DNA of 64,000 nucleotides from Lysobacter sp. yr284. Its GTDB lineage: Bacteria > Pseudomonadota > Gammaproteobacteria > Xanthomonadales > Xanthomonadaceae. Position numbers and translations under genes: made by a program. The notes beneath the pieces are model-generated. The model was not told where the DNA came from, searched no databases, and saw only the letters and a program-made list of their open reading frames with translations. The stretch lies in assembly GCF_900107375.1 (NCBI RefSeq), contig NZ_FNPT01000001.1:434001-498000 (forward strand), written 5' to 3'. This document shows, in pieces, positions 1-64,000 of this stretch (positions within the stretch are counted from its first letter, which is position 1; each line of letters begins with the position of its first letter).

Positions 1-1
1 C

Positions 2-4003
<4,002 letters not shown>

Positions 4004-4044
4004 GGCGCCGCGCCCCGAATCCCCTCCCCCATCGTGACGAGACC

Positions 4045-7000
4045 ATGGACGAGATCCGTACGAACCACCCGACTCCGGCGCCCACCGACGCCGGCCACGA
4101 CGATCCGGCCGACTGCGGCGGCGTGCACGCGCTGTTCGAACGCCAGGCGCGGCGCGCGCCGCACGCGCCCGCGCTGGAACATGCCGGACGCACGCTGAGC
4201 TACGCCGCCCTCGACGCCTGCGCCGAGCGGCTGGCGCGGCGCCTGCGCGCGCTCGGCGTCGGCGCCGGCGACCGCGTCGCGATCTGCGCCGAACGCGGAT
4301 TCGCGCCGATCGTGGCGATGCTGGCCACGCTCAAGGCCGATGCCGCCTATCTGCCGCTGGATCCCGAATATCCGCGCGCGCGGCTGCGCTTGCTGCTCGA
4401 CGACGCCGCGCCCGCCGCGCGCCTGTACGACGCGGCCGGACGACGCGCGCTGGGCCTGGACGATGCGCGCGACGACGACGCGCCGGCGTGCATCGCCCTG
4501 GACGACTGCACCGAGTCCGAGCCGGATACGCAGCCCGCCGCGGGCGACTGCGTCGCCGCGCAGGCGCGCAGCGACGACCCGCAGCGCCCGGCCTATGTGA
4601 TCTACACCTCCGGCTCGACCGGCCGCCCCAAGGGCGTGGCGATGGCGCACGCGCCGCTGCTGAACCTGCTGCGCTGGCAGCGCGGCCAGTTCGGCGCCGG
4701 CCAACGCACCCTGCAGTTCGCTGCGCTCGGCTTCGATGTCGCGTTCCAGGAAATCTTCGGCGCGCTGTGCGCCGGCGCGACCGTGGTCGTCGCCGAACCC
4801 GCGCTGCGCCACGATTTCGCCGCGCTAGCGCGCGCCCTGTACGAGCGCCGGATCCAGCGCCTGCACCTGCCCTACCTGGCGCTGAGCGCGCTGGCCGACG
4901 CGCTGGCCGACGCCGACGACGCCACCGTCGCTGGCCTGCGCGAACGCCTCGCCGAGGTGGTCGTCGCCGGCGAGCAACTGCGGCTGACCCCGGCCATCCG
5001 CGCGATGTTCGCGCGCCTGCCGGCGACCCGCCTGCACAACCACTACGGCCCGACCGAGACCCACGTGGTCAGCGCGCACGTGCTCGGTCCCGGCGGCGCG
5101 CAAGCGGTCGCCGACGCGCCCGCGCACGTACCGATCGGCCGCGCCGTCGACGGCGTGCGGCTGTACCTGCTCGACCCGCAGCAGCAGCCGGTGGCCGACG
5201 GCGACAACGGCGAACTGTGGATCGGCGGCGCCGCGCCGGCGCTGGGCTATCTGCACCAGGACGCACTGACCGCACAACGTTTCCCCGCCGACCCGTTCGA
5301 CCCGCGGCCGGGCGCGCGCATGTACCGCAGCGGCGATCTGGTCCGCCGCCTGCCCGGCGGCGCACTGGAGTTCCTCGGCCGCAACGACGAACAGGTCAAG
5401 ATCCGCGGGTTCCGGGTCGAGCCGGGCGAGATCGCCGCGCAACTGGCCGCGCATCCGCGCGTGCGCGAAGCCGCGGCGCTCGCGCGCGCAGGCGCGGACG
5501 GCGCGCTGGAACTGGTCGCTTATGCCGCGCCCGCGGCCGCCGACGACGACCGCGCCGACTTCGCCGCGGCCTTGCGCGAGCATCTGCGCGAGCGCCTGCC
5601 CGAGCCGCTGCGCCCGGCCGCGATCGTCGTGGTCGCCGCGCTGCCGCGCAGCGCCCACGGCAAGCTCGACCGCGCCGCGCTGCCGCCGCCCGACGACGAC
5701 GCCTACGGCCGCCGCGACTACCGCGCGCCGCAGCCCGGCAGCGAGACCGAACTGGCCCGGCTGTGGCAGGAGTTGCTCGGCCGCGAGCGCATCGGCCGCG
5801 ACGACGATTTCTTCGCGCTCGGCGGGCATTCGCTCAGCGCCGCGCGCCTGCTCGGCCGCCTGCGCCGGCAGTGGCGGGTGGAGTTGCCGGTCAGCGCGAT
5901 CTGGCAGCACCCGACCCTGGCCGCGCAGGCCGCCGCGCTCGACGCGCTGCGCGGCGCCGCCGCCGCGGCGGCGGAACCGCCGCAGGCCGGCGCCGGCGTC
6001 GCCGCCGCGACGCTGTCCTCGACCCAGCGCCGGCTGTGGTTCCTCAGCCAGTTCGACGGCATCGGCAGCGCGTACCACATCGCATTGCCGCTGCGGCTGC
6101 GCGGCGCGCTCGATGTCGCCGCGCTGCGCGCCGCACTGGATGCGCTGTCGGCGCGCCATGCCAGCCTGCGCTCGCGCTTCGTCGCCGTCGGCGGCGAACC
6201 GCGCCTGCAGTTGGCGCCCGACACCGAGCCGTTCGCGTTTCGCGAATGCGACCTGCGCGGCGCCGGCGACGCGGCCCTGCACGAGGCGCTGCAGCGCGAG
6301 GCCGAGGCCGCCTTCGACCTGCAACGCGGCCCGCCGGCGCGCGCGCTGCTGGCGCGCAGCGGCGCCGACGAATTCCACCTGCTGCTGACCCTGCATCACC
6401 TGGTCGCCGACGGCGAATCGCTGCGGCCGCTGGCGCGCGAACTCGGCGCGCTGTACGCCGCGTTCGCCCAGGGCCGGCCCGACCCGCTGCCGCCGCTGCC
6501 GTGGCAGTTCCCCGACTACGCCGCCTGGCAGCAACGCCGGCTCGACGAAGGCGAGGCGGCGCAGGCGCGGCAACGGTACTGGCGCAGCGCGCTGGCCGAC
6601 GCACCGGCGTTGCTGGACTTGCCGCTGCGGCAGCCGCGCCCGCCGCAGCAGAGCTTCGACGGCGCGCTGCTGCCGTTGCGGGTGGAACCGGCGCTGGCCG
6701 ACGCCTTGCGCCGGCGCGCGCGCCGCCACGGCACCAGTCTGTTCGCGCTGGTGCTGGCGGCGTGGGCGATCGTGCTCTCGCGCCTGTCCGGACAGCGCGA
6801 AGTGGTCGTCGGCGCGCCCGACGCGCAACGTGAGTGGGCCGGCAGCGAGGCGCTGATCGGCTTCTTCGTCGACACCTTGGCGCTGCGCATCGACCTGTCC
6901 GGCGAGCCCGACGCCGACGAACTGATCGCGCGCGCGCGCCGCAGCGCGCTCGACGCGCAAGACCACGCGCTGCCGTTCGAGCGCGTGGTCGAAGCGCTGA

Positions 7001-9159
7001 ACCCGCCGCGCCGCGCCGACCGCACCCCGCTGTTCCAGGCGATGCTGGCCTGGCAGGGCGAGGACGATCTCGCCTTCGACCTGCCCAGCGTGGACGCGCA
7101 GGCGCTGGAGCTGCCGCTGCGCGGCGCCAAGTTCGACCTGGAACTGCAACTGGGCGAACGCGCCGGCGCTTTGGTCGGCGGCCTGCGCTACGCCACCGCG
7201 CTGTTCGAGCCGGCCGCGATCGAACGCCATCGCGGCTACCTGCTCGCCGCCCTGCGGGCGCTGGCCGAGGACGCGCCCGGCCCGGTCGCCGGCTTCGACC
7301 TGATCGGCGCCGACGAGCGCCGGCGACTGTTGCACGACTGGAACCGCACCGACGCCGACTACCCGCGCGAGGCCTGCTTCCATCACCTGTTCGAGCAGCA
7401 AGCCCGGCGCGCGCCCGAGGCGGTCGCGCTCGAACACGCCGGCGCGCGCTGGAGCTACGCCGCGCTCGATGCCGCCGCCAACCGCCTCGCCCATCGGCTG
7501 ATCGCAGCCGGCGTCGGCCCCGACCGCCGTGTGGCGCTGTGCGCGCAGCGCGGCGCCGATGCGATCGTCGCGATCCTGGCCGTGCTCAAGGCCGGCGGCG
7601 CCTACGTGCCGCTGGATCCGGCCCACGCCTCGGCGCGCTTCGCCCGCGTGCTCGCCGACGCCGCGCCGGTCTGCGTACTGGCCGACGACGCCGGCCGCCG
7701 CGCCCTCGCCGCGGCCGGCGCGCAAGCCGCCTGGCCGCTGTTAGCGCTCGACGACCCCGCCCTGGTCGAAGGCTGCGCCGACACCGCGCCGCAGCCCGCG
7801 GGCCTGGGGCCGCAGCGCCTGGCCTACATCGTCTACACCTCCGGCTCCACCGGCGATCCCAAGGGGGTGATGGTCGAGCATCGCCAGTTGGTCCAGTTCG
7901 CGCACAGCCAGGCCGAGCGCTTCGGTATCGATGCGCACAGCCGCATCGCCCAGTTCGCATCGCTGAGCTTCGACGCCAGCCTGATCGAGATCGGCCTGAG
8001 CCTGAGCCGCGGCGCCGCGCTGTGCGTCCCCGGCGACAGCGAACGCGCCGACGCCGGCGCCTACCTGGCGTGGATCGCGCGCGAGCGCATCGGCCTGAGC
8101 TACCTGCCGCCGGCGTTCCTGCAAGGACGCGAGGCCTTGCCGCGCTTCCACGCCCCGCCGGTGTTGCTGGTCGGCGGCGAAGCGGTGCCGCCGGCGTTGC
8201 TGCGCGCGCTGCAGCGCGGCGGCGCGCGCCCGGTGCACGTGTACGGCCCGACCGAAACCACCGTGCTGGCCACCGCCTGGGAGCCGCCGCCGCAGTGGCC
8301 GGGCGACGCGCCTGCGCCTATCGGCCGCCCGCTCGCCAACACCCGCGCGTACGTGCTCGACGCTCAGCGCCGGCCGCTGCCGCTGGGCGCCCCGGGCGAG
8401 CTTTATCTCGGCGGCGCCGGGGTCGCGCGCGGCTACCTGGGCCTCGCCGCGCTCGACGCCGAACGCTATTTCCCCGACCCCTTCGATCCGCGCCCGCACG
8501 CGCGCATGTACCGTAGCGGCGACACGGTGCGTTACCGCGAAGACGGCGAGCTGCTGTTCCTCGGCCGCGACGACGGCCAGGTCAAGCTGCGCGGCTATCG
8601 TATCGAGCTGGGCGAGATTGAAGCCCGCCTGCGCGAGCATCCGGCGGTGCGCGAAGCCGCGGTGCTGCTGCGCGAGGACGAACCTGGGCAGCCGCGCCTG
8701 GTCGCGTATGTCGTCGCCGCGGCGGATCGCGAGCGCGCCGGGGAATCCTTCGCCGCCGCGCTGCGCGCGCACCTGGCCGAACGCCTGCCCGACTACATGC
8801 TGCCGGCCGCGTACGTGCCGCTGCCAGCGCTGCCGCTCAACGCCGGCGGCAAGCTCGAACGGCGCGCGCTGCCCGCGCCCGACGGCGGCGCGTTCGCGCG
8901 CGGCGACTACGCGCCGCCGCAAGGCGAACTGGAAACCCTGCTCGCGCAGTGGTGGCAGGAACTGCTGGCGGCCGAGCGGATCGGCCGCGACGACGACTTC
9001 TTCGAACTCGGCGGCCATTCGCTGCTGGCGATGCGCCTGCTGGCGCGGCTGCGCGAGGAACTCGACGTCGCCGTGGCGCCGTCGTTGCTGTTCCGCCGCC
9101 CGCGCCTGGCCGGCTTCGCCGAAGCGGTGCTGGCCGCGGCGCTGCAGGAACCCGAGTGA
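4045..9159 (+). CDS. NRPS, two modules A-T-C-A-T
   Basis: A 1704-residue NRPS beginning at ATG 4045 (MDEIRTNH). It starts directly with an adenylation domain and has no condensation domain in front, so the first module probably loads the starter amino acid. The order is A1, carrier (GGHS serine at 5830), C ([10 protein letters not shown], HHxxxDG intact), A2 and a second carrier (serine at 9019). No release domain is present, so the chain must pass to another protein, most simply the C-A-T-R protein encoded next. A1 has the FDVAFQE and [12 protein letters not shown] signatures of proline-type A domains (pocket about D-V-Q-H-V-A-H-V-V-K by eye). A2 reads about D-A-I-Y-L-G-V-V-L-K and I cannot assign it. 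As I recall, a two-module/one-module NRPS pair (LedE/LedF) of Lysobacter enzymogenes makes pyrrolopyrazines; this resembles it but is unverified. Confidence 0.95.
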
Positions 9160-9225
9160 CGCGCCGCGATGGAGACCGCCGATGAATCGCCCCACCGCCG
9201 AACGGAATCGAACCGGAGCGCCGCC

Positions 9226-12200
9226 ATGAATTCGATCAAGTCCCTGCTCGGCCGGCTCGACCCGGCCGAAACCGCGCGCCTGCGCGGCCTGCGCCGCGAA
9301 CTCGGCCTGGCCGCGGTCGCGCCGGCCGACGACGACGAACCGCCGCTGGCGCCGCGCGCGCCGGCGCCCGAGGCCGACCTGCCGCTGTCGCCGGCGCAGC
9401 AGCGGCTGTGGTTCCTGGCCCAGCTGGAAGGCGTCAGCGCGACCTATCACGTGCCGCTGGCGGTGCGCCTGCGCGGTGCGCTCGACCGCGCCGCGCTGGC
9501 GCGCGCGCTCGACGCGCTGTTCGCCCGCCATCAGGCCCTGCGCAGCGTGTTTCCCGCGCGCGACGGCGAGCCCTGCGCGCGCCTGCTGCCGCCCGCGCAC
9601 GGCCTGCCGTTGCGCGAGTACGACCTGCGCGATACCGGCGACCGCGACGCCGCGCGCGCCGCGCTGACGGCCGAGGAACTGCACGCACCGTTCGACCTCG
9701 CCGCCGGCCCGCTGGTGCGCGCGCGCCTGCTGCGCCTGGACGAAGACGACTACGAGCTGCTGCTGACCCAGCACCACATCGTCTGCGACGGCTGGTCGCT
9801 GGAAGTGCTGGCGCGCGAGCTCAGCGCGCTCTACAACGCCTTCACCGGCCGCGCCTTCAGCGGCCGCGCCTTCGCCGCCGATCCGCTGCCGCCGCTGGCG
9901 CTGCAGTATCCCGACTACGCCGCCTGGCAGGAGCGTGTCTGCGCCAGCGCGCGGCTGCGCGCGCAGGCCGATTACTGGCAGCAGCGCCTGCACGGCGCGC
10001 CGCCGCGGCTGGAACTGCCGAGCGACCGGCCGCGTCCGCCGCAGCAATCCTTCGCCGCCGCGACCGTGCCGGTGTGCATCGACGCGCACGACACCGCCGC
10101 GCTCAAGCGCGTCGCCCGCGGCCACGGCGCCAGCGCCTTCATGACCGTGCTGGCGGCCTGGGCCGCGGTGCTGGCGCGGCTGTCGGGCCAGGACGAGGTG
10201 GTGATCGGCACGCCCGCCGCCAACCGCGGCCATGCCTTGCTGCAGCCCTTGATCGGCTTTTTCGTCAACACCCTGGCGCTGCGCGTCGACGTGGCCGCCG
10301 CGGCCAGCCTGGGCGCGCTGCTCGAACGCGCCCGCGACGCCGCGCTGGAAGCGCAGGACCGCCAGGAACTGCCGTTCGAGCGCGTGGTCGAGCGGCTGCA
10401 GCCGCAGCGCCGGCTCGACGCCACCCCGCTGTTCCAGGCGCTGCTGGCCTGGCAGAGCAACGCGCCGCCGGCGTTCGCGTTCGACGGCCTGCGCGCGGAT
10501 CCGCCGCGGCTGCACACCGACACGCTCAAGTTCGACCTGGAACTGCATCTGCACGAAGACGCCGACGGCATCGGCGGGACCTTGTACTACAGCACCGCGC
10601 TGTTCGACGAGGCGACGATGCTGCGCCAGGTCGGCTACCTGCGGACCATGTTGCGGGCGCTGATCGCCGACGCCGGGCGCGCGCCGGGCGAGGTCGAACT
10701 GGTCGATGCGGACGAACGCGAACTGCAACTGCGCGGCTTCCACCCAGGCGATGCGCCACGGCCGCTGCAGGAAGCCGCGCACCGCGCGTTCGAGCGGCAG
10801 GCGCGGGCGACACCGGCGGCGATCGCGGTGGCGCACGGCGAGCGCCGCTGGCGCTACGCCGAACTCGACCGCGCCGCGGACCGGCTGGCCGCGCGCCTGC
10901 GCGCGGCGGGCCTGCGCCGCGGCGGCATCGTCGCGCTGTGCCTGCAGCGCGGCATCGGCCCGGTGGTGGCGATGCTCGCCACGCTCAAGGCCGGCGGCGC
11001 CTACCTGCCGCTGGATCCGGACTACCCGGCGGCGCGCCTGGGCCAGATCCTCGCAGACGCAGCGGCGACGGTGCTGCTGGCCGACGCCGCCGGCCGCGCC
11101 GCGCTGGCCGAGTGCGGCGCGCCGCTGCCGCCTGCGCTCGATCCGGACGACGAGGCCGCGCCGACGCGCGGCGCCGCGCCCGACGGCGTCGAACCCGTTG
11201 GCCCCGATGTGCAAGGCGCCGTCAACGACGGCAGCGCCTGCGGCGGCGACGATTCCGACGGCAGCGCCGATCCGTCGCGCGACGATCCCGACGCGCCGGC
11301 CTACCTGATCTACACCTCCGGTTCGACCGGCGCGCCCAAGGGCGTGCTGATGCCGCACCGGCCGCTGCTCAACCTGTTGCACTGGCAGGCGCGCACCCTG
11401 CCGGCCGCGCAGACCACGCTGCAATACGCCGCGCTCGGTTTCGACGTGGCGTTCCAGGAAATCTTCGGCTGCCTCGGCCAGGGCGGCACCCTGGTGCTGG
11501 TCGATGCGCCGCTGCGCTTCGACTTCCCGGCGCTGCTCGTGCACTTGTGCGAACACCGCGTGCAGCGCCTGCACCTGCCCTACATCGCCTTGCAGGGACT
11601 GGCCGAGACCGTCGCCGGCTGCGACGACGCGCAGGCGCGCGCGCTCGACGCGCACCTGCGCGAGGTCGCCGTAGCCGGCGAAGCGCTGCGCATCACCCCG
11701 CAGATCCGGCGCATGTTCGCGCGGCTGCCGCATTGCCGCCTGCACAACCACTACGGCCCCAGCGAAACCCATGTCGCCACCGCGCTGACCCTGGACGGGC
11801 CGCCGCAGTCGTGGCCGGAGCTGGCGCCGATCGGCCATCCGATCGACGGCGCCCGCGCGTATCTGCTCGATCCGCAGCGCCGGCCGGTGCCGCTGGGCGC
11901 GGCGGGCGAGCTGTACGTCGGCGGCGCCGCGGTCGCGCACGGTTATCGCAACCAGCCCAGGCTCAGCGCCGAACGCTTCCTCGCCGATCCCTTCCTCGCG
12001 CCGGCCGACGGCGACGACGCGCCGCCGCGCATGTACCGCACCGGCGATCTCGCCCGCTATCAAGCCGACGGCCGGCTGCTGTTCCTCGGCCGCAACGACC
12101 GCCAGATCAAGATCCGCGGCTTCCGGGTCGAGCCCGGCGAGATCGAGGCGCGCCTGGCCGCGCATCCGGAGGTGGCCGAAGTCGCGGTGATCGCGCGCGA

Positions 12201-13896
12201 GGACCGGCCCGGCGACACCCGCCTGGTCGCCTACGTGGTCGCCGCCGATCCGGCGCTTCCGCACGCGCAACTCGCCGCGCAGCTGCGCGCCGCCGCGGCC
12301 GCGTCGCTGCCCGACTACCTGCGGCCGTCGGCCTTCGTCGCGCTGCCGCGCCTGCCGCTGACGCCCAACGGCAAGCTCGACCGCGAAGCGTTACCGGCGC
12401 CGGACGGCAGCGACCTGGCCCGGCGCAGCGATGCGCCGCCGCGGCCCGGCGTCGAGACCGAACTGGCCGCGATCTGGCGCGAGCTGCTCGGCCTGTCCGG
12501 CGTCGAAACCATCGGCCGCGACGATCACTTCTTCGAACTCGGCGGCCACTCGCTGCTGGCCGCGCGGCTGGCGGCGCAGTTGGGCCGGCGCGCGGGCGCA
12601 CCGGTGCCGGTGCGCGAAGTGTTCGCGCGCCCGCTGCTGAGCGAGATGGCCGCGCTGCTGGCGCCGGCCGCCGCTGCCGCAACGCCGGCCGCGCTCGACC
12701 TGCCTGCCGAAGCGCGCCTGCCTGACGACGTGATGACAGCGCTGCATGCCGCCTCGCTCGACCCAGCACGCCGCGCCGCCCGCGACCGCACGGCGGCGCT
12801 GCCGCAGCGTGTGCTGCTGACCGGCGCCAACGGCTTCCTCGGCGCCTATCTGCTGCGCGACCTGTTGCGCCGCACGCCCGCACGCGTGCATTGCCTGCTG
12901 CGTTGCGACGACCCCGGCCAAGGCCGCGCCCGGATGCGCGCTGCGCTCGCCGCGTACGGCATCGAACGCGACTGCGACCTCGAACGCGTCGAGATCGAAC
13001 CCGGCGACCTCACCGCGCCCGCGCTCGGCCTGGCGCCGGCGCGCTTCGACGCGCTCGGCGAACGCCTGGACGCCATCTACCACAACGGCGCCTGGGTCCA
13101 CTCGCTGCATCCGTACCGCACGCTCAAGCCGGCGAACGTGCTCGGCACCCTGGAAATACTGCGCCTGGCCGCGCGCGGCGCGCCCAGCCGCGTGCACTAC
13201 GTCTCCACCGTCGCGACCCTGCCGCCGCGCGATCCCGCCATCGCCGGACGGCTCGACGAAGAAACCCTGTTCGCGCGCTGGCAGGGCCTGCTGACCGGCT
13301 ATGCGCAGAGCAAATGGGTCGCCGAGCAGTCGTTGCGCGCGGCCGGCGCGCACGGCCTGCCGTTCGCGGTGTACCGCCCGACCCACATCAGCGGCGACAG
13401 CCGCAGCGCGGCCAGCAACGACCGCGACACCTGGAGCCTGTTCGTCGATGCCTGCCTGCGCCACCGCTGCGTTCCGGAACTGGAGGAAACGCTGAACTGG
13501 ATGCCGGTGGACTGGATGAGCGCGTTCATCGTCGAACTGTCGCTGCGCGCCGATGGCGACGGATGCAGCCACAACCTGATCCATCCGCAGTCGTTCCCGC
13601 TGCGCCGGCTGACCGACGCCATCGCCGCCAGCGCCGGCGCGAAGGTGCGGCGCCTGGCCTATCGCGACTGGCGCGCGCTGTGCGCGGCCGACCCGGCCAG
13701 CGCCGATGTCGCCGCGATCTTGCCGGCCGACCTCGCCGACGACCCGAGCCTCGCCGATGCCTTCGGCGAAGCGACGATCGGCAACGCGGTCAGCGAGCGC
13801 ATCGGCGCGCAGCGTTGCCCGCCGCTCGACGACGCGCTGCTGCGCGCCTATGTCGAACGCCGCAACCGCGCGCTGGCGGGATTGCGCGCTGGATGA
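9226..13896 (+). CDS. NRPS, C-A-T-R with reductive release
   Basis: A 1556-residue terminal NRPS. I chose ATG 9226 because GGAG lies 9 nt upstream; an in-frame ATG at 9169 lacks a good ribosome site. The condensation domain has QHHIVCDGWS, which keeps the HHxxxDG core. The A domain again has FDVAFQE and LHNHYGPSETHV (proline-like pocket, about D-V-Q-H-A-A-H-V-A-K). It contains an acidic low-complexity insertion just before the YTSGSTG motif. The carrier serine is at 12550. The thioester-reductase domain has TGANGFLGAY and YAQSK motifs and a YRPTHISG segment. C and R domains closely resemble those of the first NRPS gene, suggesting duplication. A dipeptidyl or tripeptidyl thioester released as an aldehyde next to proline could cyclise to an imine, but this is inference. 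Confidence 0.95.
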   Translation: MNSIKSLLGRLDPAETARLRGLRRELGLAAVAPADDDEPPLAPRAPAPEADLPLSPAQQRLWFLAQLEGVSATYHVPLAVRLRGALDRAALARALDALFARHQALRSVFPARDGEPCARLLPPAHGLPLREYDLRDTGDRDAARAALTAEELHAPFDLAAGPLVRARLLRLDEDDYELLLTQHHIVCDGWSLEVLARELSALYNAFTGRAFSGRAFAADPLPPLALQYPDYAAWQERVCASARLRAQADYWQQRLHGAPPRLELPSDRPRPPQQSFAAATVPVCIDAHDTAALKRVARGHGASAFMTVLAAWAAVLARLSGQDEVVIGTPAANRGHALLQPLIGFFVNTLALRVDVAAAASLGALLERARDAALEAQDRQELPFERVVERLQPQRRLDATPLFQALLAWQSNAPPAFAFDGLRADPPRLHTDTLKFDLELHLHEDADGIGGTLYYSTALFDEATMLRQVGYLRTMLRALIADAGRAPGEVELVDADERELQLRGFHPGDAPRPLQEAAHRAFERQARATPAAIAVAHGERRWRYAELDRAADRLAARLRAAGLRRGGIVALCLQRGIGPVVAMLATLKAGGAYLPLDPDYPAARLGQILADAAATVLLADAAGRAALAECGAPLPPALDPDDEAAPTRGAAPDGVEPVGPDVQGAVNDGSACGGDDSDGSADPSRDDPDAPAYLIYTSGSTGAPKGVLMPHRPLLNLLHWQARTLPAAQTTLQYAALGFDVAFQEIFGCLGQGGTLVLVDAPLRFDFPALLVHLCEHRVQRLHLPYIALQGLAETVAGCDDAQARALDAHLREVAVAGEALRITPQIRRMFARLPHCRLHNHYGPSETHVATALTLDGPPQSWPELAPIGHPIDGARAYLLDPQRRPVPLGAAGELYVGGAAVAHGYRNQPRLSAERFLADPFLAPADGDDAPPRMYRTGDLARYQADGRLLFLGRNDRQIKIRGFRVEPGEIEARLAAHPEVAEVAVIAREDRPGDTRLVAYVVAADPALPHAQLAAQLRAAAAASLPDYLRPSAFVALPRLPLTPNGKLDREALPAPDGSDLARRSDAPPRPGVETELAAIWRELLGLSGVETIGRDDHFFELGGHSLLAARLAAQLGRRAGAPVPVREVFARPLLSEMAALLAPAAAAATPAALDLPAEARLPDDVMTALHAASLDPARRAARDRTAALPQRVLLTGANGFLGAYLLRDLLRRTPARVHCLLRCDDPGQGRARMRAALAAYGIERDCDLERVEIEPGDLTAPALGLAPARFDALGERLDAIYHNGAWVHSLHPYRTLKPANVLGTLEILRLAARGAPSRVHYVSTVATLPPRDPAIAGRLDEETLFARWQGLLTGYAQSKWVAEQSLRAAGAHGLPFAVYRPTHISGDSRSAASNDRDTWSLFVDACLRHRCVPELEETLNWMPVDWMSAFIVELSLRADGDGCSHNLIHPQSFPLRRLTDAIAASAGAKVRRLAYRDWRALCAADPASADVAAILPADLADDPSLADAFGEATIGNAVSERIGAQRCPPLDDALLRAYVERRNRALAGLRAG

Positions 13897-13954
13897 CGCC
13901 GCGCGAGCGGGCGGCGCCGCGCCGGCGGCGCCCGCCGCCGCGCGGCCGCCGCGC

Positions 13955-14884
13955 TCAGGCCTGCGCGCGCAACCACGCCGCCAGCAGCGCCGCCGGCGTA
14001 CCCGCGCGCGCCGGCTGCGGCGACAACAGGTAGTACCCGCTGCCGTCGGCGACGAAGCCGAACGGCGCCGCCAGCACCCCGGATTCGATCTCGTCGCGCA
14101 CCAGCTGCCACGGGCCGATCGCCGCGCCGACCCCGGCCGCCGCGGCCTGCAGGCTGAAATAGAAATGTTCGAAGCGCTGCCCGGCGGCCTGCGGCGGCAA
14201 GCGCCGCCGCGCCGCGCGCGCCCAATCGCGCCAGGCGCCGGGCCGGGTCGCGCTGTGCAACAGGCAGGCATCGGGCGCCAGCCGCGCGCCGCGGCCGGCG
14301 CCGCCGACCTGCGCGTCGCGCCAGGCCGGACTGCACACCGGGCCGATGCGCTCGTCGAACAGATGGGTCGCATGCACCTCGCGCCCCCAGGCGAAGTCGT
14401 TGCGGCGGATCGCCAGGTCGACCGCGTCGAAACCGACCGGGCCGCCGCCGGCGACCAGTTGCAGGGCGATGTGCGGATGCGCGGCCTGCAGCGCCGGCAG
14501 CCGCGGGATCAGCCAGCGCATCAACAAGCTCGGCTCGCACGAGAGCACCAGCGCCGGCTTGCGCTGCGGCGCGCGCAACTCGCGCACGGTCGCGCCGAGC
14601 AGGTCGAACGCGGCCGCGGCGGCGTCGCGCAGGCGCTCGCCGGCCGCGGTCAGGTGCACGCGCTGGCTGCGCCGCTCGAACAGCGCCACGCCGAGCGCGT
14701 CCTCGATCGAACGCACCGCGCGGCTGATCGCGCCATGGGTCAGGTGCAGTTCCTGCGCGGCGCGGGTGAAGCTGCCCAGGCGCGCGGCCGCCTCGAAGCA
14801 GCGCAGCGCCCCCAACGGCGGCAGCGCGGTCCGTGTCGGCCGCGCCGATGGTGAGTCCAGCTCACCATTTTGGTGAGAATTCAT
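13955..14884 (-). CDS. LysR-family transcriptional regulator
   Basis: A 309-residue LysR-type regulator. The N-terminal winged helix-turn-helix is clear (FEAAARLGSFTRAAQELHLT, then AISRAVRSIEDALG), followed by a periplasmic-binding-like effector domain. ATG 14884 is preferred: GAGG sits about 10 nt upstream, and the further GTG at 14923 would add an unconserved stretch. About 20 extra residues precede the usual LysR start, and the DNA encoding them contains an unusual set of palindromic half-sites (see separate entry). The gene is divergent from a LysE-type exporter 69 nt away, the classical arrangement in which a LysR protein controls an amino-acid exporter (LysG-LysE type). The inducer is unknown. 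Confidence 0.92.
   Translation of the reverse strand: MNSHQNGELDSPSARPTRTALPPLGALRCFEAAARLGSFTRAAQELHLTHGAISRAVRSIEDALGVALFERRSQRVHLTAAGERLRDAAAAAFDLLGATVRELRAPQRKPALVLSCEPSLLMRWLIPRLPALQAAHPHIALQLVAGGGPVGFDAVDLAIRRNDFAWGREVHATHLFDERIGPVCSPAWRDAQVGGAGRGARLAPDACLLHSATRPGAWRDWARAARRRLPPQAAGQRFEHFYFSLQAAAAGVGAAIGPWQLVRDEIESGVLAAPFGFVADGSGYYLLSPQPARAGTPAALLAAWLRAQA
14848..14877. promoter_or_regulatory. Three alternating TGGTGAG half-sites, candidate operator
   Basis: TGGTGAG (14849-14855), CTCACCA (14861-14867) and TGGTGAG (14871-14877) alternate in orientation, giving two overlapping dyads with 5- and 3-nt centres. They lie inside the first codons of the LysR gene, just downstream of the divergent start region. 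Such symmetry is typical of a protein-binding site, and autoregulation by the LysR protein is a reasonable guess. No binding data are available from the sequence. Confidence 0.45.
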
Positions 14885-14953
14885 CGTTTGCCGCCTCAAG
14901 GGACCTGCGGCTAATTTAACCACCGAATACCGATCTTCGGGACCGCGCCGCCC

Positions 14954-15571
14954 ATGCAGGAACTGTTAGCCATAGTCACCATCACCACGCTGGCGGTGAT
15001 CAGCCCCGGCCCCGACTTCGCGATGGTCTCGCGCAACAGTCTGCTGCAGTCGCGCCGCGCCGGCGTGCTGACCGCGCTGGGGATCGCGCTGGGCGTATGG
15101 GTGCATGTGGGCTACACCCTGCTCGGGGTCGGGCTGCTGATCCGCGAGTCGATCCAGCTCTACGCCGCGCTCAAGCTGCTCGGCGCGCTGTACCTGGTCT
15201 GGCTCGGCGCGAAGATGCTGCGCTCGCGCGCGGACACCGCGCCGGCGGCGGATGCGCCGGTCGCGCGCGGCGACTTCGCCGCCCTGCGCGCCGGCTTCCT
15301 GACCAATGCGCTCAATCCCAAGTGCACGGTGTTCGTGGTCAGCCTGTTCCTGCAAGCGGTCGGGCCGCAGACGCCGTTGGCGAGCAAGCTCGGCTACGGC
15401 GCGTTCGTCTCCGGCGCTCACCTGCTCTGGTTCGCCCTGGTCGCGCTGCTGTTCTCGCAGGGCGCGGTGCGCGCGCGGCTGCTGCGCTGGCGCATCGCCA
15501 TCGATCGCGCGTTCGGCGCGCTGCTGGTCGGCTTCGGCGCGTTGTTGGCGGGCTCGGCGCTGCGGCGCTGA
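14954..15571 (+). CDS. LysE/RhtB-family exporter
   Basis: A 205-residue inner-membrane protein of the LysE/RhtB amino-acid exporter family. The N-terminal SPGPDFAMV motif is diagnostic, and several hydrophobic segments follow, including one around VWVHVGYTLLGVGLL and two near the C-terminus. The length matches the family. It is transcribed away from the LysR gene, so the LysR protein is its likely regulator. The substrate cannot be read from the sequence; amino acids or homoserine lactone-like compounds are usual for the family. Confidence 0.92.
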   Translation: MQELLAIVTITTLAVISPGPDFAMVSRNSLLQSRRAGVLTALGIALGVWVHVGYTLLGVGLLIRESIQLYAALKLLGALYLVWLGAKMLRSRADTAPAADAPVARGDFAALRAGFLTNALNPKCTVFVVSLFLQAVGPQTPLASKLGYGAFVSGAHLLWFALVALLFSQGAVRARLLRWRIAIDRAFGALLVGFGALLAGSALRR

Positions 15572-15586
15572 GCCCGCCGCACCGGC

Positions 15587-16189
15587 TTACGCGGCGCGCA
15601 GTTGCTCGACCTGCTCCAGCGCGTCGGCGACTGCGCGCTGCGCTTGCTCGGGGCCCATCTTCAGGCCTTCGGCGCGCACGAACTCCAGCTGGGTCACGCC
15701 GAGGAAACCGAAGAACGCGCGCAGGTAGTTCTCGTGGTGCTCCAGCGCCGCCATCGGCGTCTGCGGCGCGTACACGCCGCCGCGGCTGGAGGCGACGATG
15801 ACGCGCTTGGCGCCGAGCAGGCCCTTGGGCGCGCCGTTCTCGTAGCCGAAGGTCTTGCCGGGCACCGCCAGCGCATCGAGCCAGGCCTTGAGCGGCGCGG
15901 GCACGCTGAAGTTGTACATCGGCGCGCCGACGACGATGGCGTCGGCGGCCAGCACCTGCGCCAGCGCCGCGTTGAGCGCGCGCACCTCGTCGCTGTCGGC
16001 CGGCGCGGCCGGATCCAGGGCCGCGGCGTTGGCGGTGGTCAGCGCCGGCAGCGGCTCGCGGTTGAGATCGCGGTAGACCACGTTCGCGCCGGGCGCCAAC
16101 GCGCGCAGCTTGGACGCGATCGCCGCCGACAGCTTGCGGCTGACCGACTGGTCCCCGAGGATGCTCGAATCGATGTGCAGGATGTTCAT
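15587..16189 (-). CDS. azoR: FMN-dependent NADH-azoreductase
   Basis: A 200-residue flavodoxin-fold quinone/azo reductase of the AzoR family. It reduces quinones, azo dyes and nitro compounds with NADH and FMN, mainly as detoxification. Diagnostic segments are MNILHIDSS at the N-terminus, the FMN-binding APMYNFSVPAPLKAWLD and the SSRGGVY loop. Start ATG 16189 fits the family exactly. The gene is divergent from an HxlR regulator 124 nt away and convergent with the LysE gene, with only 15 nt between. A second AzoR paralogue lies at 31044-31622 beside a LysR regulator, so the two copies are probably induced by different signals. Confidence 0.95.
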   Translation of the reverse strand: MNILHIDSSILGDQSVSRKLSAAIASKLRALAPGANVVYRDLNREPLPALTTANAAALDPAAPADSDEVRALNAALAQVLAADAIVVGAPMYNFSVPAPLKAWLDALAVPGKTFGYENGAPKGLLGAKRVIVASSRGGVYAPQTPMAALEHHENYLRAFFGFLGVTQLEFVRAEGLKMGPEQAQRAVADALEQVEQLRAA

Positions 16190-16279
16190 GGACGGGTCGC
16201 CTGATAGGGGAATGGGCCGCGAAAACCCCTGCAAATGCAGGCGTTTCTCGCTTGCCGTGAAATCTATTGGCGTATAGTG

Positions 16280-16296
16280 ATCCTCACAAGAAGGAT
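16280..16296. promoter_or_regulatory. Inverted repeat, candidate HxlR operator
   Basis: ATCCT (16280-16284) and AGGAT (16292-16296) form a perfect 5-bp inverted repeat with a 7-nt centre in the azoR/hxlR intergenic region. A TATAGT (16273-16278) just upstream resembles a -10 box for the regulator gene, with TTGCCG (16252) at a short 15-nt spacing. HxlR proteins bind such dyads as dimers; assignment is by position and symmetry only. Confidence 0.4.
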
Positions 16297-16313
16297 GATT
16301 TTCCGGACTAGGT

Positions 16314-16691
16314 ATGCCCGACCATACTGACGACACCTGCACCGCCCACGCCGACCGCGCCGAAGAAGGCCATGCCGAAATCCGCGCCGCGTTCTCCGCG
16401 TTCGCGGGCAAATGGAAGCTGGAAATCCTGTGGTTGCTGAGCCGGCGCCTGCATCGCTTCAACGAACTCAAGCGCGCGATTCCCGGTGTCACCCAGCACA
16501 TGCTGACCCAGCAGTTGCGCGAGCTGGAGGCCGACGGCATGGTGCGCAGAACGGTGTATCCCGAAATCCCGCCGCGGGTGGAATACGAGATCACCGAGGA
16601 CGCGCGCCGGCTGCGGCCGGTGTTCGAGGCGATCTTCGCCTGGTCGCGCCAGCGCGGCGCGGCCGGCCGCGACACCGACGCGGCCGCTTGA
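16314..16691 (+). CDS. HxlR-family winged-helix regulator
   Basis: A 125-residue HxlR-type regulator. The domain is recognisable from FAGKWKLEILWLL, the recognition region RFNELKRAIPGVTQHMLTQQLRELEADGMV, and the wing YPEIPPRVEYEITE. It begins with an acidic, His-containing N-terminal tail (MPDHTDDTCTAHADRAEEGH) with a single cysteine, which might serve as a redox or electrophile sensor. In related pairs HxlR proteins control neighbouring quinone or azo reductases and respond to electrophiles, which fits the divergent azoR gene. The function is inferred from family and position. Confidence 0.92.
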   Translation: MPDHTDDTCTAHADRAEEGHAEIRAAFSAFAGKWKLEILWLLSRRLHRFNELKRAIPGVTQHMLTQQLRELEADGMVRRTVYPEIPPRVEYEITEDARRLRPVFEAIFAWSRQRGAAGRDTDAAA

Positions 16692-16702
16692 GCCTTGCGC
16701 TG

Positions 16703-16790
16703 TCGTAGGAGCGCCTTCAGGCCCGATGCCCTTCGTGCAGGCCGCCTCGATCTGAAACAGGAACATCGGGCCTGAAGGCCTTGCCACAAG
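16703..16790. repeat. Dispersed palindromic repeat, family A
   Basis: Two inverted copies of a core related to GGAGGGCCTTCAGGCCCGA (near 16711-16728 and 16765-16782) enclose a middle segment of about 40 nt. The same arrangement recurs at 35354, 57664 and 63351. The element fills the gap between the HxlR gene and the DoxX operon. It is probably a REP/MITE-like extragenic palindrome. Confidence 0.75.
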
Positions 16791-16948
16791 AGCCGGGCCA
16801 CTGCGCCGGCGATATTTGTATCCCAATGTATCCGCCCGCTCCCACGCCACATTAGGCGACAAAACCCCGCCTTCCCCGACACGCTGCCGATACCGCATCG
16901 CTGCGAAATAGCGCCACACCCACCGGGCGCCATTTCCAGGAGCGAACC

Positions 16949-17629
16949 ATGCAGCCGTCCCCCGCCTCCACCCCCTTGTTCTCGCGCGTCGATTCGGTCG
17001 GCGCCTGGGTCGCGCCGGCCGCGCTGCGCGCGTTGCTGGCCTGGGAATTCATCGAGTCGGGCCTGGAGAAGCTCCACGGCGCGAACTGGTTCGCCGAACT
17101 CGGCGACAAGTTTCCCTGGCCGTTCTCGTTGCTCGGCGCCGATGCGTCCTGGTTCGCCGCGACCTGGCTGGAACTGATCGGCGGCGCCGCGCTGCTGCTC
17201 GGCCTGGGCACACGCTACGCCGCGTTCGCGCTGTGGGTGCTGACCGTGGTCGCGATCCACGCCGTGCACTGGCCCGAACAGTGGTCGAGCCTGACCGAGC
17301 TGTGGCAGGGCTATGCGATCAGCGACCAGGGCCACGGCAACTACAAGCTGCCGCTGATCTATCTGGTGATGCTGCTGCCGCTGGCGCTGCGCGGCGGCGG
17401 CCGGCTCAGCCTGGACCACGCCATCGCCCGCTACGTCCGCAGCGCTTCGCCCGACGCCGTCGCCGACGGCCGCACCTGGGCGCTGGTCGCGCTCGGCTTC
17501 GGCCTGCCCAGCGCCTTGCTGCTGCCGTGGTTCGGCGGCGCGCTGATCGCCCTGGCCGCAACCCTGGCGCTGGCCGCGACGCTGCGGCGCGCGCCTTCGC
17601 TGCGCCACGCCGTCGCGCTGCGCGGCTGA
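16949..17629 (+). CDS. hvfX: DoxX-family membrane protein of the MNIO RiPP operon
   Basis: A 226-residue integral membrane protein of the DoxX family. The N-terminal part has the typical [18 protein letters not shown] segment and [20 protein letters not shown]. Hydrophobic segments follow at about residues 80-100, 125-145 and 170-205. The start is supported by AGGAG at 16938-16942. In Hvf-type (DUF692) operons a DoxX protein is a frequent accessory, usually at the end of the operon; here it comes first, 87 nt ahead of the precursor gene. Its role is unknown; membrane redox or metal-peptide handling is possible. It lacks any soluble domain. Confidence 0.85.
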
Positions 17630-17716
17630 TCCGGCGCCTTCTTCCTCATTCGCTTCCGCGCCGCTACCGCGGCGCGCTTCCCCGCGGCTCGTCCGCACCT
17701 TCCCAGGAGTCACACC

Positions 17717-18133
17717 ATGTCGCGCAACCACACCACCGCCCGTCCCGCCCGCACCCTCGGCCTGCTCGGCGTCGCCCTCGGCGGCGGCCTGTTGCTGGCC
17801 GGCCAGGCTTTCGCTTCGCAGCCGCTGGCGCAGGGGTATCTGGTCTCCGCCGGCCACGCCGCCAAGACCGCCGAAGGCAAGTGCGGCGAGGGCAAGTGCG
17901 GCGAAGAAAGCTTCGCCAAGACCGACGCCAACCACGACGGCAAGGTCTCGCGCGAGGAGTTCGTCGCCCGCGCGCCCGACCGCGCCGCCGAGTTCGACGG
18001 CATCGACAAGAACCACGACGGCGCGATCTCGCTGCCGGAGGCGCTCGACTCGGTGAAGGCCGCGCGCAAGGCCGCCGGCAAGCCGGTCGGCGAAGGCAAG
18101 TGCGGCGAGGGCAAGTGCGGCGGCAAGCGCTGA
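17717..18133 (+). CDS. hvfA: HvfA-like RiPP precursor with EGKCG motifs around an EF-hand pair
   Basis: A 138-residue exported protein. Residues 1-33 look like a Sec signal peptide ending AFA. Its only four cysteines (56, 61, 129, 134) all lie in EGKCG motifs, arranged as one EGKCGEGKCG tandem after the signal and another at the C-terminus. Between them are two canonical EF-hand loops: D70-N72-D74-K76-S78-E81 and D97-N99-D101-A103-S105-E108. EGKCG cysteines are, as far as I know, the sites that HvfB/HvfC enzymes convert to copper-binding heterocycles in Haemophilus-type systems. The adjacent DUF692 and DUF2063 genes make this the natural substrate. The inserted EF-hands could couple calcium to copper binding, or be a stabilising scaffold. 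AGGAG at 17705-17709 sets the start. Confidence 0.88.
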   Translation: MSRNHTTARPARTLGLLGVALGGGLLLAGQAFASQPLAQGYLVSAGHAAKTAEGKCGEGKCGEESFAKTDANHDGKVSREEFVARAPDRAAEFDGIDKNHDGAISLPEALDSVKAARKAAGKPVGEGKCGEGKCGGKR

Positions 18134-18175
18134 GCGCCGGCCTTCGATCCATCCACCCGGCCGCCTGAGCCGGTT

Positions 18176-18208
18176 CGCCCCTTCCCTTCCCTCCCCGGGG
18201 AAGGGGCG
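18176..18208 (+). terminator. Attenuator-like hairpin between precursor and enzyme genes
   Basis: An 11-bp perfect stem (CGCCCCTTCCC at 18176-18186 with GGGAAGGGGCG at 18198-18208) and an 11-nt loop, followed by CTTTGTC. The weak T-tract suggests partial termination or 3'-end protection. That would make more precursor mRNA than enzyme mRNA, a common feature of RiPP operons. Confidence 0.55.
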
Positions 18209-18232
18209 CTTTGTCTTCGCGAGAACGCCGCC

Positions 18233-19102
18233 ATGACCGCATCCGCCCCATCGCCGCGCGCCGGCCTCGGCCTGCGCCGCGCCCTGATTCCGCAACTGCT
18301 GGCGATGGACGCCGGCGCGGTCGATTTCCTCGAATGCGCGCCCGACAACTGGATCGGCGTCGGCGGCCGCAACGGCGCCGCGCTGGCGCAGCTGGCCGCG
18401 CGCTTCCCGCTCAGCGGCCACGGCCTGTCGCTGTCGCTGGGCGGCACCGCGCCGCTCGACCTGGAACTGCTGCGGCGCACGCGCGGCTTCCTCGACCGCT
18501 TCGATGTCGCGCTGTACAGCGAGCACCTGAGCTACTGCAGCGACGACGGCCATCTCTACGACCTGCTGCCGATCCCGTTCACCGAAGAGGCCGTGGGCCA
18601 CGTCGCCGCGCGCATCCGCCAGGCCCAGGATGCGCTGGGCCGCCGCATCGCGGTGGAGAACGTTTCCTACTACGCCGCGCCGCACCAGGCGCTGGCCGAG
18701 GCCGACTTCATCCTCGCCGTGCTGGCCGAGGCCGATTGCGACCTGCTGCTCGACCTCAACAACCTCTACGTCAACGCCCACAACCACGGCTACGACGCAC
18801 GCGATTTCCTGGCCCGGCTGCCGGCCGCGCGCATCGCCTCGATGCACATCGCCGGCCATTACGACGACGAGGGCGGGCTGAAGATCGACACCCACGGCGC
18901 GCCGGTGCGCGACGACGTGTGGGACCTGCTGGCCGAAGCGTACTCGCGCTTCGGCGTGCGCCCGACCCTGCTGGAACGCGACTTCGGTTTCCCGCCGCTG
19001 GCCGAGTTGCTCGCGGAAGTCGAACGGATCCGTTCGCTGCAGGCAGCCGCCGTGCGCACAGCCGCGCCCGCCATCGAACACCTGGAGCCGGCCCATGTCT
19101 GA
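18233..19102 (+). CDS. hvfB: DUF692 multinuclear non-heme iron oxidase (MNIO), HvfB-like
   Basis: A 289-residue TIM-barrel protein of the DUF692/MbnB family (multinuclear non-heme iron-dependent oxidative enzymes). Conserved metal-site segments occur in family order: [10 protein letters not shown] (about 62-71), YSEHLSY (about 96-102), AVENVSYY (about 141-148), [14 protein letters not shown] (about 173-186), SMHIAGH (about 203-209) and a DTHG plus LLERD pair near the C-terminus. Family members oxidise cysteine residues of a peptide using two or three iron ions. The substrate here should be the EGKCG cysteines of the upstream protein. It overlaps the DUF2063 gene by 8 nt, implying translational coupling and a 1:1 complex. 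Confidence 0.93.
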
Positions 19103-19880
19103 GCGCCTGCGCCGCCAGCAGTTCGCCTTGACCCGGCACCTGCGCGATCCCAACCGCTACCCGCCGCCGCCCGGCATCGAGGAACGCCGCCTGCGGGTCT
19201 ACCGCGAACTGCTGTTCGGTTCGATCGAAGGCCTGCTCGCGGGCGGCTTCCCGGTCGTGCGGGCGACCCTGGGCGAGGCCGAATGGCGCGCGCTGGTGCG
19301 CCGCTTCTACGCCGCGCACCGCTGCGCGACGCCGTTGTTCCCGCAGGTCGGCGGCGAGTTCGTCGAATTCCTGCAGCGCCCGCGCGGCCGCGTGCGTGGC
19401 GCGCCGTGGCTGGCCGAACTGGCGCACTACGAGTGGGCCGAGGCCGCGCTGCTGGCCTGCGACGACGCCGCGCCCGCGCATTGCGCCGACGGCGACCTGC
19501 TCGACGGCGTGCCGCTGATCGCGCCGTGGGCGTGGTCGCTGGCCTACCGCTGGCCGGTGCACGAGATCGGCCCCGAACTGCGCCCGCGCCGCGCGCCGGC
19601 TTCGCCGAGTTTGCTGCTGGTGCATCGCGACCGCGACGGCGATGTGCGTTTCGCCCGCTTGACGCCGCTGTCGTATCGCCTGCTCGCCGCAGTGCGCGCG
19701 CAATCGCGCAGCGGCGCCGACCACCTGCGCGCGCTCGCCGCCGAAGCCGGCGCGCCGGCCGAGTCCTTGTTCGCCGAAGGCCGCGCCGCGCTCGCGCAAT
19801 GGCGCGACCAGGGCGTGGTGCTCGGCACCGTCGCCGACGCCGCTTCGCCGCCACCCGCCATCGCCAGGAGCCGCCCATGA
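19095..19880 (+). CDS. hvfC: DUF2063 partner protein, HvfC-like
   Basis: A 261-residue protein with the DUF2063 N-terminal domain ([48 protein letters not shown]) and the usual C-terminal half containing [15 protein letters not shown]. In MNIO systems this partner binds the precursor and presents it to the DUF692 enzyme, as MbnC does in methanobactin synthesis. It starts inside the MNIO gene (8-nt overlap) and overlaps the next gene by 4 nt (ATGA at 19877-19880). The whole set is therefore a tightly coupled operon. No signal peptide, consistent with modification in the cytoplasm before export. Confidence 0.9.
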
Positions 19881-20521
19881 TCGCGTCCCGTCCCACCTTC
19901 AGCGGCTGGCCGCTGCTTGGCCTGATCGCCGTCGCCGTGCTCGCCATGACCGGGCTGACCATCGCCGCGCAGGCCGACCTCGTCGAAGGCGTGCACAGCG
20001 CGGTGCGCGCCACCGCGCGCAGTTCGTTCGCGCTGTTCCTGCTGGTCTTCACCGCTTCGGCCTTCGCCGTCCTGCTGCCGGGGCCGGCCAGCGCCGCGCT
20101 GTTGCGCGAACGCCGCTACCTCGGCCTGGGGTTCGCGTTCTCGCACCTGGTCCACGCCATCGTCATCTACGCCTACGGCCGCCTGGCGCCGGAGTTCTGG
20201 CCCAGCCGTACCGGCCTGGCCAATGTGCCGGGCACGCTCGGCTACCTGTTCCTGATGGCGATGACGATCACTTCGTTCAAGCCGGTCGCGCGGCGCATGA
20301 GCGCGACCGCGTGGAAGCGCCTGCACACCGCCGGCATGTGGGTGCTGGCCGCGGTGTTCGCGCTGTCCTATTTCAAGCGCATTGCGATGAGCCCGGCGTA
20401 TGCGCTGCCGTTCGCGCTGCTGGCGGCGGCGGTCGCGATCCGCGTGCTCGGCAAGCTCGCCCAGGCGGGCAAGCGCCGCCGCCGCGCCGCCGCGCAAACC
20501 GCTGCGCTGCGTTCGTCCTGA
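19877..20521 (+). CDS. Ferric-reductase-like transmembrane protein
   Basis: A 214-residue polytopic membrane protein starting at ATG 19877, overlapping the DUF2063 stop by 4 nt. About six hydrophobic segments are visible. Histidines in FSHLVHAIVIYAYGRL and KRLHTAGMWVLAAVFALSYFKR resemble the heme-b ligands of ferric-reductase-like (MsrQ/NOX-type) domains. It ends in an Arg/Lys-rich cytoplasmic tail. Coupling to the Hvf-type genes suggests it supplies or removes electrons at the membrane, for example for periplasmic Cu(II)/Cu(I) or for the exported peptide. That role is inference. Confidence 0.75.
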   Translation: MIASRPTFSGWPLLGLIAVAVLAMTGLTIAAQADLVEGVHSAVRATARSSFALFLLVFTASAFAVLLPGPASAALLRERRYLGLGFAFSHLVHAIVIYAYGRLAPEFWPSRTGLANVPGTLGYLFLMAMTITSFKPVARRMSATAWKRLHTAGMWVLAAVFALSYFKRIAMSPAYALPFALLAAAVAIRVLGKLAQAGKRRRRAAAQTAALRSS

Positions 20522-20557
20522 GCCCTCCCCCCGCCGCTACGCCCCGGAGTCCAGACC

Positions 20558-21130
20558 ATGTCCCGCACCGCCTTGCCGCAACCGCCGTTCGCGATCAAAT
20601 CGCTGCTGCTCGCCCTGGGCCTGTGCCTGGGCGCGGTCGCCTGCACGCCCGGCGCCCAGGCCGAACCCGTGCAGCCCACCGCGCGCCAGCCGGCGCCGCC
20701 GGCGCCCGACTTCCAGGGCATCCACCGCTGGATCAACAGCCCGCCGCTGCGCATGAGCCAGTTGCGCGGCCAGGTGGTGCTGGTGGAGTTCTGGACCTAC
20801 GCCTGCATCAACTGCCTGCACGTGCAGCCGCACATCAACCGTTGGCATGCGCGCTACCGCGACCAAGGCCTGGCCGTGGTCGGCGTGCATACGCCCGAAT
20901 ACGACTACGAGCATCTCACCGGCAACGTCCAGAGCGCGGTGAAGCGCCTGGGCATCGAGTATCCGGTCGCGCAGGACAACGACTACGCCACCTGGAACGC
21001 CTACGGCAACCGCTTCTGGCCGGCGCTGTACCTGATCGACCGCGACGGGCGCATCGTCTACCGCCACTACGGCGAGGGCGACTACGAGCAGACCGAGGCG
21101 ATGATCCGCGAACTGCTGGCGCAGCGTTGA
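20558..21130 (+). CDS. Thioredoxin-like lipoprotein/periplasmic protein, CINC motif
   Basis: A 190-residue TlpA/DipZ-C-type thioredoxin-fold protein. The N-terminus has a hydrophobic segment ending AVACTPG, which may be a lipobox (Cys about 29), followed by a Pro-rich linker. The redox motif is CINC inside WTYACINCLHV; VVGVHTPEY, YPVAQDNDYATWNAYGNRFWPALYLID and the cis-Pro region complete the fold. It follows the ferric-reductase-like gene by 36 nt and is likely co-transcribed. A periplasmic disulfide reductase would suit keeping the EGKCG peptide or a copper site reduced, but this is inferred from context. Confidence 0.85.
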   Translation: MSRTALPQPPFAIKSLLLALGLCLGAVACTPGAQAEPVQPTARQPAPPAPDFQGIHRWINSPPLRMSQLRGQVVLVEFWTYACINCLHVQPHINRWHARYRDQGLAVVGVHTPEYDYEHLTGNVQSAVKRLGIEYPVAQDNDYATWNAYGNRFWPALYLIDRDGRIVYRHYGEGDYEQTEAMIRELLAQR

Positions 21131-21306
21131 GCCGCGGGCCCGGCCAATGGCGCCCGCGTCGCTCCCTCGCCCTCGTCTTTGACGCCTTCATTGCGGCAAA
21201 GCCGGAATGAGGAAATCAATCCCCACGCCACCTGGATTCGCACGCCCCACCCACCTGCCTCCACCGCCCCGTGCATAATCGCCACGCACCGCCCCCTGGA
21301 CCGGCC

Positions 21307-22047
21307 ATGAAACCCAGCGACCACATCCTGATCGTCGACGACGACCGCGACATCCGCGACATGGTCGCCGACTACCTGCGCAAGAACGGCCTGCGCGCCA
21401 GCACCGCCGCCGACGGCCGCGAGATGCGCGCGGCGCTGGAAGCGCAGGACATCGACCTGATCGTGCTCGACCTGATGCTGCCCGGCGACGACGGCCTGGT
21501 GCTGTGCCGCAACCTGCGCGCCGGCCCGCACAAGGCGATCCCGGTGCTGATGCTGACCGCGCGCGACGACGCCACCGACCGCATCGTCGGCCTGGAAATG
21601 GGCGCCGACGACTACCTGGCCAAGCCGTTCGCGCCGCGCGAGTTGCTGGCGCGGATCAATGCGGTGATCCGGCGCACGCGCATGCTGCCGCCGAACCTGC
21701 GGGTCAGCGAGGCGACGCGGTTGATCGCGTTCGGAAGCTGGCGCCTGGACACCACCGCGCGCCACCTGCTCGATCGCGACGGCACCGCCATCGCGCTCAG
21801 CGGCGCCGAGTTCCGCCTGCTGCGGGTGTTCCTCGACCATCCCCAGCGCGTGCTCAGCCGCGACCAGTTGCTCAACCTCACCCAGGGCCGCGACGCCGAA
21901 CACTTCGACCGCTCCATCGACCTGCTGGTCAGCCGCCTGCGCCAGCGCCTGCAGGACGACGCGCGCGACCAGAGCTACATCAAGACCGTGCGCAGCGAGG
22001 GCTATGTGTTCTCGCAAGCGGTCACCCTGGTCGGCGAAGACGCATGA
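21307..22047 (+). CDS. OmpR-family response regulator
   Basis: A 246-residue two-component regulator: an N-terminal receiver domain (acidic pair in VDDDRD, phospho-acceptor Asp in IVLDLMLPGDDG, Lys in YLAKPF) and a C-terminal OmpR winged helix (LSGAEFRLLRVFLDHPQRVLSR, IDLLVSRLRQRL, SYIKTVRSEGYVF). ATG 21307 starts exactly before the receiver. Its stop overlaps the start of the histidine-kinase gene (ATGA). The closest family resemblance is the OmpR/RstA group. It lies 176 nt after the MNIO operon and could regulate it, though no binding site was identified. Confidence 0.95.
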   Translation: MKPSDHILIVDDDRDIRDMVADYLRKNGLRASTAADGREMRAALEAQDIDLIVLDLMLPGDDGLVLCRNLRAGPHKAIPVLMLTARDDATDRIVGLEMGADDYLAKPFAPRELLARINAVIRRTRMLPPNLRVSEATRLIAFGSWRLDTTARHLLDRDGTAIALSGAEFRLLRVFLDHPQRVLSRDQLLNLTQGRDAEHFDRSIDLLVSRLRQRLQDDARDQSYIKTVRSEGYVFSQAVTLVGEDA

Positions 22048-23384
22048 CCGCCGCCGCCCCCGCCGAAAAGCGCAAGCGCGGCTGGCTGCCGCGCAGCATG
22101 GCCTCGCGCCTGTACCTGATCCTGTTCGCCGGGCTGGCGTTGGCGCACGCGCTGTCGTTCTCGCTGCTGTTCTACGAACGCTACGTCACCGCGACCTCGA
22201 TGATGCTCGGCAACCTCGAGCTCGACGTGCGTACCGCGGTCGCGGTGATCGACCGCCTGCCCGCGGACGAGCGCGCGCAGTGGCTGCCGCAGTTCAAGCG
22301 CCGCACCTATCACTATCTGCTCGGCCCGGGCGAACCCGGCCGGCCGCAGCTCAGCGCGCGCGCCCAAGACATCGTCGGCATGGTCGGCGGCGCCCTCGGC
22401 GCCCGCTACCCGCTGCGCGCGCAAACCGTCGGCACCCGGCCCGAGCGCTTCCAGATCCACCTGACCCTCAGCGACGGCCGGCCGCTGACGATCGAAGTGA
22501 TCCCCTCAACCATGCCGATCGCGCAATGGCTGCCGTACGTGCTCGCCGCGCAGTTGGCCTTGCTGCTGCTGTGCGCGTGGCTGGCCGTGCGCCAGGCCGC
22601 GCGCCCGCTCGAACGGCTGGCCCAGGCCGCGCAGGCGCTGAGCCCGGCCGGCGACGGCAAGCGCCTGGGCGAGACCGGCCCGACCGAAGTGGCCCAGGCC
22701 GCGGCCGCATTCAACGCCATGCAGGACCGCATCGGCGCCTACCTGCGCGAACGCCTGCAGATCCTCGCCGCGATCTCGCACGACCTGCAGACCCCGATCA
22801 CCCGCATGCGCCTGCGCACCGAAGCGATGGACGACTCGCCCGAACGCACCCGCCTGCTCGAAGACCTCGAACAGATCCAGCACCTGGTGCGCGAAGGCAT
22901 CGCCTACGCCCGCAGCGCCCACGGCAACGCCGAAAGCGCGATCAAGCTCGATCTAGACGCCTTCCTCGACAGCCTGGTCTGCGACTACCAGGACACCGGC
23001 AAAGCCGTATCCCTGAGCGGCCGCGCCGATGCCGCGCTGGTGACCCGCGCGCACGCGCTGCGGCGCGTCGCCACCAACCTCATCGACAACGCGGTGAAGT
23101 ACGCCGGCGCCGCCGAAGTGCAGGTTTCGCGCGACGCGGACGATGGTTTCCTGATCGAAGTGCTGGACCGCGGGCCGGGGATTCCGGTCGAAGAACTCGA
23201 TGCGGTGATGCAGCCGTTCTATCGGCTGGAGGCTTCGCGCAATCGCGACACCGGCGGCACCGGGCTGGGCCTGGCCATCGCCCAGCAACTGGCGCTGTCG
23301 CTGGGCGGGCGGCTGAGCCTGTCGCAGCGCGAAGGCGGCGGGTTGCGCGCGGCGTTGTGGTTGCCGGCGCAGGGGCGCGACTGA
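22044..23384 (+). CDS. Sensor histidine kinase
   Basis: A 446-residue membrane sensor kinase. There is a transmembrane helix at about 20-45, a periplasmic sensor loop of about 100 residues, and a second helix near 155-180. HAMP, the HisKA box (ISHDLQTPITRMRLR) and HATPase motifs (NLIDNAVKYA, DRGPGIP, GGTGLGLAI) follow. It overlaps the response regulator gene by 4 nt, so the pair is translated together. The sensor loop has no recognisable metal-binding motif, so the signal is unknown. It is convergent with the next gene, leaving only 30 nt. Confidence 0.95.
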   Translation: MTAAAPAEKRKRGWLPRSMASRLYLILFAGLALAHALSFSLLFYERYVTATSMMLGNLELDVRTAVAVIDRLPADERAQWLPQFKRRTYHYLLGPGEPGRPQLSARAQDIVGMVGGALGARYPLRAQTVGTRPERFQIHLTLSDGRPLTIEVIPSTMPIAQWLPYVLAAQLALLLLCAWLAVRQAARPLERLAQAAQALSPAGDGKRLGETGPTEVAQAAAAFNAMQDRIGAYLRERLQILAAISHDLQTPITRMRLRTEAMDDSPERTRLLEDLEQIQHLVREGIAYARSAHGNAESAIKLDLDAFLDSLVCDYQDTGKAVSLSGRADAALVTRAHALRRVATNLIDNAVKYAGAAEVQVSRDADDGFLIEVLDRGPGIPVEELDAVMQPFYRLEASRNRDTGGTGLGLAIAQQLALSLGGRLSLSQREGGGLRAALWLPAQGRD

Positions 23385-23414
23385 GGGTCCCTCCAGGGCC
23401 GCTCGCCGCCGAGG

Positions 23415-24446
23415 TCAATCCTCGCCCAGATACAGGCGCAACGGCTCCGGCGCCAACGCGGCGAGAAAGTCCGCCGCATCGAAGGCATCGCCCGCGGCGC
23501 GCACGCCGGCGCCGCGGCAGCGGCCGTCGAGCACCCGCTCCATCGCTTCCACCAGCAGCGGCGCGGTCGCCGCGTAGATGTCGCGGCCGGACGCGCCGAG
23601 CGCGCGGATTTCGCCGCCGCGCCGCACCCGCGCCTCGATCGCGAACACCTGCGCCGAACGGCCGCTGGCATCGGCCGCGACCGGCGCCGGCGTGGCCGGG
23701 TCGCGCACATCGCGCAGCGAGCCCTGGTCGAGATAAGCGACCGCGTCGCGCGTGCGCAGATGCCGCGACAGCAAGGCGATCTCGCTCATCGGCACGGCCG
23801 CGACCGGCTGCGTCCCGAACGCCGCGCCGAAGGTCCAGTCGCGCGTCGGCGGCGGGCTCGGCGCCTCGATCAGGGCGCCGTTTTCGAGCACCAGGCGCTT
23901 GGCGGTATTGCGCTCGCCGGTGATGCGCGTGCCCGCCGTTGGATGCCAAGCGTCCAGCGCCACCGCGATCTCGACCGCATCGGCGCGGTCCCAGTCGCCC
24001 ATCGCCGCGGTCGCGAGCAGGTCGCCCAGGCCGCCATAGAACGCCATCGCCGGAACCACGGCGATGCCGGCCGCGCGCGCGGCCGCATCGAAGCGCTCGA
24101 ACGCCGCCAACACCGGTTGCTGTTCGGCCGCGGTGTCGAGGTAGGCGATGCGGGCGCGCAAGGCCGCTTCGATCAGCGGCGCGGCGGTGTCGGAAAACGG
24201 CCCGGCGCAGTTGAGCACCGCGGCGCAGCCGGCCAGGGCGGCGTCGAGCGAGGCCGGATCGTCCGCCCGCGCCGCGCACGTTTCGCTGTCGGGCCACGCG
24301 GCCGCCGCCTGCGCCAGCCGCGCAGGATCGCGCCCGCACAGGCGCGGCCGCCAGCCGCGCTCGCGCAGGCGCGCGACGACGAAGCGGCCGGTGTGGCCGT
24401 ATGCGCCGAATACGGCGATCGACAGCGAGGGGGCGATTGCGCTCAT
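23415..24446 (-). CDS. Saccharopine dehydrogenase-like NAD(P)-binding protein
   Basis: A 343-residue protein with an N-terminal Rossmann fold (AVFGAYGHTGRFV, the GxxGxxG pattern of the saccharopine dehydrogenase/trans-acting enoyl reductase superfamily) and conserved NCAGPFSDT and YLDTAAEQ segments. The C-terminal half is variable. Homologues are commonly annotated as saccharopine dehydrogenase family or membrane-associated enoyl reductase-like; the substrate cannot be predicted. It stands alone, convergent with the histidine kinase and divergent from the small gene at 24566. Confidence 0.85.
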   Translation of the reverse strand: MSAIAPSLSIAVFGAYGHTGRFVVARLRERGWRPRLCGRDPARLAQAAAAWPDSETCAARADDPASLDAALAGCAAVLNCAGPFSDTAAPLIEAALRARIAYLDTAAEQQPVLAAFERFDAAARAAGIAVVPAMAFYGGLGDLLATAAMGDWDRADAVEIAVALDAWHPTAGTRITGERNTAKRLVLENGALIEAPSPPPTRDWTFGAAFGTQPVAAVPMSEIALLSRHLRTRDAVAYLDQGSLRDVRDPATPAPVAADASGRSAQVFAIEARVRRGGEIRALGASGRDIYAATAPLLVEAMERVLDGRCRGAGVRAAGDAFDAADFLAALAPEPLRLYLGED

Positions 24447-24565
24447 GGCTTGCTCCGGGCGATGGGATGCGCGTATTGCACCCGCACCGGCACCGCAGCG
24501 CTGTCGAAATCTTTAGCGTCCGCGCTGCGCTATCCTGCGCCGACCCAACTCAGCCGAGCCCGCTC

Positions 24566-24889
24566 ATGGACGCCCCGCTTCCGCCGATTCCGCCGCGCCT
24601 GCGCGAAGCGTTCGCCGACCGGCCGCAACGGCTCGAACGCCTGCAGCGCGCATTGGCGGACGCATCGGATTTCGAAGCCGCCAGATCGCGTCTGCAAGAC
24701 CTGCTCAGCGCCTTCATCGCAGAGGCTCGCGACGCACTCGAAGCCGCGCAGGCGCAGGCCGATCCCGCCGCCATCGCGCGCGCCGAGCGCGATCTGCAAG
24801 GCCTGTTCGTGGCGCGCTCGGCGAACGGCGGGCTGGGCGATCTCGACGAACTGTGGCGGCACTTCCACGGCGAATCCGGCGCGCGCTGA
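24566..24889 (+). CDS. Small putative antitoxin/immunity protein, copy 1
   Basis: A 107-residue, mostly alpha-helical, acidic cytoplasmic protein without a signal peptide. It is clearly paralogous to the protein at 25252-25599: both open with a Pro-rich PLPP.PPRLR/PPLPQRLR segment, and share LS.F.A.ARDA..AA and end in GL.DLDELW..FH. No known domain is recognised. Its copy directly precedes and overlaps a zeta-toxin gene, so the natural guess is an antitoxin or immunity function. The 362-nt gap to the second copy lacks a gene. Confidence 0.7.
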   Translation: MDAPLPPIPPRLREAFADRPQRLERLQRALADASDFEAARSRLQDLLSAFIAEARDALEAAQAQADPAAIARAERDLQGLFVARSANGGLGDLDELWRHFHGESGAR

Positions 24890-25251
24890 CGCGCTCGCCC
24901 GCATCGCCCCGGCCACGGCCGCGTTGGCCGCGGACGCAGCACCGGCTTAGAAATTACGCCGAAACTCCGGCATTTCGGCCATGCGCCGCCCTGACGACGC
25001 ACTGCGCGCAGGCAAGCGCGGCCGACTGCAGCGGCAAGTTTCGAATTTGCGACGCACTGCCGCCGCAGGCCGCCATCGGCCTGTCCTGCGGCCTCGATCT
25101 TCGGCGTTAGTTCCTGCAACCGGCGCACGGACGGACCCTCGCGCCATGCGCGCAGCGCGCGATGCCGACGCAGGAACGCGTCGCGGCCCCCGCAGGCGGG
25201 CGTATTCGACACCGCGTCCGCCTCGTTCCACCCGAACCGAGGAACTTCGCC
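24890..25251. other. Gap between the two small paralogues
   Basis: I find no convincing gene, RNA or repeat here. A short stretch near 24948-24980 is less GC-rich than its surroundings and could hold a promoter for the second copy. An in-frame ATG at 25162 would extend the following gene, but the encoded residues are not shared with the first copy. Confidence 0.4.
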
Positions 25252-25599
25252 TTGCACACCTCATCGCCCCCGCTGCCGCAGCGCTTGCGCGATCTGCTGC
25301 ACGAGCACCCCGATCTGATCGACGCGCTGACCGGCTCGCTGCATAGGGCCGTCAGCCAGTCCTACGGCACACCGCCGTTCGAACGCGCCGCCGCGGCGCT
25401 GGAAGACGCGCTCAGCGGCTTCGTCGCCGACGCCCGCGACGCGCGCGACGCGGCCGAGGCCAGCGGCGACGCCGATGCGCTGCTGCGCGCCGACGAACGC
25501 CTGCGCCTGATGTTCGCCGCGCGTTCGCGCAACGACGGCCTGCGCGACCTGGACGAATTGTGGGACTACTTCCACGCCGGCCGGCAGGCGCGGTCATGA
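25252..25599 (+). CDS. Small putative antitoxin/immunity protein, copy 2
   Basis: A 115-residue protein, best started at TTG 25252. GAGG (25239-25242) is 9 nt upstream and the alignment with copy 1 begins here. It has the same helical, acidic character and C-terminal GLRDLDELWDYFH motif. Its stop overlaps the ATG of the zeta-toxin gene by 4 nt (ATGA at 25596-25599), the coupling expected for an antitoxin-toxin or immunity-effector pair. It is not recognisably related to the epsilon antitoxin of classical epsilon/zeta systems, so it may represent a different partner family. Confidence 0.72.
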   Translation: MHTSSPPLPQRLRDLLHEHPDLIDALTGSLHRAVSQSYGTPPFERAAAALEDALSGFVADARDARDAAEASGDADALLRADERLRLMFAARSRNDGLRDLDELWDYFHAGRQARS

Positions 25600-27179
25600 G
25601 CGCGGTCATGTTCGACAGCGAGCGCAACAAGAAGATCTATCAAGCCGAGATCCTGCCGAGCAAGCACCTGGAGGGGCTCAAGTCGCACGACGTCCCCACC
25701 GCCATCATCCTGGCCGGACAGCCGGGCGCGGGCAAAGGCGGCGTGGCGCGGCTCAGCCTCAACGATCTGGGCAAGGACGCCTTGATCATCGATCTGGACG
25801 AGTTGCGCGATCACTTTCCGGGCGTGAACAAACTGCGCCGCGATCACCCCTACACCTGGGCCGACGCCACCCACCGCGACGCCCAGGAATGGACCACGCA
25901 ACTGCGCAACGATGCGATCGCGGGCCGCAAGAACGTCATCATCGACGCGACCCTGGGCAACGGCAATCGCGCGGTCGAATTGATCGACAATCTGAAACAG
26001 AGCGGCTATCGGGTCGAGGTTCGCGCGGTCGCCGCGCACAAGCTGGAAAGCGAGCTGGGCGTGGACCAGCGCTTCAGCAGTTCGCTCGACAAGAACGGTT
26101 TCGGCCGCTACGTACCGCAGGATGTGCGCGACGCGGTCTATGCCAAATTGCCGGCCAACCTCGACCAAGTGCATGCCCAGGCCAAGGTGCCGGTCTGCGT
26201 TTACAGCCGCGACGCCGAGTTGGTCTACGACAGCCGGCACGGCGGGCGCACGCCCGGCGAAGCGCTGGCCGCGGCCCGCGAGGCGCGGCTGGCCGACCCG
26301 AGAATCGCCGAGGGCCAGCACAAGGGGTGGCACGACAGCGCCGCCTGGCATGGGGCGCTGCCGAAACAACTGCAAGAGCCCGCGCATCCCGCCCATTCCA
26401 GCGCCGCGGCGCTGCTGACGCAGCGCGCCGCGCTCAAGATCGAGGCGGGCGTGGCGAACAACGCCGACTTCGCCGCGGCGAACCTCGCGCGGCTGCACGC
26501 GCCGGCCCAGGCGCGACCCGAGCCGCTGCCGATGCCCGCGGCGGGCGCGCCCGCTCACTCGCCGCCGGCGGCGGCGAGTTCGACTCAGTCGCCACCGGCG
26601 GCCGGCGCGGCTCATTCGCCGCCCGCAGCGGCCAGTTCGACTCAACCGCCACCGACCGCGGCCGGGGCGGCCCACTCGCCGCCGGCCACGGCCAGTTCGA
26701 CCCCTTCGCCGCCGCCTGCCGCAGCCGCGAATACGCCCGCCCCCACCGCGCACACGCCGCCCGCCTCCGCTGCTGCGCATTCGTCGCCCGCAGCGGCCAG
26801 TTCCTCCGGCCCGCCGGCACCGCAAGCAGCCGGGCGGCCCGAACCGATCCTGCCGACGCATCCGCAGTACCCGGTCTACCAGGCGCTGCGCGGCCAGTTG
26901 CCCGATCGCATCGGCAACGACAAGGTGCTGGAGCTGGCGGTGCGGGCCTCTACCACCGGCGGCATCCGCGATCCGGGCGACATCGACAAGGTGATGGTGA
27001 GCAACGGCAACATCTTCGTCTCCGGTCGCACGCCAGGCCAACTGGCCACGGTCGGCGAAACCACACCCTCGCCCGCGCCGGACGTCCTGCTGCAGCAGTC
27101 GGCCGCCTTCCACGAAGGCCAACAGAACCCGCAAGCGCAGGGGCCATCCCAGCACCCGCCCACTGCCGCCAAGCTGTGA
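25596..27179 (+). CDS. Zeta-toxin protein with Pro-rich linker and XVIPCD-like C-terminus
   Basis: A 527-residue three-part protein. The N-terminal zeta-toxin kinase domain has a Walker A loop GQPGAGKGG (about residue 41), a catalytic-type IIDLDELRDHFPG and a substrate segment IIDATLGNGN. Zeta toxins phosphorylate UDP-GlcNAc and so starve cell-wall synthesis. Residues about 312-415 are a Pro/Ala/Ser-rich linker of imperfect AHSPPAAASS repeats. The C-terminal about 100 residues (from HPQYPVYQALRGQLP to LLQQSAAFHEGQQNP, with GIRDPGDIDKVMV) look like the XVIPCD signal that addresses Xanthomonadales effectors to the bacterial-killing type IV secretion system. I infer an antibacterial T4SS effector whose immunity is encoded upstream. 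Confidence 0.88.
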   Translation: MSAVMFDSERNKKIYQAEILPSKHLEGLKSHDVPTAIILAGQPGAGKGGVARLSLNDLGKDALIIDLDELRDHFPGVNKLRRDHPYTWADATHRDAQEWTTQLRNDAIAGRKNVIIDATLGNGNRAVELIDNLKQSGYRVEVRAVAAHKLESELGVDQRFSSSLDKNGFGRYVPQDVRDAVYAKLPANLDQVHAQAKVPVCVYSRDAELVYDSRHGGRTPGEALAAAREARLADPRIAEGQHKGWHDSAAWHGALPKQLQEPAHPAHSSAAALLTQRAALKIEAGVANNADFAAANLARLHAPAQARPEPLPMPAAGAPAHSPPAAASSTQSPPAAGAAHSPPAAASSTQPPPTAAGAAHSPPATASSTPSPPPAAAANTPAPTAHTPPASAAAHSSPAAASSSGPPAPQAAGRPEPILPTHPQYPVYQALRGQLPDRIGNDKVLELAVRASTTGGIRDPGDIDKVMVSNGNIFVSGRTPGQLATVGETTPSPAPDVLLQQSAAFHEGQQNPQAQGPSQHPPTAAKL

Positions 27180-27414
27180 ATGCATCGCCCTGCGCTGGCG
27201 CGTCCGCGCTGGCGCAGGGCGGCGGGAAGCGGCGGCGGACCGGCCGCCGGATTCCCCAGCCTTCACCCGCGCCGCGCTGTCGGACCGCGCGCATTGCCGG
27301 GTTCGCCCGGGTCTTGCGTTGATACCGGTAGGCGGCGCTGTGGCCGGCCCCCGCCTTCCCCAGGCAGTCCCGGACAGGGATCGATCGCCGGTGCCGATGC
27401 GAAGGACCGATACC

Positions 27415-28272
27415 ATGCACAGCAGACGCGAATTCCTCGCCAGCGCGCTCGCGCTGGGCCTTGCCGCTCTCGTCCCCGATCGCGCCGTACGCGCGCAGGA
27501 CGCCTCGTTCCGATCGCTGTTGCAGGCCGCCGAGCAGGATCTCGACGCCCTGGATGCGACCCGCGAAGTGCGCGAAGGCCTGCTCAGCCAACGCGCCAGC
27601 CGCGCCATCGCGCCGAACCTCAAACCCTCCGATCGCGCGGTGTCGGAAGACGCCATGCGGTTGATCGTGCTGTTCGAGGTCACCAGCCAAACCCGCTACG
27701 AGCAGAAATTCCAACGCCCGATCTGGCCGCACGGCGAATCGGGCATCACGGTCGGCGTCGGATACGACGCCGGCTACGTCGATCCGGCCTGGTTGCGCAG
27801 CGACTGGCGCGAGTATCTGTCGGAACGCGAACTGGCCTTGCTCGTCCCCGCCTGCGGCCTGACCGGGCAAAAGGCGCGCGACGCGCTGGCGAATTTTCAG
27901 GCGCTGTCGATTCCCTGGGCCAAGGCCAACGCCCAGTTCCGCGTGCGGGTGCTGCCGCGATACGTCGCGCAAACGCTCAAGTCCGTGCCCAAGGCGGCCG
28001 GGCTGTCCGACGATGCGCTGGGCGCGCTGGTCTCGCTGGTCTACAACCGCGGCGCGAGCTTCCGCAAAAACGGCGACCGCTACAAGGAAATGCGCGAGAT
28101 CCACCAACTGATCCAGGACGGCCGGCCCGAAGGCGTGCCCGAGCGGATCCGGGCGATGAAGCGCATCTGGGCCGGAAAACCGGAGCTGCGCGGACTGCTG
28201 ACCCGCCGCGACCTGGAAGCGAAACTGTTCGAACAAGGCCTGCGCGCGGGCGCGCCCGGGGCGACGTCGTGA
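27415..28272 (+). CDS. Tat-exported lysozyme-like protein
   Basis: A 285-residue protein with a twin-arginine signal (HSRREFLAS, hydrophobic core, VRA cleavage about residue 30). ATG 27415 is supported by AAGGA 8 nt upstream. The mature part resembles phage/pesticin-type lysozymes: a glutamate in LFEVTSQTRYE (E88) as possible catalytic acid, then GITVGVGYDAGYV, as in the Glu...GYG arrangement, and LVYNRGASFRKNG later. The annotation as a muramidase is moderate because overall similarity is weak by eye. Its stop overlaps the GTG start of the caspase-like gene (GTGA at 28269), so the two exported proteins are translationally coupled. Confidence 0.72.
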   Translation: MHSRREFLASALALGLAALVPDRAVRAQDASFRSLLQAAEQDLDALDATREVREGLLSQRASRAIAPNLKPSDRAVSEDAMRLIVLFEVTSQTRYEQKFQRPIWPHGESGITVGVGYDAGYVDPAWLRSDWREYLSERELALLVPACGLTGQKARDALANFQALSIPWAKANAQFRVRVLPRYVAQTLKSVPKAAGLSDDALGALVSLVYNRGASFRKNGDRYKEMREIHQLIQDGRPEGVPERIRAMKRIWAGKPELRGLLTRRDLEAKLFEQGLRAGAPGATS

Positions 28273-29714
28273 CCCCGCTGCGGCCGCTGTGGATCGCGCT
28301 CGCGTCGCTGGCTTGCCTGTGCGCGGCGCCCTGCGCCCTGGCCCAGGACGCGCAGCCGCGGCGGGTCGCCTTGCTGGTGGGGAACTGGGACTACAACGGC
28401 AACAGCCAGTTCGACGACGGCCCCAGCGAACCGTTCGCATCCGACTTGAGCAACCCCTGCCGCGACATCGAGCGGCTGCGCCCGGTGCTCGAATACAACC
28501 GTTTCCAGGTGCACGAATACTGCAACAACGACCGCAACAAATTCGAGGCGAGCGTGGATGCGTTCTCCCGCGCCACCGCCGACCTGCCCAAGGGATCGAT
28601 CGTCTTCGTCTACTACGCGGGCCACGGCATCCAGTACCTGGGGCAAGCGTTCGCGCTGCCGGTCCTGATCAAATTCGACCTGCAGACGCTGCAACAAAAA
28701 CACACCAAGGAACGGCTGAAATTCTTCAAGGACAACGCCAACAGCATCGCGCGCCTGCTGGATCGGCTCAATTCCGACGACGGCATCGCCCTGGTCGTGG
28801 CGCTCGACAACTGCCGCAATTCGCCGTTCGAGGAAAGCGCCGACGAGCGCGTCGACGACGAGGCGGTCTACAACAACGCAGTCTCCATCCGCACCCGCCC
28901 CAACACGCTCATCCAGTACGCCACGACCGCCGGCGACCGCGCCGGCGATCGCGATCCCGACGACTCCGGCAACAGCCCTTACGCGATGACGCTCAGCCGG
29001 GAGTTGGCCAAAGGCGGAGACATCGGCGACGTCATGTCGCGCGTGGACGTGGAGATCTACAAACGCTACGACAGCGGCAAACTCGACGCCTATACCGAGA
29101 GCAACGCAGGCCCGGCGTTCATCGCCCTGAAGCACGCGCCCGAGCGCGCGCTGGCGGCGTTCGTCCCGGCCGCGATCGACGCTGGCGTCGCAGCGGCCTC
29201 GCCTGCAGGCGGCGCGCCTCCTGCGGCGGCGGCGGCGGTCCGGCCGACGGCCGCAGCCGCGTCTGCGGCGCCGGCCATGGCCGAACCGCGCAGCGCCGGC
29301 GCAGCGCCGGTCCGGCGCAAGCAAATAGTGCGCAACGTCTACGACGGGACCAGCCTGGACATCATCTGGTGCGAAGGCCCCGGCGAAGAAGAGCGCTATC
29401 GCTTCGCCGCCTGGATCGCCGGCGACCTCGCCGCACGCGCGAAAGAACTGGGCGTCGGCCGCATCCAGGTCAAGCCGTTGGCGCAGGACAAGAACGAGAA
29501 CGGCCGCTACAACGTCTACCGCAATCTGATGCGTTACGACATCGAACATCCCGACGAGCGCAAGGTCCTGCGCCGCATCGCCGCAGCCTATCCGCAGGGC
29601 CACTTCCTGCCCCAACGCGGGATCGGCGTGGGCGGAAAACCGACGCCCAACTATGTATCGGCCTTCGTCTGCGAGCGTTCGGCGACGGCCGTTACCGGCG
29701 CGGGCGCTGGGTGA
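28269..29714 (+). CDS. Secreted caspase-family (C14) peptidase
   Basis: A 481-residue protein with a Sec signal peptide (ends CALAQ, about residue 26). The caspase-like peptidase domain spans about residues 30-290, with catalytic His119 in VYYAGHGIQ and Cys182 in ALDNCRNSPF. A Pro/Ala-rich linker (about 300-355) and a C-terminal domain of unknown function follow. GTG 28269 is chosen because it overlaps the lysozyme-like stop and sits right before the signal sequence. Bacterial caspase-like proteins cleave after basic residues and act in stress or conflict. Its export with a lysozyme-like enzyme suggests envelope or extracellular work. The real substrate is unknown. Confidence 0.85.
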   Translation: MTPLRPLWIALASLACLCAAPCALAQDAQPRRVALLVGNWDYNGNSQFDDGPSEPFASDLSNPCRDIERLRPVLEYNRFQVHEYCNNDRNKFEASVDAFSRATADLPKGSIVFVYYAGHGIQYLGQAFALPVLIKFDLQTLQQKHTKERLKFFKDNANSIARLLDRLNSDDGIALVVALDNCRNSPFEESADERVDDEAVYNNAVSIRTRPNTLIQYATTAGDRAGDRDPDDSGNSPYAMTLSRELAKGGDIGDVMSRVDVEIYKRYDSGKLDAYTESNAGPAFIALKHAPERALAAFVPAAIDAGVAAASPAGGAPPAAAAAVRPTAAAASAAPAMAEPRSAGAAPVRRKQIVRNVYDGTSLDIIWCEGPGEEERYRFAAWIAGDLAARAKELGVGRIQVKPLAQDKNENGRYNVYRNLMRYDIEHPDERKVLRRIAAAYPQGHFLPQRGIGVGGKPTPNYVSAFVCERSATAVTGAGAG

Positions 29715-29717
29715 AAG

Positions 29718-29808
29718 TGGCGGAGAGAGTGGGATTCGAACCCACGGAAGGTTTGACCCTTCGGCGGTTTTCAAGACCGCTGCCTTAAACCACTCGGCCA
29801 TCTCTCCG
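29718..29808 (-). tRNA. tRNA-Ser (anticodon UGA)
   Basis: On the minus strand the sequence folds as a class II tRNA with a long variable arm. The 7-bp acceptor stem starts GGAGAGA, the anticodon loop is CUUGAAA with UGA, the T arm contains GGTTCGAATCC, and the CCA end is encoded. It lies immediately downstream of the caspase gene on the opposite strand; seryl-tRNA synthetase is 2.6 kb away. Confidence 0.97.
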
Positions 29809-29897
29809 TAAAAAACCGCGAACCCGCTGAGTCCGCCGAGCCGCCCTGGAAACGAAGCGGCCATCGCGCCCGGCCTTGCGCCGGGCGCGGCATTGTC

Positions 29898-30920
29898 TCA
29901 CGCCTGGGCCGGGACGCCAGCGGCCTTGTCGGCCTTCTTGCCGGCCTTAGCGTCGCGCGCGGCGACGCTGTCCGGGCACGGTTGGCCGCCCTTGATGTCG
30001 CTGCACTGCAGGCGCGCGGATTCGACCAGCGACGGCGCTTTCTCGGCGAGGAAGTCGATGAACACCCGCACCGCCGGCAGCAGGCCGCGGCGCGAGGCGA
30101 ACACGGCGTGGAAGATGCCCTGCGGCAGGCGCCAGTTCGGCAGCACCACTTCCAGCTCGCCGCGGCGCACGGCTTCGGCGCAGACGGTCTCCGGCAACAG
30201 GGTGATGCCGACGCCCTGTTCGGCCAGCGCCATCAGCATCGGGAAGTCGAAGCCCATGACCCGCGGCTTGAGTTCGACCTTGCGCACTTCGCCGTCGGGG
30301 CCGTGCAGTTCCCAGCGCTGGCGCGCGTCGTCTTCGCTGATGCTCAGGGTGACGTGCTCGGACAGTTCGTCGGGATTGCTCGGCCGGCCCATGCGGTTGA
30401 GGTACTTGGGGCTGGCGACCAGCAGCTCCTGGATCTGGCCGAAGCTGCGCATCACTAGGCTGCCGTCGTCGTCGAGCTTGGAGCGCACGCGCAAGGCCAC
30501 GTCGACGCCTTCGTTGATGATGTCGACGCGGCGGTTGCTGACGTTGAGCTGCACCCGCACCTGCGGGTACTTGGCCAGGAATTCCGGCAGCAGCTTGGGA
30601 ATCTGCTGCTGGGCCAGGCCGACCGGAACGCTGACCCGGATCACGCCGCGCGGTTCGGCGCTGAGGCGGTCGACCACTTCGCGCGCGGCCTGGGCCTCGG
30701 CCAGCATCGACTGGGCGTGGCGATACACGCTGTTGCCGACTTCGGTGACGGCGAAGCGGCGGGTCGAGCGCTGCAGCAGGCGCACGCCCAGGTCGGTCTC
30801 CAGTTGGCTGATGCGCCGGCTCAGGCGCGACTTGGGAATGCCCAGCGCGCGCTCGGCGGCGGCGAAACCGGCGTGGTCCACGACCATCGCGAAGTAGTAC
30901 AGGTCATTCAAATCGTGCAT
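29898..30920 (-). CDS. LysR-family transcriptional regulator
   Basis: A 340-residue LysR protein. The winged helix is textbook (MHDLNDLYYFAMVVDHAGFAAAERALGIPKSRLSRRISQLE), followed by a periplasmic-binding-like domain. A C-terminal tail of about 35 residues (with two Cys, then Lys/Ala-rich) is longer than usual. It is divergent from an azoreductase gene 123 nt away, a common arrangement for regulators of quinone-reducing enzymes. A GTTC-N8-GAAC dyad in the gap is a possible binding site. Confidence 0.95.
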   Translation of the reverse strand: MHDLNDLYYFAMVVDHAGFAAAERALGIPKSRLSRRISQLETDLGVRLLQRSTRRFAVTEVGNSVYRHAQSMLAEAQAAREVVDRLSAEPRGVIRVSVPVGLAQQQIPKLLPEFLAKYPQVRVQLNVSNRRVDIINEGVDVALRVRSKLDDDGSLVMRSFGQIQELLVASPKYLNRMGRPSNPDELSEHVTLSISEDDARQRWELHGPDGEVRKVELKPRVMGFDFPMLMALAEQGVGITLLPETVCAEAVRRGELEVVLPNWRLPQGIFHAVFASRRGLLPAVRVFIDFLAEKAPSLVESARLQCSDIKGGQPCPDSVAARDAKAGKKADKAAGVPAQA

Positions 30921-30927
30921 GACGATA

Positions 30928-30943
30928 GTTCCAAGATTAGAAC
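30928..30943. promoter_or_regulatory. GTTC-N8-GAAC dyad, candidate LysR site
   Basis: Inverted repeat GTTC (30928-30931) and GAAC (30940-30943) just upstream of the LysR start, within an unusually AT-rich stretch of the divergent azoR promoter region. Its size and position suit a LysR activator site. Supported only by symmetry and location. Confidence 0.4.
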
Positions 30944-31043
30944 AGCGAGTGATATTGAACCAACTTTATCCCATGGCCGCAACGATCCAGACTTTGCTCC
31001 AACGCGGCAAGGCCCGCATAGAACGACCCGATGAGGTCCCGAC

Positions 31044-31622
31044 ATGAAGCTTCTGCACATCGATTCAAGCGCCATGGGCGCAAATTCCGTGACTCGCGAG
31101 CTGTCTGCGGCGGTCGCGGCGCGCTGGCAGGACGATCTGGCGGGCCTGGCTGTGGAATACCTCGACCTCGACGCCGATCCGATCCCCCATCTTACCGGCC
31201 GTTCCCTGGCGAAGGACGATCCGGCCGAAAACGACCGATCCGAGCGCATCCTGCAACAATTCCTGCAAGCCGACGTGATCGTGATCGGCGCGCCGATGTA
31301 CAACTTCGGCATCCCTTCGACGCTGAAAGCGTGGATCGACCGCATCGCGGTGGCCGGCAAAACCTTCCGCTACACCGCCGAAGGGCCGGAAGGCCTGGCC
31401 AAGGGCAAGAAGGCGATCGTGGTCAGCGGCCGCGGCGGCCTGCACAGCGGCCAGCCCAGCGATTTCCAGGAGACCTATCTGCGTCACGTCCTGGGCTTCA
31501 TCGGCGTGACCGATGTCGAGTTCGTGCGTGCCGAGGGTGTGTCCTACTCGCCCCAGCACCGTGCCGACGCGCTTGCCGCCGCGCACGCTTCGATTCCGCG
31601 GCCGCAGCGTCTGGCGGCCTGA
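31044..31622 (+). CDS. FMN-dependent NADH-azoreductase, second copy
   Basis: A 192-residue AzoR-family flavodoxin-fold reductase (MKLLHIDSSAMG, GAPMYNFGIPSTLKAWID, SGRGGLH) reducing quinones, azo and nitro compounds with FMN and NADH. It is paralogous to the copy at 15587-16189, but the divergence and different regulator (LysR, not HxlR) suggest a separate inducer. Transcription probably ends at a strong hairpin at 31699-31725. Start ATG 31044 matches the family. Confidence 0.94.
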   Translation: MKLLHIDSSAMGANSVTRELSAAVAARWQDDLAGLAVEYLDLDADPIPHLTGRSLAKDDPAENDRSERILQQFLQADVIVIGAPMYNFGIPSTLKAWIDRIAVAGKTFRYTAEGPEGLAKGKKAIVVSGRGGLHSGQPSDFQETYLRHVLGFIGVTDVEFVRAEGVSYSPQHRADALAAAHASIPRPQRLAA

Positions 31623-31698
31623 ACCCGGAGGTCGCCGGCGGCATGGCCGGCCGACTCCGCGCAGTCCTCCGGCGCTCCCTCCCCCGCGCCGGGATTGG

Positions 31699-31725
31699 CC
31701 GGGCCCCGACGGGCCCGGTTTTTTT
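31699..31725 (+). terminator. Rho-independent terminator after azoR copy 2
   Basis: An 8-bp perfect GC stem (CCGGGCCC at 31699-31706 and GGGCCCGG at 31711-31718) with a CGAC loop, followed by seven T residues and an A. This is a classical intrinsic terminator. Confidence 0.93.
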
Positions 31726-31800
31726 ATTGTGTCGCCTGCGGCGGGGGGCCGATGCCGAAGACTCGGCCTGCGGCGGCTTTGCCGGCCGCGATCGCGATGC

Positions 31801-32202
31801 TTACGCCTCGCCGGCCGTGTCCGCGGCGGGTTCGGCCACAGGCCCCGGCGCCGGCTCGGCCCCGGGCTGCGCGCGCAGCACCCAGCGGCGGGCCAGCCGG
31901 AACCCGCAGAAGATCGCCGCCGCCAAACCGGCCGGCAGCGACAGCAGGATCACCAAGAAGCCCGCATCGCTGACCCGGTCGCCGGTCGAGAGCATCGCGC
32001 CCGCGATCACCACGATCAAGGCCGAGCCCAGCGCGGCGCCTGCGAGGACGCCCAGCAGCGCGCGCCAGAGCAGGCCCGCGTTCGCCAGCGGCTGCGCGCG
32101 GCGGCGATTGGCCGGGCCGAGCGCGGCGTACTGCACCGCCGTCCACAGCGCCAGCGCCAGCAGTACCTTGCCTCCGACCGTGATCAGCAAGAACGAATCC
32201 AT
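31801..32202 (-). CDS. Small membrane protein of unknown function
   Basis: A 133-residue protein with three hydrophobic segments (about residues 3-20, 40-65 and 75-100) and a Pro/Ala/Glu-rich C-terminal tail. Start ATG 32202 has GGAGG about 8 nt upstream. No family recognised. It is convergent with the azoreductase and lies downstream of serS, separated by a 214-nt gap in which I see no gene. Confidence 0.75.
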   Translation of the reverse strand: MDSFLLITVGGKVLLALALWTAVQYAALGPANRRRAQPLANAGLLWRALLGVLAGAALGSALIVVIAGAMLSTGDRVSDAGFLVILLSLPAGLAAAIFCGFRLARRWVLRAQPGAEPAPGPVAEPAADTAGEA

Positions 32203-32416
32203 ACCACCGCCCTCCGTGGTTGTCGCTGCGCTGGCGACCATCGCGCCGGCCGCGCAGCGCCGGGCCCGATCTATCGGCGTCGGCCGGTCAAGCGCCGGCT
32301 AATCCGGTTCCAGCCGCTCCGGCCTCGGCCGGCCCGTCCCAATCGTTCCAGCCCCGCTCGGTCCAACGCCGGGCGCTTCAGCCGCGCCCGCTCCAGTGGG
32401 CGCGAAGACGTCGCGC

Positions 32417-33883
<1,467 letters not shown>

Positions 33884-33885
33884 CT

Positions 33886-34560
33886 ATGTCGACGCCCTCT
33901 CCCGCACCGCGCCGTTCCCTCAACCTCGCCGCTTGGCTCCCTTCGGGCAAGGCCTGGCTGTGGGTGGCGGGCGCGTTCGCGATCGGGCTGGCGCTGTTCG
34001 CCTGGGTCTGGCAGAGCAACCGCGGCAGCGGCGACGGCTTCTATCGCGCCCAAGGCACGCCGCCGACCAGCGAGCAGCCGTTCTACGCGCCGCTGCCGGC
34101 GCCCGCCCCGGCCGACGGCAGCGCGGCCCCGGCCCCGGCGCCGCAGCAGCAATTGCCCGAAGCGGCCCAGCCGGGCGGCGACGAGCGCCCGCAACTGCTC
34201 GAGAACCCCAGCCCGCCGCCCCCGCCGCAGGCCTCGCCGAACGCGCCTGCGCCGGCGCAGGCCCCGGCCGCGCCGACCGGCGCCTACGTCGCCGCCGCGC
34301 CGCTGTCGGCCAATCGCGCCCCGCAGTATCCGCCCGCCTCGCTGCGCCGCGGCGAAGGCGGCACGGTGCGGGTGCAGGTGCGGGTCGGCGAGCAGGGCGA
34401 GGTCGAAGACGCCGAAGTGGTCCAGGGCAGCGGCGTGCGCGCGCTGGACCGCGCCGCCCTCGGCGCCGTGCGCGCCTGGCGCTTCCGCCCCGCCACCCGC
34501 GGCGGCCGCCCGGCGGTGGATACGGTGATCGTGCCGATCACCTTCAATCCGAATCAGTGA
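33886..34560 (+). CDS. TonB-family energy transducer (copy 1)
   Basis: A 224-residue protein. It has a short cytoplasmic start, one transmembrane helix (about 22-42), a long Pro/Ala/Gln-rich periplasmic linker (about 50-130) and a C-terminal TonB domain with YPPASLRRGEGGTV and RAWRFRPATRGGRP. No ExbB/ExbD genes are nearby. Start ATG 33886 places the helix near the N-terminus. The next TonB-like gene is in tandem 179 nt downstream and shares the C-terminal domain. Confidence 0.9.
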   Translation: MSTPSPAPRRSLNLAAWLPSGKAWLWVAGAFAIGLALFAWVWQSNRGSGDGFYRAQGTPPTSEQPFYAPLPAPAPADGSAAPAPAPQQQLPEAAQPGGDERPQLLENPSPPPPPQASPNAPAPAQAPAAPTGAYVAAAPLSANRAPQYPPASLRRGEGGTVRVQVRVGEQGEVEDAEVVQGSGVRALDRAALGAVRAWRFRPATRGGRPAVDTVIVPITFNPNQ

Positions 34561-34739
34561 AGCGATAAGCCCGCGCACAACGCCGATGCGGCGGCCAAGC
34601 GGCGCCCGCCAGCGTTGCTGCGCAGGCTTCTAAATCCGTGCTGAACCGAATCCACGCGCCGTTCACCCACGGGTAACGCCGCCGCTCGGAAGCTCGCCCT
34701 CCGCGAACCATCCCCCGGGTTCGCCGAAAGGAGGCCAGC

Positions 34740-35327
34740 ATGAGCACTGCATCACATTCCATCGATCCCGCGGCGCGCCAACACGAGGCGCCCGCCATCG
34801 CCACCGGCGAATCTCCGGGCCGTACCGGCCTGTGGTTGTTGCTGATCCTGCTCGGCGCGGCGTTCCTGGGTTGGTACTTCTACGGCAAGCGCCCGGTGCA
34901 GCAGGCGCCCGCGCCGCTGGCGCCGGTGTTGGCGCTGCCGCCGGTCGAGCGCACGCCCGGCACCGCCGCGGACCTCGACAAGGCCCAGGCCGCCGCGGCC
35001 AAGGCCGTGGCCAAGGGCGCGCGAGAGAAGCCCGCCGCGGCCAAGCCGCGCGCGACCGATGCGCGCGCGCTGGCGCGCAATCCGCAACCGCAGTACCCGA
35101 CCGCGGCGCTGCGTCGCGGCGAAGGCGGCACGGTGGTGTTGCGGGTCAACGTCGGCGCCGACGGCAAGGCCGACCAGGTCGCCCTCGCCCGCCGCAGCGG
35201 CTCGCGCGATCTCGACCGCGCGGCGATGGTCGCGGTGCGCGATTGGCGCTTCAAGCCGGCCACGCGCAACGGGCGCGAGGTGGCGTCGGTGGTGGAGCAG
35301 CCGGTCGAGTTCCGGCCGATGCAGTGA
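34740..35327 (+). CDS. TonB-family protein (copy 2)
   Basis: A 195-residue TonB-like protein with a strong AAGGAGG ribosome site 5 nt ahead. One transmembrane helix lies at about 32-48. A Lys/Ala-rich linker replaces the Pro-rich one of copy 1. The C-terminal domain has YPTAALRRGEGGTV and RDWRFKPATRNGRE, clearly homologous to copy 1. The shorter, basic linker would hardly span the periplasm, so it might serve another role than transport energising. Probably arose by tandem duplication. Confidence 0.88.
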   Translation: MSTASHSIDPAARQHEAPAIATGESPGRTGLWLLLILLGAAFLGWYFYGKRPVQQAPAPLAPVLALPPVERTPGTAADLDKAQAAAAKAVAKGAREKPAAAKPRATDARALARNPQPQYPTAALRRGEGGTVVLRVNVGADGKADQVALARRSGSRDLDRAAMVAVRDWRFKPATRNGREVASVVEQPVEFRPMQ

Positions 35328-35353
35328 GGTTCGAGGCGAACTGAGCGCAAGGC

Positions 35354-35513
35354 GTCGGGACTGAAGTCCCTCCCACAAGAGCGGTCGCTTCTCCCATAAC
35401 AGCGATTCTGCTTTCGCAGCCATCGGCTGTTGTGGGAGGGCCTTCAGGCCCGACGCTTTCCGGTCGGATCGCCGCAAACTGCAACCAAAGCATCGGGCCT
35501 GAAGGCCCTCCCA
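35354..35513. repeat. Dispersed palindromic repeat, family A
   Basis: Core TGTGGGAGGGCCTTCAGGCC (from 35431) and its inverse (35493-35513) flank a 39-nt centre. A further degenerate copy opens the element at 35354-35382. The centre resembles that of the copy at 63351, so the unit is conserved beyond the palindrome arms. It sits between convergent genes. Confidence 0.8.
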
Positions 35514-35545
35514 CGAAAAAGGCGGCCCGCGGGCCGCCTTTTTCG
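35514..35545. terminator. 32-nt perfect palindrome, bidirectional terminator
   Basis: CGAAAAAGGCGGCCCG joined without loop to its exact complement. Each strand ends in five T residues after a GC-rich stem. It lies between the convergent TonB-like gene and aroA, so it should terminate both transcripts. Confidence 0.9.
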
Positions 35546-35565
35546 TTCGCATCGCCGATGCCGGC

Positions 35566-36885
35566 TCAGGCCGTGCCGACCCGCATCCCCGCTGTCGCCG
35601 CCAGCGCTTCGAAGCCCGGGAACGAGGTCGCCACATTGGCCACGTCGCCGATCCGCACCTCGCCCGCCGCCAGCTGCGCGGCCACCGCGAAACTCATCGC
35701 GATGCGATGGTCGCCGTGGCTTTCCACCGCGCCGCCGCGCAGGCCGCCGCCGTCGATGATCGCGCCGTCGGGCGTTTCCTCGATGGCGACGCCGAGCGCG
35801 CGCAGGCCGACGGCCATGGTCGCGATGCGGTCGGATTCCTTGACCCGCAGCTCGGCCGCGCCGCTGACCACGGTGCGGCCCTGCGCCACCGCCGCGGCGA
35901 CGAACAGCGCCGGGAACTCGTCGATCATGTCCGGCACCAACGCCTGCGGCACGTCGACGCCGCGCAGGCGGGCGTGGCGCACGCGCAGGTCGGCGACCGG
36001 TTCGCCGCCTTCGCTGCGCGGGTTTTCCTCGACGATGTCCGCGCCCATCAACCGCAGCGCCGACAACAGGCCGGTGCGGCGCGGGTTCATGCCGACCGCT
36101 TCGAGCAGCAGCTCCGACCCCGGAATCACGCTGGCGGCGACCAGGAAGAACGCGGCCGAGGAGAAGTCGGCCGGCACCGCGACGTCGGTCGCGCGCAGCG
36201 CATGGCCGCCGCTCAGGCGCGCATGGCCGGGCGAGAACTCGATCGGCCAGCCGAACGCGGCGAGCATGCGCTCGGTGTAGTCGCGGGTCGGGTGCGGTTC
36301 GCGCACCACGGTCTCGCCGTGCGCGTACAGGCCGGCCAGCAGCAGCGCCGATTTCACCTGCGCGCTGGCGACCGGCAGGGTGTATTCGATCCCGCGCAGT
36401 TCGCGGCCGCCGTGGATGCGCAGCGGCGGCAGGCCGCCGTCGATGCTGTCGATGCGCGCGCCCATCGCCGCCAGCGGCTCGGTCACGCGACGCATCGGCC
36501 GTTTCGACAGCGAGGCGTCGCCGACCAGCACGCTGTCGAACGCCTGCCCCGCCAGCGCGCCGGCGAGCAGGCGCATGCCGGTGCCGGCGTTGCCGCAGTC
36601 CAGCGCCGCATCGCTGGCGCGCAGGCCGCGCAGGCCGACGCCGTGGACGATGCGCTCGCTCGCGCTCGGCGTCTCGATGCGCACGCCGAGCTGTTCGAAC
36701 ACCCGCGCGGTGGCGCGGGTGTCCTCGCCTTCGAGGAAGCCGGTGACCCGGGTGACGCCTTCGGCCAGCGCGCCGAGCATCACCGCGCGGTGCGAAACCG
36801 ACTTATCGCCGGGCACGCGGATCGAACCGCGCAACGGCGCGCCCGGACCGGCGGTCCAGGCCTGGGAAGATTCGCTCTCGCTCAT
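35566..36885 (-). CDS. aroA: 3-phosphoshikimate 1-carboxyvinyltransferase (EPSP synthase)
   Basis: A 439-residue enzyme joining shikimate-3-phosphate and PEP to EPSP, the sixth step of aromatic amino-acid synthesis. Family landmarks are GDKSVSHRAVMLGALAEG near the N-terminus, LDCGNAGTGMRLLAG, DASLSKRPM, RVKESDRI and GDHRIAMSFAVAA. Start ATG 36885 overlaps the hisC stop by 4 nt, so this is the last gene of the serC-pheA-hisC-aroA unit. A strong terminator lies just beyond its end. Confidence 0.97.
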   Translation of the reverse strand: MSESESSQAWTAGPGAPLRGSIRVPGDKSVSHRAVMLGALAEGVTRVTGFLEGEDTRATARVFEQLGVRIETPSASERIVHGVGLRGLRASDAALDCGNAGTGMRLLAGALAGQAFDSVLVGDASLSKRPMRRVTEPLAAMGARIDSIDGGLPPLRIHGGRELRGIEYTLPVASAQVKSALLLAGLYAHGETVVREPHPTRDYTERMLAAFGWPIEFSPGHARLSGGHALRATDVAVPADFSSAAFFLVAASVIPGSELLLEAVGMNPRRTGLLSALRLMGADIVEENPRSEGGEPVADLRVRHARLRGVDVPQALVPDMIDEFPALFVAAAVAQGRTVVSGAAELRVKESDRIATMAVGLRALGVAIEETPDGAIIDGGGLRGGAVESHGDHRIAMSFAVAAQLAAGEVRIGDVANVATSFPGFEALAATAGMRVGTA

Positions 36886-38045
36886 GCCAGCACTTCGTCC
36901 AATGCCGCCAGCAGGCGGCGGTTCTCGTCGGCCGAGCCGACGCTGATGCGGATGCAGTCGGCCAGGCCGTAGCCGCCCATCGGCCGCAGGATCACCCCGC
37001 GTTCGACCAGCGCGGCCTCGACCTGCGGCGTGCGCGCGCCGAATTCGGCCAACACGAAGTTGGTCTGCGACGGGAACGCGCGCAGGCCGCGCCGGGCCAG
37101 GGCCTCGGCCAGGGCGCTGCGTTGTTCGGCGTTGCGCGCGCAGGCCCAGCGCAGGTGGTCTTCGTCGCCGAGCGCGGCCTCGCACGCGGCCAGCGCCGGG
37201 CCGTTGACGTTGAAGCTTTCGCGCAAGCGGTCCATCACCGCGATCAGCCCCGGCTGCGCGATCAGGTAACCCACGCGCAGCCCGGCCAGGCCATAGGCCT
37301 TGCTGAAGGTGCGCGTCACCGCGAGGTTGGGATAGCGATCCAGCACGCTCAGCGCGCTGGCGTAGTCCGGCGCGTCGGCCATCTCGGCGTAGGCCTCGTC
37401 CATGACCACGATGACGTGGGCCGGGATCTTGTCGAGGAACGCGACCAGCGCGTCGCGGCCGAACCAGGTGCCGGTCGGGTTGTTCGGGTTGGCGACGTAC
37501 ACCAGCTTGGTGTCCGCGCCGACCGCCGCCGCGATCGCGTCGAGGTCGTGCCCGCACGGCATCGCCGCCTCGCGCGGCAGCGCCTCGACGATGCGCATGC
37601 GCGCGCCGGCCGCCTGGGTCGACAGCGCGAACACGGCGAAGCCGTAGCGCGAGAACACCACTTCCTCGCCGGGCCCGGCGAACACCTGGCCGAGCTGCAT
37701 CAACAGTTCGTGCGAGCCGTTGCCGAGCAGGATCTGCTTGACGTCGACGCCGTGCTTGCGCGCCAGCGCGCGCTTGAGGTCGCCGCCGAGCGGATCGGGA
37801 TAGCGGTGCAGCGCGTGCAGCGAATCCAGGATCGCCGCGCGCGCGGCCGGCGACGGGCCGTACGGATTTTCGTTGGAGCCCAGCTCGACCAGATGCGCCT
37901 CGCCGTATTGGCGGCGCAGCGCGACCAGGTCGTGGCCCGGGTCGTAGGCCTTGAGCCGCTGCACGCCCGGCTGGGCGCGCGCGGCGAACCAGGCTTCGTC
38001 GAACGCGGGCACGGGCGAGAGCGGCTGCATCGCCGGCTGGCTCAT
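36882..38045 (-). CDS. hisC: Histidinol-phosphate aminotransferase (HisC-type)
   Basis: A 387-residue PLP-dependent class I/II aminotransferase. It shows the N-terminal LGSNENPYGPSP motif, DEAYAEM and the PLP lysine in TRTFSKAYGLAGLRVGY. In this chromosomal context (pheA-hisC-aroA) such enzymes often act also on phenylpyruvate and 4-hydroxyphenylpyruvate, so it may serve aromatic amino-acid synthesis as well as histidine. Both ends overlap the neighbouring genes by 4 nt, indicating tight translational coupling. Confidence 0.92.
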   Translation of the reverse strand: MSQPAMQPLSPVPAFDEAWFAARAQPGVQRLKAYDPGHDLVALRRQYGEAHLVELGSNENPYGPSPAARAAILDSLHALHRYPDPLGGDLKRALARKHGVDVKQILLGNGSHELLMQLGQVFAGPGEEVVFSRYGFAVFALSTQAAGARMRIVEALPREAAMPCGHDLDAIAAAVGADTKLVYVANPNNPTGTWFGRDALVAFLDKIPAHVIVVMDEAYAEMADAPDYASALSVLDRYPNLAVTRTFSKAYGLAGLRVGYLIAQPGLIAVMDRLRESFNVNGPALAACEAALGDEDHLRWACARNAEQRSALAEALARRGLRAFPSQTNFVLAEFGARTPQVEAALVERGVILRPMGGYGLADCIRISVGSADENRRLLAALDEVLA

Positions 38046-39292
38046 GCGATCGCCACCGGGTAGGAACCGAGCACCTTGACCTCGTGGGCCAGTTCCTCGA
38101 GTTCCTCCAGCGCCTCGCGCATCGCGTCTTCCTGCACGTGGCCGCCGATGTCGACGAAGAACGCGTACTGCCAGCGGCCGGTGTGGCCGGGGCGCGACTC
38201 GATCCGGTTCATGCTCAGCCCGCGCTTGGCGAACGGCGAGAGCACGTTGTACAGCGCGCCGGGCTGGTCCTTGATGAAGATCAGCAGCGAGGTGCGGTCG
38301 TTGCCCGACGGCGAGAACAGTTCGCGGCCGACGACCAGGAAGCGGGTCGTATTGTCCGGCCGGTCCTCGATCGGCCCGGCCACGCTGCGCAGCCCGTACA
38401 CGTTGGCCGCGGCGACGCCGGCGATGGCCGCGGCGTCGTCGGCGTTGCGCGCGCGGCGCGCGGCCTCGGCGTTGCTCGACACCGGGATCTTCTCGGCCTT
38501 GGGCAGGTACTGGCGCAGCCAGGCCTTGCACTGGGCGAAGGACTGCGGGTGCGAGTAGACCCGCTCGATGTCCTCGATCCGGCCGCTGCGCGAGAGCAGG
38601 TGCTGGTGCACGCGCAGCTCGACTTCGCCGCTGATCTTGAGCTTGGAGGTCAGGAACATGTCCAGCGTGGACTGGATCGTGCCCTGGGTGGAGTTCTCCA
38701 CCGGCACCACGCCGAAGTCGGCGTTGCCGGCTTCCACTTCCTGGAACACTTCCTCGATGCTCGACAGCGGCAGGCCGTGGATCGAGTGGCCGAAGTGCTT
38801 GTACACGGCCTGCTGCGAATGGGTGCCTTCCGGGCCGAGGAAGCCGATCTTCAACGGCTCCTGCTGGGCCAGGCAGGCCGACATGATTTCGCGGAACAGC
38901 CGCACCAGCACTTCGTCGTTGAGCGGGCCGTCGTTGCGGTCCACCACCCGGCGCAGCACCTGCGCCTCGCGCTCGGGGCGGTAGTAGTCCACCGCCGCGG
39001 CCAGCTTGCCCTTGGCCTTGCCGACCTGGTTGGCGAACTGGGCGCGCTCGGCGATGAGCTGCTGGATGTGGCGGTCGATGCCGTCGATGCGGGTGCGCAG
39101 CGTGGCGAGGTCGGGGACGCCGGCGGCGGGCGCGGCAGCGGCGGGAGCGACCGCTTCGGCGGCGGTTTCGGCCTTAGCAGCGGCCTTCTTCTTGCCGGCG
39201 GGCTTGTCGGCGGCGGTCTTCGCGGCGGTCTTGGTCTTCGCCGCGACCGGCGAGGTCTTGCCGGGCTTGGTCTTGCTGGATTTGGTGGTCAT
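38042..39292 (-). CDS. pheA: Chorismate mutase/prephenate dehydratase (P-protein)
   Basis: A 416-residue bifunctional enzyme making phenylpyruvate from chorismate. It has an AroQ-type chorismate mutase (about 60-145, with RIDGIDRHIQQLIAERAQ), the dehydratase domain with IGFLGPEGTHSQQAV, VPVENSTQGTI and NTTRFLVV, and a C-terminal ACT regulatory domain (LLIFIKDQPGAL, NRIESRPGHTGRW). Phenylalanine feedback through the ACT domain is expected. The first 58 residues are an unusual Lys/Ala/Thr-rich tail of the kind seen in nucleoid or phasin proteins, not in standard PheA. Confidence 0.97.
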   Translation of the reverse strand: MTTKSSKTKPGKTSPVAAKTKTAAKTAADKPAGKKKAAAKAETAAEAVAPAAAAPAAGVPDLATLRTRIDGIDRHIQQLIAERAQFANQVGKAKGKLAAAVDYYRPEREAQVLRRVVDRNDGPLNDEVLVRLFREIMSACLAQQEPLKIGFLGPEGTHSQQAVYKHFGHSIHGLPLSSIEEVFQEVEAGNADFGVVPVENSTQGTIQSTLDMFLTSKLKISGEVELRVHQHLLSRSGRIEDIERVYSHPQSFAQCKAWLRQYLPKAEKIPVSSNAEAARRARNADDAAAIAGVAAANVYGLRSVAGPIEDRPDNTTRFLVVGRELFSPSGNDRTSLLIFIKDQPGALYNVLSPFAKRGLSMNRIESRPGHTGRWQYAFFVDIGGHVQEDAMREALEELEELAHEVKVLGSYPVAIA

Positions 39293-39357
39293 TGCCTTGG
39301 GTCTTGTCTACGGCGACCGCGGCCGGCGCCCGCGCGGGCACCGGCCGGCGCGGTCGC

Positions 39358-40443
39358 TCAGCCGTGTCTTTGTTGGAAATCGCGCATGAACGAGGCCAGG
39401 GCCTGCACCCCCGCCTCCGGCATCGCGTTGTAGATCGACGCGCGCATGCCGCCGAGGGCGCGGTGGCCCTTCAGCGAGATCAGCCCGGCCGCTTCGGCTT
39501 CCTTCAGGAAGGGCTTGTCCAGCGCTTCGTCCTTGAGGAAGAACGGCACGTTCATGCGCGAGCGCGCGGCGACGGCGACTTCGTTGCGGTAATAGCCGCC
39601 GGAATTGTCGATCACCTCGTACAGCAGGCCGGCCTTGCGCGCGTTGCGCCGGGCGAACTCTTCCACGCCGCCTTCGGCCAGCATCCACTTGAACACCAGC
39701 CCGGCCAGATACCAGTTCCAGGTCGGCGGGGTGTTGAGCATGGACTCGCCCTTGACGTGCGAGCGGTAGTCGAAGATGTCCGCGCGCGGCTGACCGGCGC
39801 GTTCGAGCAGGTCGCGGCGCACGATGACCACGCTGACGCCGACCGGGCCGAGGTTCTTCTGCGCGCCGGCGTAGATCACCCCGAACTTCGACACGTCCAC
39901 CGGCTCGGCGGCGATCGATGAGGAAAAATCGGCCACCAGCGGCACGTCGCCGACGTCCGGGATGTCGCGGAACTCGACGCCGTGGATGGTCTCGTTGGCG
40001 GTGTAGTGGACGTAGGCGGCGTCCTTGGACAGGTTCCAGTCCGCACGCGCCGGGATGTCGCGGAAGCCGCCGGCCTCGCCGTTGGCGGCCACGTTCGCGC
40101 TGACGTAAGGCTTGACCTGCTTCAATGCGGTCTTGCCCCAGTGGCCGGTGACCACGTAGTCCACGGCCTGGCCCGGGTTGGCGAAGTTGAGCGCGATCAG
40201 CGCCTGCTGCGCGGTCGCGCCGCCCTGCAGGAACAGCACGGCGTAGTCGTCCGGGATCGCCATCAGCGCGCGCAGGTCGCGCTCGGCTTCGGCGGCGACC
40301 TGGATGAACTCGGGGCCGCGGTGGCTGAGTTCGACGATCGAGGCCCCGGCGTTGTTCCACTCCAGAAGTTCCGACTGCGCCTGCAGCAGGACCGGTTCGG
40401 GCAGGGTCGCGGGACCGGCACTAAAGTTGAAAGCGCGGGACAT
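39358..40443 (-). CDS. serC: Phosphoserine aminotransferase
   Basis: A 361-residue PLP aminotransferase of serine and pyridoxine synthesis. It begins [19 protein letters not shown] and has LQGGATAQ and the PLP lysine in [17 protein letters not shown] 40443 is the family start; longer reading is not needed. It heads the serC-pheA-hisC-aroA unit, a common proteobacterial order, and is divergent from msrP with a 196-nt gap holding the promoters. Confidence 0.97.
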
Positions 40444-40639
40444 CGGTAGCTCCGTGGCAGTTGGGGGGTGGCCCCTGAGTATGCCGCAGTGCAGCACCGT
40501 GTGTACGTGTCGTTACCCGCGCAACTTTTGCCGCGCTGGCTGCCTCTAGGGAATGAAACGGTCCGTAATGCGTCATACGACCGTAGCCCCCTGCGCGCCC
40601 CCGTCGCGCCGCCCCGCTGGACCCGTCCGGAGCCGTCCC

Positions 40640-41611
40640 ATGTCGTTGCGCCAAGCCTTCACCCTTCCCGCCTCGCAAATCACCGACGAGGCCGTCTACC
40701 GCGAACGCCGGCGCCTGCTGGCGGCGCTGGCGATGAGCCCGGCCCTGGGCCTGGCCGGCTGCGCCGGCGCCGAGGCGCCGCCGCCCTCGGCGGCCCGGCC
40801 GGCCAGCCCGGAACAGATCAAGGCCGGCCTGCGCACCAACGAGCCGCTGACCACCTACGCCGACGTCACCGGCTACAACAACTTCTACGAGTTCGGCACC
40901 GGCAAGGGCGACCCGTCGGCGGCCGCCAAGACTCTGCGTCTGAGCCCGTGGACGGTGGCGGTCGGCGGCGAATGCGCCAAGCCCGGCAAGCTCTCGCTGG
41001 AAGACCTGATCAAGGGCCTGGCGCCGCAGGAGCGGGTCTACCGGCTGCGCTGCGTGGAAGGCTGGTCGATGGTGATCCCGTGGCTGGGGGTGCCGCTGGC
41101 GGACGTGCTCAAGCGCTTCGAGCCGAGCGCCAAGGCCAAGTACGTCGCCTTCACCACCCTGGCCGACCGCAAGCAGATGCCCGGCATCGCCTACCCCTCG
41201 ATCAGCTGGCCGTATCGCGAGGGCCTGCGCATCGACGAGGCCATGCACCCGCTGACCCTGCTCGCCACCGGCCTGTACGGCAAGCCGCTGCCGCAGCAGA
41301 ACGGCGCGCCGCTGCGGCTGGTGGTGCCGTGGAAGTACGGCTTCAAGAGCATCAAGTCGATCGTCGCGATCACCTTCGTCGAGCGCCGCCCGGCGACCGC
41401 CTGGAACTCGTTGCAGCCCGACGAGTACGGCTTCTTCTCCAACGTCAATCCGGACGTGGACCACCCGCGCTGGAGCCAGAAGACCGAGCGCCGCATCGCC
41501 GGCAGCGGCAGCAAGCTGTTCGCCGAGCGCATCCCGACCCGGCTGTTCAACGGCTACGGCGAGCAGGTCGCGAGCCTGTACGCGGGCATGAACCTGAAGA
41601 CCTGGTTCTGA
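40640..41611 (+). CDS. msrP: Periplasmic methionine sulfoxide reductase, molybdopterin subunit
   Basis: A 323-residue oxidoreductase of the sulfite-oxidase fold that repairs oxidised methionine in periplasmic proteins using molybdopterin. It has an N-terminal Tat-type region ([20 protein letters not shown]) and the molybdenum-ligand cysteine in [14 protein letters not shown]. The rest matches the family: [31 protein letters not shown] 40640 is chosen as the family start. It is followed by the heme-b partner after 2 nt. Confidence 0.95.
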
Positions 41612-41613
41612 CG

Positions 41614-42297
41614 ATGAGCGAAGCCGTCCCCGCCGCGGCCGCGGCGCCCGCCGCGCGCCGCACCGCGAGCCCGCGCAAGACCCCGCCGGGCGTGATCGCG
41701 GCCAAGGCCGTGGCCCACCTGCTGGCGCTGACCCCGGCCGCGATCCTGGGCTGGCAGGTCTGGCAGGAATTCAGCACCGGCCAGGGCGGCCTCGGCGCCG
41801 ACCCGGTGGCCGAGATCGAACACCGCCTGGGCCTGTGGGCGCTGCGTTTTTTGATGATCGCGCTGGCGGTCACGCCGCTGCGCCAGCTCAGCGGCCAGCC
41901 GGTGCTGCTGCGCTTCCGCCGCCTGCTCGGGCTGTACGCCTTCTTCTACGCCAGCGCGCACCTGGCCGCCTACCTGGTGCTGGACCTGCGCGGCTACTGG
42001 ACCCAGATCTTCGAGGAGATCGCCAAGCGCCCGTACATCACCGTCGGCTTCCTCGCCTGGCTGGGGCTGGTGCCGCTGGCGATCACCTCCACCCAGGGCA
42101 TGATGCGGCGGCTGGGACGGCTGTGGGGCCGCCTGCACCAGTTGGTCTACGCCATCGCCGTGCTGGCGGTGCTGCATTTCTGGTGGCTGGTGAAGTCGGA
42201 CATCCGCGAGCCGGCGCTGTACGCCGGCATCCTCGCGGTGTTGCTGGGCTGGCGGGTGTGGAAACGCCTGGGCAAGCGGCGGCCGAAGCCCGCTTAG
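41614..42297 (+). CDS. msrQ: Heme-binding membrane subunit of the MsrPQ system
   Basis: A 227-residue membrane protein of the ferric-reductase-like family passing quinol electrons to MsrP. Hydrophobic segments start near residues 30, 75, 100, 145, 170 and 195. Candidate heme histidines occur in FFYASAHLAAYL and RLHQLVYAIAVLAVLHFWW. The N-terminus has an extra Ala/Pro-rich stretch of about 25 residues. It starts 2 nt after msrP. A tandem repeat begins directly downstream. Confidence 0.95.
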   Translation: MSEAVPAAAAAPAARRTASPRKTPPGVIAAKAVAHLLALTPAAILGWQVWQEFSTGQGGLGADPVAEIEHRLGLWALRFLMIALAVTPLRQLSGQPVLLRFRRLLGLYAFFYASAHLAAYLVLDLRGYWTQIFEEIAKRPYITVGFLAWLGLVPLAITSTQGMMRRLGRLWGRLHQLVYAIAVLAVLHFWWLVKSDIREPALYAGILAVLLGWRVWKRLGKRRPKPA

Positions 42298-42329
42298 GGG
42301 CGGGGCTGGCTGCGGCTGCGGGGTAGCTG

Positions 42330-42895
42330 GGCGCGCCGCAAGCGCACTGTCGCGGTCGCGGCTTGCGCCGCTCCTACAGGGAGCGATCCAGATCGCGACG
42401 CGTCGGGGCGGAGCCGCTGTAGGAGCGGCGCGAGCCGCGACTGCGGGGTAGCAGGTGGCGTCGCAAGCGCACTGTCGCGGTCGCGGCTTGCGCCGCTCCT
42501 ACAGGGAGCGATCCAGATCGCGACGCGTCGGGGCGGAGCCGCTGTAGGAGCGGCGCGAGCCGCGACTGCGGGGTAGCAGGTGGCGTCGCAAGCGCACTGT
42601 CGCGGTCGCGGCTTGCGCCGCTCCTACAGGGAGCGACCCAGATCGCGACGCGTCGGGGCGAAGCCGCTGTAGGAGCGGCGCGAGCCGCGACTGCGGGGTA
42701 GCAGGTGGCGTCGCAAGCGCAATGTCGCGGTCGCGGCTTGCGCCGCTCCTACAAGGAGCGATCCAGGTCGCGACGCGTCGGGGCGAAGCCGCTGTAGGAG
42801 CGGCGCGAGCCGCGACTGCGGGGCAGCGGGTCGCGTCGCAGGCGTGGTGACGCGGTCGCGGCTCGCGCCGCTCCCGCAAGGGCAATCCGGCCGAC
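42330..42895. repeat. 125-bp tandem repeat, about 4.5 copies, family B
   Basis: The core GCTTGCGCCGCTCCTAC recurs with an exact 125-nt period at 42361, 42486, 42611 and 42736, and in a decayed form at 42861. Each unit contains two inverted arms, GTAGGAGCGGCGCGAGCCGC and its near-complement, so each can form a long hairpin. The first copies are nearly identical, implying recent expansion. The array lies between convergent msrQ and the FHA gene. Related single or double copies occur at 44511, 49210 and 63980. Confidence 0.92.
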
Positions 42896-42923
42896 GCCGC
42901 GGCAGGGGCGGAGCGATCGAGCC

Positions 42924-43727
42924 TCAGCGCGCGCCGTAGAGCAGCAGCAGGCCGAGCAAGCCGGCCATCACGACCGCCGCCAGCAACAGCCACGGCATGC
43001 GCCGCACCGAGGACGGCAGCGCCGACGGCGGCGTCGGCCGGTCCTCGTTGGCGGCCTGTTCCTGCGCCAGTTGCGCCTGCAGCGCGTCGGCGGCGCTGAG
43101 CCGGCGGGTCGGCGCCTCGATCACGAAGCGGTGCTGGCCGTCGAGCAGCAACTGGTCGCCCGGCTTGAGCAGCGCATGCCGCACCGGCTGGCCGTTCACC
43201 ACGCTGCCGTCGACCGAGCCGACATCGCGCAGCACCACGCCGTCGGCGTGCGCTTCCAGCCGCGCGTGGCGGTCGGCGAAGGCCGGCTCGTTGATGCGGA
43301 TGTCGCAGTCGCCGGCGCGGCCGATCACTTTGGGCTGCTCCAGCGTGTAGCAGCGGCCGTGGTGGACGCCGCCGACCCCGCGCACGACCATGCGCGAATC
43401 GGCCGGGATCTCGACCCCGAACGGCGGCGCCGGCTCGGGCTTGTCGGCCACCAGCAGCAGCTCGACCCCGTCGATGAAGATCGCGTCCCCGGGCCGCAGC
43501 ATCGCCATGCGTTTGACCGGGCGGCCGTTGACGTGCAGCCCGTGCAGGCTGTCGCGCACCTGCAGCCAGACCCCGCGGCGGTCGACGCTGAATTGCGCGA
43601 TCGCGGCGTCGGCGTCGTCGACCAGCACGGTGCGGCCGGCCGCGTCGCGGCCGATGGCATGCACGCCCGGCTTCAGCGCCAGGTCGCCATGCTCGCGGTT
43701 GGGGTATCGCAGTTTAAGGGCGCTCAC
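42924..43727 (-). CDS. Two-FHA-domain membrane-anchored protein
   Basis: A 267-residue protein with two FHA phosphothreonine-binding domains (about 22-95 with HAIGRDAAGRT and LHGLHVNGRPV; about 120-205 with IGRAGDCDIRIN and SVDGSVVNGQPV). A short linker and a C-terminal transmembrane helix (about 245-265) follow, ending LLYGAR. It would therefore sit on the cytoplasmic face of the inner membrane as a phosphoprotein docking site. The GTG at 43727 begins the homologous part (VSALKLRYPNREHG); the start is uncertain. No Ser/Thr kinase is nearby. Confidence 0.85.
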   Translation of the reverse strand: MSALKLRYPNREHGDLALKPGVHAIGRDAAGRTVLVDDADAAIAQFSVDRRGVWLQVRDSLHGLHVNGRPVKRMAMLRPGDAIFIDGVELLLVADKPEPAPPFGVEIPADSRMVVRGVGGVHHGRCYTLEQPKVIGRAGDCDIRINEPAFADRHARLEAHADGVVLRDVGSVDGSVVNGQPVRHALLKPGDQLLLDGQHRFVIEAPTRRLSAADALQAQLAQEQAANEDRPTPPSALPSSVRRMPWLLLAAVVMAGLLGLLLLYGAR

Positions 43728-43915
43728 CCGGCGGGAATCTAGCAGGTTGCAGCGCCAGGCACACCCGGCTGCGTCCGGCGGCGCATGAACGACAGCAACG
43801 ACGCCGAGACGGATGCGCGCGGCGCGCGTCCGCGCCGGCGCCGGCGCCCGCGCCCGCAGGCTTGGATGCGCCCGCCCCTGCCCGCACAATAGCCGGCTTC
43901 CAGGGAGACCCAGAC

Positions 43916-44191
43916 ATGCCCAGCATCGACATCCGCCACCCGCACTCGCTGGCTCCGGCCAAGGCCCGCAAGGCGGTCGAGGACGTGGCCAAGAAGCTCG
44001 CCGAACGCTTCGACGTCCAATACGAATGGGACGGCGACGTGCTCAACTTCGCCCGCAGCGGCGTCGACGGCAAGATCGCGGTCGCGCCCGAACACCTGCG
44101 CGTGACCGCCCAGCTCGGCTTCCTGCTCGGCGCGATGAAGGGCCCGATCGAAGCCGAGATCCGCCGCGTGCTGGAAGAGAAGTTCAAGTAA
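43916..44191 (+). CDS. Polyhydroxyalkanoic acid system family protein
   Basis: A 91-residue protein matching the PHA granule-associated PHA_gran_rgn type (MPSIDIRHPHSLAPAKARKAVEDVAKKLAERFDVQYEWDGDVLNFARSGVDGKI). ATG 43916 has AGGGAGA about 10 nt upstream. Members are found around PHA synthesis genes and in bacteria without them. Here a small unknown gene follows by 10 nt, and patatin and phasin genes lie nearby. No PHA synthase is in the window. Confidence 0.88.
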   Translation: MPSIDIRHPHSLAPAKARKAVEDVAKKLAERFDVQYEWDGDVLNFARSGVDGKIAVAPEHLRVTAQLGFLLGAMKGPIEAEIRRVLEEKFK

Positions 44192-44201
44192 GCCGCCGCG
44201 C

Positions 44202-44516
44202 GTGACCCGGGCCCGGCTGACCGAGCTCAAGCACGCCCTCGAACGCGACGGCTGGCGGATCGAGGGCGAGTCCGGCGCGGACGCGCTGTTCCATGTCGAA
44301 CGCGAGCGCATCGTCTGGCGGCTGCGCCGCGGCGATGCGCGCGAGCGGCTCGATTTCCAGTTGTTCGCGCCGCTCGGCGGCCCGACCGAACGGCTGGCCG
44401 ACCTGTCCCACGTCGACGCGCAGCGCAGCGGGCGCCGGCTGTATTTCGACAAGATCGCGAGCGCGCAGTGGCGCGCGAACCTGCCGGCGTTCGTAAGCGC
44501 GCTGGCCTCGCTGTAG
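44202..44516 (+). CDS. Small hypothetical protein
   Basis: A 104-residue protein starting at GTG 44202, 10 nt after the PHA-type gene, so probably co-transcribed. It has mixed charged residues, an ERERIVWRLRRGDARERLDFQLF segment and no membrane helix. No family recognised. Its stop codon (TAG 44514-44516) lies inside the start of a family B palindromic repeat, so insertion of that repeat may have set the present C-terminus. Confidence 0.65.
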   Translation: MTRARLTELKHALERDGWRIEGESGADALFHVERERIVWRLRRGDARERLDFQLFAPLGGPTERLADLSHVDAQRSGRRLYFDKIASAQWRANLPAFVSALASL

Positions 44517-44602
44517 CAGCGGCGCGAGCCGCGGCTGCAGGGTTTCCAAGTCGCCCCGCCATCGTGCGGTTCCGCGGTCGCGACTCGCGCCGCTGCTGCA
44601 AG
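44511..44602. repeat. Dispersed palindromic repeat, family B, single copy
   Basis: Arms CTGTAGCAGCGGCGCGAGCC (from 44511) and the inverse ending near 44602 (GCGCCGCTGCTGCA) enclose a 40-nt centre. It separates the convergent small gene and the DVY-motif gene and can act as a shared hairpin. Confidence 0.75.
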
Positions 44603-44621
44603 GGGCGGACGAAACGACGCC

Positions 44622-45344
44622 TCAGTCGAGGCCGGGAAACGGATCGCCGTCTTCGTCGAACAGCCGCTGCGCCACATCGCGCTCGTCCGCGCCGATCTCG
44701 GCGATGAACTCGCGCACATCGCCCAGCTGCGCGAACGCGGCGAAACCGCGCTCCAGGAAGCCCTGCAACTCCGACAGCCCCGCCGCCTTGGCCGGGCCGC
44801 GCGAGAGCTTGAGCAAGGTCAGGATCCCCGGCATCCGCACTGCCTTGCCCAGGCCCAGGCCGACCGCCTCGATCAGCTCGATCTGATGCTCGCGCAGCCG
44901 CGGCAGGCCGCAGGCGCGATACGCCTGCGCGTACAGCGGCCCGTCGAGCCGGCGCCGGCGCGGCGCCAACACGTGCAGCCGCTCGCTCATGCGCAGGTCG
45001 AAGGCCTGGGTCAGCAGCCCCAGCTCGATCGCGTCGGCCACCGTCGCCAGCAACGGGCCGGGCAGCAGCTTCTGCATCATCGGCAGGACCCGGGCGATGT
45101 CGCCGTCGCGGCGGCTGAAATCGCGGTCGTTGTAGACGTCGCTGAGGAAGAACTGCGCCGCCGGCCGCCGGCGCGGGTCGCGCAGGAAACGGTCGAAACT
45201 CGCCTCCAGCCGCCGCGCCTGCCACTGGCGCAACTCCGGCAGCCAGCGCAACTGGTTGCGCGGCTCGCGCGCGGGATCGTGCAGGGCCTGGTGGCGGGCC
45301 AGCAGGCAGGCCATGCGGCGGCTGAGGTCGGCGGTCCTGGACAT
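44622..45344 (-). CDS. Conserved protein with FFLSDVYND motif
   Basis: A 240-residue soluble, helix-rich protein. A recognisable family signature, AAQFFLSDVYNDRDFSRRD (about 63-80), is shared with a conserved proteobacterial family of unknown function. I do not know the biochemical role. ATG 45344 gives the first full domain. It is divergent from the patatin gene and sits amid PHA-granule-type genes. Confidence 0.75.
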   Translation of the reverse strand: MSRTADLSRRMACLLARHQALHDPAREPRNQLRWLPELRQWQARRLEASFDRFLRDPRRRPAAQFFLSDVYNDRDFSRRDGDIARVLPMMQKLLPGPLLATVADAIELGLLTQAFDLRMSERLHVLAPRRRRLDGPLYAQAYRACGLPRLREHQIELIEAVGLGLGKAVRMPGILTLLKLSRGPAKAAGLSELQGFLERGFAAFAQLGDVREFIAEIGADERDVAQRLFDEDGDPFPGLD

Positions 45345-45518
45345 CGGGGTCGATGATCGCGGCGCCTGCGCGCGGCCGCAAGAGCGGCGCGCCCACGAGC
45401 CGCACGCGCGCGACGAGGCGCGACGAGGCGCTGGGTACGCGGACGCTCCAGCAGGGCTCGCCCCACCACAGCCCCATCAACAACAGCGCCCCACGAACCG
45501 CACGCGCGAGGAAGCATC

Positions 45519-45581
45519 GGGGCCGGGGACGCTGCGGCGGGACTTGCCAAAGGCCCGGCCCGCCGCAGCGTCCCCGGCCCC
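45519..45581. repeat. Perfect 23-bp inverted repeat with 17-nt loop
   Basis: The arm 45519-45541 (starting GGGGCCGGGGACGCTGCGGC) and its exact complement 45559-45581 lie in the 365-nt gap upstream of the patatin gene. The stem is far longer and cleaner than usual terminators and has no T-tract. It may be a REP-like element, a transcript-stabilising structure, or a minimal mobile element. The remainder of the gap contains no gene I can support. Confidence 0.85.
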
Positions 45582-45709
45582 GGTGCGCCCCACCTACCTG
45601 GACTCCGGTCGCCCCCCCGCCCCCTTCGACCTTCGTACACCCCCGCTGGACGCCCCGCCCCGCTCGGCTACACTCGGCCGACTACCGTCAGGGGCGTGCC
45701 GCCGATCAC

Positions 45710-47047
45710 ATGCTGTCACTCCATTCCGCCCGCCACCGGGCGAGCCGCAAGCCGGCGGCGAAAGGAAGCAAGAACACCGGCGCCCGGAAAAACGCCCCCA
45801 AGCGCAACGGCGCCGCCGCGGCCGCCGCCCAGCGCGACCCGGCCGCGGCCCCGCGCATCGGCCTGGCCATCGCCGGCGGCGGCCCGATCGGCGGCATGTA
45901 CGAACTCGGCGCCCTGCGCGCCCTGGACGAAGCCATCGACGGCCTCGACCTGACCCGGCTGGACTGCTACGTCGGCGTCAGCAGCGGCGCCTTCCTCGCC
46001 GCCGGCCTGGCCAACCGCATGGACACCGCCGAGATGTGCCGGATCTTCATCACCGGCGACAGCGGCGACGTCGAATTCCGGCCCGAGACCTTCATGCGTC
46101 CGGCCTTCGTCGAATACCTCAAGCGCGCCGCCAGCTTCCCGCGCCTGGCCACCGAGTGGTGGCGCGAACTGCTGTTCTCGCCGCTGGAGGCGCGCTGGTC
46201 CGACCTGATCACCCGCTTCGGCGGCCTGATCCCCAACGGCCTGTTCGACAACAGCGAAGTCGAACGCTTCCTGCGCGAAGTGTTCACCCGCCGCGGCCGC
46301 AGCAACGACTTCCGCGAACTCGACGCCAAGCTGTACGTGGTCGCCGTCGACATCGACAGCGGCGACGCCGTGCGCTTCGGCGGCGAAGGCTGGGACGACG
46401 TGCCGATCTCCAAGGCCGTGCAGGCCAGCGCCGCCCTGCCCGGCCTGTACCCGCCGGTGAACATCGAAGGCCGCCACTTCGTCGACGGCGCCCTGCGCCG
46501 GACCATGCACGCCTCGGTGGTGCTCGAACGAGGCATCGACCTGCTGATCGGCCTCAACCCGCTGGTGCCGTTCAACCACAGCCACGGCGCCGCGGTGGCC
46601 GAGGACAACAGCCTCGCCGCCGGCGGCCTGCCGGCGGTGCTGTCGCAGACCTTCCGCACCCTGCTGCAATCGCGCATGCAGGTCGGCCTGGCCCGCTACG
46701 CCCAGCAGTATCCCGACATCGACCAACTGGTGTTCGAGCCCAACGCCGAAGACCGCGAACTGTTCTTCACCAACGCCTTCAGCTTCTCCGCGCGCCGGCG
46801 CATCTGCGAGATCGCCTACCGCAACACCCTGGCCGACCTGCGCGCGCGCGCCGATCAGCTGGGGCCGATCCTGGCCGCGCACGGCCTGCGCTTGCGCGAG
46901 GACGTGCTCGCCGACCCCGAGCGCTCGATCCTCGACGGCCTCGCCCCGCCCGCGCGCGACAGCGAGACCACCGCGCGGCTGCGGCGCGCGCTGGACGATG
47001 TCGACCGCCTCGTCGCCCAGCGCAGGCCGCGGCGCCCGGCCGCCTGA
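45710..47047 (+). CDS. Patatin-like phospholipase
   Basis: A 445-residue protein. A basic, Ala/Lys-rich N-terminal tail (about 1-48) precedes the patatin domain. It has the glycine-rich oxyanion loop LAIAGGGPIGGMYELGAL, the nucleophile in GVSSGAFLA and the Asp of the dyad in FVDGALRR. Such enzymes hydrolyse phospholipids or other acyl esters; members beside PHA genes are sometimes linked to granules. Start ATG 45710 lacks a strong ribosome site, so the exact start is uncertain. A phasin gene follows after 164 nt. Confidence 0.9.
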   Translation: MLSLHSARHRASRKPAAKGSKNTGARKNAPKRNGAAAAAAQRDPAAAPRIGLAIAGGGPIGGMYELGALRALDEAIDGLDLTRLDCYVGVSSGAFLAAGLANRMDTAEMCRIFITGDSGDVEFRPETFMRPAFVEYLKRAASFPRLATEWWRELLFSPLEARWSDLITRFGGLIPNGLFDNSEVERFLREVFTRRGRSNDFRELDAKLYVVAVDIDSGDAVRFGGEGWDDVPISKAVQASAALPGLYPPVNIEGRHFVDGALRRTMHASVVLERGIDLLIGLNPLVPFNHSHGAAVAEDNSLAAGGLPAVLSQTFRTLLQSRMQVGLARYAQQYPDIDQLVFEPNAEDRELFFTNAFSFSARRRICEIAYRNTLADLRARADQLGPILAAHGLRLREDVLADPERSILDGLAPPARDSETTARLRRALDDVDRLVAQRRPRRPAA

Positions 47048-47211
47048 GCGGCTGAAGAAACAACGCGGGAGGAACGCGCGACGAGCGGCCTGGCGAGGCC
47101 GGCGCGTTGCGGGTTCCTCCTTTCTCGTTTCTGCGCCCTGGCTGGTGTGAATACTCTAGACAGCGAGGCCATCGTGACGGCACAGCACTAACCCCAATCC
47201 ACAGGACGTCC

Positions 47212-47805
47212 ATGGCCGCCAAGTTCAAGAAGACCGCGAAGAAGACCTCGGGCAAGACCCGCTCCACCGGCGCCGCCGGCAAGGGCGCGGGTGCGCAGGA
47301 GCAGGCCGAGCGCCTGTCCAAGAGCCTGAGCGAATCGGCGCAGCAGATCTGGCTGGCCGGCGTCGGCGCGTTTGGCCGCGCCCAGGCCGAAGGCACCAAG
47401 CTGTTCGAAGGGCTGGTCAAGGAAGGCCTGACCCTGGAACAGGCCACGCGCAAGTTCACCGGCGGCCAGGCCGGCGCCCTGCGCGACGCGGTCGAGTCCA
47501 AGGTCGGCCAGGCGCGCGAACGCGCCGCCGACACCTGGGACCGCCTGGAGAAGGTGTTCGAAGAACGCGTGCAGCGCGCCCTGGTCAAGCTCGGCGTGCC
47601 GGGCCGCGAGGACCTCGCCGAACTCAGCGAGCGCGTCGACGCGCTGACCGCCGAGCTGCGCCGCCAGGGCGGCGCCGCGCCGGCGCGCAAGAGCGCCGCG
47701 CGCGCCGCCAAGCCCAAGGCCGCCAAGGCCGCCGCGGACAAGCCGGCCAAGGCCAAGGCGCCGCGCAAGGCCGTGGCCAAGCCGAAACCGCCGGTCGCGC
47801 CGTAA
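47212..47805 (+). CDS. Phasin family protein (PhaF/PhaI-like)
   Basis: A 197-residue granule-surface or nucleoid-type protein. A Lys-rich start is followed by the phasin helix region (LSKSLSESAQQIWLAGVGAFGRAQAEGTKLFEGLVKEG, coiled coil to about residue 150). The C-terminal tail is a string of KPKAAKAA-type repeats like histone H1 (as in PhaF), which may bind DNA. The start has AGGA 8 nt upstream. A second phasin is at 53148-53579 on the other strand. No PHA synthase is in this window. Confidence 0.9.
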   Translation: MAAKFKKTAKKTSGKTRSTGAAGKGAGAQEQAERLSKSLSESAQQIWLAGVGAFGRAQAEGTKLFEGLVKEGLTLEQATRKFTGGQAGALRDAVESKVGQARERAADTWDRLEKVFEERVQRALVKLGVPGREDLAELSERVDALTAELRRQGGAAPARKSAARAAKPKAAKAAADKPAKAKAPRKAVAKPKPPVAP

Positions 47806-47925
47806 TCCGGTTTCACGCGCCGGTCGCGCCAGCGTCCTAACCGCTGACACGAACCGGCGCTATCGATACACGTTCCAGGCTTCACCGTTGCATCGCATCG
47901 CGCCGCCAGGCCGCGACGCCCGTTT

Positions 47926-47987
47926 AAGCCCGCCAGTCCGCGCTTCCGTATGCTCCCCTCCCCTTACGGTTTCGGACTGGCGGGCTT
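47926..47987 (+). terminator. 15-bp perfect hairpin downstream of the phasin gene
   Basis: AAGCCCGCCAGTCCG (47926-47940) and its exact complement (47973-47987) with a 32-nt loop, followed by TCTTG. The stem suits a terminator, but the large loop and weak T-tract are unusual. The rest of 47806-48188 holds only the dyad at 48089-48136. Confidence 0.6.
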
Positions 47988-48088
47988 TCTTGTTCCGGCA
48001 GCGAACGCTGCCCGCGCAGCGCGCCAGCGCTAGCGCTCCCGACGCCTTTCACAACCGCGCCGCGGTCGCGTTTGCTCGTGAACGGCAG

Positions 48089-48136
48089 ATTCCACACACA
48101 TCGATTCCGTGAATTGCGTCGCAATTCTTGTGGAAT
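48089..48136. promoter_or_regulatory. Nested palindromes upstream of the Mrr-like gene
   Basis: A 17-nt palindrome GAATTGCGTCGCAATTC (48111-48127) lies inside an outer pair ATTCCACA (48089-48096) and TGTGGAAT (48129-48136). The region is AT-richer than the genome and is followed by a -10-like TATATC at 48154. A dimeric regulator site or cruciform is plausible. Confidence 0.5.
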
Positions 48137-48188
48137 TCATGTGTCTGAAGCCGTATATCCTCAGCGTCTTTTATGGGCTTAGCGTTAC

Positions 48189-49202
48189 ATGTCGAGTTTC
48201 TCCCTGTGGGCCGCCGCCGCCGTTGCGCTGACGGTCGGGCTGGGGTCCACCGCTTACCTGTGGTCGTACCGTCGCCATCGCACTGAAGTCGCCACCGGCA
48301 TCGCCGGGCTGGCCAAGATGCGCTGGCGCGAGTTCGCGCGCCTGATCGTCGAGGCGCTGCGCGAGCGCGGGTTCGAGGCCGAATCGGTGGAGGAATCGCT
48401 CGCCCGCGGTACCCAGGCCGAACTGCGCCTGGTGCGCGCCGGCAAGCCCTGGCTGTTGTCGTGCAAGCTCGGCGACGGCGACTACAAGGTGCCGGCCGCG
48501 ACCGTGGCCGAACTGGCCGACGCGGTGCGCTTCCACGGCGCCGCCGGCGGCCTGCTGGTCACCACCGGCCGCTTCGACGCCAATTCCGAACGCGTCGCCG
48601 ACGGCCTGGACCTGTACAGCGGCGAATCGCTGTGGGAACTGGTCGAGCCGCAGCTGCCGGCCTCGACCCGGCACGAAATCATCGCCGCGGCGCAGAAGCG
48701 CAGCGTCCAGACCATCGTCGGCGCCTGGGGCGCGGCGATCGCGCTGGCGCTGATCGCCGGCTTCGCCGTGCCCGCGCTGCTGCCGCAGCCGGCGCCCGCG
48801 AACGACAGCGGCAAGGACCCGGCCGGCACCGATATCGCCGCCGCGCCCACGGCACCCGCCGCCGCGCCGCCGGCCGCGGTTCCGGCGCCGGCCCCGCCGG
48901 CCCCGCCCGCGCCGGCCCCGCACGTGGCCGCGCCGGTGCCGTCGGCCTCCAGCAGCGACGCCGACGCCGACCGCGCCGAGGTGATCCGCACCGTCGGCGC
49001 GCTGTCGGGCACCGAACGCGCCGCCTGGTCGACCGCCTCGAACCTGCTGATCTACCGCCACACCGACGCGCAGAAACCCGACGTCGACGCGATCTGCCAG
49101 GTGCTCGAGCGCTATCCCGAACTGCGTTCCTCGCGCGTGCAGTTGCAGCCGCCGGCGGGCAGCAGCAGCCGGGTGCGGTTCTTCCAGTGCAAGGCCTACT
49201 GA
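48189..49202 (+). CDS. Membrane-anchored Mrr-like (restriction endonuclease fold) protein
   Basis: A 337-residue protein. One transmembrane helix (about 7-25), a cytoplasmic Mrr/PD-(D/E)xK-like domain (about 40-165, from MRWREFARLIVEALRERGFEAE to LLVTTGRFDANSE), a second helix (about 180-198), and a long Pro/Ala linker follow. The C-terminal domain begins near residue 258. In the nuclease core the usual Asp ahead of the (Q/E)xK is absent or replaced (AELRLV then LLSCKL), so activity is doubtful. Such membrane Mrr-like proteins are common in Xanthomonadaceae; function unknown. It is not in a restriction-modification operon. Confidence 0.75.
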   Translation: MSSFSLWAAAAVALTVGLGSTAYLWSYRRHRTEVATGIAGLAKMRWREFARLIVEALRERGFEAESVEESLARGTQAELRLVRAGKPWLLSCKLGDGDYKVPAATVAELADAVRFHGAAGGLLVTTGRFDANSERVADGLDLYSGESLWELVEPQLPASTRHEIIAAAQKRSVQTIVGAWGAAIALALIAGFAVPALLPQPAPANDSGKDPAGTDIAAAPTAPAAAPPAAVPAPAPPAPPAPAPHVAAPVPSASSSDADADRAEVIRTVGALSGTERAAWSTASNLLIYRHTDAQKPDVDAICQVLERYPELRSSRVQLQPPAGSSSRVRFFQCKAY

Positions 49203-49209
49203 ATTAGCG

Positions 49210-49560
49210 GCAAGCCGTTGCAGGAGCGGCGCTAGGCGCGAGCGCGGGGGTGCCGGGTTGCGCCACAGGCCCAGTGTCGTGGTCGCGGCTTGCGCCGCTC
49301 CTACAGGAAGCCCGGGCGGAATTGGCAGGGTCCGCAACGACGAAGCCCGGCCATGCCGGGCTTTGGGCGCAGGACGCAACGATACGGCCGCAAGCCGCTG
49401 TAGGAGCGGCGCGAGCCGCGACCGCGGGGTTGCCCGGTTGCGCTGCAGGCGTGGTGTCGCGGTCGCGGCTTGCGCCGCTCCTACAGGGAGCTCCGGCGGA
49501 ATTTGCACAACCCCCAACGACGAAGCCCGGCGAGTGCCGGGCTTCGTGCGTGTGCGGGCG
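49210..49560. repeat. Two family B repeats, 180-nt period, each ending in a hairpin
   Basis: The core GCTTGCGCCGCTCCTAC appears at about 49288 and 49468. Each unit ends with a hairpin: AAGCCCGGC/GCCGGGCTT at 49343-49363 and CGAAGCCCGGC/GCCGGGCTTCG at 49521-49546. The hairpins can terminate both convergent genes (the Mrr-like and the reductase genes). The unit is longer than the 125-bp form at 42330, showing two versions of the family. Confidence 0.85.
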
Positions 49561-49569
49561 CGACCGGAT

Positions 49570-51558
49570 TTACCAGTGCACGCCGCGCATCAGCGCCGCG
49601 AACGCGATCTGTTCGTTGCTGGCGTGCTCGTCCTTGAGCCCCTTGCGGTCGCCCTTGGCCGCGGCCGAGTCGGGGAACAGTTCGAACGCGGTGCTCATCA
49701 CCACCTCGTAGGCCTTCGGCGCGAGCGCGTTGACCACCGAGGCGAAGATGCCCAGGCGCGTGGCGATGCGGCTGGGCCGCTCGATGATGCCCTTGACCAC
49801 CAGGTCGGCGGCCTCGTCCGGGCTCAGCGTCGGGATGCTGTCGTACATCTTGGTCGGCGCGATCATCGGCGTCTTCACCAACGGCATGTTGATGGTGGTG
49901 AAGCTGATGCCCTTGCCCGACAGCTCGCCCTGGGCGCAGCGGCTGAACGCGTCCAGCGCGGCCTTCGACGCCACGTAGGCCGAGAACCGCGGCGAATTGG
50001 CCAGCACGCCGATCGAGGAGATGTTGATGATGTGGCCCTTGCGGCGCTCGGTCATCTTCGGCATGAAGCCCATGATCAGGCGCAGGCTGCCGAAGTAGTT
50101 CAGCTGCATGGTCCGCTCGAAATCGTGGAAGCGGTCGTAGCTGAGCTCGATCGAGCGGCGGATCGAGCGGCCGGCGTTGTTGACCAGGATGTCGACGTGG
50201 CCGTGCTCGGCCAGGATGGTCTTCACCAGCCGGTCGCAGTCGGCCATGTCGGCCAGGTCGGCGGTGTAGGCGAACACCTTGCCGCCGCCGGCCTTCATCG
50301 CGTCGCGCGCCTTGAACAGTTCTTCCTCGCCGCGCGCGACGATGATCGTGACCGCGCCCGCCGCCGCCACCTTCTCCGCGGTCGCAAGGCCGATGCCCGA
50401 GGAGCCGCCGGTGATCACCACGACCTTGTTGCGGACCTTGCCCTTGAGGGTGCGGTCGACGAACAGGTCCGGATCGAGGTGGCGCTCCCAGTAATCCCAC
50501 AGGCGCCAGGCGTAGCTGTCCAGGTGCGGCACCTTGATCCCGCTGCCGCGCAGCGCGCGTTCGGTCTCGCGGTTGTCGAAGCGGGTCGGATAGGTGATGA
50601 ACTTCATCACCTCCTTGGGGATCTTGAAGTCGCGCAGCAGCATGCCGATGAAGCGCTTGACCGGCGGCAGGTTGCTGACCGCGCCGCGGATGCCGGCCGG
50701 CACGAACGCAAACATGCGCGCGTCGATGCGCATGGTCATCTCCGGCGTGTGGCCGGCGCGGGCGAAGGTGTTGAGCACCTCGCCGACGCGCTGCGGCTCC
50801 GGGTCGGTCAGGTGGAAGCAATGCCCGTCGAGCTTGGGCTTGTGCGCGATGTGGTCCATCGCATCGACCACGTAGTCGACCGGGATGATGTTGATGCGGC
50901 CGCCTTCCAGGCCCAGCATCGGCATCCACGGCGGCAGCATCTCGCGCAGCTTCTTGAGGAAGGTGAAGAAGTAGTACGGGCCGTCGATCTTGTCCATCTC
51001 GCCGGTCTGCGAATGGCCGACGACCATGCCCGGGCGGTAGATCCGCCACTTGATCCGCTTCTCGGCGCGGACCAGGCCTTCGGAATCGTGCTTGGTGCGC
51101 AGGTAGGGATCGTCCAGGCCCTCGGCCTCGTCGAACATGTCCTCGCGGAACACGCCCGGGTACATGCCCGCCGCGGCGATGGAGCTGGTGTGGTGGAAGC
51201 AGCCGGCATTGATCGCCGCGGCCAGGTCCAGCGCGTGCTGGGTGCCGTCGATGTTGGCCGCGCGCTGCGCCTGGGCGCTGGCGGTCAGGTCGTAGATCGC
51301 GCCGAGATGGAAGAAATGCTTGATCTTCCCGCTCAATGCGCGGATCTGCGCGGCGCTCAGCCCGCACTTGGGCTGGGTCATGTCGCCCGCCACGGGGATC
51401 ACCCGCTTGAGGTCCCAGCCCATCTTCTTGGCCGTGGCCTCGAACTTCTTCTGCGAATCCTTGCGCACCAGCACGTGGATCGTGCCCTTGCGTTTCAGCA
51501 GGTTGCTGACGAGGAAGCGACCGATGAAACCCGTCGCGCCGGTGACGAAATAGCTCAT
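49570..51558 (-). CDS. Fatty acyl-CoA reductase, alcohol-forming, two-domain
   Basis: A 662-residue enzyme with two Rossmann domains: N-terminal NAD-binding_4/male-sterility type (SYFVTGATGFIGRFLVSNLL, about 1-370) and C-terminal short-chain dehydrogenase (VVVITGGSSGIGLATAEKV; NNAG; SSIG; YVASKAAL at about 375-620). This fusion and size match alcohol-forming acyl-CoA reductases of the Marinobacter type (about 660 residues), which reduce acyl-CoA via aldehyde to fatty alcohol with NADPH for wax esters. Start ATG 51558 has AGGAGAGG upstream. It is divergent from the acyl-CoA-binding protein gene. Substrate chain length is unknown, and no wax synthase is in the window. Confidence 0.88.
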   Translation of the reverse strand: MSYFVTGATGFIGRFLVSNLLKRKGTIHVLVRKDSQKKFEATAKKMGWDLKRVIPVAGDMTQPKCGLSAAQIRALSGKIKHFFHLGAIYDLTASAQAQRAANIDGTQHALDLAAAINAGCFHHTSSIAAAGMYPGVFREDMFDEAEGLDDPYLRTKHDSEGLVRAEKRIKWRIYRPGMVVGHSQTGEMDKIDGPYYFFTFLKKLREMLPPWMPMLGLEGGRINIIPVDYVVDAMDHIAHKPKLDGHCFHLTDPEPQRVGEVLNTFARAGHTPEMTMRIDARMFAFVPAGIRGAVSNLPPVKRFIGMLLRDFKIPKEVMKFITYPTRFDNRETERALRGSGIKVPHLDSYAWRLWDYWERHLDPDLFVDRTLKGKVRNKVVVITGGSSGIGLATAEKVAAAGAVTIIVARGEEELFKARDAMKAGGGKVFAYTADLADMADCDRLVKTILAEHGHVDILVNNAGRSIRRSIELSYDRFHDFERTMQLNYFGSLRLIMGFMPKMTERRKGHIINISSIGVLANSPRFSAYVASKAALDAFSRCAQGELSGKGISFTTINMPLVKTPMIAPTKMYDSIPTLSPDEAADLVVKGIIERPSRIATRLGIFASVVNALAPKAYEVVMSTAFELFPDSAAAKGDRKGLKDEHASNEQIAFAALMRGVHW

Positions 51559-51713
51559 ACCCCTCTCCTGGATGGCCCCGATCGGCCGCCGTTGCGGCGG
51601 CATGACGCTACGGTGCCAGAGCGCGGGCGCGGTAACAATTCCTTTCCGTATTGACCCACCCGGGTACGCATGGTGTGATGCCGCCTCAGCTAGGCGCCCA
51701 GGAGAGGCCCGCC

Positions 51714-51971
51714 GTGTCCGACATCCAAGCCGCATTCGAACAAGCCGCCAAGGACGTCCAGTCCCTGCCCGACCGCCCCGACAACGACACGCTGCTGCGC
51801 CTGTACGCGCTGTACAAGCAGGGCTCGGAAGGCGACGTCAACGGCCCCAAGCCCGGCTTCTTCGACTTCGTCGGCACGGCCAAGTACGAGGCCTGGGAGA
51901 AGATCAAGGGCACCGACCAGACCGAGGCCAAGAAGAAGTACGTGGACCTCGTCAAGAAACTGCGCGGCTGA
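51714..51971 (+). CDS. Acyl-CoA-binding protein
   Basis: An 85-residue ACBP, the usual length. Start GTG 51714 with AGGAGAGG 6-13 nt upstream. The family sequence is clear: FEQAAKDVQSLPDRPDNDTLLRLYALYKQGSEGDVNG, then the GFFDFVGTAKYEAWEKIKG acyl-CoA-binding motif. It binds and buffers long-chain acyl-CoA. Divergence from the acyl-CoA reductase and a TetR regulator after 37 nt suggest all three serve one acyl-CoA/fatty alcohol route. Confidence 0.96.
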   Translation: MSDIQAAFEQAAKDVQSLPDRPDNDTLLRLYALYKQGSEGDVNGPKPGFFDFVGTAKYEAWEKIKGTDQTEAKKKYVDLVKKLRG

Positions 51972-52008
51972 CGCCGCGTCCCGGCCCCGTCCCCCGCCCG
52001 GCCGCACG

Positions 52009-52635
52009 ATGGCGAAGCAGACCCGACAGCGCATCCTCGATGCCGCGTTGATCATGTTCAACGCGCAAGGCGAGCCCAACGTCACCACCAACCACATCGC
52101 CGACGAGCTGGAGATCAGCCCCGGCAATCTGTACTACCACTTCCGCAACAAGGACGACATCATCGAGCAGCTGTTCGCTCGGTTCGAGGAGCGCATGGAT
52201 GCCGCCCTGGCCGCGCCGCAGGGCCGCCTGCCGGGGCTGGAGGACATCTGGCTGCAGCTGCACCTGGTGTTCGAGTGCATCTGGGACTACCGCTTCCTGT
52301 ACCGCGACCTGGTCGAGATCCTCAGCCGCAACCGCCGCCTGCGCCTGCGCTTCGCCCGCATCCTCAAGCGCGCCGACGAGCAGGCCCACCTGGTCATGCG
52401 CGGGCTGTCGCAGGCCGGGGTCATGCGCGCCTCCGGCGACGAACTCGCCGCCACCGCGACCAACGTGCTGGTGATCGCGACGTTCTGGCTCAACTACGCC
52501 GCCGCGCGCGGCGACAAGGACGAGCACGCGGCGATCCGCGACGGCATCGTCCAGGTCATGATGCTGCTGTCGCCGTTCCTGCGCGACGCCGAGCGCATGC
52601 ACCTGAACACGCTGATCCGCGCCTACCTCGACTGA
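52009..52635 (+). CDS. TetR-family transcriptional regulator
   Basis: A 208-residue TetR/AcrR protein. The N-terminal HTH (RQRILDAALIMFNAQGEPNVTTNHIADELEISPGNLYYHFRNKDDIIEQLF) is followed by a helical ligand domain. The gene follows the ACBP gene closely and likely shares its transcript. By context it probably senses acyl-CoA or fatty acids and controls the acyl-CoA reductase and ACBP genes, in the manner of FadR-like TetR regulators. The ligand is inferred. Confidence 0.93.
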   Translation: MAKQTRQRILDAALIMFNAQGEPNVTTNHIADELEISPGNLYYHFRNKDDIIEQLFARFEERMDAALAAPQGRLPGLEDIWLQLHLVFECIWDYRFLYRDLVEILSRNRRLRLRFARILKRADEQAHLVMRGLSQAGVMRASGDELAATATNVLVIATFWLNYAAARGDKDEHAAIRDGIVQVMMLLSPFLRDAERMHLNTLIRAYLD

Positions 52636-52868
52636 GGCGACCGCCGCCGCGTGGCGGCCGCCGCACCGCGCTGAATGCGGGCGCCTGCCCCGCCGCGCGG
52701 CCGGCCTGAAGTCACGGTCGCCCCGCCTGCGTCACAGATCGGCGGCGCGGCGCCGCGCCCGGCGCCGGTTCTGTCCTAGCCTGCGCGAACCGGCCGCACC
52801 GCGGCCGGGCCGCGGTCCGCGCGTCCGGCGCGGGCCGCGCCATCACCGCGCCACCAGGAGGGAAGCGC

Positions 52869-53066
52869 ATGAACGCCATCGTCAACAAACTGCCGCTGCT
52901 GGCCGTACTGGCCATTAGCCTGGGCTACGCGTCGATCGTCGACGCCGCCTGCAAGCCCGATTACTGCATGCAGGTCTACCGCTACTGCAACGACCAGGGC
53001 CTGCCGGCAACGATTTGCGAGGCCCGGCTGCGCAAGTGCGAACAGATGTGCGGCTTCGGCGGCTGA
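52869..53066 (+). CDS. Small secreted six-cysteine peptide
   Basis: A 65-residue precursor. Start ATG 52869 has an excellent AGGAGG site 9 nt upstream. A signal peptide ends near residue 27 (VDA). The mature about 38 residues contain six cysteines spaced C-x4-C-x6-C-x9-C-x6-C-x3-C, suggesting three disulfide bonds. No family recognised. It stands alone, followed by a perfect bidirectional terminator. Possible roles are secreted effector, inhibitor or antimicrobial; none is proven. Confidence 0.75.
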   Translation: MNAIVNKLPLLAVLAISLGYASIVDAACKPDYCMQVYRYCNDQGLPATICEARLRKCEQMCGFGG

Positions 53067-53099
53067 CGCCGCGGCCCGCGGCAACGCGGGCGGAGCGGA

Positions 53100-53135
53100 A
53101 ACGAAACAGGGCGCCGCGCGGCGCCCTGTTTCGTT
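53100..53135. terminator. 36-nt perfect palindrome, bidirectional terminator
   Basis: AACGAAACAGGGCGCCGC joined directly to its exact complement, 18+18 nt. It separates the convergent Cys-rich peptide and phasin genes. T-rich ends on both strands make it a two-way terminator. Confidence 0.88.
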
Positions 53136-53147
53136 GTTGCGCGGGCC

Positions 53148-53579
53148 TCAGGCCTTGCGCGCGCGGCGCGCGGCCGGCTTGCGCGGGGCCCGGCGCGCGG
53201 CCGGCGCCTTGGCTTTCGCCGCCGGCTTGCGGCCCTTGCGCTGCGCGCGCGGCGCGCGCTGGCCCTTCAGGCCGAGCTTGTCGAGCACCGGCGCCAGCCG
53301 CGCCTCGACCTCGGCGCTGAACTGCACCACCTTCGGCTCGACCTGGCCGCGCACGTTCTCGATCCCGTCGACGACGTTGCCGCGCGCGTCCGAGGCGGCT
53401 TCGCGCACGCGCCGCTGCAGCGCTTCGACCTGCCCGGCCGCGCGGCCGGCGCCGGTCAGCGCCTCGCGGCGCGCGATCGCCGCCAGGCCCAGACCCGCCA
53501 GCCACAGGTGCCGCAGCGTCGTGGTCGGGGTGGTGGCCGGCTTCGCCGCCGCCGGCTTGTTGCGTTTGCCCACTGCCAT
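53148..53579 (-). CDS. Phasin family protein, second copy
   Basis: A 143-residue phasin-like protein: LRHLWLAGLGLAAIARREALTGAG, a central amphipathic helix region, then an extremely basic Ala/Lys/Arg/Pro tail (KGRKPAAKAKAPAARRAPRK). It resembles the phasin at 47212 in architecture but is diverged. The basic tail suggests DNA or polyphosphate binding, as with PhaF. Divergent from the TPR-like gene with a 188-nt gap. Confidence 0.82.
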   Translation of the reverse strand: MAVGKRNKPAAAKPATTPTTTLRHLWLAGLGLAAIARREALTGAGRAAGQVEALQRRVREAASDARGNVVDGIENVRGQVEPKVVQFSAEVEARLAPVLDKLGLKGQRAPRAQRKGRKPAAKAKAPAARRAPRKPAARRARKA

Positions 53580-53767
53580 GATTCCGCTCCGTCGACCGCC
53601 CGGAATGGACGGTTTCGCCCGCGCACTATCGCCAGCGCCCATCGAGCAATGGCACTAGCCGCTTCAGCCTGCGCACAGCGCGCGCGGCCGGCCCGTCCCT
53701 CTTGCCAGCGCCGCGCCGCGGCGGGATGCTGCCGCTTCGATTCCCTTCCGCTCGACAAGGACAGTAC

Positions 53768-54622
53768 ATGGCCGCCAAGACCGCCTGGGCCGCGTTTCCG
53801 CACGATGCCAAGGCCTTCGCCTACGCCGGCGACGCCCTCAAGAAAGCCTGGCCCAAGCTGCACGCCGGCGATGCCGAGCCCTTCCCCGACGCCAAGCGCG
53901 CGGCCGCGCTGATCAAGGCCGCCGGCAAGGCCGCGCCCAAGGGCGTGGACGCCGACGCCCTGGCGCAGGCGCTGCAAGAGGCCTGGCGCGCGTTCCACCG
54001 CGGCGACTTCAAGGCCGCCTTCGACGCCGGCGAGAAACTCGGCCCGGTCGGCGCATCGGTCGCGGTGAAAGCGCTGGGCATCCACGCGACCTATCTGGTC
54101 GAGGACGAGGCCGAGCAGCTCAAGCGCTACCAGCAGGCGGCCAAGCTGGGCGAGGACGCGGTCGCGGCGCTGCCGGAGGAGGCCAACAGCCACTACCGCT
54201 ACGCCTTCGCCCTGGGCCGCTACAGCCAGGGCCTGAGCATCGCCAAGGCGCTCAAGGACGGCATCGCCGGCAAGGTGCGCGCGGCGCTGGACGCGACCCT
54301 GGAACGCGAGCCCAAGCACGCCGAAGCGCATACCGCGATGGCGCTGTACCACGCCGAGATCATCAACAAGATCGGCGGCATGATCGGCGGCCTCACCTAC
54401 GGCGCCAAGGCCGGCGAATCGGAAAAACACATCAAGACCGCGCTCAAGCTGACCCCGGATTCGCCGATCGCCCACATCGAGCACGGCAACGTGCTGATGC
54501 TGCTGCACGGCGACAAGCAGGAAGACGCGGCCGCGGCGGCGTACGAGAAGGCGGCCAAGCTCAAGCCGGCCGACGCGATGGAAGCGCTGGACGCGGCCTA
54601 CGCCAAGGCGCAGCTGGAGTAA
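53768..54622 (+). CDS. TPR-like repeat protein
   Basis: A 284-residue helical protein. ATG 53768 is preceded by AAGGA. It has Ala/Lys-rich paired helices resembling TPR units, e.g. EAHTAMALYHAEI, HIKTALKLTPDSPIAHIEHGNVLMLLHGDKQEDAAAAAYEKAAKLKP. No signal peptide. Protein-protein interaction scaffold is the likely role; the partner is unknown. Confidence 0.8.
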   Translation: MAAKTAWAAFPHDAKAFAYAGDALKKAWPKLHAGDAEPFPDAKRAAALIKAAGKAAPKGVDADALAQALQEAWRAFHRGDFKAAFDAGEKLGPVGASVAVKALGIHATYLVEDEAEQLKRYQQAAKLGEDAVAALPEEANSHYRYAFALGRYSQGLSIAKALKDGIAGKVRAALDATLEREPKHAEAHTAMALYHAEIINKIGGMIGGLTYGAKAGESEKHIKTALKLTPDSPIAHIEHGNVLMLLHGDKQEDAAAAAYEKAAKLKPADAMEALDAAYAKAQLE

Positions 54623-54633
54623 GCGCGGCCGCG

Positions 54634-54745
54634 GGCTTCGCGCGGGGCGTTTGCGCGGGCGCGCTTGAGCGGGCGCGTTTGCGCGGCCGTGCTTGCGCGG
54701 GAACGTTTTGGCGAGCGCATTCGAGCCGGCGTGCACGCGCCGGCC
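54634..54745. repeat. Degenerate 14-nt tandem repeats, about 8 units
   Basis: Units such as CGTTTGCGCGGGCG, CGCTTGAGCGGGCG and CGTTTGCGCGGCCG recur every 14 nt from 54634 to 54745 with decay. Fourteen is not a multiple of 3, so this is not a coding repeat. The remaining 54746-55137 contains no gene that I can support. Confidence 0.7.
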
Positions 54746-55137
54746 GCTGGATCCGTCCCGGTCGGTGCCGGTTCGAGCGCCGCGAATTCGCTCGCCCCAC
54801 CCCGTCGCGGACGACGCCGAACCTGCCGCAGCAGGCGCCCCCGGGCAGGCTGGAGCCGGTGCGCGGGTTTGGCGACGATGCGCGCCCGCTTCGCCGCCTC
54901 CACGGTCGAACGCGCCCATCGCCGCCCCGCCGGGGGCGCGTCGGGCACGCGGTTCGCACCGGAGGGCGCGATCCGGCAGGGCCGGCCCGCTCGCAAGGGC
55001 CGGCCCGCAGTGCCGCGAATCCCTGCGCCACTGGTGTTTTCGCGCGAAAACCGGCGGCCGGAGGCCCGGAAAATTGATGGCCGCAAAGGCTTGTCAGTTC
55101 CGGATCGCGCGATTACAATTTGCGACCCGATTACATC

Positions 55138-55212
55138 GGGCGGTTAGCTCAGCGGTAGAGCATCGCCTTCACACGGCGAGGGTCGCAGGTTCGAACCCTG
55201 CACCGCCCACCA
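55138..55212 (+). tRNA. tRNA-Val (anticodon CAC)
   Basis: A 75-nt cloverleaf with acceptor GGGCGGT/ACCGCCC, D-arm TTAGCTCAGCGGTAGAGCA, anticodon loop with CAC, T-arm GGTTCGAACCC, and encoded CCA. A terminator follows immediately. Confidence 0.97.
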
Positions 55213-55225
55213 GTTGCAAGAAACG

Positions 55226-55248
55226 AGCCGGCGCAAGCCGGCTTTTTT
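55226..55248 (+). terminator. Intrinsic terminator after tRNA-Val
   Basis: AGCCGGC (55226-55232) and GCCGGCT (55237-55243) with a GCAA loop and six T residues. Confidence 0.93.
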
Positions 55249-55362
55249 CGTTGTGCGGCGCGCGCCGCGGCGTGGCCGCGTACGCATCCGGCGCCGCCGC
55301 GTTGGCGATACGCTGCGTCCGCGCCGATCCGGCCCGCGCCGTCCCGTTCCAGGAGCCCGCCC

Positions 55363-55728
55363 ATGTCCGACGCCCATCGCGCCCCTACCCGCCTCTACCA
55401 CAACCCACGCTGCTCCAAGTCGCGCGGCGCGCTGGAGTTGCTGCGCGAACGCGGCATCGAGCCGGTCGTGGTCGCCTACCTGGAAACGCCGCCCGACGCG
55501 ACGGAACTGCGCGAACTGCTGGGCCTGCTCGGCGTCGGTGCGCGCGAACTGCTGCGCAGCGGCGAGGACGAATACAAGCAACTCGGCCTGGACGACGCCT
55601 CGCTCGGCGACGACGCGCTGATCGCGGCGATGGCGGCGCATCCGCGGCTGATCGAGCGGCCGGTGTTCGTGCATGGCGGACGCGCGGTAATCGGGCGCCC
55701 GCCGGAGCGGGTGCTGGAGTTGCTGTAA
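55363..55728 (+). CDS. ArsC-family protein (arsenate reductase-like)
   Basis: A 121-residue thioredoxin-fold ArsC/Spx-type protein. The catalytic Cys is in YHNPRCSKSRGALELL; YLETPPDATELRELL, the arginine in AAHPRLIERPVF and GGRAVIGRPPE match glutaredoxin-dependent arsenate reductases. No ars operon partner is nearby, so it may act in general redox. ATG 55363 fits the family. Confidence 0.9.
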   Translation: MSDAHRAPTRLYHNPRCSKSRGALELLRERGIEPVVVAYLETPPDATELRELLGLLGVGARELLRSGEDEYKQLGLDDASLGDDALIAAMAAHPRLIERPVFVHGGRAVIGRPPERVLELL

Positions 55729-55780
55729 GGCCACGGGCGTGGCGCGTTGCTGCACCGCCGAAGCTGCAAAAAGCGAAAGT

Positions 55781-55873
55781 CGAAATGGATTGCGGCTTTC
55801 GCCGCAATGACGGGATCCGGAAGGCTGCGCAACTCCCCGCCCGTCATTGCGGCGAAAGCCGCAACCCATTTCG
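55781..55873. repeat. 34-bp near-perfect inverted repeat, family C
   Basis: Arms 55781-55814 (starting CGAAATGGATTGCGGCTTTC) and 55840-55873 are almost exact complements with a 25-nt loop, between convergent ArsC-like and glutamate-synthase-like genes. A direct repeat GATCTTGCTTGTGCG follows twice (55873-55906). A small fragment of the same core (TTCATTGCGGCAAAGCCGGAA) is seen near 21188. Confidence 0.8.
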
Positions 55874-55936
55874 ATCTTGCTTGTGCGGATCGATCTTGCT
55901 TGTGCGACCGCCGCGACCCGCCGCGCGCCGCAACGC

Positions 55937-57562
55937 TCAGAACGACTTGCTCGCCCGCATCGCCAGCACCCGTTCCGGCGCGGCGAAGGAATCGCTGCGC
56001 GCGCCCGCCCAGAACGACTGGAACACCGCGTGCGCCGGAATCTTGCCGAGCAGGTCGCCCGGAGCGAGGAAGTTGTACAGCGCGCCGAGCGAACGCACTT
56101 CGGTCGGCGTCACCCGGCGCAGGATGTGCTCGGGCCCGATCTGCGAGGTATGCCGCAACCCGGCCGCGCACAGCAGGTCGCGCAACGCCTTGAGCGTGTT
56201 CTCGTGGAAGTGGAACACGCGCGCGGACTTGTCCGGCACGTCGAGCTTGTTCCAGCGGTTCGGATCCTGAGTCGCGATGCCGGTCGGGCAGCGGTCGGTG
56301 TGGCAGCTCTGCGCCTGGATGCAGCCCAGCGCGAACATGTAGCCGCGCGCGGCGTTGCACCAGTCCGCGCCCATCGCCAGGGTGCGGGCGATGTCGAAGG
56401 CGCTGGTGATGCGGCCGGCCGCGCCGATCCGGATCTTGTCGCGCAGGTCCAGGCCGACCAGGGTGTTGTGCACCAGCATCAGCGCCTCGTGCATCGGCAC
56501 GCCGACGTGGTCGATGAACTCCGCCGGCGCCGCGCCGGTGCCGCCTTCGGCGCCGTCGACGACGATGAAATCCGGCAGCAGCCCGCTTTCGTGCATGGCC
56601 TTGGCGATGCCGAACCACTCCCACGGGTGGCCGATGGCGAGCTTGAAACCGACCGGCTTGCCGCCGGACAGTTCGCGCAGCCGCGCGACGAACTGGAGCA
56701 GCCCGATCGGCGAATCGAAGGCGGTGTGGGCGGCCGGCGAGACGCAGTCCTGGCCCATCGGCACGCCGCGCGTGGCGGAGATTTCCGCGCTGACCTTGGC
56801 CGCCGGCAACACCCCGCCGTGGCCGGGCTTGGCGCCTTGCGAGAGCTTGATCTCGATCATCTTCACCTGCGCGTCGCCGGCGTTGGCGACGAAACGCTCT
56901 TCGCTGAAGAACCCGCGCTCGTCGCGGCAACCGAAATAGCCCGAGCCGATTTCCCAGACCAGGTCGCCGCCGTTTTCGCGGTGGTAGGGCGAGATCGAGC
57001 CTTCGCCGGTGTCGTGGTAGAAGCCGCCGAGCTTGGCGCCCTTGTTGAGCGCGCGGATGGCGTTGGCCGACAGCGAACCGAAGCTCATCGCCGAGATGTT
57101 GAACACGCTGGCCGCGTACGGGTGGGCGGTGTTCTCGCCGATGGTCACGCGGAAATCGTGGGCGACGTGCGCGGTCGGCGCCAGCGAATGGTTGATCCAT
57201 TCGTAGTCGAGACCGTACACATCGACTTGGCTGCCGAACGGACGCACGTCGTTGACCGACTTGGAGCGCTGGTAGACCAGCGCGCGCTGTTGCCGCGAGA
57301 ACGGGACCTCGGCGGTGTCGGCCTCGATGAAGTACTGGCGCATTTCCGGGCCGATCGACTCCAGGCCGTAGCGGAAGTGGGCCAGCACCGGATAGTTGCG
57401 GCGCAGGGTGCTGCGGGTCTGCAGCAGGTCGGCCGTGCCCAGCGCGGCGATCGCGCCGAACGCGGCCAGGCCCCAGAGCCAGTACGGGTGGTGCAGGACG
57501 ACCAGGATCGCGCAGACCAGGGTCAGGACCAGGCTGGCGACGTAGGCGGCATAACGCATCAT
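55937..57562 (-). CDS. FMN-binding glutamate synthase-like membrane protein
   Basis: A 541-residue protein. N-terminal one or two transmembrane helices (about 4-45) precede a glutamate-synthase-like FMN barrel: SFGSLSANAIRALNKGAKLGGFYHDTGEG, GAKPGHGGVLPAAKVSAEI, VVDGAEGGTGAAPAEF, with a Cys cluster in ALGCIQAQSCHTDRCPTGIA for an iron-sulfur centre. It lacks the glutaminase half of GltB and is a stand-alone GltS family member of unknown substrate. Start ATG 57562 or 57559 (Met-Met) is uncertain. Confidence 0.88.
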   Translation of the reverse strand: MMRYAAYVASLVLTLVCAILVVLHHPYWLWGLAAFGAIAALGTADLLQTRSTLRRNYPVLAHFRYGLESIGPEMRQYFIEADTAEVPFSRQQRALVYQRSKSVNDVRPFGSQVDVYGLDYEWINHSLAPTAHVAHDFRVTIGENTAHPYAASVFNISAMSFGSLSANAIRALNKGAKLGGFYHDTGEGSISPYHRENGGDLVWEIGSGYFGCRDERGFFSEERFVANAGDAQVKMIEIKLSQGAKPGHGGVLPAAKVSAEISATRGVPMGQDCVSPAAHTAFDSPIGLLQFVARLRELSGGKPVGFKLAIGHPWEWFGIAKAMHESGLLPDFIVVDGAEGGTGAAPAEFIDHVGVPMHEALMLVHNTLVGLDLRDKIRIGAAGRITSAFDIARTLAMGADWCNAARGYMFALGCIQAQSCHTDRCPTGIATQDPNRWNKLDVPDKSARVFHFHENTLKALRDLLCAAGLRHTSQIGPEHILRRVTPTEVRSLGALYNFLAPGDLLGKIPAHAVFQSFWAGARSDSFAAPERVLAMRASKSF

Positions 57563-57663
57563 GGCGATCGGAAGGTTCACGGGCTGGGGTCGAGCATACC
57601 CGCGGCCGCGTGCAAGGTCTGTACGGGCGCGGGCGGATCGCTGCGCCGCGAGGCCGGGGGCGG

Positions 57664-57892
57664 TGTTGTGGGAGGGCTTCGGCCCGGAGGCTTTCCGTTC
57701 CGCCGCTGCGCGCCGACCGGGTCGAACGGCGTCGGGCCTGAGGGCCCTCCCACAACAGCGCATCGCGGCACAGCGAAGGCTAAAGCCGGCGGCGTTTGTG
57801 GGAGGGGCTTCCGCCCCGATGCTTTGCTTTCCGACACCGCGCCGCGACCGGATCGGAAAACATCGGGCCCGAAGGCCCTGCCGCTACAAAGG
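57664..57892. repeat. Two tandem family A palindromic repeats
   Basis: Two head-to-tail elements, about 57664-57774 and 57801-57892, each with inverted GGGAGGG...CGGGCC arms. They lie downstream of the nucleotide-sugar dehydrogenase and upstream of the glutamate-synthase-like gene. Confidence 0.75.
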
Positions 57893-57900
57893 CCCAACCA

Positions 57901-59190
57901 CTACAGCCGCGCGTCGACGTCTTCGCGCGGGTACAGGCTCTTGATGTCGTACAGCAAGGCGCCGGGCTTGCCGTAGGCGCGCGCGCCGGCGGCGCCGAGG
58001 GCGCGGAACTGTTCGTGCGCGACCGCGATCACCACCGCGTCGTAAGTGCCGGGCTCGGGCGCCTCGACCATGTCCAGGCCGTATTCGCGCCGCGCTTCCT
58101 CGGCGTTGGCCCAAGGGTCGCAGATCTCGACCCGCGCGCGGTATTCGCCGAACTCGCGCGCCAGGTCGATCACCCGGGTGTTGCGCAGGTCGGCGCAGTT
58201 TTCCTTGAAGGTCAGGCCGAGGATCAGGATGCGCGAGCCGGCGATGGCGACGCCGCGCTGGATCATGCGCTTGATCACCTCCGCCGCGACGAAGCCGCCC
58301 ATCGCGTCGTTGATGCGCCGGCAGGCCAGCAGGATGTCGGGGTAGTAGCCCGCGCTCTGCGCCTTTTGGATCAGGTAGTACGGGTCCACGCCGATGCAGT
58401 GGCCGCCGACCAGGCCGGGGCGGAACGGCAGGAAGTTCCACTTGGTCCCGGCCGCTTCCAGCACTTCGGTGGTGTCGATGCCCAGGCGCTGGAAGATCAG
58501 CGCGAACTCGTTGACCAGGGCGATGTTGGCGTCGCGCTGGGTGTTCTCGATGACCTTCGAGGCCTCGGCCACGCGCAGGCTGGAGGCGCGGTGGGTGCCG
58601 GCGGGAATGATGCTGCGGTAGAGCGCGTCGACGCGCTCGGCGGCGGCGGGACTGGAACCGGAGGTGACCTTGGGAATATCGACCAGGCGGCGCTGGCGGT
58701 CGCCCGGATTGATCCGCTCGGGGCTGTAGCCGACGAAGAAATCCAGATTGCAGCGCAGCCCGGACACGCGTTCCAGCTCGGGGATGCAGATCTCCTCGGT
58801 CGCGCCGGGGTAGACCGTGGATTCGTAGATCACCGTGCCGCCGGCCTTGAGCACGCCGCCGAGCGCGCGGCTGGCCAGGATCAGCGGGGTGAAGTCGGGC
58901 CGCTTGTGCTCGTCCACCGGCGTGGGCACGGTCACCACGAACACGTCGCGGTCGCCCAGGTCCTCCAGCGCGGCGCTGAAGCGCAGGCGCAAGGCTGCGC
59001 GGATCTCGTCGGCGCCGTGCTCGTGGTGGCGGTCCTCGCCGGTGCTGAGCTGGGCCACGCGCACCGGGTCGATGTCGTAACCGACGGTGTCGTAGCGCTT
59101 GCCGAACTCCAGCGCCAGCGGCAGGCCGACGTAGCCCAGGCCGATCACGCCGATGCGCGCTTGCGCGACGCTGTTGTCGTTGTCTGCCAT
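57901..59190 (-). CDS. Nucleotide sugar dehydrogenase (WbpO/TviB-like)
   Basis: A 429-residue UDP-glucose/GDP-mannose dehydrogenase family enzyme. It has N-terminal NAD-binding IGVIGLGYVGLPLALEFGKR, VPTPVDEHKRPDF, YESTVYPGATEE, FFVGYSPERINPGD, and the catalytic Cys in LVGGHCIGVDPYYL. C-terminal RILILGLTFKENCADLRNTRV is also present. This subgroup oxidises UDP-GlcNAc or UDP-GalNAc C6 to the uronic acid for surface polysaccharide. Standing alone, it may serve a polysaccharide operon elsewhere. Start ATG 59190. Confidence 0.93.
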   Translation of the reverse strand: MADNDNSVAQARIGVIGLGYVGLPLALEFGKRYDTVGYDIDPVRVAQLSTGEDRHHEHGADEIRAALRLRFSAALEDLGDRDVFVVTVPTPVDEHKRPDFTPLILASRALGGVLKAGGTVIYESTVYPGATEEICIPELERVSGLRCNLDFFVGYSPERINPGDRQRRLVDIPKVTSGSSPAAAERVDALYRSIIPAGTHRASSLRVAEASKVIENTQRDANIALVNEFALIFQRLGIDTTEVLEAAGTKWNFLPFRPGLVGGHCIGVDPYYLIQKAQSAGYYPDILLACRRINDAMGGFVAAEVIKRMIQRGVAIAGSRILILGLTFKENCADLRNTRVIDLAREFGEYRARVEICDPWANAEEARREYGLDMVEAPEPGTYDAVVIAVAHEQFRALGAAGARAYGKPGALLYDIKSLYPREDVDARL

Positions 59191-59306
59191 ACCCTGCCTT
59201 GGTGATAACCGCTGCGCCGGTGCGGCCCGATCCGGCAGTGCGGGGATTCTAGAGAGCGGGCTCGCGCGCTGGCAAATACCGGCGCCGCGGTCGCCGGCGG
59301 CCGCGC

Positions 59307-59666
59307 CTAGCCGGTGTCGGCGGTGGGCGTTCGCGGGGTCAGGCCGAACGATGCGGCGATTGCGAGCAGATGCCGCAGCGCGCCGCCGCTGCCGCTGGTC
59401 TGCAACTCGGCGAGGCGGTCGCCGCAATAGCCGATCAGGATCGCGCTGCCGTCGGCGCAGCACTCCCACACGGTCAGGTGCTGGCTGAAGTTCATGCAAT
59501 GCCACTGCCCGCCGGCTTCCGACAGGTCCTCGCAGAGCGCGCTCCACAACGCGGCTTGGTCGGCGTATCCGGCCCATCCGCCGGCCGGCGCCCAGTCGGT
59601 CCAGGTCGCGGCCTCGCTGTCGTACGGCTCGCCCGGTGGCGGCCCTGCGCGCTTCGCCTCGCTCAT
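59307..59666 (-). CDS. Small Cys/Trp-rich hypothetical protein downstream of a diguanylate cyclase
   Basis: A 119-residue soluble protein. ATG 59666 overlaps the diguanylate cyclase stop by 4 nt (ATGA), so they are co-translated. It has a compact segment WHCMNFSQHLTVWECCADGS with three cysteines and several Trp. No family recognised. Coupling suggests a role with the cyclase, e.g. as regulator. Confidence 0.65.
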   Translation of the reverse strand: MSEAKRAGPPPGEPYDSEAATWTDWAPAGGWAGYADQAALWSALCEDLSEAGGQWHCMNFSQHLTVWECCADGSAILIGYCGDRLAELQTSGSGGALRHLLAIAASFGLTPRTPTADTG

Positions 59667-60730
59667 TCCGGCGCCACCTCCACCGCGTTGCGGCCCGACT
59701 GCTTGGCACGGTACAACGCCGCGTCGGCATGGCGCATCCACATCGCCGCGGTCACGGTGCGGGCGCCGGTGGCGGCCACGCCGATGCTGACCGTGCAGCG
59801 CAGTTCCGGCGCCTCGTCGAAGCGCGCGTCGGCGACCGCGCAGCGCAGGCGCTCGGCGATCGCGCAGGCGCCGGCGCCGTCGATGTCCATCACGATCAGG
59901 GCGAACTCGTCGCCGCCGATGCGGCTGGCGGTGTCGGTCATGCGCGCGGTGCGGTGCAGCACGTCGGCGATCCGGCGCAGCACCGCGTCGCCGACCTGGT
60001 GGCCGTGGTAGTCGTTGATCTCCTTGAACCGGTCCACGTCGATCAACACCAGCGCGGCGCGCTTGCCGCTGCGCGCGCAGTGGGTCATGGTCGCGCTGGC
60101 CGAGTCGTCCCAGTGCAGGCGGTTCTGCAGCCCGGTGAGCGGGTCGGTGCGGCTGAGGTGGGCGAGCTGGCGGTTCTGCCGCACCACCTTGCGCGCCAGG
60201 CCATAGGCGGCGCTGCTGATCGCCATCGGGTAGACGAACATGAAAGGCAGGCAGGCCAGGATCACCATCATCGAGCTGTCCGGTGCGAAGCCGAAGCCGA
60301 GCGCGGCCCAGGCCACCGCGCAGGCCAGGGCCTGGACCGCGGCGGTGCGCAGCAGGAAGCGCCAGCCGCCGACGCCGATCTTGTCGGCCGAGAGCATCAC
60401 CGCCAGCAGCGCGCTGGGCACCACGTTGAACTGCATCGCCGCGATCCACACGCCGCCGACCGCCGAGTCGATCAGCAGGTTGCGGTACTCGGCGTATTCG
60501 GGATCGCGGCTGCGCGAGGCGATCAGGTACGCCGCCGACGGCCACAGGAAGCCGTTGCCGAACAGCGCCGCCCACGCCCACCACGCCGCGCCGTGTTCGT
60601 AGAGCACGCCGGCGACGGCGAAGAAGCCGACCCCCAGGCCGAGGCTGCGCATGCGGTAGATGCGGCCGACGAAGCGCAAGTGTTCGCTGGCGCGGCCCGA
60701 TTCGTAGGCGCTGGGGTCGGTTGCCGTCAC
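59663..60730 (-). CDS. MASE2-GGDEF diguanylate cyclase
   Basis: A 355-residue membrane enzyme making cyclic di-GMP. Start GTG 60730 has GGAG about 8 nt upstream. Residues about 20-180 are hydrophobic segments of a MASE2-like sensor (LIDSAVGGVWIAAMQFNVVPS). The GGDEF domain (about 195-350) has RTDPLTGLQNR, the RIGGDEFAL active loop and SIGVA. No inhibitory RxxD site precedes GGDEF. Overlap with the small gene downstream implies co-regulation. Confidence 0.93.
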   Translation of the reverse strand: MTATDPSAYESGRASEHLRFVGRIYRMRSLGLGVGFFAVAGVLYEHGAAWWAWAALFGNGFLWPSAAYLIASRSRDPEYAEYRNLLIDSAVGGVWIAAMQFNVVPSALLAVMLSADKIGVGGWRFLLRTAAVQALACAVAWAALGFGFAPDSSMMVILACLPFMFVYPMAISSAAYGLARKVVRQNRQLAHLSRTDPLTGLQNRLHWDDSASATMTHCARSGKRAALVLIDVDRFKEINDYHGHQVGDAVLRRIADVLHRTARMTDTASRIGGDEFALIVMDIDGAGACAIAERLRCAVADARFDEAPELRCTVSIGVAATGARTVTAAMWMRHADAALYRAKQSGRNAVEVAPE

Positions 60731-61227
60731 GCGCGCTCCATGGTGGCCCGGCAGCGGCGCCGCGCGGGGCGGCGTGGGTGCCGCGCATCGCGCGGCGATG
60801 CCGCCTACCCTGAGCCTTGCCCCGGCACGGCGCAATATGCGCCGCGCAAACGCATCCGGCGCGAATGCTTGCGCGGCGATCCGGCCTGCCGCGCGCGGCC
60901 GGGGGCGCCGCCGCGCGCGCCGCGCACGGCTGCGCGCAACCGAAACGTGGCCGCAGCGTCCAACGGTGCGCGCGATCACTGATTGCGCTTGTTTTCAGGC
61001 GGTTTTTGCGAGTCCCGGCACGACCGGGCGCCTACAGTGGGATCGGGCCGCGCCCTGCGGCCGCGCCGATCCGCCGCCTGCGCAGCGCGCTGCGCCGCGG
61101 CCGCCGACCGGCGTGCGCGGCCGGTCTTGCCGGCCCGACGCCGGGCCGACCGCCCCGGCCGGACGCCCACCGCGCCCGGCCCCTCCCCGCCGCCGCCCGC
61201 GGCCCAGCCAACGTGAGGACTTCGCCG
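60731..61227. other. 497-nt gap before the subtilase gene
   Basis: GC-rich without a supportable gene. Around 60980-61040 the sequence is AT-richer (GCTTGTTTTCAGGCGGTTTT) and probably holds the protease promoter; a TACAGT at 61033 resembles a -10 box, but no well-spaced -35 was found. Confidence 0.4.
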
Positions 61228-62739
61228 ATGTCGTACCCGACCCTGCAACGCCTCCTCCCCGCCTCTTCGCCCCGCCCCGGCCTGCGCCCGCTCGCCGTGG
61301 CCACCGCCGCGCTGCTGGCCGCGGTCTGCGCCGCGCCCGCCGCAGCCGCCACGGTCAACCTCGCCGGGCTGCAGGCCGGCGGCAGCTACGACCAGTTCAT
61401 CGTCAAGTACCGCGCCGGCAGCAGCGCCCGCGCCAGCGCCGCCGGCTTCGACGCCGCGCTGGGCCGCGCCGCAGCCGCCCTGCCGGCGGCCAAGGGCCAG
61501 CCGCGCCCGGGTTTGTCGCACCTGCGCCGGATGGCGATGGGCGCCGACGTGATCCGCAGCGACCGCGGCCTCGACCGCGCCGAGGCGACGGCGCTGATGA
61601 AGCGCATCGCCGCCAATCCCGAGGTCGAGTACGTCGAGCCCGACCTGCTGATGAGCGCCCTGCTCACCCCCAACGACACCCGCTTCAACGAGCAGTGGCA
61701 TTACGCCGACAGCGCGGTCGGCATCAACGGCCCCAGCGCCTGGGACAAGGCCGACGGCGCCGGCGTGGTGGTCGCGGTGGTCGACAGCGGCTATCTCTCG
61801 CACACCGACCTCAACGCCAACCTGCTGCCGGGCTACGACTTCGTGACCTCGGTCAACGGCCTGGGCCTGGCCTGCCTGTTCGCCGGGCTGCCGTCGAACT
61901 GCGGCGGCGGCAACGACGGCAACGGCCGCGACAACAACGCCACCGACTCGTCCAACATCAAGCACGGCACCCACGTCTCCGGCACGGTCGCGGCGGTCAC
62001 CAACAACGGCGCCGGCGTGGCCGGAGTCGCGCGCAACGCCAAGATCCTGCCGGTGCGCGTGCTCGGCAACAGCGGCGTGGGCGCCACCTCCGACATCGCC
62101 GACGGCATCGTCTGGGCTTCCGGCGGCACGGTCGCCGGCATTCCGGCCAATCCCAATCCGGCCGACGTGATCAACCTCTCGCTCGGCGGCGCCCAGGCCT
62201 GCAGCCAGACCCTGGCCTATCGCGATGCGATCAACGCCGCCACCGCCAACGGCGCGATCGTGGTGGTCGCCGCGGGCAACAGCAACAACGACGTGTCGGG
62301 TTTCACTCCGGCCAGCTGCCCGAACACGATCACGGTCGCCGCCAGCGACATCAACGGCAACCGCGCCTGGTACTCGAACTACGGCACCGGCATCGACATC
62401 GCCGCGCCGGGCGGCGAGACCTGCTCGCCGGCCGCCGAGTTCCTGGCGCTGGGCGAATCGGTCAGCGGCAAGTGCACGCAGAACCATCCGACCCGCGGCG
62501 TGCTCTCCACCGTCGATGCCAACGGCTACGACTTCTACCAGGGCACGTCGATGGCGGCGCCGCACGTGGCCGGCGTGGTGGCGCTGATCAAGTCGGTCAA
62601 GCCGGCGCTGAACACCGCCCAGGTGCAGGCGATCCTGAGCAACACCGCGCGCCCGATCGCCGTGGCCAAGTGCCCCGGCGGTTGCGGGCCGGGCTTGATC
62701 GACGCCAACGCGGCGGTGACCGCGGCGCAGGGCCCGTAA
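61228..62739 (+). CDS. Secreted S8-family serine protease (subtilase)
   Basis: A 503-residue prepro-protease. The signal peptide ends near residue 40 (AAAA). A propeptide follows (about 41-145, FIVKYRAGSSARA...ANPEVEYVEPD). The catalytic domain has Asp in VVAVVDSGYLSHTDL, His in IKHGTHVSGTVAA and Ser in GTSMAAPHVAGVVALI, with the oxyanion Asn in VVVAAGNSN. Extra cysteines (about 6) suggest disulfides. It resembles extracellular alkaline proteases of Lysobacter/Xanthomonas secreted by the type II system. There is no C-terminal prodomain. GAGGA lies upstream of the start. Confidence 0.96.
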   Translation: MSYPTLQRLLPASSPRPGLRPLAVATAALLAAVCAAPAAAATVNLAGLQAGGSYDQFIVKYRAGSSARASAAGFDAALGRAAAALPAAKGQPRPGLSHLRRMAMGADVIRSDRGLDRAEATALMKRIAANPEVEYVEPDLLMSALLTPNDTRFNEQWHYADSAVGINGPSAWDKADGAGVVVAVVDSGYLSHTDLNANLLPGYDFVTSVNGLGLACLFAGLPSNCGGGNDGNGRDNNATDSSNIKHGTHVSGTVAAVTNNGAGVAGVARNAKILPVRVLGNSGVGATSDIADGIVWASGGTVAGIPANPNPADVINLSLGGAQACSQTLAYRDAINAATANGAIVVVAAGNSNNDVSGFTPASCPNTITVAASDINGNRAWYSNYGTGIDIAAPGGETCSPAAEFLALGESVSGKCTQNHPTRGVLSTVDANGYDFYQGTSMAAPHVAGVVALIKSVKPALNTAQVQAILSNTARPIAVAKCPGGCGPGLIDANAAVTAAQGP

Positions 62740-62766
62740 CGGCCGGGCGCCCGCTGCGCAATGCCT

Positions 62767-62795
62767 CGCCCGGCCGGACTTGTCCCGGCCGGGCG
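62767..62795 (+). terminator. Hairpin downstream of the subtilase gene
   Basis: An 11-bp perfect stem (CGCCCGGCCGG / CCGGCCGGGCG) with a 7-nt loop, 27 nt after the stop. No T-tract follows, so termination is only likely. Confidence 0.55.
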
Positions 62796-62920
62796 GTTGC
62801 GTGCAGCAAATCGTTGCCCCATTCACAATTCACGCAACGCGAATCATTCGTAACGGACAACTAACGTCACCGTGGGCTAAGTTTGCGCGCACAGGGGGTT
62901 CCCGAAGCGGAGCCAGAGCG

Positions 62921-63268
62921 ATGACGACCACCCTGCAAGGCCGCCCCACTCCGACCACGCCCGGGCTGAGCTATTGGGCCAGCCACTATCGCGAGGCGGA
63001 GTTCTATCGCGAAGGACTGCATTTCAGCGACTACGCACCGGCGTTCTACGTCGGCATCTCGGTGCAGCTCGAACATCCCGGCCGCGATTTCGACGACCCG
63101 GCGCTGGACCTGCGCGGGCGTTACCAGCGCATCCGCCTGGGTTCGGCGCTGAGCTGGGAACAGGCCCGCGGCGCCGCGCGCGCATCGTGGGAACGCGCGC
63201 GCGACAACGCCGAGGCCGGGCGCCGGCGCATCGCCCAGCACATGGCGGAGTTGGCGGCGCAGGTTTGA
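62921..63268 (+). CDS. Small hypothetical protein
   Basis: A 115-residue soluble protein starting at ATG 62921 after a GGAGCC. An aromatic N-terminal part (LSYWASHYREAEFYREGLHFSDYAPAFYVG) and a helical basic C-terminal part (SWEQARGAARASWERARDNAEAGRRRI). No known family. It is preceded by an AT-richer promoter-like region (62815-62880). Confidence 0.75.
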   Translation: MTTTLQGRPTPTTPGLSYWASHYREAEFYREGLHFSDYAPAFYVGISVQLEHPGRDFDDPALDLRGRYQRIRLGSALSWEQARGAARASWERARDNAEAGRRRIAQHMAELAAQV

Positions 63269-63350
63269 ACCGGCCGGGCTTGGACCGGCGTGCGCTGTCG
63301 CAAGAATCCCGCGGTGCCCCACACCGCGGGAGATCGCGGCGAACCGAATG

Positions 63351-63438
63351 AAAAGCATCGGGCCTGAAGGCCCTCCCACAAGCGCCAAAGCCGGGCCCGT
63401 TCTTGTGCGAGGGCCTTCAGGCCCGACGCCTTTCGACC
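63351..63438. repeat. Dispersed palindromic repeat, family A
   Basis: CATCGGGCCTGAAGGCCCTC and its inverse with a middle of about 35 nt, as in the copy at 35431. It lies between convergent genes just before the macro-domain stop. Confidence 0.8.
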
Positions 63439-63457
63439 CGATCGCCGCGCGCCTTCC

Positions 63458-63913
63458 TCAACCGGCGAATTCGACCAGGGTGTGGTCCTCGCCGGCCAGC
63501 GCCTCTTCGATGATCGGCGCGATGACGTTCCAATCGCCCTTGGCCAAGCCCGCGCCGATCAGCGGATAACCGATGCGCTTGCCGTGGAACTCGCGCGCGA
63601 TCGAGCGCATCGCCCGGCCGATGGCCTCGTAGTCGGCCAGCACGCCCGCGCCTTTCCAGTGGAACTGGGTGTAGGCGTTGACCACGACGAAGCGGTGGCC
63701 GTTCTCCTCCACCGATGCCTGGCTGTAGCCGCCGAGCTTGCCGCGCTCGGCCGGCACCGTGCGCTGGTCGGCCTGCCAGGCCGCGGGGAAGCGTTCGCGG
63801 ATGCTCAGGGCGATGCCGCGGCCCATCCGGCACTGGCAGTTGCAGCCGTGCACGATGACGTCGAAACGGCCTTCGGCGGCCAGTTGCAGCAGGTCGCCGC
63901 AGATGATGTTCAT
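63458..63913 (-). CDS. Macro-domain protein (TARG1/DarG-macro type)
   Basis: A 151-residue stand-alone macro domain that may bind or hydrolyse ADP-ribose modifications. Typical segments are MNIICGDLLQLAAEGRFDVIVHGCNCQCRMGRGIALSI (ADP-ribose pocket and catalytic region) and IGYPLIGAGLAKGDWNVIAPII. It lacks the DarG C-terminal domain and no DarT toxin gene is seen in the window. ATG 63913. Confidence 0.88.
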   Translation of the reverse strand: MNIICGDLLQLAAEGRFDVIVHGCNCQCRMGRGIALSIRERFPAAWQADQRTVPAERGKLGGYSQASVEENGHRFVVVNAYTQFHWKGAGVLADYEAIGRAMRSIAREFHGKRIGYPLIGAGLAKGDWNVIAPIIEEALAGEDHTLVEFAG

Positions 63914-63979
63914 GGTCTTCTTCGATTCGTGAGGGTGATGCGCAAGCGCACGGACGGTCGGCGCCCGAAGCGCCGCGCC

Positions 63980-64000
63980 CTGTGCAGGAGCGGCGCGAGC
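63980..64000. repeat. Family B repeat, cut by window end
   Basis: TGTGCAGGAGCGGCGCGAGC matches one arm of the family B element (42330). The rest lies outside the window. Confidence 0.6.

What the first reader, a model, noticed from the sequence alone, without database searches (positions are those of the whole stretch)
16949..21130. MNIO (DUF692) operon with an EGKCG precursor that contains two EF-hands
The precursor at 17717 carries four EGKCG motifs, two on each side of a pair of canonical calcium loops, and has no other cysteines. Directly downstream are DUF692 and DUF2063 genes (8-nt overlap). This is the composition of HvfABC-type copper-peptide systems. A modified, metal-binding tail on both sides of an EF-hand module would be an unusual Ca2+/Cu-linked RiPP. 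I do not know whether EF-hand forms have been described.
Basis: partly seen in the sequence, partly recalled or inferred. Interest (0 to 1): 0.88.

Follow-up and report, generated by a model that had tools for sequence, protein, structure and literature searches.

The report
EF-hand copper-peptide operon, BfmR-type control
A soil-type bacterium carries a gene set predicted to make a secreted calcium-binding protein with two chemically altered cysteine tails that could hold copper; it looks like a variant of the known Pseudomonas calcium protein EfhP and its BfmR regulator, so it is a new twist on a known system.

Summary
The 138-aa precursor (17717-18133) has four EGKCG motifs, two on each side of two canonical EF-hand loops, and no other cysteine. 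HvfX (DoxX) precedes it; HvfB (MNIO) and HvfC (DUF2063) follow, overlapping by 8 nt.

EF-hand forms are already in print. Antoine et al. 2025 describe Buf_EGKCG|EF-hand chimaeras and cite P. aeruginosa EfhP; in the passages I read, only with EGKCG on the N-terminal side.

New here: (1) The locus has the gene set of the P. aeruginosa efhP/ferric-reductase/bfmRS region. (2) The BfmR-type box GATACA-N4-GATACA stands upstream of HvfX, and in 18 of 18 genus promoters of this cluster (16 exact); whole genomes hold 0-2 exact copies. (3) The box separates two kinds of EF-hand precursor: 38 of 45 HvfB loci in the EfhP clade have it; of two-sided loci outside, 0 of 99. (4) Two-sided forms are common in the family (79 of 171 HvfB loci); the window's arose separately, inside the EfhP clade. 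(5) 32 of 80 homologue loci lack HvfB nearby; of 33 genomes searched, 32 encode HvfB.

Cysteine modification, copper binding and calcium binding are inferred. New variant of a known kind.

The parts
16817..16832 (-). BfmR-type operator, GATACATTGGGATACA, 116 bp upstream of the HvfX start codon
   Evidence: exact; the only site in the window at up to 2 mismatches; expected 0.33 at that laxness; 2 exact sites in the 6.25 Mb genome; 18 of 18 genus promoters
16949..17629 (+). HvfX (DoxX family) membrane protein
   Evidence: NF050144 131.6 bits, cut-off 80; DoxX Pfam
17717..18133 (+). Precursor, EfhP-type HvfA with EGKCG pairs on both sides of an EF-hand pair (138 aa)
17717..17815 (+). Sec signal peptide, residues 1-33, cleavage predicted after AFA (read by eye, no predictor run)
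   Evidence: Sequence; in the genus alignment A31, A33, Q35 and P36 are invariant
17873..17902 (+). N-terminal EGKCGEGKCG pair (C56, C61)
17924..17959 (+). EF-hand loop 1 (D70-E81)
   Evidence: Pfam EF-hand_5 and EF-hand_1
18005..18040 (+). EF-hand loop 2 (D97-E108)
   Evidence: Two EF-hand_5 stretches; helix-loop-helix pair in the model
18092..18121 (+). C-terminal EGKCGEGKCG pair (C129, C134)
   Evidence: present in 7 of 18 genus orthologues
18176..18208 (+). Hairpin between precursor and HvfB (12-bp stem), possible attenuator
   Evidence: longest stem run 9-18 bp in 18 of 18 genus gaps; 0-15% of shuffles do as well, 9% for this window; terminator scan no richer than shuffles
18233..19102 (+). 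HvfB, MNIO maturase
   Evidence: NF003818 408.7 bits, cut-off 360; PF05114 339.1; PDB 3bww 2.8e-70
19095..19880 (+). HvfC, DUF2063 partner protein
   Evidence: NF050145 279.1 bits, cut-off 142
19877..20521 (+). Ferric-reductase-like membrane protein, overlaps HvfC by 4 nt
   Evidence: PF01794 36 bits, cut-off 28; found in 18 of 18 genus loci
20558..21130 (+). TlpA/ResA-like periplasmic thioredoxin-fold protein
   Evidence: AhpC-TSA and Redoxin over cut-off; in 16 of 18 genus stretches
21307..22047 (+). OmpR-class response regulator, counterpart of BfmR by position and box
   Evidence: Pfam; orthologue in 19 of 20 genus genomes
22044..23384 (+). Sensor histidine kinase, counterpart of BfmS by position
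   Evidence: NCBIfam kinase hits below every cut-off shown; found in 13 of 18 genus stretches, some of which end before it

Best explanation
This is the local form of the EfhP/BfmRS stress locus. Steps inferred: the envelope two-component system encoded at its end activates the operon through the GATACA-N4-GATACA box; HvfB with HvfC converts the cysteines of the EGKCG pairs to 5-thiooxazole thiols in the cytoplasm; Sec exports the product; in the periplasm the EF-hand pair binds calcium and folds, while the two flexible tails bind copper (or another soft metal). HvfX, the ferric-reductase-like protein and the TlpA-like protein would handle redox or loading. Shown here by sequence: gene content, domains, conservation of both motif pairs, the box, and the clade. 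Not shown: modification, metal binding, BfmR binding in this organism.
For: HvfX/B/C models over cut-off. HvfX-precursor-HvfB-HvfC-ferric reductase in 18 of 18 genus loci and the response regulator within about 5 kb of HvfB in the same 18 genomes (one search places). Same gene set as PA4107-4105, PA4103-4104 and bfmRS; in P. aeruginosa BfmR binds the PA4107 and PA4103 promoters and efhP is its most activated gene, 11,268-fold (PMC4148453, PMC8025907, passages). Box exact in 16 and with one mismatch in 2 of 18 promoters, at up to 2 mismatches 0 of 20 in the second cluster; 27 exact sites in 20 genomes, 16 of them at this promoter, control pattern 0. EfhP clade of HvfB: 38 of 45 loci with the box at up to 1 mismatch, outside 2 of 171. 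EF spacing 27 as in EfhP (D88/D115, PMC9132961, passages). Model: EF-hand pair with flexible flanks. EGKCG products of homologous clusters carry 5-thiooxazole and bind Cu, and two repeats are the shortest substrate modified (PMC13097082, passages).
Against: No experiment on this locus. The full HvfA equivalog model is not reached (23.8 against 95). EfhP binds calcium with Kd 13.7 uM as unmodified E. coli protein, so calcium binding need not depend on the MNIO. Copper is not mentioned as a function in the EfhP passages that I saw; EfhP is linked there to iron uptake. The box as I wrote it was read off the window after seeing the published TACAA-N3-GATACA; the window has one mismatch to that form. 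7 of 45 EfhP-clade loci have no box (4 of them group with Stenotrophomonas). One genus genome (G010) has the regulator without cluster 1. The model is weak overall (mean pLDDT 56.7) and Foldseek finds nothing at E 0.001 or better.
Confidence: 0.68

Rival explanations
1. It is mainly a periplasmic calcium sensor of the EfhP kind. The EGKCG tails and their modification serve localisation, stability or contact with partners, not copper storage.
For: EfhP binds Ca2+ with loop-dependent affinity and is needed for a large part of the calcium response, including iron uptake (PMC9132961, PMC11559002, passages). Orphan forms carry as few as one EGKCG pair (17 of 32), little for a storage role.
Against: The motif pairs are fixed while the EF core varies (pN 0 against 0.094); MNIO and partner genes stay adjacent in 18 of 18 genus loci; the number of motifs varies from 2 to 8 in the genus, as in a metal-binding array.
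Confidence: 0.2
2. A copper buffer like other EGKCG products, in which the EF-hand pair is only a soluble spacer or a calcium-dependent folding aid in the periplasm.
For: EF hands come and go: 67 of 171 HvfB loci have precursors without them, and the label changes at least 14 times on the HvfB tree (one of its no-EF labels, L075, is an artefact).
Against: Loop positions are kept in the genus set, and the EfhP-type EF pair is kept in 45 of 45 clade loci.
Confidence: 0.3
3. The cysteines are not modified; the neighbouring MNIO acts on another substrate.
For: 32 of 80 homologue loci have no HvfB within the stretch held; bufferin genes away from MNIO genes are also reported (PMC12452194, section 20).
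Against: No other Cys-rich ORF was seen between HvfX and HvfB; of 33 genomes searched 32 encode HvfB over the cut-off; 29 of 32 orphans carry the same box.
Confidence: 0.08

Closest known systems
EfhP (PA4107) with PA4106-PA4105 and bfmRS, P. aeruginosa
   Same: Secreted EF-hand pair with 27-residue loop spacing, DUF692 and DUF2063 next, ferric-reductase-like and BfmRS genes nearby, GATACA-type regulator site (PMC4053335, PMC9132961, PMC4148453, PMC8025907; passages)
   Different: Second EGKCG pair after the EF hands; one co-directional gene run with HvfX first and a TlpA-like gene. EfhP's own letters were not compared here.
[quoted passage not shown] 2025, PMC12452194)
   Same: EGKCG region, two EF-hand_5 domains, MNIO/DUF2063/DoxX neighbours; ferric reductase in a few clusters
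   Different: Described with EF hands fused to the C-terminus of the EGKCG region; EGKCG on both sides not seen in sections 15, 20 and the passages read
HvfABC oxazolin, fontiphorin and gonophorin (captophorins, PMC13097082)
   Same: EGKCG pairs, MNIO plus DUF2063 partner, signal-peptide-type precursor
   Different: No EF-hand mentioned in that text (0 occurrences); this precursor does not reach the HvfA equivalog cut-off
Second HvfA cluster of the same genome (L001/L161)
   Same: Own HvfB and HvfC, LSQGY-type start of the mature peptide, EGKCG pair at the end
   Different: No EF hands, EGSCG as well as EGKCG, no BfmR-type box

Membership tests
HvfABC-type MNIO cluster (captophorin) | MNIO of the HvfB family | tested here: met
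   NF003818 408.7 against 360; BufB NF050167 not reached, 272.5 against 310
HvfABC-type MNIO cluster (captophorin) | DUF2063 partner (HvfC/PME1) | tested here: met
   NF050145 279.1 against 142
HvfABC-type MNIO cluster (captophorin) | Precursor with EGKCG repeats | tested here: met
   NF050137 31.1 against 19.5; four motifs
HvfABC-type MNIO cluster (captophorin) | 5-thiooxazole on cysteine | not testable with these tools
   Needs mass spectrometry or NMR
HvfA equivalog (NF050188) | Full-length model over its cut-off | tested here: not met
   23.8 against 95: not filed as plain HvfA
Bufferin type 1 (DUF2282) | DUF2282 domain | tested here: not met
   No such Pfam match at E 0.1
EfhP group | HvfB in the clade of EfhP-type Pseudomonas loci | tested here: met
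   26-row clade at SH-aLRT 93; 45-row clade at 0.904
EfhP group | BfmR-type box at the promoter | tested here: met
EfhP group | Direct sequence comparison with EfhP itself | not tested
   EfhP letters were not fetched; relation rests on named Pseudomonas loci, synteny and loop spacing
EF-hand protein | Two canonical 12-residue loops | tested here: met
   Pfam over cut-off
EF-hand protein | Predicted EF-hand fold matched to solved structures | tested here: inconclusive
   Helix-loop-helix pair at block pLDDT about 74-87; best Foldseek hits are EF-hand proteins but at E 0.01
EF-hand protein | Calcium binding | not testable with these tools
   Needs calorimetry

The most novel reading that the evidence does not exclude
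A calcium-gated copper clamp: calcium binding closes the EF-hand pair so that the two tails, which should leave the same face of the domain, bring two thiooxazole pairs into one copper site; a BfmRS-type envelope signal makes the protein. By extension EfhP of Pseudomonas would work as a modified metallophore, and its published biophysics, done on unmodified protein, would describe only half of it.
Probability: 0.18. Interest if true: 0.82.

Novelty: new variant of a known kind. Interest (0 to 1): 0.52.

Why it matters
It joins two literatures: EfhP as calcium sensor and BfmR target, and EGKCG peptides as MNIO-made copper metallophores. Antoine et al. link EfhP to the chimaeras; the link to BfmR and its box across genera I did not find in what I searched (of 34 papers with two of BfmR/DUF692/MNIO/bufferin I saw the ten listed). 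It predicts that EfhP-type proteins are modified in the cell and makes calcium-copper coupling directly testable. The box also tells which of the many EF-hand chimaeras belong to the EfhP regulon, including those with no MNIO next to them.

Tried and rejected
Rejected: bufferin type 1 (no DUF2282); riboswitch or other Rfam element (0 matches at E 1 in 16200-23500); sigma-70-like promoter (0 found); the idea that two-sidedness is unique to the window; one origin of all two-sided forms (the window's HvfB lies apart from the others; within cluster 1 the 7 two-sided rows are one clade at 90/91, supported but not starred). Led nowhere: solved structures with the precursor gave only weak eukaryotic EF-hand hits; Foldseek nothing at E 0.001; lanmodulin and XopAW models hit far below cut-off. 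The intergenic hairpin is recurrent but weak on its own in this window (z -1.21; 9% of shuffles).

Weak points of the counts: EF and motif classes come from patterns, with start codons chosen by rule; the three 'C-only' cases may be start-choice artefacts. The family listing of HvfB was capped. Of 219 HvfB loci 216 went into the trees; L099 (short HvfB), L104 (precursor not upstream) and L188 (masked bases) were dropped; L075 is labelled no-EF wrongly, its precursor lies downstream. The 216 rows hold 206 distinct HvfB-precursor pairs, 89 distinct among the 99 two-sided ones outside the EfhP clade. The box scan covered 2400 bases upstream of HvfB, not only the promoter.
Full report
1. Observation. 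The precursor, its four EGKCG motifs and two EF-hand loops are as described, and HvfB and HvfC overlap by 8 nt.

2. Prior art. Antoine et al. 2025 (PMC12452194; abstract, sections 15 and 20, passages) describe EGKCG precursors in which two EF-hand_5 domains are fused to the C-terminus of a short EGKCG region, and name EfhP of P. aeruginosa as example for a calcium role. EfhP lies in an operon with DUF692 and DUF2063 genes (PMC4053335, passages), has loops starting at D88 and D115, and binds calcium at 13.7 uM as protein made alone in E. coli (PMC9132961, passages). A search for DUF692 with EF-hand gave four papers. So EF-hand forms are not new. I did not see EGKCG on both sides described in the passages read.

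3. Relatives in the genus. Of 20 genomes, 18 hold an orthologue of this cluster: 7 two-sided, 11 with EGKCG only before the EF hands (2 to 8 motifs) and a tail of the KPMPxGLF kind. The two others (G010, G013) have only the second HvfB cluster. On a tree of HvfB, HvfC, HvfX and ferric reductase the 7 two-sided loci form one clade (90/91, not starred). Their motif codons show only synonymous differences (48 to 0 over all pairs), the EF core has pN 0.094 and pS 0.244.

4. Relatives elsewhere. All 27 two-sided loci have HvfB in the stretch; 32 N-only loci do not. Of 33 genomes searched, with 31 of the 32 orphan loci and 4 two-sided loci, 32 have HvfB over the cut-off; the other is a MAG with a fragment at a contig end. 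In 171 HvfB loci of the family (38 from the genus; listing capped) the precursors are 79 two-sided with EF hands, 22 N-only with EF hands, 67 without EF hands, 3 apparent C-only; one of the 67 is partly masked (L188).

5. Two kinds of EF-hand precursor. On HvfB trees the window falls in a clade of mainly N-only, EfhP-type loci of Pseudomonas, Stenotrophomonas, Steroidobacter and the genus: 24 N-only and 2 two-sided rows at SH-aLRT 93, 38 and 7 with all rows (0.904). The other two-sided loci lie outside. So the window's C-terminal pair is a separate gain (or the others' loss); counts of changes cannot tell gain from loss.

6. The BfmR link. In P. aeruginosa BfmR directly controls PA4107-4105, PA4103-4104 and bfmRS; these promoters are its top three ChIP peaks and efhP its most activated gene (PMC4148453, PMC8025907, passages). 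The printed motif is TACAA-N3-GATACA. The window holds GATACA-N4-GATACA 116 bp before HvfX; it has one mismatch to the printed form, and I chose the repeat form after seeing it, so the other genomes are the test. They pass: exact in 16 and one mismatch in 2 of 18 promoters of this cluster; at up to two mismatches none in 20 stretches of the second cluster. In 20 whole genomes there are 27 exact sites, 16 at this promoter and 11 elsewhere; the control pattern gives 0. In the window alone the chance control is weak at two mismatches (28 of 100 shuffles have a site). Among 216 HvfB loci the box (up to 1 mismatch) is in 38 of 45 of the EfhP clade, all 7 two-sided ones among them, and in 2 of 171 others, both without EF hands; control 0. 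Of the 32 orphans 29 carry it within 400 bases, mostly near 190. The response regulator has an orthologue in 19 of 20 genus genomes, within about 5 kb of HvfB of this cluster in all 18 that have the cluster. Its similarity to Pseudomonas regulators at the same place is 76-78% (L055, L059, L078, L103, L104). P. aeruginosa BfmR itself was not compared.

7. Structure. AlphaFold2 on 18 sequences gives an EF-hand-like pair for residues 63-120 and unstructured flanks (mean pLDDT 56.7). Foldseek ranks calmodulin-like proteins first but at E 0.01. That both tails leave one face of the pair is general knowledge of EF-hand lobes, not measured here.

8. Mechanism and judgement. Homologous enzymes make 5-thiooxazole on EGKCG, the product binds copper, and a two-repeat peptide was modified where a one-repeat one was not (PMC13097082, section 7 and passages). 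A pair on each side is thus enough for two substrate sites (inference). The most likely reading is a BfmRS-type-controlled, calcium-binding, thiooxazole metallophore of the EfhP kind. What is new is the two-sided variant, its frequency, and the regulon link; the kind is known.

Noticed in passing
L001 / L161 (G000:C32 near 821103): Second MNIO cluster of the same genome, with an HvfA of eight G.CG motifs, six of them in the EGSCG/EGKCG spacer style and no EF hands; 20 of 20 genus loci of this cluster lack EF hands.
   Followed up: partly
L314 2501-2516 (G000:C12:42812): The second exact GATACA-N4-GATACA site of the genome lies between an alpha/beta-hydrolase-like ORF and a large transporter-like ORF (names by eye); ten other genus genomes have such a second site, and the three others that I looked at (L319, L321, L323) also have a hydrolase-like ORF beside it.
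   Followed up: partly
18176-18208: Hairpins of unrelated sequence stand between precursor and HvfB in 18 of 18 genus loci; perhaps they raise precursor mRNA over enzyme mRNA.
   Followed up: partly
L033-L042, L044-L046 and others: Pseudomonas EfhP-type precursors with a single EGKCG pair (17 of 32 orphans), away from HvfB but mostly with the box: modification in trans would be needed.
   Followed up: partly
L236, L287: Two loci without EF hands, outside the EfhP clade, have a BfmR-type site upstream of HvfB.
   Followed up: no
16314-16691: HxlR-family regulator gene just before the box, on the same strand; seen in only 4 of the 18 genus stretches.
   Followed up: no
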